Source: a virus
Direction: 5' to 3' (one strand)
DNA: 26,704 nt
IMG/VR virus record: IMGVR_UViG_3300001460_000100
Coordinates: 5,713-32,416 of that record
In this document: piece after piece, positions 1-26,704 of the stretch
How the letters are laid out: every line of letters begins with the position of its first letter
Position numbering within the stretch: position 1 is the stretch's first letter
Notes under the pieces: generated by a model
What the model saw: only the letters and a program-made list of their open reading frames with translations
What the model was told of the DNA's origin: nothing
Database searches by the model: none
Position numbers and translations under genes: made by a program

Positions 1-354
1 CTGCCCCCATCTCTTCATGTGTCCGGTAAGCGGTATGCCTTCGACCGATGCCCCACAAAGTTTAAGCTGCAAAAGTTTCCCCAGTGGCTACACAAGATTG
101 TCACCGAAGAGAAGCCAAGAGCACCGTCGGTGCCAATGCCTGCTATCGAATCAGGGAATTTTGACGACCTACCAATCATTGACGAATACAGGAACAACGC
201 ACTCAGCAGCTTATGCGGCAGACTCTTCAAACGAGGTCACACAGTTGATGAGGTTTCTGCGATGCTTCTAGCAATAAATGAAAACAAGTGCAGGCCGCCG
301 TTAGGCAGAACAGAAGTGGAAAAGATTGTTTGGTCTATTTCACGTTACCACTAA
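1..354 (+). CDS. Primase-polymerase, C-terminal part (PriCT domain), 5' truncated by window
   Basis: The frame is open from the first base and the last 117 residues are visible. The fragment begins LPPSLHVSGKRYAFD, which matches the PPSxHxSGxxY signature near the end of bifunctional primase-polymerase (primpol) domains. Residues about 55-117 resemble the PriCT-1 domain that follows such cores: RNNALSSLCGRLFKRGH, then a conserved ENKCRPPLGRTEVEKIV stretch ending in SISRYH. The protein would make primers, and perhaps extend DNA, at the phage replication fork. An internal GTG at position 19 could be mistaken for a start, but the conserved PPS motif before it shows the gene begins upstream of the window. 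In phages and P4-like elements this module is usually fused to, or next to, an SF3 helicase. Here the helicase is at 1545-2939 on the opposite strand. The family call is firm; the full architecture is not visible. Confidence 0.85.
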   Translation: MPPSLHVSGKRYAFDRCPTKFKLQKFPQWLHKIVTEEKPRAPSVPMPAIESGNFDDLPIIDEYRNNALSSLCGRLFKRGHTVDEVSAMLLAINENKCRPPLGRTEVEKIVWSISRYH

Positions 355-364
355 GGAGTTAGTT

Positions 365-724
365 ATGGCAGGAGAGCCACCTTTAGACCCGCCAGATTAT
401 GATGAAGGACCAGAGCCAACAGATGAGGAGTTTGCTCAGTGGAAGCTGAGGGACATGGATTACCTTGTCGAAGATGAAGATGTTGTTGAAGCGGTAGACA
501 CGGTTTTACGCCGAATTGGCCAGGACATTATTGATGGCAAGAAAACGTCTAAAGACGAGATTGCTAAAATACTCATCGATGCTGTCAAGGTCTTCGCGAG
601 TGAAGGTGACATGTGCGAGGTCGGTGAATGGCAGCAGCACATGAGAGATAAAGCAAAGGAAGACTTTGTTGAGCCAGATGAGCCTGACTATGAGCCGTGC
701 CATCGGTACTACGACGGTACTTAA
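365..724 (+). CDS. Acidic hypothetical protein, 119 aa
   Basis: I do not recognise this protein. The start at 365 was chosen because AAGGAG, overlapping the stop codon of the primase, lies 6-7 bases upstream; an upstream GTG/TTG-type start near 326 would lie inside the primase gene. It is strongly acidic throughout (MAGEPPLDPPDYDEGPEP at the N-terminus, DEPDYEP near the C-terminus), has no cysteine-rich motif or membrane segment, and is predicted mainly helical in the middle (about residues 35-100). The 10-bp gap to the primase means the two are co-transcribed. Small acidic partners beside replication genes are sometimes DNA mimics or regulators, but nothing in the sequence proves that here. 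A strong hairpin follows directly (736-767). Confidence 0.75.
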   Translation: MAGEPPLDPPDYDEGPEPTDEEFAQWKLRDMDYLVEDEDVVEAVDTVLRRIGQDIIDGKKTSKDEIAKILIDAVKVFASEGDMCEVGEWQQHMRDKAKEDFVEPDEPDYEPCHRYYDGT

Positions 725-735
725 AAGCAATGAAA

Positions 736-767
736 AAGCGGCTAAGGTTTTTACGCCTTAGCCGCTT
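736..767 (-). terminator. Hairpin terminator, best read leftward
   Basis: A perfect 12-bp stem (AAGCGGCTAAGG, 8-base loop, CCTTAGCCGCTT) lies just after the acidic gene. Read on the minus strand it is followed by TTTTT and more T-rich sequence, as in an intrinsic terminator. On the plus strand it is followed only by CGAGC, so termination there should be weak. It may therefore stop transcripts of the leftward operon that run past the helicase gene into the opposing plus-strand genes, and at the same time protect the 3' end of the primase mRNA. Confidence 0.65.
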
Positions 768-775
768 CGAGCTAA

Positions 776-833
776 CCTCCAGCAACAAGGACGAAGCCGG
801 GATTAAGTTCACTATGGACTGAATTGCTGGAGG
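776..833 (+). promoter_or_regulatory. Stem that masks the ribosome site of the VRR-NUC gene
   Basis: CCTCCAGCAA at 776-785 is an exact inverted repeat of TTGCTGGAGG at 824-833. The right arm contains the GGAGG ribosome-binding site of the gene starting at 839. In RNA the 10-bp stem with a 38-base loop would hide that site. The loop also contains a two-codon ORF (ATG GAC TGA at 814-822), which could be chance. A regulator, temperature or translation through the loop could open it; which of these, if any, is inference. Confidence 0.5.
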
Positions 834-838
834 CGTCA

Positions 839-1366
839 ATGTCGAACGAACACAAAGAGAGAATCGAAAAAGCCATCGGTAACTTTTACCGGAAAAAACA
901 AAAGGATGCGGGGAGCTTTGATGAAGCGTGGAAAGGTGCAGGTCCGAAAAGGAAAAAGCGAGCAAAGCCCGAGGTGCCACTCGAACGAGACGAGCAAGTC
1001 CAACTGGCAAAATACCTCGACGGGCTCAAGCTCCTCTGGTGCCACGTCCCAAATGAAGGACACGGCGGTTACGGAAAGCGAGCCCAAATCAAAGGGGCAC
1101 GGTTGCGTGCCGAAGGGCTTAAGGCGGGGGTATGTGACGCATTGGTCTTCGATCACTGTACGCTCACGTCAGACGGGAAAACCACGCAATATAATGGTTG
1201 CGCGATTGAACTCAAACGACAAAAAGGCGGGCGAGTAAGCGACGCGCAAAAGTATTGGATAGAAGAATTAAATAATCGCGGCTGGTACGCTGCGGTTTGT
1301 AACGGGTTTTTAGAAGCCAAAGAGTTAATTGAAAGGTTGGGTTATGCAAAAAAGACCAGCGAATAA
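839..1366 (+). CDS. VRR-NUC domain nuclease
   Basis: This 175-aa protein matches the VRR-NUC family, PD-(D/E)XK-type nucleases found in phages and in FAN1/KIAA1018. Visible landmarks are E52/Q53-Q55 at the start of the domain, HVPNEG at 69-74, GLKAGVCDALVF at 93-104 with D100, the catalytic E124-L-K126 pair in CAIELKRQKGGR, and Q137 with the following hydrophobic helix and GWYAAVCNG. The first 45 residues are basic and lysine-rich and may bind DNA. Start 839 is preferred over 824 because CTGGAGG ends 5 bases before it. In phages such enzymes are thought to cut branched or flap DNA made during replication and recombination. The ribosome site lies inside a stem (776-833). The gene overlaps the following HTH gene by 23 bases, so they are translationally linked. 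Confidence 0.88.
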   Translation: MSNEHKERIEKAIGNFYRKKQKDAGSFDEAWKGAGPKRKKRAKPEVPLERDEQVQLAKYLDGLKLLWCHVPNEGHGGYGKRAQIKGARLRAEGLKAGVCDALVFDHCTLTSDGKTTQYNGCAIELKRQKGGRVSDAQKYWIEELNNRGWYAAVCNGFLEAKELIERLGYAKKTSE

Positions 1367-1559
1367 AGGGGTGAAGCGCTTGCGTCGGTGGATGCAGGAT
1401 AACGATAAGAGCCAGTACGACCTGAGCCTTATGCTCGACGTGTCACCCGAACACTTGTGCCGATTAATTGCAGGCCGGTTCAAACCGGGTTTAACGCTAG
1501 CTGTTAAGTTTGAAGAAGCCTGCAATATCCCTTGCCGCTCCTGGCTAGAACGGGTCTGA
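1344..1559 (+). CDS. Small HTH (Cro/CI-like) DNA-binding protein
   Basis: The 71-residue protein is almost entirely one helix-turn-helix domain: SQYDLSLMLDVSPEHLCRLIAGR at about 23-45 has the spacing of an XRE/Cro recognition unit, followed by helices reaching SWLERV. The N-terminus is basic (MQKRPANKGVKRLRRW). Start 1344 is chosen with GAAAGG 7 bases upstream; a TTG at 1329 is less likely. It begins inside the nuclease gene, and its last 15 bases overlap the end of the convergent helicase gene. It could be the repressor or Cro-like switch for the palindromic operators in the control regions, or a small host-like YdaS/Cro regulator. The domain is clear, the target is unknown. Confidence 0.8.
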   Translation: MQKRPANKGVKRLRRWMQDNDKSQYDLSLMLDVSPEHLCRLIAGRFKPGLTLAVKFEEACNIPCRSWLERV

Positions 1560-2939
1560 CGGGCAGTCGGTCCACTCGGCTCGCAACTTAGACTGTATGT
1601 TAAAGAACGTGCCGTTGGACCGGCGAACTCCCTTGTACCCCAAGAGCCTTAATCGCTTAGCCATTCCCCGCGCAGAGCCGTGTCGTCTTCCTGTCGCAGA
1701 ACAGAAATCTTTAAAGTCACTAAACAGATAAGAAAGTGCGCTCTCTCCTGTCGAGCAGCAGGCAAGCGTAAAGTCTTTTACCGGGTCACTGTCAGCGTGC
1801 CATTGTGCGATTGTCTCACGATGAGACGCAGGCAAAGTGAACGCACCGTGGCGAAGTAGTCTAACAGCCCCTTCGAGTGCCCAATGCACAATAGCCGCCT
1901 GCTCTTCTTTTAGTTCACTTAGAATCTCATCCTGACTTCTACGCTCTAGTGCATAATCGTTTGTGAAACTTCGGTTAAAGTCCATAATGAGAAAACGCCT
2001 AAAGAAGCCGTCAGAGTAATCTCCTGAGCCAATTGAGGGGAGAGCGTTAGCGCTAAAAATGTGACCAGCCCGAGGGATAAACGAGAACGGCGGCTGGTAA
2101 GGAAGACGACCCGAACATCTATCGCCTGCGATAACAGACTTAAACATATCGCTCGACTCAAGCGCGTTGTACTCGGGAAGCTCTGCACAGATGTTTAACC
2201 GGGAGTCCCGAAGAGATGCGAGAGTATAGTCGTGGTCCCACCTTTTGGGACTGGCGCTCGTCACCCGATTCTCCGGCCAGAGAGAGGACACTGCATCCAT
2301 TAACACAGACTTACCGTTGCCGCCCTTTCCGACAAGCAGTAAGCACCGACTGTATGCCGTGCTCTTACCCGTAAGGCAACACCCGAGCCACTCTTGAATA
2401 GCAGCTATCTTTGAATCTTTATCGTCGTCGTCACGCCAGAGCGAGCGCAAAAAGTTTAGCCAGTTAGTAGGCTCCGCTTTTGGCTCAATCTCAAAATCGT
2501 ACGCCCATGTGCAAAGATTATCCGGCGAGTGTTCGAGCATCTCTGTTCCAAACTCATCGATAACCCAAAACCCGTTTTTGTCCGCAATACCCGAGGGCAC
2601 TTTGTCAAAATACTTGTCGACCCGAATCTCATGTAAGAGCAGTGCAGTCTCTGCAACTGCCCTAGCCTTAGCCAAGCCTACCGTTAATCGTTTTGGCTTG
2701 TCTCCAGGCAACCAGAGCCCATCAAAGAGCAGTGCCATCGAGATTAGGTCGTTGTGCTCGACCCGGTTCCAGACAGCCCCGTCAAAAATGTACAGGCTCC
2801 CGTCGCTTGACACAGCGCGTCCTTCCGGTGAAGACGACACGAGTGCATCGAGCAGCATGGTTGCCAGCAAAGGGTCCGACCCGAACTCGGGCGTGTGGTG
2901 TTTTAGGTATTCCTCGACACAGGTGGTTAGCTCATTCAT
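1545..2939 (-). CDS. SF3 replicative helicase (D5/P4-type ATPase)
   Basis: A 464-aa superfamily 3 helicase of the kind fused to, or encoded beside, primpols in phages, plasmids and large DNA viruses. Residues about 20-180 form the D5_N-like region. The ATPase follows: Walker A GKGGNGKS (204-211), Walker B with the acidic pair in NICAELPE (249-256), motif C in HIFSANALPS (293-302) and a putative arginine finger in GFFRRFLIMDF (311-321). The C-terminal ~80 residues (with KRLRLLGYKGVRR) look like a winged-helix DNA-binding tail. It would unwind DNA as a hexamer at the origin or fork. The start ATG has only a weak upstream G-run about 11 bases away. It is the last gene of the leftward operon and converges on the HTH gene, overlapping it by 15 bases, whereas its presumed primase partner is on the plus strand. 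Three copies of the GACCCGAA motif lie in the gene. Confidence 0.92.
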   Translation of the reverse strand: MNELTTCVEEYLKHHTPEFGSDPLLATMLLDALVSSSPEGRAVSSDGSLYIFDGAVWNRVEHNDLISMALLFDGLWLPGDKPKRLTVGLAKARAVAETALLLHEIRVDKYFDKVPSGIADKNGFWVIDEFGTEMLEHSPDNLCTWAYDFEIEPKAEPTNWLNFLRSLWRDDDDKDSKIAAIQEWLGCCLTGKSTAYSRCLLLVGKGGNGKSVLMDAVSSLWPENRVTSASPKRWDHDYTLASLRDSRLNICAELPEYNALESSDMFKSVIAGDRCSGRLPYQPPFSFIPRAGHIFSANALPSIGSGDYSDGFFRRFLIMDFNRSFTNDYALERRSQDEILSELKEEQAAIVHWALEGAVRLLRHGAFTLPASHRETIAQWHADSDPVKDFTLACCSTGESALSYLFSDFKDFCSATGRRHGSARGMAKRLRLLGYKGVRRSNGTFFNIQSKLRAEWTDCPSDPF

Positions 2940-3055
2940 TTAAATTGTATCCCCAGGGCCGCGCAGCCCCCCATTGAAATTGAATTACGAAGCTACCCGA
3001 ATTTCGCCTTGCCGTAAATAATGCTTGGCGAGAATTTTAACCGGGCCTGATTTCG
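2940..3055 (-). promoter_or_regulatory. Leader of helicase gene with inverted repeat
   Basis: This 116-bp gap is the longest within the block of small leftward genes. It holds an imperfect inverted repeat at 3000-3036 (AATTTCGCC ... GGCGAGAATT, AT-rich centre) and a small GC hairpin at 2956-2969. The AT-rich centre reads CATTATTTA on the minus strand and could hold a -10 box, but I found no convincing -35. It may be an internal promoter or regulated leader giving the helicase its own control. Confidence 0.3.
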
Positions 3056-3382
3056 TTAGATATATTTTGATGACGCCAGTGCACCTATGAGCGCGTGTAC
3101 TGCGTCAGCACCCTCTAGCTCAATGTCCATCATCTCTAAAAAAACGACACCGGTTCCATCAAGTTCGAGGTAGGCGGGGATGTCAGCTTGAGATGCAACG
3201 GAATTGACCAGCGCAACGAGCGCCCAGAGCTGGTCGGTGCGCTGTTTCTCTAAAAGCTCGTCAAACTTTTCCTGGCGAATTTCGCGGAGTCTTTTTTCTT
3301 CTGCAATTTGCGCGTTAGTCTTTTTGCACGTTGCTTTGTTGTGGCCGTATAAACCACACCGGCTACATTTTCTTGGTTTCAT
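3056..3382 (-). CDS. CCHC zinc-knuckle microprotein, 108 aa
   Basis: The N-terminus carries C6-SR-C9-GLYG-H14-NKAT-C19, an exact C-X2-C-X4-H-X4-C zinc knuckle of the type in retroviral nucleocapsid and cellular nucleic-acid-binding proteins. It is followed by a charged helix or coiled coil (about 24-50, AEEKRLREIRQEKFDELLEK) and a hydrophobic, acidic C-terminal domain (about 55-108). A single-stranded DNA or RNA binding role is the natural inference. The function is not known to me and the C-terminal half resembles nothing I recognise. The ribosome site lies in the AAAGAGAGCTAA that also encodes the end of the upstream gene; the start follows that stop by three bases. Its position directly before the helicase fits a role in replication. 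Confidence 0.8.
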   Translation of the reverse strand: MKPRKCSRCGLYGHNKATCKKTNAQIAEEKRLREIRQEKFDELLEKQRTDQLWALVALVNSVASQADIPAYLELDGTGVVFLEMMDIELEGADAVHALIGALASSKYI

Positions 3383-3385
3383 TGG

Positions 3386-3559
3386 TTAGCTCTCTTTCTT
3401 TAATTGGTTACACGCACCCAGCATGGATGCGGCTAGGTTCATTGCATCGCGCAGGTTTGCGTCGAGCATGTGGTGTTTATTCTCATTAACGAATCGCTCG
3501 ATATTCAAAATGACATCGGTTAACCCGCTCATCATTGCGTCAAGCTCATGCTCTTCCAT
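3386..3559 (-). CDS. Small hypothetical protein, 57 aa, -KES end
   Basis: I do not recognise this protein. It starts MEEHELDAMMSGLTD, is predicted all-helical and amphipathic, and ends QLKKES. The start is set at 3559, two bases after the stop of the upstream gene and behind the purine-rich AGAAAGAGAG; a longer version from 3592 would run through the upstream gene end and is less likely. It is tightly coupled on both sides (2 and 3 bases) to genes with the same junction sequence. Confidence 0.7.
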   Translation of the reverse strand: MEEHELDAMMSGLTDVILNIERFVNENKHHMLDANLRDAMNLAASMLGACNQLKKES

Positions 3560-3561
3560 GG

Positions 3562-4131
3562 TTAGCTCTCTTTCTCTGTTGGGTCCAAGCACAGTTCATT
3601 CTCCAGTTCCCGAACTCTTGCATACAGTGCTTTGTTTTCGTGAATAAGTTTTGACTTCTTTGCCAACGCTTCCGGTGACAACTTAAGTTTTTCCTGAAGC
3701 GTCTTTTGCCCTTTCTCAAGCTCCGCATTCTTTTTACTTAATATAGAAGCCTTGCACTCGGCTTCTGTTAGATGAATAGTGAGAAGGTCGCACTGTTTCA
3801 CCCAGTCTGTATTTTTCAGCTTTTTGTTTTCAGCTTTAATTGCTCTGCAGGCTTCTTGAACTTTTAAGCTTTCTTTTTGCAGATAAAGCCCATACTCCTT
3901 TGCTGATTCCCCCTCTTCAATGTCAGATTTCCAGGCATCTTTAAGCTTTTTTATGTACTTTTCGTGCTCATCCTGTAGCTGTTCGATGCGCTCATCATAA
4001 TCCAAGCAGGTGAGCCTTAAGTCCTCAAGCCGCACTGCTTCCATTATCTTATAGCACTCGTGGTGGAGGTCGCTGGCAAGCCTTAGTAAGTCGTCCCGGT
4101 CGAACTGAATTGTCTTTGCTTCCTTGCCCAT
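3562..4131 (-). CDS. Coiled-coil hypothetical protein, 189 aa, -KES end
   Basis: The protein is rich in Lys, Glu and Leu. From about residue 35 to 185 it reads as long amphipathic helices (YDERIEQLQDEHEKYIKKLK, then SKKNAELEKGQKTLQEKLK and ENKALYARVRELENELC), so it is most likely an elongated coiled-coil dimer. Four cysteines are scattered and do not form a motif. The start at 4131 (MGKEAKTIQFDRDD) is taken because it follows the upstream stop by two bases behind AGAAAGAGAG; a start at 4170 would lie inside the upstream gene. Coiled-coil proteins in phage early regions can be scaffolds for replication proteins or anti-host factors, but no function can be assigned. It ends DPTEKES, the recurring operon junction. 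Confidence 0.75.
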   Translation of the reverse strand: MGKEAKTIQFDRDDLLRLASDLHHECYKIMEAVRLEDLRLTCLDYDERIEQLQDEHEKYIKKLKDAWKSDIEEGESAKEYGLYLQKESLKVQEACRAIKAENKKLKNTDWVKQCDLLTIHLTEAECKASILSKKNAELEKGQKTLQEKLKLSPEALAKKSKLIHENKALYARVRELENELCLDPTEKES

Positions 4132-4133
4132 AA

Positions 4134-4310
4134 TTAGCTCTCTTTCTTTGGTAGGGTCCAGTCGACCCATTGAGTTACGAACCCGCCATCGGACGGGCTC
4201 CAGTACCTGATTTGAATCCGAGTACCCGAATCGTTGGTGTCAATCCACTCGACGTGACCGTACTCGGGGTGCGTTATTGTTGTTGTCCCGTGTCGTTTTC
4301 TGCCTTTCAT
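4134..4310 (-). CDS. Small hypothetical protein, 58 aa, -KES end
   Basis: This gene was found by translating the minus strand across the gap. It runs from an ATG that overlaps the stop of the upstream gene as ATGA (4307-4310), with GGGGAGAGAG in front as ribosome site, to a TAA two bases before the next start. The product begins MKGRKRHGTTTITHPEYG, has an HVEWID motif and an aromatic C-terminal half (RYWSPSDGG, WVDWTLPKKES), which suggests a small beta fold. The HP-x-HVEW[I/F]D pattern recurs in the protein at 5600-5797, so the two may share a fold. An alternative frame at 4240-4470 gives only a basic, low-complexity peptide and lacks these couplings. Confidence 0.72.
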   Translation of the reverse strand: MKGRKRHGTTTITHPEYGHVEWIDTNDSGTRIQIRYWSPSDGGFVTQWVDWTLPKKES

Positions 4311-4474
4311 CTCTCTCTCCCCTCGTCCCGGTAGCGGGATAAGTCCTCGTCCTCGAAGCAGTCATGACCCTTTTCGCCGCCCTCTTCCTCGTCTTTTTCT
4401 TGGGCGATGTATTTCTTATAGGTCGCTGGGTAACAATGCCTGCAGTCGTAGGCACCACATAGACACTCACGCAT
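4307..4474 (-). CDS. Cys-rich putative zinc-binding microprotein, 55 aa
   Basis: Found by hand translation. The ATG lies 8 bases inside the end of the preceding gene (ATGCGTGA) and its TGA overlaps the next ATG, giving perfect tiling of the operon. The N-terminus MRECLCGAYDCRHCYP has C4-X-C6-X4-C11-X2-C14, a spacing able to bind one zinc, with H13 and C39 as further candidate ligands. The remainder is highly acidic (QEKDEEEGGEKG, FEDEDLSRYRDEG). It is the second small cysteine-motif protein in this operon after the zinc knuckle at 3056-3382. I do not recognise a family. Confidence 0.7.
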   Translation of the reverse strand: MRECLCGAYDCRHCYPATYKKYIAQEKDEEEGGEKGHDCFEDEDLSRYRDEGRER

Positions 4475-4793
4475 TTTCTAGCTCCACCTTCATAATCGAC
4501 CCGAACTTGTCCCGCTCGCGTCCGTTGAAATAAAACAGTGCTCCAGGTCCATTACCGGCGGCGTCGCAACTTAGGACAACGTGCGACCCGTCATCGAACT
4601 CCAGCACCAGGGCGCGGCAGGTCCAGTTGAATGTGAGCAATTCCTCGTCAGTCTGATACCTGACCCGAACAATAGTCCGACCCTCTAGCACCTCGCGAGC
4701 TGGCGGGTTTTTGGTGATGTTCTCAATGTGGCTTAACATGGCGTCCTTTTTTGCGACCCGCTCAAACGAGTGCAGCTCTATTTTCTTTGTCAT
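4467..4793 (-). CDS. Hypothetical protein, 108 aa
   Basis: I do not recognise it. The N-terminal 40 residues are helical and charged (MTKKIELHSFERVAKKDAM). The second half alternates short beta-like strands and glycines (FDDGSHVVLSCDAAGNGPG, then ALFYFNGRERDKFGS). There is no membrane segment or signal peptide. The ATG overlaps the stop of the upstream gene as ATGA, with GAGAGG as ribosome site, and its own end overlaps the next gene by eight bases. Two copies of the GACCCGAAC motif lie in it, in two different frames. Confidence 0.75.
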   Translation of the reverse strand: MTKKIELHSFERVAKKDAMLSHIENITKNPPAREVLEGRTIVRVRYQTDEELLTFNWTCRALVLEFDDGSHVVLSCDAAGNGPGALFYFNGRERDKFGSIMKVELENA

Positions 4794-4972
4794 TGACCCG
4801 AACCTCTCATCTGCTCAATAACCCGCCCAATCATTTCAGCTTGGCGCATTGTGTTGAGTCCAGGGTGGGCGGCTTCCACCGCATCCCTAATCTTTTGCCA
4901 GCGGGCCAGACCCGAACCGAGGTCAGGGCTTTTTAAGATAGGATTTACATCTAAAATTTCTTGGGGTGTCAT
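4790..4972 (-). CDS. Small hypothetical protein, 60 aa
   Basis: It begins MTPQEILDVNPILKSPDLG and is mostly helical with a conserved-looking GLARWQKIRDAVEAAHPG segment (about 21-38). Its ATG overlaps the stop of the gene at 4969-5364 (ATGA) with AAAGAAAGAAACAGG upstream, and its TGA overlaps the ATG of the gene at 4467-4793. The neat four-base overlaps at both ends are the main evidence that it is real. Two GACCCGAAC motifs fall in it, one of them spanning its last codons. Function unknown. Confidence 0.7.
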   Translation of the reverse strand: MTPQEILDVNPILKSPDLGSGLARWQKIRDAVEAAHPGLNTMRQAEMIGRVIEQMRGSGQ

Positions 4973-5364
4973 GACCTGTTTCTTTCTTTAATTTCAACCT
5001 CTAAGGCTTGCACTGTATCTCCCAGCTCACCGTCAATCGTTTCCCAGAGGGCTTTAGCGTGAAGGATTTTGGCTGTGGTAATCGCGTGCTCTTCATCCTC
5101 GAAGAAGTCGCCGTGACCAAAAGTATCCAGAATAGTTTTACCGTCAATTTTCACGCGGTATTCAGTCCAGCCGTGGTGACCCGAACAATCGTTCCAGCTT
5201 GGTGGAACTTCCCTTGTTTCGACCCGAACACCTGACAAGCCGTAACGCCAATCGTCGGACAGGTCCAGGTGATTTACAATCCAGTGATAACAGTCCTCAG
5301 AGGACCCGAACGAGCGCCGGTATTCCCGCCCTGTTTTTGTGCTGCGAATTAAATAAGTTTCCAT
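4969..5364 (-). CDS. Hypothetical protein, 131 aa
   Basis: I do not recognise it. It starts METYLIRSTKTGREYRRSFG and is followed by a mixed alpha/beta region with aromatic and His residues (NDCSGHHGWTEYRVKIDGK, FGHGDFFEDEEH). The last 40 residues are a charged helix ending KERNRS. The ribosome site is AAGGA in the leader AACAAGGACAACACCA, nearly identical to that of the gene at 5799-6044. A GC-rich hairpin (5399-5432) separates it from the upstream gene, so this is a new translational unit within the operon. Three copies of GACCCGAAC lie in it, one in each reading frame. Confidence 0.78.
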   Translation of the reverse strand: METYLIRSTKTGREYRRSFGSSEDCYHWIVNHLDLSDDWRYGLSGVRVETREVPPSWNDCSGHHGWTEYRVKIDGKTILDTFGHGDFFEDEEHAITTAKILHAKALWETIDGELGDTVQALEVEIKERNRS

Positions 5365-5398
5365 TGGTGTTGTCCTTGTTTGAGTTAACCCGATAATG

Positions 5399-5432
5399 GT
5401 CCGGCCCGGGCGAGCTACTACCCGAGCCGGAC
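5399..5432 (-). terminator. Intercistronic GC-rich hairpin (attenuator or processing site)
   Basis: On the minus strand GTCCGGCTCGGG pairs with CCCGGGCCGGAC across a 10-base loop, with one G-U pair; on the plus strand that pair becomes a C-A mismatch, so the structure favours leftward RNA. No T-run follows (CATTATCGG), so it is not a standard terminator. It sits between a stop and a leader of the type AACAAGGACAA, the same arrangement as at 6084-6113. Confidence 0.5.
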
Positions 5433-5441
5433 TTTATGGGG

Positions 5442-5603
5442 TCAACCCTCTTGAGCGTCTAAGGCATTGTGAACCGCAAGGACACGGTACAACTCCTCTA
5501 GGCGCTTCAATGAGTATGAATCGGGCTGACCCTCGCCAGCAAATTCGGCGACAAGTGATTGGAGGCGGGAGTGGATAAAGCTAATCAAGGTGCTGCGTGT
5601 CAT
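5442..5603 (-). CDS. Small hypothetical protein, 53 aa
   Basis: The start at 5603 (MTRSTLISFIHSRLQSLVAE) is chosen because its ATG overlaps the upstream stop as ATGA and GAGG lies 8 bases before it; a 64-codon version from 5636 would overlap the upstream gene by 37 bases. The peptide is predicted as two amphipathic helices separated by GEGQPDSYS. It has no recognisable motif. The hairpin at 5399-5432 follows its stop. Confidence 0.68.
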   Translation of the reverse strand: MTRSTLISFIHSRLQSLVAEFAGEGQPDSYSLKRLEELYRVLAVHNALDAQEG

Positions 5604-5797
5604 GATTTTACCTCGCTTTCGTACCCGTCGAACCATTCGACGTGCTCGGTTGTTGACCCGTCAGGGTGTACTTTGGTTACAGCTTGCCGCGTGTCCGGTC
5701 GCTGGCAATGGGCTTGGGCTTCCTCAAGTGTCAACCCGCGCTTTATGACGCGGTTCATACCCTTAAACTTGAACCGGATAATTTTGTAAGTTTCCAT
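5600..5797 (-). CDS. Small phage protein with GLTLEEAQAHC motif, 65 aa
   Basis: It begins METYKIIRFKFKGMNRVIKR and continues GLTLEEAQAHCQRPDT. From memory, similar strings (a short basic strand region, then TLEEAQxHC and a D/E-T turn) occur in many small phage proteins of unknown role. The C-terminal half has HPDGSTTEHVEWFDGYE, echoing the HVEWID of the 58-aa protein at 4134-4310. The ribosome site GAGGAGG is very strong and is built from the last codons (KRRK) of the upstream gene, whose stop is one base before this ATG. The fold is probably small alpha/beta. Function unknown. Confidence 0.78.
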   Translation of the reverse strand: METYKIIRFKFKGMNRVIKRGLTLEEAQAHCQRPDTRQAVTKVHPDGSTTEHVEWFDGYESEVKS

Positions 5798-5798
5798 G

Positions 5799-6044
5799 CT
5801 ATTTCCTCCTCTTAGGCATTGCTCTAAACATCATTTCTGAACTAGTCGCACGCCGCGAAAACATCGCACGCATTCGAATTTGGTGGCTGTATTCCGCATC
5901 CATTCGGTGCTGAATTTTCGCGGGGTCGAATAGTAGCTCCAGCAAAAGTTGATTTTTTGCGTCGTCTGGGGTCACTCGCCACAATTGGCGAAACATAACG
6001 CACCAGGCCCTCCATTTTTGAATAAACATTCTCGTTCTGTTCAT
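5799..6044 (-). CDS. Basic, Met/Arg-rich hypothetical protein, 81 aa
   Basis: Start 6044 (MNRTRMFIQKWRAWCVMFR) is supported by AAGGA seven bases upstream in AACAAGGACAAACCA; the open frame extends to 6122 but those codons cover a hairpin and lack a ribosome site. The protein is rich in Arg, Met, Phe and Trp, is predicted helical, and ends in the very basic RAMPKRRK. It may bind nucleic acid or be a small membrane-active helix (residues about 7-22 are amphipathic). No family is recognised. Its last codons form the ribosome site of the next gene. Confidence 0.7.
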   Translation of the reverse strand: MNRTRMFIQKWRAWCVMFRQLWRVTPDDAKNQLLLELLFDPAKIQHRMDAEYSHQIRMRAMFSRRATSSEMMFRAMPKRRK

Positions 6045-6083
6045 TGGTTTGTCCTTGTTAATGGGAGTGTTATAGGCTCCATT

Positions 6084-6113
6084 GGCTACCCTGGGCACGA
6101 CTCCAAGGTAGCC
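6084..6113 (-). terminator. Intercistronic hairpin (attenuator or processing site)
   Basis: GGCTACC at 6084-6090 pairs with GGTAGCC at 6107-6113, with three further inner pairs (TGG/CCA) past a single mismatch. No T-run follows on the leftward strand. It lies in the 93-bp gap between the 230-aa gene and the next, before an AACAAGGACAA leader, as the hairpin at 5399-5432 does. It probably adjusts the amounts of the downstream mRNA. Confidence 0.45.
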
Positions 6114-6137
6114 TAGCAACACACAACACAGGAAAAC

Positions 6138-6830
6138 TTAGTAAGGTAGGTTGGAGTAAGGATACAGCTTAACCAGCCCACCGCACTTAAGCACACCCAC
6201 AAAACATTGGAGCTTAGGTGAATATTCCGGAGAATCCTTCAAGAGGTCGTCAACAATACCGGCGGGATAGTGGGTATACCCGGGCGAAGCTTGCTCGTTT
6301 ATTTCCTCGACTGAATCCAGAGACGACTCAAAAAACAGCTCGAATTTAATGTTAACCCGGGTCGAGTTCCATTCGGTAAAGCTTCGCAAGGGCTCACAGT
6401 GCCAGCCCACCACTTGGTCATAGAAACCAGACTCGCCTAGGTTATCAACCTTATAGAGTCGCCAAGCCCCATAGTTGCCCCGAGGGTCGCCACCTAAGTG
6501 GGGCTCGACTGCCACGTAGATATCATCCGCCCAAGTATAATCCGCGCAATCGTATGGTGCGAAAACTTGCCACGCAAAACCGTCACTCAATTGCTGCTCG
6601 TGGTTGTACGTGTTCCCCAGTTGCCCTTGCGCTTGGTAGGGTTGACCCTCTAGACACCCGATAAGCTTGGCAAGCCCGTCCTCGCAATTAGAAAGCCAGT
6701 CGCCTGGTTCTAGTTCAAAGGTTTCCATAAGGGGCGAGTCCAGCTCGATAGGGTCGCCTAGTGTCGCCTCTAAGAATTTCTCAGTGTCCAGAGAGGTGCA
6801 ATCAAAGTAGTTCAAATCAACGTTAATCAT
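6138..6830 (-). CDS. Acidic Trp/Tyr-rich hypothetical protein, 230 aa
   Basis: This is the first and largest of the orphan genes in the leftward operon. It is acidic and very rich in Trp, Tyr, Gly and Asp, with a central block (LSDGFAWQVFAPYDCADYT, then WADDIYVAVEPHLGGDPRGN) that looks like a compact beta-rich domain; YNHEQQLSDGFAW is the most motif-like part. There is no signal peptide or membrane segment. The ribosome site AAGGAA lies in ACAAGGAACCTTCCCT before the ATG. I have an impression that similar proteins occur in other phages but can name no family. As the promoter-proximal gene it is probably made early and in quantity, so a host-takeover role is a reasonable guess only. Confidence 0.8.
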   Translation of the reverse strand: MINVDLNYFDCTSLDTEKFLEATLGDPIELDSPLMETFELEPGDWLSNCEDGLAKLIGCLEGQPYQAQGQLGNTYNHEQQLSDGFAWQVFAPYDCADYTWADDIYVAVEPHLGGDPRGNYGAWRLYKVDNLGESGFYDQVVGWHCEPLRSFTEWNSTRVNIKFELFFESSLDSVEEINEQASPGYTHYPAGIVDDLLKDSPEYSPKLQCFVGVLKCGGLVKLYPYSNLPY

Positions 6831-6881
6831 AGGGAAGGTTCCTTGTGTGAAAATTAGCTCTAGACCGTTGGTATCAATATC

Positions 6882-6897
6882 TTGACGCCAGGGTCAA
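6882..6897. promoter_or_regulatory. Operator-like palindrome TTGAC-N6-GTCAA (left copy)
   Basis: TTGAC GCCAGG GTCAA is a 16-bp inverted repeat directly next to the minus-strand -10 candidate TATAAT (6902 down to 6897), so a bound protein would cover the probable start of the leftward transcript for 6830. The same architecture occurs at 8415-8430. The HTH protein at 1344-1559 is one candidate binder. Confidence 0.5.
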
Positions 6898-6925
6898 TTA
6901 TATAATGAAGATAGGTGTAGATAAT
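6897..6925 (-). promoter_or_regulatory. Candidate leftward promoter with perfect -10
   Basis: On the minus strand TATAAT is found at 6902-6897 within the palindrome ATTATATAAT. The -35 is poor (ATTATC at 17-bp spacing, TTATCT at 16), so an activator would be needed. TGAAGATA repeats at 6906, 6947 and 6966 are placed where one could bind. The leader to the ATG at 6830 would be about 60 bases. Confidence 0.4.
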
Positions 6926-6973
6926 ATTCCCGAAAAAATGAACTAGTGAAGATAATGACTTGAGGTGAAGATA
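6906..6973. repeat. TGAAGATA repeats (three direct, one inverted further away)
   Basis: TGAAGATA occurs at 6906-6913, 6947-6954 and 6966-6973 in one orientation, with GG following in the first and third. An inverted copy (TATCTTCA) lies at 7146-7153. The spacings are 41 and 19 bases. They look like sites for an activator or an origin-binding protein. Confidence 0.45.
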
Positions 6974-6980
6974 GGTTTTA

Positions 6981-7080
6981 AGGCACTTTTTAAACGATAT
7001 CAGGCACTTATGAGTATGGGTGTTCTATATTCTTACTCTAAACGTTTGAAATTCTTATAGGACACAATATCAGGCACTTA
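6981..7080. repeat. AGGCACTT repeats, two as a longer 14-bp copy
   Basis: AGGCACTT lies at 6981-6988, 7002-7009 and 7072-7079. The last two belong to an identical 14-mer ATATCAGGCACTTA (6997-7010 and 7067-7080). The first two are 21 bp apart, two helical turns, as for sites bound on one DNA face. Confidence 0.45.
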
Positions 7081-7203
7081 GAGCGCTAGCGCGTATACGT
7101 AAAAGATAGTTTGGCGAGGTGGATCATTAGGTTCATAGGTTCATTTATCTTCATTCGCTTGACGAATGGTGTCTTATGGGGTGAAAGTGGGGTAACGTTA
7201 TCG

Positions 7204-7255
7204 GGTCACTTGGGAGTATACATATAAAACGAGTGACCGTTTATGCTCTCAAGTG
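7204..7255 (-). promoter_or_regulatory. Candidate leftward promoter inside nested inverted repeats
   Basis: On the minus strand TTGAGA (7252-7247) and TTTTAT (7229-7224) are separated by exactly 17 bases. The promoter is embedded in two inverted repeats: GGTCACT (7204-7210) with AGTGACC (7232-7238), perfect, and CACTTGGGAG (7207-7216) with CTCTCAAGTG (7246-7255), nine of ten. This is what a repressed promoter with overlapping operators would look like. It would serve the operon beginning at 6830 with a leader of nearly 400 bases. Confidence 0.45.
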
Positions 7256-7273
7256 GCCTTTATCGACCTGACC

Positions 7274-7293
7274 TGACCCTATTTGACCCTATT
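7274..7293. repeat. Tandem TGACCCTATT pair
   Basis: Two perfect 10-bp copies are joined head to tail, preceded by the related GACCTGACC. Together with the CCGAA units to the right they make a 60-bp stretch of GACC/CCGAA-type repeats. Confidence 0.5.
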
Positions 7294-7383
7294 AGGTCCC
7301 GAATACCCGAAAACGCGAACCCGAATAGAGCAGGCCGGTGGGATATGTCCTGAATGAATCGCTGAAACTGTGGATTTTTAGGC

Positions 7384-7411
7384 AAAAAAAGCCCCGGACA
7401 TTGCCGGGGCT
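7384..7411 (-). terminator. Intrinsic terminator of the 7433-8339 leftward unit
   Basis: On the minus strand AGCCCCGG, a 6-base loop and CCGGGGCT form a perfect 8-bp GC-rich stem followed by a run of T residues (plus-strand A-run 7384-7390). It lies about 20 bases after the stop of the gene at 7433. It insulates this unit from the control region and the second leftward operon. Confidence 0.9.
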
Positions 7412-7432
7412 CGATAGGGTGGGTGGGTTAGA

Positions 7433-7666
7433 CTATTTCAGCTTGCCGTATCCCGGCGTTCCCTCTCGTGAAGATATGTCTCCTCTAATTATTTGCAGGC
7501 GAGTCATAACGCTTCGCACGTAGTCGTGAGGGAAGACCTCGCTAAAATGGTGCGCGGCGCGGTCGTTTGACAGGTCTTGGATTAATTCGGTTAACTGCTT
7601 GTCGGCAAACTTGCACGCGTTCTTGTGAATTTCTGCTTCTGTCGGTCGTTTTACTGTCTTTGTCAT
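7433..7666 (-). CDS. Small hypothetical protein, 77 aa
   Basis: Begins MTKTVKRPTEAEIHKNACKF and is predicted helical for most of its length, with a His-rich central part (AAHHFSEVFPHDYVR) and a Gly-rich end (REGTPGYGKLK). The ATG overlaps the stop of the upstream gene (ATGA), with GGAG about 7 bases upstream. Last gene of a three-gene leftward unit; the terminator follows. Family and function are unknown to me. Confidence 0.75.
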   Translation of the reverse strand: MTKTVKRPTEAEIHKNACKFADKQLTELIQDLSNDRAAHHFSEVFPHDYVRSVMTRLQIIRGDISSREGTPGYGKLK

Positions 7667-8058
7667 TTCATAACTCCATTGGTTGTTTCTACAATTGCGT
7701 ACAGGGCTCCGTCAGAATCGGCGGTCGCCCAAGCTTTTGAAAGGTGGTCTACAATGATTTTTTCGCCATTGCGGATTACGTGAAAGTGCGTATCGCCCTT
7801 GGTGGGGTCAAACTGGATACGCTCCGCACTGGCTGGGATTGCTGTCATGGTTTCAGGTTGAACGGTAGCAGCTTTGAACCACGCAAACACCTTGCGGCTG
7901 CCGGTACCAGCATTGCACTTTGCAAAGTGCTTGTTGGTGAATGACGGGTGACGAACCACGACGTCAATAAGTACAGCTTGCGAGCAGTGCAGGGTCTTAC
8001 TTGGAACGTAGGACCAACAACCTTTGTTTAAGTTGCGGTGAAATTGTATGCGTTTCAT
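7663..8058 (-). CDS. Hypothetical protein, 131 aa
   Basis: Starts MKRIQFHRNLNKGCWSYVPS; GAGGG lies 8 bases before the ATG. The first half is basic with scattered Cys and His (C14, C25, C48) and the second half looks beta-rich (AERIQFDPTKGDTHFHVIRN, then GEKIIVDHLSKAW). The N-terminal KxIQFHRNLNKG pattern gives the impression of a small conserved phage family, but I cannot name it. Its start and stop each overlap the neighbouring gene by four bases, so the three genes of this unit are translationally coupled. Confidence 0.75.
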   Translation of the reverse strand: MKRIQFHRNLNKGCWSYVPSKTLHCSQAVLIDVVVRHPSFTNKHFAKCNAGTGSRKVFAWFKAATVQPETMTAIPASAERIQFDPTKGDTHFHVIRNGEKIIVDHLSKAWATADSDGALYAIVETTNGVMK

Positions 8059-8339
8059 GCGTAAACCCTCACAACGCTTCCGGATACATAGGGGCTTCCG
8101 TTCATGTCCATACCATGCATTGGGCGGTCACTTGTGGGGCACGCCTTGTAGATGCATACAAGACCGATATCGAGCAAAGTAAACGTTCGGTGGTAGATGT
8201 AGCCAGACAAATTCATATGCCACTGGCGGAGAACCTTCAAAAACATAACGGCGTATGTCCTGCCGTTTGCGGACCAAAATAAACAACTCACAGTAGCTCC
8301 AATGAGTAGGGGTTGAATTAGTATTGATGCAAGCGTCAT
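8055..8339 (-). CDS. Small hypothetical protein with N-terminal membrane segment, 94 aa
   Basis: The frame ends TGA overlapping the ATG of the next gene (ATGA), which is the main support. From the ATG at 8339 the product starts MTLASILIQPLLIGATVSCL, a convincing hydrophobic segment (about 3-23), followed by a basic region and a second moderately hydrophobic stretch (RTFTLLDIGLVCIYKAC, about 52-68). There is no good ribosome site before 8339; a TTG at 8399 would extend it by 20 residues, also without one. If real it would be a small membrane protein made early, perhaps affecting the host envelope. An opposing plus-strand frame at 8001-8282 is judged spurious. Confidence 0.5.
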   Translation of the reverse strand: MTLASILIQPLLIGATVSCLFWSANGRTYAVMFLKVLRQWHMNLSGYIYHRTFTLLDIGLVCIYKACPTSDRPMHGMDMNGSPYVSGSVVRVYA

Positions 8340-8414
8340 GCCACGAACGGGGTACAATATTACTAGGCTTTTCTGGCTACTGTGGACGACCTGACACAAC
8401 CCGGTGCGTCAATA

Positions 8415-8442
8415 TTGACACACCCGTCAATTGCCCTATGTT
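8415..8442 (+). promoter_or_regulatory. Rightward promoter candidate overlapped by operator palindrome
   Basis: TTGACA (8415-8420, consensus -35) and TATGTT (8437-8442) are 16 bases apart. The -35 lies in two overlapping palindromes: GTCAATATTGAC (8408-8419) and TTGAC-ACACCC-GTCAA (8415-8430), the latter with the same arms and spacing as the site at 6882-6897. A protein bound there would block RNA polymerase. The leader to the first gene would be about 350 bases. Confidence 0.55.
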
Positions 8443-8471
8443 GCACTACACTGCGATACATATAGTGTAAC

Positions 8472-8544
8472 GTATGGCAACTGCACCACATGTATGGCAA
8501 CTGCACTGCCCTACATTGCCATGCACTACATGTATGGCAACTGC
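8472..8544 (+). repeat. Three GTATGGCAACTGC repeats
   Basis: Identical 13-mers lie at 8472-8484, 8492-8504 and 8532-8544, all in one orientation with starts 20 and 40 bases apart. The flanks share further bases (ACAT before the last two). A fourth position in the 20-bp rhythm (about 8512) holds only a degenerate version. They may be protein-binding iterons in DNA or repeated elements in the leader RNA. Confidence 0.65.
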
Positions 8545-8630
8545 CCTACCATACACTACCCTACCCTACCCCCGATCCGGCTTCCCCCCTTTTCATTAAA
8601 TACCCTCACACTCACTCACCCCAGATTCAC
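8541..8630 (+). promoter_or_regulatory. C-rich, G-poor leader tract (rut-like)
   Basis: My count over these 90 bases of the plus strand is 44 C and 5 G. Unstructured, C-rich and G-poor RNA is the hallmark of Rho loading (rut) sites. It lies in the presumed leader of the late transcript between promoter and first gene. Control by termination and antitermination is therefore suspected, not shown. Confidence 0.4.
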
Positions 8631-8756
8631 TTTTGACGCATTACGTCACAGCCTTTTCCTTGAACAGGTCTTCGGTGTATTCTACTGTAGTCTTGCGGTG
8701 TTGGGATGTAGCGCCTGCAAGCTACCCCCAAACTGACCTAGTCAGCTCCCAGCATC

Positions 8757-8784
8757 GCACCACCTTTTGGTGCCCTTTCGAGGG
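8757..8784 (+). promoter_or_regulatory. Two leader hairpins, one with UUCG loop
   Basis: GCACCA/TGGTGC with a 5-base loop (8757-8773) is followed at once by CCCT-TTCG-AGGG (8773-8784), a small stem with the very stable UUCG tetraloop. No T-run follows. They end 8 bases before the AGGAG of the first packaging gene and may stabilise the mRNA 5' region or mark an RNA-processing site. Confidence 0.4.
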
Positions 8785-8804
8785 ACGAGCACAGGAGTGC
8801 ATAA

Positions 8805-9251
8805 ATGAGCAGGAAAATATACAACGCCGGGAAACTCCAAGTCCGGTACGAAAAAGCCGCCTCTCAGGGTGCCGCTGGAAAACAAGACCGAGAAGAGCTT
8901 CTGGCGCAGGCCGACCAAGACATCGAAGACGAAGGTGCCTTTGTAGAAATCAATCGAGACGCCAACGAGCTAATCGATGTCCATGTTCTCCCCAGCCTGC
9001 ACTCTATGATGGAAAATATGTACACCATCATCGATGCGGAGACCCGCAGACTAATGCGACAAACTGTGTCGGGTGGCGGCATGGATAAGGTCGATTCTCA
9101 GCACTTCGGTCAGCTGACTCGTAGCATCTGCCAACTGGCAAATCTTGAGCACGGGATTCGAGAGCAAAACCAGCTCGACCAAATCTCTGATGACGAACTT
9201 AAACGCTTGGCCGACATTGCCTACAAGAAATTAAAAGGGAAATCCAAATGA
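8805..9251 (+). CDS. Putative small terminase subunit
   Basis: A 148-aa, largely helical, acidic protein (MSRKIYNAGKLQVRYEKAAS, then several helices and a basic KLKGKSK tail). No diagnostic motif for small terminases is visible, so the call rests on position: it is the first gene of the packaging-structure block, two genes before the large terminase. Size, helical content and basic C-terminal tail fit a DNA-recognition subunit that would ring up to direct packaging. AGGAG lies 7 bases before the ATG. Its last four bases overlap the next gene (ATGA). Confidence 0.5.
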   Translation: MSRKIYNAGKLQVRYEKAASQGAAGKQDREELLAQADQDIEDEGAFVEINRDANELIDVHVLPSLHSMMENMYTIIDAETRRLMRQTVSGGGMDKVDSQHFGQLTRSICQLANLEHGIREQNQLDQISDDELKRLADIAYKKLKGKSK

Positions 9252-9757
9252 GCACACCTTATGCGACCCTTGCATACAATCCGATTAAAGATAACGACAA
9301 GCTCCCCGTGCTAGTTCGGCTGGCAAGCACCGCCGACTCGTCTCTGGTCTACAGCACTTGGCTTCGCAGTTACGCCGACCAAAACAAAGACCAGCACCGG
9401 GGCATTCTGTATAAAAGCCACCGAAAAATCATAAGAAATCTTATGGAAAAGTCGGTTACCGTTATGGCGGTGATGGATGACGACCCCAATCAGATTTTTG
9501 CGTGGATGTGCGGAATCAGGACCAAAACAGGGCCTCTTTTAGTGCATTACTGCTATGTTAAGGATGCTTTTCGGCGTTTAGGGCTCGCAAGCCTGCTGCT
9601 TAGGTACTTTGAACACCGTCAGGGGGAGCCGATTGTCTGTAGCCATAAGGGTTATGTGTATAAATCTCTCCGTGATAGGTATAATCTTTTCTATGTCCCA
9701 CAGGTGCAAGAAACCCACGGGGTAGATAAGTTTGAGGATGGAAAATGGAAATTGTAG
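9248..9757 (+). CDS. GNAT-like acetyltransferase
   Basis: The 169-aa protein has a GNAT-type motif A: HYCYVKDAFRRLGLASLLLR (about 100-119), where R109-x-x-G112-x-A114 matches the acetyl-CoA pyrophosphate-binding pattern (Q/R)xxGx(G/A), preceded by strands (TVMAVMDDD, IFAWMCGI) as in the fold. The C-terminal part is short and lacks an obvious motif B, so substrate binding may be unusual or the activity lost. It lies between the putative small and the large terminase genes with overlaps at both ends, so it is made with the packaging machinery. It could modify a virion or host protein; no target can be read from the sequence. Confidence 0.65.
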   Translation: MSTPYATLAYNPIKDNDKLPVLVRLASTADSSLVYSTWLRSYADQNKDQHRGILYKSHRKIIRNLMEKSVTVMAVMDDDPNQIFAWMCGIRTKTGPLLVHYCYVKDAFRRLGLASLLLRYFEHRQGEPIVCSHKGYVYKSLRDRYNLFYVPQVQETHGVDKFEDGKWKL

Positions 9758-10020
9758 GATTTACGCTAAAACATGACTGCCGCCCAGTGTTTGACAAGAT
9801 TGCAATCAATCTAAAGGCACCAAACCACAAAGGGTTTACCCTAAAATGGGGGCCAAACAAAAACGGCGTCATTGTAATCCATGAAAGGCACGGGACTATG
9901 TATTTGCCCATGTCGTCTATCTCTCATGTTGAAATTACTGAAGAAGAGAAGAAAAAGACTACCCGGAAACCCAGAAGCGTGAAGGCAAAGAGTAATGGGG
10001 AAATCACCGCCCAAGCATGA
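9745..10020 (+). CDS. Hypothetical protein, 91 aa
   Basis: A small protein starting MEIVGFTLKHDCRPVFDKIA with alternating short strands up to about residue 65 and a very basic tail (EEEKKKTTRKPRSVKAKSNG). It overlaps the preceding gene by 13 bases and the large terminase by 26, behind GAGGATGGAAA. The basic tail suggests contact with DNA or RNA. I do not recognise a family; in this position it may be a packaging accessory. Confidence 0.7.
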   Translation: MEIVGFTLKHDCRPVFDKIAINLKAPNHKGFTLKWGPNKNGVIVIHERHGTMYLPMSSISHVEITEEEKKKTTRKPRSVKAKSNGEITAQA

Positions 10021-11458
10021 CGCTCGGGCGCTTGTCCGAGAGTACATAAAAAGATTTGGTGATCCTGAAGCCTTGCAAGAGGACAAAGGAGTTGCCAAGG
10101 ACCGGACTTATCGGTGGCAGGAAGATTTGTTTGAACAGCAGATTGCGTTCATCAATGACCCTGCCTCGTTTAAGACCGCGCTGTGCTCTCGTCGTGCAGG
10201 CAAAACTTACGCGGCCTGTTACTACCTCATTGAAACAGCATCTCGAAATCCAGACAGCATTTCGGCCTATATTGCCCTAACGCGAAACAGTGCCAAGCGT
10301 CTTATGTGGCTGGAGCTTAAACGGGCCAACCGTAAGTACCATATCGGGATGCACTTTAATAACTCCGAACTTATTGCTACGCTCCCCAACCGAAGCCAAC
10401 TTGTGCTGACGGGAGCAAACGATGAAGCTGATATTGATAAGTTGCGGGGTTCTGCTTACCACCTGGTTATTCTTGACGAAGCCGCAAGTTTCGGACGCCA
10501 CCTTGAAGAGCTGGTGGAAGAAGTTCTTGAGCCTGCGCTAATTGACCACAACGGCACAATGGCTATGATTGGAACACCCAACGCTGCTTGCTCGGGGATG
10601 TTTCATAGGGCATCGACCGATAAGGCCCAAGGTTACAGCAACCACCATTGGACCATCATGGAGAATCCGCACATTCCTCATGCTGAGCAATGGCTTGAGC
10701 GCCGGATGAAGCAAAAGCACTGGGACAAAACCCACCCTGTCTATATGCGGGAGTGGCAAGGAAAGTGGATACGCTCAAACGACTCTTTGATTTACAAGTA
10801 CACCGAAGAGAAGAATTTTTACGTAGACATCCCTCACCACGAGCATGACTTTGATTTTATTCTCGGGGTGGATTTAGGTTATGAGGATGCCACAGCTTTC
10901 GTTATCGGTGCTTATTGCCCGGAGCTGCCTGATTTCTATATTGTTGACTGCTACAAAGAAACCAAGATGATACCGGCCCAAATTGCTCAAAAAATCAAAG
11001 AGCTTGATTCACAGTATGATTTCACTATCATGGTCGCCGACACGGGGGGTCTTGGTAAGTCTATTGTGGAAGAATTTCGACATCGTTACGAGTTACCAAT
11101 ACGCGCAGCAGAAAAGCGTAACAAGGCGTCCTATATTGAACTGATGAACTCAGACCTACACTGCGGTTTTATAAAGGTCTTTGAAGGGTGCGAGTTACTA
11201 GATGAGTGGGATTTACTCCAGTGGGACGAAGACAGAAAAAAAGAAGATTCGCGTTTTGAGAATCACCTCTCGGATGCGTGTTTATATGCGTGGCGTGAGA
11301 GCAAGCATTACACGTACAAGCAAAAGGCTATTGCGCCAAAGCATGGAACTCCTGAGTATTATGATGCTCTAGAAGAACAGATTTGGTCAGACAAGGCCGA
11401 AGCAATCGATAAAGAAGACGGACAAGCATGGTGGGAAAATGAATGGACGCTGAACTAG
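9995..11458 (+). CDS. terL: Terminase large subunit
   Basis: This 487-aa protein is the ATP-driven DNA packaging motor with its headful/end-cutting nuclease. The ATPase shows Walker A CSRRAGKT (64-71), Walker B LVILDEA (157-163) and coupling motif GTPNA (193-197). The C-terminal RNase H-like nuclease shows D293 in GVDLGYEDATAF, D349 in MVADTGGLGKS and D427 in ENHLSDACLYAW, the three expected acidic positions. Length is normal for the family. The ATG at 9995 lies 26 bases inside the previous gene. The arginine before the Walker lysine (SRRAGKT) is common in phage terminases. It docks on the portal encoded from 11668. Confidence 0.96.
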   Translation: MGKSPPKHDARALVREYIKRFGDPEALQEDKGVAKDRTYRWQEDLFEQQIAFINDPASFKTALCSRRAGKTYAACYYLIETASRNPDSISAYIALTRNSAKRLMWLELKRANRKYHIGMHFNNSELIATLPNRSQLVLTGANDEADIDKLRGSAYHLVILDEAASFGRHLEELVEEVLEPALIDHNGTMAMIGTPNAACSGMFHRASTDKAQGYSNHHWTIMENPHIPHAEQWLERRMKQKHWDKTHPVYMREWQGKWIRSNDSLIYKYTEEKNFYVDIPHHEHDFDFILGVDLGYEDATAFVIGAYCPELPDFYIVDCYKETKMIPAQIAQKIKELDSQYDFTIMVADTGGLGKSIVEEFRHRYELPIRAAEKRNKASYIELMNSDLHCGFIKVFEGCELLDEWDLLQWDEDRKKEDSRFENHLSDACLYAWRESKHYTYKQKAIAPKHGTPEYYDALEEQIWSDKAEAIDKEDGQAWWENEWTLN

Positions 11459-11649
11459 AAGAAATAATTGAAGCCGCTAAGAAGCATGGTCTTAAGCGGT
11501 TGCGGGTTGGTGATATCGAAGTAGAGCTATGGGACAAGCCCCAGATTCGACGCGCTCAGGTACAAGCAGTTCCTGAAACGTCGAGCACAAAGGGTCTTTC
11601 CGAAGATGAGCAATACTTTGAAGACTTATTTTATTCAGCAGGTGGTTAA
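11443..11649 (+). CDS. Small hypothetical protein, 68 aa
   Basis: Begins MDAELEEIIEAAKKHGLKRL, an amphipathic helix, followed by a short strand pair (RVGDIEVELWD) and an acidic, flexible C-terminus (SEDEQYFEDLFYSAGG). It overlaps the terminase by 16 bases and ends 18 bases before the portal. Small proteins at this place are frequent in podovirus-like genomes but have no known shared function. Not recognised further. Confidence 0.7.
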   Translation: MDAELEEIIEAAKKHGLKRLRVGDIEVELWDKPQIRRAQVQAVPETSSTKGLSEDEQYFEDLFYSAGG

Positions 11650-11667
11650 CTTGCGGGGAGTCTCAAA

Positions 11668-13515
11668 ATGAAAAAGCTAGGGTATTGGTGGAACGAGCAA
11701 ACAGAACCTCACGATCTTGTATTTGAGGTAGTTGAGCACTTAACGAACAATCAGGGTTACCACTCAACAAACAACATCAACCACGCACGCCTTTACGGCA
11801 ACATTAGTTATCGCGATTTGGGAAGCGGTAATTTAGTCCAGCGAGCCAAGACAAGCGCAAAGAACCGCGTAACGCTAAACATCATTCAATCTATGTGTGA
11901 TACCGTTACAGCGCGAGTTGCTAAAGCTAAACCTATGGCCACCTACTTAACAACTGGCGGCGACTGGGCAATGCAGCGAAAAGCTAAAAGCTTAACCAAG
12001 TTTACCGCAGGCCAGTTCTATGGTTCCGACATCTACAAGGTTGCCCCGAAGGTATTTTTAGACGCTTGCGTTTTTGGTACGGGCGTCATGAAAATACATG
12101 AGTATGACGGTGAAATTATATGCGAGCGCGTTTTTCCTGACGAAATTATTGTCGATGACCTAGAGGCTCGCAACGGCAACCCACGCCAGATGTTTCAGCG
12201 AAAGATTGTAGACAAACAAGTCCTAGCTTCGCTTTTCCCTGAGTTTGCAAAGCAAATTGAAGAAGCTTCTCCGTTAGAGGACGACGATTCCTTATACAGA
12301 GCCAGTGAGCAAATTGAATGCCTTGAAGCTTGGCACTTACCTAGCTCAAAAGGCGCGAAAGACGGTCGCCACGTTATTACGATTGAAAACGCAACCTTGC
12401 TTGATGATTCTTGGGAGCGCGATGGCTTTCCGTTTGCATTTATTCACTGGACGAGCCGATTGCTTGGTTTTTGGGGGCAAGGGCTCGCAGAACAGCTTAC
12501 TGGCATCCAGGTAGAGATAAACCGCTTGCTGCGGAACATCCAACAGCAAATGCACCTCGCAACACCGAAGGTTTTTGTTGAAAGTGGCTCTAAAATCTCA
12601 AAAGCTCACATAAACAACGAAATTTGGGGCGTAATTGAGTATGCAGGCACTCCGCCGCAGTTTTTTGTCCCTAAAACCGTTTCCGGTGAGATATTTAGTC
12701 ACTTAGACCGTCTATTCAACCGTGCATACGAAATTGCGGGTGTAAGTCAGCTTGCAGCGGGTGCAAAGAAGCCAGCGGGCCTGGAATCGGGCGTTGCGCT
12801 TCGAGAGTTTCAAGATATTGAGTCCGAGCGGTTTTTAATGGTCGCAAAAGCTTACGAGCAGCTATTTCTAGACGCAGCAGCTCAAATGATTGATATTGCG
12901 CGTGAAGTGTCCGAAAGAGGCGATGAGCTTGAGGTTATTAGTCACGGCGACGATGATATCGAAAAGATTAAGTGGTCAGACATCGATTTAGACCGAGATG
13001 AGTATGTGATGAAGGTTTACCCAACCTCACTTCTGCCTACAACGCCTGCGGCAAAGCTCCAGAAGGTTATCGAAATGCTGCAAGCTGGAATGATTTCACA
13101 GCAAGAGGCCAAATCCTTGCTTGATTACCCTGATTTAGAGTCTGTAAACAGCATGGCAACGGCGTCACAAGAGCTGTTCAATATGATTATTGAGCGTATT
13201 CTTGAAAAGGGTATTTACCAGTCTCCGGAACCGTACATGAACTTGTCTATGGGTATCGGGATGATGCAATCTGCTTACTTGCGGGCCAAGATTAACCAAG
13301 TTCCCGAAGCTCGGTTGGACTTGTTTAGACGATTTATCGAAGACTCCATTGGTATGCTTGCGAAGATGCAAGCAGCGGCGCAACCACAAGCACCGATGCC
13401 TATGGGGCCTATGGGGCCGGGACCAGACGCTCCCCAACAAGGAGCACCCCCGGCAGGAATGCCGGATGGAGTAGCGGCGGCTGAAATGGCTGCTGCGCCC
13501 ATCCCAACAGCGTAA
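11668..13515 (+). CDS. Portal protein
   Basis: The 615-aa product has the size, place and character of a phage portal (head-to-tail connector): an N-terminal region with LTNNQGYHSTNNINHARLYG, a conserved-looking core of mixed strands (DACVFGTGVMKIHEYDGEI, then RVFPDEIIVDD), the long helical crown region and a C-terminal tail (about 565-615) of low complexity rich in Pro, Gly, Met and Ala. It would form the dodecameric channel at one capsid vertex through which DNA enters and leaves. GGGGAG lies 7 bases before the ATG. The long low-complexity tail is unusual in composition and might reach into the capsid. Confidence 0.85.
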   Translation: MKKLGYWWNEQTEPHDLVFEVVEHLTNNQGYHSTNNINHARLYGNISYRDLGSGNLVQRAKTSAKNRVTLNIIQSMCDTVTARVAKAKPMATYLTTGGDWAMQRKAKSLTKFTAGQFYGSDIYKVAPKVFLDACVFGTGVMKIHEYDGEIICERVFPDEIIVDDLEARNGNPRQMFQRKIVDKQVLASLFPEFAKQIEEASPLEDDDSLYRASEQIECLEAWHLPSSKGAKDGRHVITIENATLLDDSWERDGFPFAFIHWTSRLLGFWGQGLAEQLTGIQVEINRLLRNIQQQMHLATPKVFVESGSKISKAHINNEIWGVIEYAGTPPQFFVPKTVSGEIFSHLDRLFNRAYEIAGVSQLAAGAKKPAGLESGVALREFQDIESERFLMVAKAYEQLFLDAAAQMIDIAREVSERGDELEVISHGDDDIEKIKWSDIDLDRDEYVMKVYPTSLLPTTPAAKLQKVIEMLQAGMISQQEAKSLLDYPDLESVNSMATASQELFNMIIERILEKGIYQSPEPYMNLSMGIGMMQSAYLRAKINQVPEARLDLFRRFIEDSIGMLAKMQAAAQPQAPMPMGPMGPGPDAPQQGAPPAGMPDGVAAAEMAAAPIPTA

Positions 13516-13532
13516 CAACGCAAGAGGTTAAT

Positions 13533-14423
13533 ATGTCAGAAGAAGTTGTGCAGGAAGCGGCTGCTGAAGAAGCACCAAGTCAAGAATTAATGGAAGATGT
13601 AGCTGACGAGGCTGTTGAATCCGCCGAAGCTCCCGAGGCCCCCGAAGCCCCGCCGGAGCCCGAGCGCCCGGATTTTTCTCGGCAGTTTGCAGCCTTAGCC
13701 CGGAAAGAACGGGCCTTAAGGCAAAAAGAGCAAGAAATAGCCAGTTTCTCAAAGCAGCGCGAGCAGTTTGAGGGAAACTCTACGCGCTTGGCTGATTTGC
13801 AAAAACTGGCAAAAGAAAACCCTGCCAAACTTCTTGGCGAGCTTGGAATTAACTACGAAGAGTTAACAAACCAAGTCATTAATGAGGGTAACCCTACAGA
13901 AGAGCAGAAGCTTCGTCGGCAAAACGAGGTGCTTCAAGAGCGTATTCAAAAGATAGAGGACATTTATACGAAGCAGCGCGAAGAGACTGAGCAGTACCAG
14001 ATAAAAGCTGCCCACACTCAGTTGGTTGACAATATTAAGAATTTCGTAGACGATAGTAATACCTTCGAGATGGTGCAGCACCACAACGCCTATTCTCTTG
14101 TCGGTGAGGTAATGCAGCAGCATTACAATACAACGCAAGAGGTGATGGAATATGGACATGCGGCAAAGCTCGTCGAGGACCACTTTATGGCGGAAGCCGA
14201 GCGTTACTTAGGCAGCAGCAAGCTGCAAGCAAGATTTCGTGAGTTAGATAAACCACGCGAGTCAGAGACTCCAGAAGCCGCCGAGCAAGCAGTGAAACGG
14301 GTGAAAACACTTAGCAACAGTGACGTTGCTAAAAAAACGGAAACATCCGGCAGCACGTTAGAGAGCAAGGAAAAATCGCTCGAACGTGTCGCTGCTATGA
14401 TCAAATGGGGCGCTACGCCCTAA
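13533..14423 (+). CDS. Capsid scaffolding protein
   Basis: A 296-aa acidic, highly helical protein directly before the major capsid gene, the standard site of a scaffold. The N-terminal 50 residues are almost only Glu, Ala, Pro, Val and Asp (VQEAAAEEAPSQ, EAPEAPEAPPEPERP). The centre is coiled coil (KERALRQKEQEIASFSKQRE, RRQNEVLQERIQKIEDIY), and the C-terminal 60 residues are basic and Ser/Thr-rich, ending AAMIKWGATP. In other phages a helical, basic C-terminus binds the coat protein. It would direct procapsid assembly and leave or be degraded. No protease gene is seen nearby. The ribosome site AGAGG precedes the ATG. Confidence 0.82.
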   Translation: MSEEVVQEAAAEEAPSQELMEDVADEAVESAEAPEAPEAPPEPERPDFSRQFAALARKERALRQKEQEIASFSKQREQFEGNSTRLADLQKLAKENPAKLLGELGINYEELTNQVINEGNPTEEQKLRRQNEVLQERIQKIEDIYTKQREETEQYQIKAAHTQLVDNIKNFVDDSNTFEMVQHHNAYSLVGEVMQQHYNTTQEVMEYGHAAKLVEDHFMAEAERYLGSSKLQARFRELDKPRESETPEAAEQAVKRVKTLSNSDVAKKTETSGSTLESKEKSLERVAAMIKWGATP

Positions 14424-14438
14424 TTTTGGAGTTATAAA

Positions 14439-15656
14439 ATGGCAAGTCCACTCGACGTAGGTACAGTAACCGAAGCTCTTAAAGAGCACTATAAACCACT
14501 CCGTGTTCAGAACATGGTTTACAAAGACAATCCGCTTTTCGCGATGATGCCGAAATACACAAAGTTTGGCGGCGAGAATATGCCGATTCCTTTGCTTTAC
14601 GCCAATCCGCAGCGCCGAAGTGCAACTTTTGCGACTGGTCAAGCTAACACGTCTACTTCAGCGTTAAAGCAATTTTTGCTGACACGGGTAAAAGATTATT
14701 CTTTCGCAAGTATTACCGGAGAGTCCATCAAGGCGACCGAGCGAGACAGCGATGCTTTCTTGCGATATGCCACAATGGAAATCGATGGTGCTCTTCACTC
14801 ACTGACTCGCTCTCTTGCGGTTGCGATGTATCGTGACGGAAGCGGTAGCATTGGTCAGTCGGAAGACAACCCTGACGGCAATTATGCAAACCTTACGCTT
14901 ATCAACGCAGATGACGTAACCAACTTTGAAGTGGGTATGGAAATCGCTTTTTACGCTGACTCTAGCGGTAAGCCTGGAGCAGATAGAGGCCAAAACCGGA
15001 TTATCCAGTCAATTGACCGTAATGCGGCTACCAAGCAAATTACTTTTACTGCAAACATTCACGTTGATGTTGCTTACACTGACCACTTGGTTATTGCTGG
15101 CGATAAAGATGCGAAAGTGACTGGCCTTGATGGTTGGGTTCCTTCAGCAGCTCCAGCCGCAACTGCATTCTTTGGCGTTGACCGAACGGCAGACGTGACT
15201 CGCTTGGGTGGTAATCGCTTCGATGGTTCAGCTCTTCCGATTGAAGAGGCATTGATTGGCGGCGCATCTCAAGTAGCTCGCGAAGGTGGTCGTCCAGACC
15301 ATTGCTTTGTTGATTTTGCTACTTTTGCAAATCTTGAAAAAGCTCTTGGCTCAAAAGTTGTTTACAGTGAGTCAAAAGCGCGTGACGTAGATATCGGCTT
15401 TGCTGGCATCGATGTTCGTGGACCACGCGGAACAATCAAGGTTATTCCTGATCAAAACTGTCAGCCAAACGTTGCTTGGATGCTTCAGATGGATACCTGG
15501 AGCCTCAACACTTTGGGTGAAGCTCCGATGTTCTTGGACCTTGATAACAACCGTATGCTCCGCGAAAGTGCGGCAGATGCTTACGAAGTGCGCCTTGGCT
15601 ACTACGGTCAAATCGCTTGCAACGCTCCGGGTTACAACTGCCGCGTAGCACTATAA
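14439..15656 (+). CDS. Major capsid protein
   Basis: 405 residues, the expected size for an HK97-fold coat protein without a long N-terminal scaffold domain. It begins MASPLDVGTVTEALKEHYKP, then KDNPLFAMMPKYTKFGGE, a pattern seen at the start of several podovirus coat proteins. A long helix with YATMEIDGALHSLTRSLAVA (about 109-130) fits the HK97 spine helix, followed by a domain carrying an insertion (AKVTGLDGWVPSAAPA) and a C-terminal part with CFVDFATFANLEKAL. Three features support identity: order after scaffold, a good ribosome site (TGGAGT), and a downstream terminator at 16277 that would give a short abundant mRNA. Codon use appears more regular than in the early genes, but I did not compute it. 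Confidence 0.88.
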   Translation: MASPLDVGTVTEALKEHYKPLRVQNMVYKDNPLFAMMPKYTKFGGENMPIPLLYANPQRRSATFATGQANTSTSALKQFLLTRVKDYSFASITGESIKATERDSDAFLRYATMEIDGALHSLTRSLAVAMYRDGSGSIGQSEDNPDGNYANLTLINADDVTNFEVGMEIAFYADSSGKPGADRGQNRIIQSIDRNAATKQITFTANIHVDVAYTDHLVIAGDKDAKVTGLDGWVPSAAPAATAFFGVDRTADVTRLGGNRFDGSALPIEEALIGGASQVAREGGRPDHCFVDFATFANLEKALGSKVVYSESKARDVDIGFAGIDVRGPRGTIKVIPDQNCQPNVAWMLQMDTWSLNTLGEAPMFLDLDNNRMLRESAADAYEVRLGYYGQIACNAPGYNCRVAL

Positions 15657-15684
15657 TTCGGACTCACTGAAGGGAGATTGAGTT

Positions 15685-16080
15685 ATGGCGAGTAGAGATT
15701 TTAAAAATGTTCAATCGTCCGAGCGAGCGGTGAAAATCGTTTACGGTCGTGCGACAATTGGCGGATCAGGGGCACCGACCCTTGACGCCAGCTCTAGCAT
15801 CGGGGTGAGAAGTATTACCCGAACCGCTGCCGGAGATTACACCATTGTACTGGGGTCATCGACTCCAGCGGCTACAGACAAGTACAGCAAACTCCTTTGG
15901 GGTGATGCGACTATTGTTGAGGCTGACGATACAGACTTACATTCTTATTTGGCGGCGGATACAGTTTCAACGGACGGTACTTTTAAGATTATTTGTACCG
16001 CTGGGGCAACAGCTACTGACCCGCCAGAAAACGCGGTTCTTTTGTTCAAAGCAGAGCTAAAGAATACCAGCGTTAAGTAA
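15685..16080 (+). CDS. Putative capsid decoration or stabilisation protein
   Basis: 131 residues, beta-rich, Gly/Ala/Thr-rich, no Cys except one near the end. The pattern GRATIGGSGAPTLD, then GVRSITRTAAGDYTIVL and a C-terminal NAVLLFKAELKN resembles small beta-sandwich proteins that sit on capsid surfaces or fibre tips. The position directly after the coat gene fits a decoration protein (head stabiliser). GGGAG precedes the ATG. Identification is by place and composition only; a minor structural protein of another type remains possible. Confidence 0.5.
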   Translation: MASRDFKNVQSSERAVKIVYGRATIGGSGAPTLDASSSIGVRSITRTAAGDYTIVLGSSTPAATDKYSKLLWGDATIVEADDTDLHSYLAADTVSTDGTFKIICTAGATATDPPENAVLLFKAELKNTSVK

Positions 16081-16090
16081 GGAGCTTGCC

Positions 16091-16273
16091 ATGAAAGGCA
16101 AAGGTAATCTTGCCCTTATGATTCTTAAAAAGGCCAAAGAAGAAGGCCCGGAAGAGGATGATAGCGGCTTGATGAAGAAGGAGGCAGGGGAGAAATTCCT
16201 CAAGGCCATCCAAGAGAATGATGCCGATGCGGTCGTCAGTGCGATGTCCGACTTGGCAACCATGATGGATTAA
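16091..16273 (+). CDS. Small hypothetical protein, 60 aa
   Basis: A charged helical peptide: MKGKGNLALMILKKAKEEG, then an acidic linker and EKFLKAIQENDADAVVSAMS. Its C-terminal half has the form of short phage proteins often found next to head genes (ALxxxDxxxLxxAL-like helices), from memory and without a named family. TAAGGAG overlapping the previous stop is its ribosome site. The terminator follows immediately, so it is the last gene of the capsid transcript. Confidence 0.7.
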   Translation: MKGKGNLALMILKKAKEEGPEEDDSGLMKKEAGEKFLKAIQENDADAVVSAMSDLATMMD

Positions 16274-16276
16274 TTG

Positions 16277-16304
16277 AGTGGGGGCTACGTGCCCCCACTT
16301 TTCC
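16277..16304 (+). terminator. Intrinsic terminator after the capsid block
   Basis: AGTGGGGGC and GCCCCCACT form a perfect 9-bp GC-rich stem around the 5-base loop TACGT, followed by TTTCC and more T. It stands between the capsid block and the adaptor gene and probably gives high expression of coat genes with reduced read-through to the tail genes. Confidence 0.93.
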
Positions 16305-16318
16305 TTTAGGGGATAGGT

Positions 16319-17035
16319 ATGCCGAAGAATCTAACAACGCTTCAAAACCTTGTTGATCGTGTGCGGCAGCGAGCCGATATGATTGGCTCGGCTTTTGTCT
16401 CCGACGCCGAAGTAATCAGCTATATCAATGTAGCAATGGCTGAGATTCACGATGTTCTCGTAACCAAGTTTGAAGACTATTATATTAGCTCGGAAGAATA
16501 CGTTTTACCTGGAGCTAACGGCGCTGCTTTGCCTGATACATTTTACAAGGCCCTCGGTGTTGATTTTGACGTTGGTGGGATTACCTATCGGTTAAAGCCT
16601 TACTCGTTTCAAGAGAGGGCAACGTATAACTCTCCTGGAATGATTGCTTCGACGATAACAAATACGCTTTATCATATTCAGGGCAATGTCATTAAATTTA
16701 TCCCAAGCCCCACCGTGTCAGGGACAGCAACGCTTCATTATGTTCCGGAGCCCTTGCAGTTTTCCACAAGCGAGTCAGGGTACATGGATAAAACAGTCCA
16801 CGACAAGGCCCCTGCCGTGGCTTACGGCTACGAAGAGTATGTTGTTATAGATGCAGCCATTAAATGCCTTCAGAAGGAAGAATCAGACGTTCAGGTGCTA
16901 CTTGTGCAGAAGCAGCAGCAACTAGAGCGAATTGAGCAAGCCGCAGGTAAGCGAGATGCTGGGGAGTCCTATTCGATTAGCGACGTAAACGTCGGGACTA
17001 CCTCTTATTTAGACGACGCAATTAACTTGGTGTAG
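16319..17035 (+). CDS. Head-tail adaptor (connector) protein
   Basis: The 238-aa protein is helical at both ends with a beta domain between. The N-terminus (LTTLQNLVDRVRQRADMIGS, then FVSDAEVISYINVAMAEIHD) is the typical start of head-to-tail adaptor proteins, which form a ring below the portal (P22 gp4 / T7 gp11-type place). The C-terminal helix with LLVQKQQQLERIEQAAGKRD is followed by a flexible end. AGGGG and GGAT lie before the ATG, directly after the terminator. The call is supported by position and by the N-terminal helical pattern. Confidence 0.75.
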   Translation: MPKNLTTLQNLVDRVRQRADMIGSAFVSDAEVISYINVAMAEIHDVLVTKFEDYYISSEEYVLPGANGAALPDTFYKALGVDFDVGGITYRLKPYSFQERATYNSPGMIASTITNTLYHIQGNVIKFIPSPTVSGTATLHYVPEPLQFSTSESGYMDKTVHDKAPAVAYGYEEYVVIDAAIKCLQKEESDVQVLLVQKQQQLERIEQAAGKRDAGESYSISDVNVGTTSYLDDAINLV

Positions 17036-17037
17036 TT

Positions 17038-17352
17038 ATGATTCAATTTGAGCGCTACAGAACATCCGATCATCCCCTAACTCGGGTGCAGGATAAAATT
17101 GAGCAACTTGCAAACGACCTACAGGGATCCGGCTTGCTTAGTGGACGCTTGATTGAAAACATTGAATTTGCATCAAGTACGACACGCAACATTCAACACG
17201 GGCTGGGCAGGGTCTACCGTGGGTATATTGTTGTTTCCATTAATGCTAATGTAAACATTAAGGTAGATGACACTAAAAACAATAACAAAGCACAGTTCCT
17301 TGCACTACAAAGCCAAGGCACTGCCTGCACTGCTTCTTTGTGGGTGTTTTAA
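17038..17352 (+). CDS. Small virion protein, 104 aa (tail or neck component)
   Basis: Residues 50-104 contain STTRNIQHGLGRVYRGYIVV and end TACTASLWVF. The combination HGLGR...RGY...SLWVF is one I associate with short structural proteins of podovirus-like phages, often next to the neck proteins. The N-terminal half is helical (RVQDKIEQLANDLQGSG). The gene starts two bases after the adaptor stop and its stop overlaps the next ATG (TAATG). A neck or fibre-anchoring role is inference. Confidence 0.65.
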   Translation: MIQFERYRTSDHPLTRVQDKIEQLANDLQGSGLLSGRLIENIEFASSTTRNIQHGLGRVYRGYIVVSINANVNIKVDDTKNNNKAQFLALQSQGTACTASLWVF

Positions 17353-20300
17353 TGGCGCTAGAAAAGAAAACGCTTTCATTTGCGATGCTTAAAGGCATTG
17401 ATGAGAAGTCGTCAGATTCTACACGGGCACCTGACGGCTTAACGTCTTTAAGAAACATGGACTTTGGAAAAAAGGGCCAGCTAGTCAAGCGGGGCGGTTT
17501 TGTGCATGACACCAATGCCACCATTACAAAGTTTGGCGGGGGTGATATTTCTTCAGGCGTAGCCATCTCTCAATACGGCGACGAGACGTTAATTTTAGAT
17601 GGTAAGAATCTATACTCTTGGATCAAAGAAGGTGACAACGGGCAAGGCTTGCTCAATCGTGGCACTTACGTCCCTTGCACGGTTAAAAACGAATTTAAAA
17701 ATGTCCAAACAGATAAGCGTCAAAGCAATTGTCAGATTGCTGAAAAAAACGGCGTCCGTGTTTATGTTTGGGAAGAGTACGAGTTTCAGGGAAGCGACTA
17801 CAAGACGTTTGTAGACGTTGAGCACATTGCCAGCGGTGCTCGCCTTATCGAGACAACTGAAATAAGCAGCACTGCGATTGTTATTGACGGGCCAGGTGGG
17901 GGCGGAACCGCTGCCGATACAACTACGCTTTACAAGCAAGCCCAGCCGCAATGTGCTGTTATCGGAAACTATGTTTTTATTGTTTACCAGGAACGCGATG
18001 GTTCAGCAAACCACTTAAGATATCGTTCGGTAAACTGCACAAGCATTACGACCGCCGCCGCTGTTTCTTCAGAAGCCAATTTATACAAAACGGGAACAAC
18101 TGTACAAATTGAAATCGGGACAAGTTACCCTGTTTTTCAAATAGACAAATTTCTAGGCGTAACGCATTCAGATGCTATTGTTATTGCTCACACAACACCT
18201 GGAGCTAACTCAATAACAGTGGCGTACTTGACAGCAAGCGGGGCCACGCTTTCCCGGCCAGCAACTACTTTAGTAACAACGACAAACGTTTATTTTGCGC
18301 CATTCAACAAGGTTACAACCGGTGTGCCTAACGGCATAATTTTAAAATGCTTAAACGACGTAAACGCTGCATCAGAATACTCGATTGTGTTGGGGTACAC
18401 TGCCGACACTGGCGGGACATACAAAGTCGTTTTAGTTCAAATAAAAGACGACTTAAGCGCTAAGATAGACCACGCCAGTCAAAACGTATTGGCTGATGGA
18501 AGCAGTACAGGAGCATTGCATCTCTTAAGAGGGACTGCTGGCTCTGTTACCGATGAGGGCGCAATAGGCGTTTTTGTAGAAGTATATTCGCCTGCCACTG
18601 ACGTAGGTGTTCAGGGCAAGATTGTGCCGGAGCATTTTGTGCGGCTTTACTTGTTAGCACGGGGCGCGTCCACGATTGCAACTGAGTCAAACGTTGTAGC
18701 ATTTAACACTTCTGTTACTTCTGATTTTTTTAGATACAACGGGAATATTTACTGCGTACTGTCTCAAGTAAACGACAACGCGCTGCACATTGATTTTGAC
18801 GCCATTGAGCCTTCTGGAAACAGCCGGGGGCTTAACAATAACTCCGCTTTAGTAAATTTGCAGGGCGAGATAATTGGGGCGCTAAAGACAGGCAGCGCTC
18901 CGCTGTGTCTTACGTCTGACTACATAACAAACAACCCTGCTGACTTTGATGGGGGTCGAGAAAACCGGCGGTTACTTTACGGCGTGCAGCGCGTTACTTC
19001 TCGCGACAGTGCAACCGAGTTTGTGTTTGGTGCCTCTCGTCACTACGCTTACGCCTTTCACGACCCAGGGGCTTACGGCCCCGGTGATTACCCAGACAAC
19101 ATTTTTGGTGTAAGCCTGTTTGAGATTGATTTTGACCCTGCTCGAAAACTAGCCTCAGTAGACATTGAGAACGTTTGGCTAGGCAGCGGCGGGTTTATCC
19201 ATAGTTACGATGGCAACTCGGTGGTTGAAAACAACTTTCTAAACTACCCGGCAATCAAAAAGATTGAGGAAAGCTTTAACAGCGCTACGGCTACCGGCGG
19301 GTTTAGTGACAGTAAAGTTATAAAATACTGCTGCATTTATTCGTGGACAGATGCCAAGGGGAACCTTCACCAGTCAACGCCTTCTGAAATGGTTGAGCAG
19401 ACGATTACGCCCGGTAAAGCCTCAGGGGTTAGATCTATTACAGCTCCGGGCACTGGTTATGCAACAGTTATAGGTTTAGACACTACCGGGGGGTCAGGAA
19501 CCGGGTGCAAGGTAAACGTAACCGCGAACGGCGCTGGTCAGATTACGGCCGTGTCGATAGCCGGTGTGACTTTTACAGGTTCGGGGTACACTGATAACGA
19601 TGAATTAACGGTTGTTTACCCTGACGGCCCAGGCTCAGGTGGCACGTTCAGGATATCTTGCTCGGGTAAATCCGTTATTCAGGTTTCAGCTTACGTTCCA
19701 AGCCTTACAAGAAAAAAAGATGTAACCCTCAAGCTTTATCGTACTGACCATGCAGGGGCCACGTTTTACTTTGTTGCTGATATACCGATTCCAGAAAGAA
19801 CTGCGCTAACGTCTTCAATTGTCACGTATGTTGATTTACCTATAGACGAGACAGCAATTACTTCAAGGCAGATTCTTTATACAACCGACTTACCTGCTAC
19901 GGGTTTTGCGGGGTGCAGTACCGATTTAGTACGACATCAAAACAAGCTTATTTCTGCGGGAACAGATGACTCTGCGTATGCGTCAAGCGTTATTAGGGAA
20001 GGCGTGGCTCCAGGGTTTCCTCTTTTTAATCACTCTATTAATTTAACGGGTGACCCTGGAAAAATTACCGCTATTGAAAGTAACTTGGATACGCTGCTCC
20101 TTTTTACAAATAACGACGGTTATTACGTGGCAGGTTCCGGTCCTGACGTTTTAGGCCAGGGTCGGTATGGTGAGCCTCGATTATTTGCGCGAGGCCATGG
20201 AGCGTTAGAGGGTGCAGCCCACACGGATACGCCTCTCGGTGTTTTTTACCAGACTCCTCAAGGCATTCACGTAATTGGCAGGGATTTATCAATTGCCTAT

Positions 20301-20990
20301 ATTGGGGCGCAGGTTGAAGATACCGTTGGAACGCAGACTGCTGTATCTATGACACGGCGAGATTCGGACCAATGCGTTCGCATAATGCTACAAGAGGCAA
20401 GCCCTAGCGGTAAAGACATCTACTGCATTTTTAATTACTATTACAAGCAATGGACCACTTACGAAATTGTTTTTACAAGCAATGCTCATCAGGTTGGCGA
20501 GGTTTTTGACGGAACAAGCTTTCAGCGCTTAATTGCAAGCGGCTATGTTCAAACGCAGTCTAAAACAGTTTTTCGCGACACCAACACAGTGGTTTCAGGG
20601 CTAGGCACAGCCTCCGTAACAACTCAGTATACAGCCGACATAGTGACTGGGTTTATTTCTCCCACGGGGCTAATGAAAAAAGACCGCATCTACCGCTACA
20701 TGGTTTTAGGCGAGTTCTTAAGCGCTCACAACCTTACGATTGAAGTCTACAACGACTACGATGGCGAAGAAGGAAGCCCTAACCAATCGGACACAGTAAC
20801 TGTTTCAAGTGATCCTGCGGGCTTGTATCTGTTTCGTTCTCATATTGCGAATCAAAAATCTCGTGGCATTCAGTTAGTTTTAAAACTAGACGGTGTGGGT
20901 CAATGCGCAAACATTGAAGGGTTTGCGCTAGAGGTTGGAATGCGGCTAGATAAAACAACGTTTAAAACTATAGAGAGTAGGACATTGTAA
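17352..20990 (+). CDS. Very large tail/stabilisation protein, 1212 aa
   Basis: The N-terminus has SLRNMDFGKKGQLVKRGGF, a pattern of tail tubular or DNA-stabilisation proteins of short-tailed phages (P22 gp10 / T7 gp12-type place), and the body is a long beta-rich, Thr/Val/Gly-rich sequence that suggests propeller or sandwich domains. Motifs such as GVFYQTPQGIHVIGRDLSIA and FNYYYKQWTTYEI near residues 960-1050 are typical of this group. Residues about 692-766 form an insertion of two ~38-residue repeats (PGTGYATVIG..., TGSGYTDNDELT..., both ending in a GGSGTG- or GPGSGG-type turn). Start 17352 (TAATG coupling) is preferred; a GTG at 17340 would add four residues. At 1212 aa it is much longer than P22 gp10, so it may combine several roles. 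Confidence 0.72.
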   Translation: MALEKKTLSFAMLKGIDEKSSDSTRAPDGLTSLRNMDFGKKGQLVKRGGFVHDTNATITKFGGGDISSGVAISQYGDETLILDGKNLYSWIKEGDNGQGLLNRGTYVPCTVKNEFKNVQTDKRQSNCQIAEKNGVRVYVWEEYEFQGSDYKTFVDVEHIASGARLIETTEISSTAIVIDGPGGGGTAADTTTLYKQAQPQCAVIGNYVFIVYQERDGSANHLRYRSVNCTSITTAAAVSSEANLYKTGTTVQIEIGTSYPVFQIDKFLGVTHSDAIVIAHTTPGANSITVAYLTASGATLSRPATTLVTTTNVYFAPFNKVTTGVPNGIILKCLNDVNAASEYSIVLGYTADTGGTYKVVLVQIKDDLSAKIDHASQNVLADGSSTGALHLLRGTAGSVTDEGAIGVFVEVYSPATDVGVQGKIVPEHFVRLYLLARGASTIATESNVVAFNTSVTSDFFRYNGNIYCVLSQVNDNALHIDFDAIEPSGNSRGLNNNSALVNLQGEIIGALKTGSAPLCLTSDYITNNPADFDGGRENRRLLYGVQRVTSRDSATEFVFGASRHYAYAFHDPGAYGPGDYPDNIFGVSLFEIDFDPARKLASVDIENVWLGSGGFIHSYDGNSVVENNFLNYPAIKKIEESFNSATATGGFSDSKVIKYCCIYSWTDAKGNLHQSTPSEMVEQTITPGKASGVRSITAPGTGYATVIGLDTTGGSGTGCKVNVTANGAGQITAVSIAGVTFTGSGYTDNDELTVVYPDGPGSGGTFRISCSGKSVIQVSAYVPSLTRKKDVTLKLYRTDHAGATFYFVADIPIPERTALTSSIVTYVDLPIDETAITSRQILYTTDLPATGFAGCSTDLVRHQNKLISAGTDDSAYASSVIREGVAPGFPLFNHSINLTGDPGKITAIESNLDTLLLFTNNDGYYVAGSGPDVLGQGRYGEPRLFARGHGALEGAAHTDTPLGVFYQTPQGIHVIGRDLSIAYIGAQVEDTVGTQTAVSMTRRDSDQCVRIMLQEASPSGKDIYCIFNYYYKQWTTYEIVFTSNAHQVGEVFDGTSFQRLIASGYVQTQSKTVFRDTNTVVSGLGTASVTTQYTADIVTGFISPTGLMKKDRIYRYMVLGEFLSAHNLTIEVYNDYDGEEGSPNQSDTVTVSSDPAGLYLFRSHIANQKSRGIQLVLKLDGVGQCANIEGFALEVGMRLDKTTFKTIESRTL

Positions 20991-21571
20991 TGGCAGGTGC
21001 ATTTTTAGCAGATACGTTGCAAGAACAGGCCCGAGCTGAACTGCAAGGGAAAATGATGCAAGACCAAATTGCTCGGCAAGTAGCTCGACAGATTGTTGGG
21101 CAAATTGCGCAACAAGAGATAGGTCAAAGCATTAACAGGATGCGCAGCAAGGGCAGCGCCATTGACCGCGCTGCTAATCAAACATCTCGCAGGGAAGTTG
21201 GCATGACCCAACTGGAAATGCAAAAAGACCAAGCACGAAAAGAAAAACAAATGGGGCTTATTACTGCTGCCGCTGCCGCCACCGGTGCCCTTGGTGCTCA
21301 TTTTGCAACGCGAAAGCAAGAGTTGCCTGACGCACCGACAGACGCAGATGTAAGGGCCACGCACAGTCCTATAGGGCAACAAGAAGTGTCACCTGGCATG
21401 ACTGTTCAGGACGTACTAGAAAAGCAAAGGCTGTATAGCTCTGTAGCCGATTTAAACCTTGAAAATGAGCTAGGGCTTCAGTCAACACTTATGGCCCCGC
21501 AGGCTTCCCCACCTGACCCCTACGCGGAATTAGATGATGAGGAATACTTGCAAAGCATTTCCAATTTTTAG
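20990..21571 (+). CDS. Putative internal virion (ejection) protein, 193 aa
   Basis: TAATG coupling to the previous gene. The first 75 residues are Gln/Arg-rich amphipathic helix (MMQDQIARQVARQIVGQIAQ), followed by a short hydrophobic Ala-rich segment (GLITAAAAATGALGAHFA, about 88-105) and an acidic, Pro-rich end. Podovirus genomes carry a set of helical, Ala-rich proteins after the tail genes which are stored in the head and injected to form a channel through the envelope. This fits that pattern but has no diagnostic motif. Confidence 0.55.
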   Translation: MAGAFLADTLQEQARAELQGKMMQDQIARQVARQIVGQIAQQEIGQSINRMRSKGSAIDRAANQTSRREVGMTQLEMQKDQARKEKQMGLITAAAAATGALGAHFATRKQELPDAPTDADVRATHSPIGQQEVSPGMTVQDVLEKQRLYSSVADLNLENELGLQSTLMAPQASPPDPYAELDDEEYLQSISNF

Positions 21572-21580
21572 GAGGCAGCT

Positions 21581-22303
21581 ATGGCCGATGAAAACGACTA
21601 CAGCATTTATGATGATATTGATGTTGAAGGTGCGACACCCACTCAAGAAGAGTACGAAGACGCCTACGGAGACGAGTCTTATGGGCACTTAGCGTTACGC
21701 ACCCCAGAAGATTACGCAGACTACCTAGAAGATGAACCCACGGGCTTCGGGGTTGAAAAAGACCTAGAAGCGCGAAAGGCGGCTGCTAGGCGAGCATCAG
21801 GGCTGACGGGCGACAGGGCCTTTGAGTACGCGCAAAGACTCAAAGACATTAGCGAAGGCAAAAGAAAGACTGAAGGTCAAATTTCAGCCGAAAAAGAACT
21901 TGCTATTTTATCTAAGGCGCAACGCGGTAAGGCAATGGGGTATGGCGGGTTTAATTCCGCAGAGTTGCTTCAAAAAGCAGGTCGGTCAGCGCAGCAAGCA
22001 GAGCTTGGCGGTGAGTCAGCCATCAATAAAGCCGCCGAGCAAGCGGCAACGGCGGCAGATGACCAGTTAGAGCAGCTTCTTATTTCAGGTGAGCAACGAG
22101 CAGAAGACAAGGCTTTTGCCTTGCAGCAGCTTGCATTTCAACAAGAACAGGCGAGCAGCTCTCTTTGGTCTAATGTTCTTGGCGGCGTGTTGGGCGCTAT
22201 TGGCGCAGTTGTCGGGGCCTCGTATGGCGGTCCGGGCGGTGCTATAGCTGGGGCTACAGCCGGAAAAGCGATGGGTAGCGGCGCTGGCCGCTACATGAGC
22301 TAA
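21581..22303 (+). CDS. Putative internal virion (ejection) protein with glycine-zipper end, 240 aa
   Basis: The N-terminal 60 residues are very acidic and Tyr-rich (NDYSIYDDIDVEGATPT, EEYEDAYGDESYG). A helical Ala/Gln/Glu-rich centre follows, and the end is a glycine-zipper membrane-type segment: SNVLGGVLGAIGAVVGASYG, then GGPGGAIAGATAGKAMGSG. Such segments insert in membranes and oligomerise, which suits a protein that helps make a DNA-translocation pore. AGGAGG precedes the ATG. The C-terminal placement of the zipper is like that of several phage injection proteins and holin-like or lysis proteins, but the long soluble part argues for the former. Confidence 0.6.
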   Translation: MADENDYSIYDDIDVEGATPTQEEYEDAYGDESYGHLALRTPEDYADYLEDEPTGFGVEKDLEARKAAARRASGLTGDRAFEYAQRLKDISEGKRKTEGQISAEKELAILSKAQRGKAMGYGGFNSAELLQKAGRSAQQAELGGESAINKAAEQAATAADDQLEQLLISGEQRAEDKAFALQQLAFQQEQASSSLWSNVLGGVLGAIGAVVGASYGGPGGAIAGATAGKAMGSGAGRYMS

Positions 22304-22315
22304 GGAGATACGAAG

Positions 22316-23908
22316 ATGAGTGATGGTATGTTTCCGCCTCGCGAGCTTTATGAAGCCGAACAAGCAAGGCAGAGGGTTGCAAAAGACCCTTTTAGTGGTG
22401 GTCCCGACCACATGCGTCTTACGCCTGAAGACCTTAAGCGCCGCCAGGAAAGTGCGGCAGCTCTCGCGGCTGATGCTGCTAGGCGCGATGAAGCTCGCAC
22501 TCTTTATCGTGAGCGCCCAGAAGAGTTTGTTAGAAAAACTCCCGGTATGTCAGAGGCCGCGCAAGCCGAGTATCTTCGCAGTACAGCGGGGGAAAGAGCG
22601 GATATAGCGGAGCAGGATGAAGCTTTTGTTGCCGAGCAAAAACTCCGAGCAGAGCAAGCTGTGCGCGACAAATTTGAACTTGAGGCTTTACGGGCAGGGT
22701 TGCCTGAAGATCAGTGGCCTGCTTATGTTGAAAAAAAATTAGCCGAGTCTCGTTTAGCAACGGCAGAACCAGCCATCAACACAGCAGCAGGAGCCGCGAC
22801 GGAAGCAGAAACCGCAGCCGAAGAAGACCCAATATCGAAATCTATTCGAGAGCAATACGAGTTTGGCTTGGTTGAAGCCGACAGAGCGCAAAAAGCTTTT
22901 GATGCAATGCAGGAACGACAACGGCTTGCGTCAGAGCAGGTTGAACGTGAGATTGCCGCAGCAGAAAACGAGCTTAAGAATTACTCGATTGACCCTAAAA
23001 GAGCTTATGGCTCTACCGGAAACCAGGTTATGGCTGCGTTTGCCATTGCTATCGGTGCTTTTGCCGAAGGCTTGTCTGGGGGCAAGGTTCCTAACACTGC
23101 TTTTAAGATTATCGACAATGCAATCAAGCGGGACGTAGACGCTCAAAAAGCCGAGATGGGCAAGTATACCGATGTCTTAAAAAACAAAAACAACGTTTAT
23201 GCTCGAATGCTTCAAAAGTTTGGCAATGAAGAAGCTGCAATGAAGGCTTCAATTACGCTTGGCCTTTCCGCTGCCGAGGCAAGCATCGACGAGCTTGCTG
23301 CTAAATACGGCCCTGATTCAAAGCAGGCGCAGGTTGCGGCAGGGTTCAAGGCTCGACTTGCAGGCGACAAAGCTAAGTTGATGTTAGATTTGGCTAAGAC
23401 CAATGCTCGTATTCTTGGTAAAGGTAAAAACACTGGGCAGGCTGCGCAGCTGTTTGAAAACGCTCTGGGTGAAATTGGCTCATTGCGTACCTTGTTTAAG
23501 GAACTTGGAGAAGGTGAAGCTGCATTATCTCAACTTATTGGCGTGTTTGGGGAAGAAGCTCAGGTTTCTTACTCTCCTGGCACTGCTGCGGAATACGCGG
23601 CAGCAAGATTTGCGGTGGCGCAGTTTGTAAACAAGGCGTTTAGCGGTGCGCGTGGCTCGGATAGAGATTTAGCGGCAGTTATGGCTCGAATACCTAACCC
23701 AATAATTGCAACTCTTGACAGGAAAAAAGGTCTTCAGCTTATTAAGAATCTTGAAGAGAGTCTGACAAGAGCGGCAGGCGATAAGGGCTACCTTGTTGCT
23801 GGTGATGTTGCTCGTCAGTTTGACATTGATTACGGCACCAAAGGCACAGACGACGCGCTTAAATCGTTCAAGCCGCAGATTGATTCTATCCGAGGAACGG
23901 ATCAGTAA
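22316..23908 (+). CDS. Putative internal virion protein, coiled coil, 530 aa
   Basis: Ala/Glu/Arg-rich and almost all helical. The first 230 residues are long charged helices (AAALAADAARRDEARTLYRE; EQVEREIAAAENELKNYS). A short hydrophobic, Gly/Ala-rich stretch (MAAFAIAIGAFAEGLSGGKV, about 238-257) is followed by conserved-looking NTAFKIIDNAIKRDVDAQKA and a second helical domain with FVNKAFSGARGSDRDLAAVM. AAGGAGAT lies before the ATG. It has the look of a structural or ejection protein; no enzyme motif is seen. Its stop overlaps the next ATG (TAATG). Confidence 0.6.
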   Translation: MSDGMFPPRELYEAEQARQRVAKDPFSGGPDHMRLTPEDLKRRQESAAALAADAARRDEARTLYRERPEEFVRKTPGMSEAAQAEYLRSTAGERADIAEQDEAFVAEQKLRAEQAVRDKFELEALRAGLPEDQWPAYVEKKLAESRLATAEPAINTAAGAATEAETAAEEDPISKSIREQYEFGLVEADRAQKAFDAMQERQRLASEQVEREIAAAENELKNYSIDPKRAYGSTGNQVMAAFAIAIGAFAEGLSGGKVPNTAFKIIDNAIKRDVDAQKAEMGKYTDVLKNKNNVYARMLQKFGNEEAAMKASITLGLSAAEASIDELAAKYGPDSKQAQVAAGFKARLAGDKAKLMLDLAKTNARILGKGKNTGQAAQLFENALGEIGSLRTLFKELGEGEAALSQLIGVFGEEAQVSYSPGTAAEYAAARFAVAQFVNKAFSGARGSDRDLAAVMARIPNPIIATLDRKKGLQLIKNLEESLTRAAGDKGYLVAGDVARQFDIDYGTKGTDDALKSFKPQIDSIRGTDQ

Positions 23909-26704
23909 TGCCAAAGATGTTTAACATAGCTCTTAGCGAGTGGCGGGACATCCCGGAAAACGAGGTCCAGGGGGCTTACGAGTCGGGTCAGTACGTATTC
24001 GCAAAAGGGGAATTAGTCCCAGTGTCTTTGGCTGATGGGCGCTATGGAACAATTAAGGGCGAAGAGTTTAAAGATGTAATCCGCGCTGGTGGTAGTTATG
24101 ACTTACCGTCTGAGCGACAGTATCGAGCTGACGAAGAGAAGTACGATTCTCGAAATGCGGAAGCCCTCCTTTTGGCCGCTGGCCGTGGTCTTACTTTCGG
24201 ATTGTCTGATGTAGCGCTCGAAAAAATGGGTGCTTACACAGACGAAGAGATTCAAGGTCTCGAAGAGCATAACTCTATTCTTAGCGGCGTAGGTGAAATC
24301 GGCGGTGCCTTGGCTCCTGCGTTGCTGACTGGCGGCGGTTCTGCTTTGGGTGCAGCAGGCGTTAAGGGCTTGCTTAAACAAGGTGTGCATTACAGCCCTG
24401 CCGGATTCGCCATGCGTTCGGCGGCAGCAGCAGAAGCAGCAATAGGCAAAAAGCTCGGGGTGGAAGCGTTAGAGGGGGGCTCTAAAATGCTGCGTGCTGT
24501 GCCGGGGTTTGGCGCAGCGGGTGCAGTTGAGGGGGCTTTGTTCGGTGCGGGCGAGACTTTTTCAGAAGAGCTTCTTGGCCGTACCGACAAAACCGCAGAA
24601 CAAATAGTAGGCGACATTGGCTTTGCTGCTTTGCTGGGCGGCGGTCTTTCATCTGCGTTTTCGATGGCCCCCGCAGCAGTTGCCAAAGCATTCCAGTCTC
24701 AAGCTAAAACAGAGTACCCCAAAGGCATAGCCAAGGTTGTCGGCGAGTTTAAAGACAAATACACGGCAGCAATGACAGGGATGGACGAGGAGCTTTTAGC
24801 AAAAACTCGCGACCCTAAGTTTTTGGATGATTTACTTGAGTTTGAAGACGTTGAGAAAAAGGTAAACGTTAGCGCAAGAGAATACATTGGTGACCTTTTT
24901 GGCGTTGTAGAAGGAACAACCAAAGGTGTTACCGAGGCAAAAAACAGGCTAATTCTTCCCAAAGTCAAGCCAGCCGTAGAAACTGACACCATTAACGGTT
25001 CAATGAACGCTGTTAGCGCTTACATTAAATCTCTTGGCGAGTCGTTGGATACACTCGGAGATAAGACGCAAAGAACAGCTGCTAGGCGTCTGATGAAAGA
25101 CGCGGTTAAACTTCAGGACGGTATAGCAAAATCGATTGAAGATAGACTGCACGCAGCAGGCTATAAAAACCTTACCGTTAAAGTTAAGCGCGGAAAGAAG
25201 GGCAGCCCTGACTACGGCACGATAGAAGTAGTATCAAAACAAAAACCCAAGAAGCCCGGACCAATGATACTGGATGCTACGGGGGCACCAATACGACCCA
25301 AGGTTCAACCAAAAGTTAAGTACAACCTAGGGCAGGTAGAGGGACTTCTTAACAAAGGTGCAAAACCGGGAACGCTTGAAGGAACAGCGCAGCTTATTTT
25401 TAAAGAAGTAGACCGCCTAAAAATGGGCCAGAGTCGGCTTGATAGCGGGATGGCTGGATACGGCGCTTTAAGGGATTTGCTTGAAAACGAGAAGCTTTTT
25501 GGTGAAGCTGCAACAATCCAGACAAAGCTTAACAGCGCATGGAAGCCGTTGATTGAGCAGCAAAAAGAGTTTGCTTCGCAGTTTATGAAACGACACAAAG
25601 GGACCAAAAGACTTGAAGCTGATGGTCGAAAAATTAAATCGTTTCTTAGGAATTTACGCAACGAGGAAACCTCTGAACACGCACGCTCAACCGTGTTCAA
25701 CGCATACGCAGACGCGTTTGATGTTTACTCGAAGGTGGCAAAAGAGGTTGGTCTTGATTTAACCGAGTCGGTACCAAGTGTTTTGAAGGGTGCTCAATCG
25801 CTTCGTAACGATTGGACAGATTTCAAGTATCTCCAAGCAGCTAAAAAAGAGCTAAGCGAATTAACGCGAAACCCCGGTTTAATTTCAGAGACTTTTGCAA
25901 CGGTTGGCGGTTTTGCCTTTGGTGGCCTCCCCGGTGCTCTTGCTGCTAGGTACATCCGAAACATCGCAACACCAGGCGATGCAGTACGCCGCCGAGTTAC
26001 AGCCCACGGGATTAAGTCTCGAACATCTCAAATGATTAACACTTGGGCAGAAAAATCGACCAAGCGGTTAATGGGCAATATCAAAGGAGCCCCCACGGTT
26101 AAGCCATTTGACGCCCTAACGGGCTCAAAACGAGTGTCGCTCCTCGGGTTAATTGGTGCAAAAGCAACAGGCAACGAAGAAGAAGACACGCGAAAAGAAA
26201 TCGAGGCTTTTGCAACAATTGCTTCTCCAGAGGTAATGGCGCAGAAAATTAAAGACAACATGGAGCCTCTTCGCGATGCCCCGCAGATTACGGAAGCAGC
26301 CGTAGACAAGGGCGTAACCGCAGCTATGATGTACGGCGATGTTATTCGAGAAAACACTGAAACCGCCACAAACATAATAACGGGTGAGACGAGAATATCG
26401 GTCTCGGACTCAGGAGCGGCTAAAATTGCAAAGGCCCGGAACGCTTGCTTTGGAAGAGCGTGCGAGCAAGTAGCCCTTGAGTTTTCACAGGGCAGCGTAA
26501 CCCCGGAAACGTTAAAAATAACAGACGCCTTATACCCTTTAAATATGACGCAATACCGAGAAGATGTCAGGACGGTGCTAGCTAAAGTTTACGAAAACTC
26601 AAGCGAGCCACCTAGTTTACAAGTCCTCCAGAGTTACGCTAGTCTTAACTATACGTCGGTTATACCTGTTCAAAGTGGACTGGCGAATCAGGCGGTGTAT
26701 GAGG
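23908..26704 (+). CDS. Large putative ejection protein, 3' end outside window (at least 932 aa)
   Basis: The frame starts at ATG 23908 in TAATG with the previous stop and I found no stop codon to the end of the window. It begins MPKMFNIALSEWRDIPENEV and soon has GRGLTFGLSDVALEKMGAYT, a beginning I have seen in large phage injection proteins. Hydrophobic Gly/Ala segments lie at about residues 121-155 (GEIGGALAPALLTGGGSALG), 197-260 (VPGFGAAGAVEGALFGAG and a following LLGGGLSSAFSMAP) and 658-690 (TFATVGGFAFGGLPGALAAR); between them are charged helices and a Lys/Pro-rich linker (KQKPKKPGP, about 445-453). This resembles the long internal core proteins of podoviruses. Some such proteins carry a peptidoglycan hydrolase domain; none is visible in the part seen. 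Confidence 0.62.
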   Translation, partial: MPKMFNIALSEWRDIPENEVQGAYESGQYVFAKGELVPVSLADGRYGTIKGEEFKDVIRAGGSYDLPSERQYRADEEKYDSRNAEALLLAAGRGLTFGLSDVALEKMGAYTDEEIQGLEEHNSILSGVGEIGGALAPALLTGGGSALGAAGVKGLLKQGVHYSPAGFAMRSAAAAEAAIGKKLGVEALEGGSKMLRAVPGFGAAGAVEGALFGAGETFSEELLGRTDKTAEQIVGDIGFAALLGGGLSSAFSMAPAAVAKAFQSQAKTEYPKGIAKVVGEFKDKYTAAMTGMDEELLAKTRDPKFLDDLLEFEDVEKKVNVSAREYIGDLFGVVEGTTKGVTEAKNRLILPKVKPAVETDTINGSMNAVSAYIKSLGESLDTLGDKTQRTAARRLMKDAVKLQDGIAKSIEDRLHAAGYKNLTVKVKRGKKGSPDYGTIEVVSKQKPKKPGPMILDATGAPIRPKVQPKVKYNLGQVEGLLNKGAKPGTLEGTAQLIFKEVDRLKMGQSRLDSGMAGYGALRDLLENEKLFGEAATIQTKLNSAWKPLIEQQKEFASQFMKRHKGTKRLEADGRKIKSFLRNLRNEETSEHARSTVFNAYADAFDVYSKVAKEVGLDLTESVPSVLKGAQSLRNDWTDFKYLQAAKKELSELTRNPGLISETFATVGGFAFGGLPGALAARYIRNIATPGDAVRRRVTAHGIKSRTSQMINTWAEKSTKRLMGNIKGAPTVKPFDALTGSKRVSLLGLIGAKATGNEEEDTRKEIEAFATIASPEVMAQKIKDNMEPLRDAPQITEAAVDKGVTAAMMYGDVIRENTETATNIITGETRISVSDSGAAKIAKARNACFGRACEQVALEFSQGSVTPETLKITDALYPLNMTQYREDVRTVLAKVYENSSEPPSLQVLQSYASLNYTSVIPVQSGLANQAVYE

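Follow-up and report, generated by a model that had tools for sequence, protein, structure and literature searches.

The DNA analysed here, the window, is a 26,704-nt stretch of a viral contig of 32,416 bases, of which it forms positions 5713-32416. A near-identical record with different ends (L006, also G005; 30,410 bases), when combined with this contig, points to a genome of some 36 kb, and the part missing from the contig, judging from open reading frames, probably encodes tail-fibre-like and small lysis-type proteins. The left of the window is occupied by a leftward operon, closed by a helicase gene and preceded by a control region, with the gene for a small helix-turn-helix (HTH) protein lying convergently at its end. 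Within this operon recurs a 9-mer, GACCCGAAC on the plus strand, which reads GTTCGGGTC in the sense of the operon. Relatives were retrieved from IMG/VR by helicase and terminase searches; the helicases of the closest are 99% (L001), 91% (L002 and L003) and 77% (L004) identical to that of the window, and a wider group was also recovered; these are marine phages. No close phage was found in an annotated phage collection, nor any relative in bacterial genome contigs searched with the terminase. The features of the locus are as follows, with positions such as +54 counted along the gene.

1344-1559, plus strand: gene for a 71-amino-acid HTH_3 protein, the contig's only HTH_3 match and the best candidate binder
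1444-1452, minus strand: variant GTTCGGGTG, inside the HTH gene; kept in L001-L003
1545-2939, minus strand: gene for a D5/SF3-type helicase (DNA primase families in PHROGs), the operon's last gene; alternative candidate binder
2108-2116, minus strand: exact GTTCGGGTC, helicase gene, frame 1; kept in L001-L003, GCGCGGGTC in L004
2619-2627, minus strand: one-base variant ATTCGGGTC; L002 and L003 have other amino acids and no motif
2878-2886, minus strand: exact GTTCGGGTC, helicase gene at +54, frame 2; kept in L002, L003 and L004
4223-4231, minus strand: variant ATTCGGGTA, gene 4134-4310; kept in four of four group A relatives
4498-4506, minus strand: exact GTTCGGGTC, gene 4467-4793 at +288, frame 2; near the gene end
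4662-4670, minus strand: exact GTTCGGGTC, gene 4467-4793 at +124, frame 0
4795-4803, minus strand: exact GTTCGGGTC, end of gene 4790-4972, frame 1; one base changed in L002 and L003
4909-4917, minus strand: exact GTTCGGGTC, gene 4790-4972 at +56, frame 1
5178-5186, minus strand: exact GTTCGGGTC, gene 4969-5364 at +179, frame 1
5221-5229, minus strand: exact GTTCGGGTC, gene 4969-5364 at +136, frame 0
5303-5311, minus strand: exact GTTCGGGTC, gene 4969-5364 at +54, frame 2
6866-6897, minus strand: tentative candidate promoter of the leftward operon, with a TTGAC(C/G)-CGTCAA inverted repeat
7296-7355, minus strand: control-region direct-repeat array (ATTCAGGAC, ATTCGGGTT, TTTCGGGTA, ATTCGGGAC), oriented as the dispersed copies
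7383-7412, minus strand: intrinsic terminator serving the leftward genes upstream; immediately precedes the array

The exact 9-mer is present nine times on the plus strand of the window and never on the minus strand, and extending the count to the whole contig leaves it at nine forward and none reverse. All copies are coding and lie in the leftward operon, seven of the nine within 4498-5311, and they are read in codon frame 0 (4662, 5221), frame 1 (2108, 4795, 4909, 5178) and frame 2 (2878, 4498, 5303). This recount agrees with an earlier note, which had described nine one-way copies in all three frames of this operon alone, seven of them clustered, and a tenth with one change at 2619; further single-mismatch variants on the plus strand lie beyond the stretch it considered, at 1444 in the HTH gene and at 15816 in the late operon, and the minus strand has only one, at 20134. 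The core ACCCGAA is similarly biased, its counts being 14:0 over the leftward region (1545-8060) and 1:0 over the rightward genes. When synonymous codons were shuffled among the leftward genes, GACCCGAAC arose with a mean of 0.22 and a maximum of three copies in 5000 trials, against nine real copies, and in 1000 of these shuffles no 9-mer of whatever kind exceeded four copies; codon choice and protein sequence therefore fail to explain the repeat, and together with the use of three frames this rules out codon usage and protein conservation as its cause, as the note had argued for the latter.

The close relatives likewise carry GTTCGGGTC one-way, and the other relatives almost lack it. An over-representation scan of the distant relatives G015, G027 and G010 recovered ATTCAGGA/ATTCAGGAC, again one-way and in the same operon, and the versions of the motif in distant relatives, ATTCAGGAC/ATTCAGGTC, are one-way in the leftward operon. 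The form common to the groups is RTTCRGGWC, its information limited to about nine positions, of which GTTCGGGTC is the version of the window group and ATTCAGGWC that of G015, G027, L073 and L075; two related phage groups carry related but different motifs. The window contig has 12 operon-sense sites, which are confined to the leftward operon with its control region, against one in the opposite sense; the corresponding sense:antisense counts are 11:0 in L001, 9:0 in L002, 10:0 in L003, 9:2 in G015, 7:1 in G027, 5:0 in G010 and 5:0 in G019. L004 is a poorer fit, at 3:0, and has in addition five one-way copies of GCGGGTC. When the pattern was applied unchanged to two contigs fetched after it had been defined, it was found 7:1 in L075 (expected 0.48) and 3:1 in L073 (expected 0.30). 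Codon-preserving shuffles indicated enrichment of the coding copies at P 0.002 or better in nine of 11 contigs, and more weakly in G010 (P 0.02) and L075 (P 0.09, not significant alone); summed over the 11 contigs, some of which are related and hence not independent, coding copies number 53 sense and one antisense. Group D has no leftward operon and no enrichment of the motif, three contigs of this group or related to it having 0-1 matches, and an apparent group D motif, GACGACGAC, proved to be a run of GAC codons. The literature searched contained no description of RTTCRGGWC.

Relatives with genes of about 90% similarity retain most copies. Retention exceeds that of the remaining 9-mers from these genes: six of the eight window copies are kept whole in L002, versus 35% of other 9-mers (P 0.026), six of eight in L003, versus 33% (P 0.017, not independent of L002), and two of four in L004, versus 8% (P 0.035). 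Copies also turn over: the site at 2619 encodes Arg-Val as ATTCGGGTC in the window and in L001, but Lys-Lys as ATTAAGAA in L002 and L003, hence the presence or absence of a copy can go together with a change of amino acids. The note had named a two-way distribution, or loss from close relatives, as grounds for doubting the motif; the contig has no reverse copy, the late operon no exact one, and most copies are kept in the relatives. The repeat is a real, conserved, one-way element, probably regulatory.

The copy at 4795 lies 1 nt ahead of the point where gene 4467-4793 starts. Such a place immediately 5' of a start codon is not typical, most copies being inside genes. When one site per gene family was counted and gene starts were taken as the longest-ATG ones, there were 31 independent coding sites. 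Six of them begin 51-56 nt after the start codon; the six genes are unrelated, and the frames differ. Simulation gave a scan-corrected P of 0.0025 for six sites in any 6-nt window, and this clustering is a lead only, noticed post hoc and dependent on the longest-ATG starts. It would suit an mRNA element through which an RNA-binding protein controls the translation or stability of the operon's transcript, as would the one-way orientation with transcription and the presence within the operon of a possible binder, a 108-amino-acid protein (3056-3382) with a CCHC zinc-knuckle pattern near its N-terminus and relatives in several groups. That protein's Pfam match is below threshold (E 0.075), however, and it is also encoded in group D, which has no motif; moreover, the motif is no more unpaired in predicted RNA than other sites are (0.28 vs 0.36), and an array of helical period, described below, probably lies upstream of the promoter. 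An mRNA element is rather unlikely. A Shine-Dalgarno-like role was rejected, for some ATTCAGGAG copies overlap ribosome-binding sites in G015 and G027 but TTCGGGTC does not resemble one, and tRNA T-loop mimicry was dismissed on inspection, as the conserved A has no counterpart in the motif and the motif's flanks do not pair.

Two other repeats are linked to gene starts. GGTTAGCTC is found on the plus strand at 3384-3392 and 3560-3568, and GAGCTAAC(C) occurs in G015, G027, G010, L073 and L075, one-way and 1-31 nt before ATG codons, in up to 11 copies, often within the KES-stop end of the preceding gene; GAGCTAAC looks like a start-associated sequence. A second start-linked repeat, ACAAGGAC, is found at 5365-5389 and 6045-6060 in the window, and in L001-L003 and G019, in up to six copies that mostly lie 6-8 nt before start codons; it replaces GAGCTAAC in G019.

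In most relatives a direct-repeat array of the motif lies between a terminator and the AT-rich region that precedes the operon. That of the window has four units at 7296-7355, between the terminator at 7383-7412 and the AT-rich stretch; the CCGAA units that the earlier note had seen at 7297-7325 are real, and extend further than it described. Eight units are present in G010, seven in L002 and L003, five in L035 and four in L075, and the eight of L008 are spaced by 12, 11, 11, 11, 11, 11 and 11 bp. A period of 11 bp is about one turn of DNA, which suggests proteins bound side by side on one face. The similar period of the alphaproteobacterial LexA box, GTTC-N7-GTTC, was considered for L008 and rejected, since the spacer belongs to the conserved core and the single copies that lie dispersed lack a partner. 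Hundreds of bases separate the array from the candidate promoter downstream of it, and the array is therefore probably outside the operon RNA. Array units (ATTCRGGAC) differ in sequence from the dispersed window copies (GTTCGGGTC). The control region of G027 has no array despite the dispersed copies of that contig, so the two uses of the motif are separable. The control region of the window also contains the repeats TGAAGATA and ATATCAGGCACTTA (6902-7155).

Replication-origin iterons are likewise short direct repeats beside an AT-rich region, and this arrangement is seen in the window, L001-L003, G010, L008, L035 and L075, but not in G027. The motif might then be an iteron bound by the SF3 helicase, whose gene closes the same operon, or by another initiator, with the dispersed copies as auxiliary sites. 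Unlike iterons, the motif has many extra copies dispersed through the genes of a single operon, every one in the same orientation; these track the leftward operon and the direction of transcription, are nearly absent from the late region, and in G027 occur without an array. Such a role is unlikely, if worth retaining as a rival. The strand-specific replication signal and the mRNA element put forward by the earlier note thus both survive as alternatives and fit less well than an operator or roadblock, and its further suggestion of a packaging signal found no support.

Inverted repeats of the form TTGACG-N4-CGTCA are found at likely promoters of both operons (6882-6897, 8415-8430 and 8633 in the window; 4289 and 2820 in L011; about 635 in L008), and these may possibly constitute another operator. 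In G010, G015 and G027 a copy of the motif directly precedes a TTGACG hexamer, which, with the one-way orientation, would be expected if each copy were part of a promoter for a host or phage sigma factor. As no second box was found at a fixed spacing from the 15 window copies and 38 copies in relatives, promoter-type elements appear very improbable.

The likeliest binder is the HTH_3 protein. Eight of nine records have one HTH_3 match each, the ninth, G005, being without that stretch of sequence; the protein has about 71 amino acids, and its gene, convergent with the operon, is flanked by a VRR-NUC gene and the end of the helicase gene. Contigs with GTTCGGGTC encode a protein 99% identical to that of the window, those with ATTCAGGWC one of 52-56% identity, and group D one of only 22-26%. 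This covariation is compatible with the HTH protein as binder, rather than proof of it, and does not single it out because the helicase shows a parallel divergence. The usual targets of small HTH_3 proteins are palindromes, to which they bind as dimers, and the TTGACG-N4-CGTCA palindrome near the likely promoters could be the HTH site instead. Given that the phage binder is a candidate only, a host regulator might occupy the sites; the motif changes between related phages along with the phage proteins, which makes this improbable.

We tentatively favour RTTCRGGWC as an asymmetric DNA operator of the leftward operon with dispersed intragenic roadblocks, which would resemble the stoperators of mycobacteriophages in action, and place the probability of this at about 0.42. 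One phage regulator of the operon, most likely the convergently encoded 71-amino-acid HTH_3 protein, would bind the asymmetric sites: those of the array before the operon would work as operators, and those inside genes as roadblocks that slow or stop RNA polymerase, such that shutdown of the operon could also take effect behind polymerases already under way. In its favour are the enrichment beyond codon constraint, the one-way orientation, the retention of copies above that of other 9-mers, the shift of the motif between groups alongside the HTH protein, the lack of enrichment in group D with its strongly diverged HTH protein, the ordinary accessibility of the motif in predicted RNA, and the helical-period array of L008, which follows a terminator and precedes an AT-rich region. 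Against it are the preference of small HTH_3 proteins for palindromes, the parallel divergence of the helicase, the array-less control region of G027 and the non-significant coding copies of L075. If correct, elongation control by dispersed one-way sites would not be restricted to actinobacterial temperate phages and could act from inside genes via a single small protein. The phages would then offer a small testable system for the stopping of RNA polymerase in one direction by DNA-bound proteins, with the related but different motifs of the two groups as material for specificity tests.

Several known systems share part of this arrangement. A precedent for a roadblock within a gene is C.Kpn2I, a small controller protein with a site in its own coding sequence from which it blocks elongation (PMC6237814); the regulator proposed here from sequence would similarly be a small DNA-binding protein acting at coding DNA, but at many asymmetric sites in a phage operon rather than at one site in a restriction-modification system. 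The lytic T1-like phages Stevie and TLS have asymmetric repeats of unknown role that also run in one direction with transcription, but these are 22 bp long and predominantly intergenic (PMC4319613, PMC11447400). The stoperators of cluster A mycobacteriophages such as L5 and Bxb1, with which the earlier note had drawn a comparison, are asymmetric sites in many copies and one orientation to transcription, comprising operators and dispersed sites whose motif varies between related phages, and reversing a stoperator abolishes its effect (PMC6550527, PMC9283540). The likeness in asymmetry, orientation, multiplicity and variation among relatives is upheld. It does not extend to the 13-14 bp length of those sites, their genome-wide number of 20-30, their position between genes or at gene ends, or the two-domain, monomeric repressor of 183 amino acids (PMC6550527, PMC9283540), as opposed to the sites of about 9 bp here, the 12 in one operon and its control region, mostly intragenic save for those at 4795 (a junction) and 4498 (near a gene end), and the candidate single-domain HTH protein of 71 amino acids. 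The cluster A phages are, furthermore, temperate, and a Phage_integrase search, which covers that family of tyrosine integrases, found no match in nine records here, though these phages may have other modes of lysogeny. The system is not an L5-type stoperator system; it is conceivable, if doubtful, that it represents a stoperator-like arrangement independent of that of the mycobacteriophages, in which a phage with no integrase detected would control one operon through a single small HTH protein and one-way intragenic roadblocks 51-56 nt past gene starts, with site and protein changing together.
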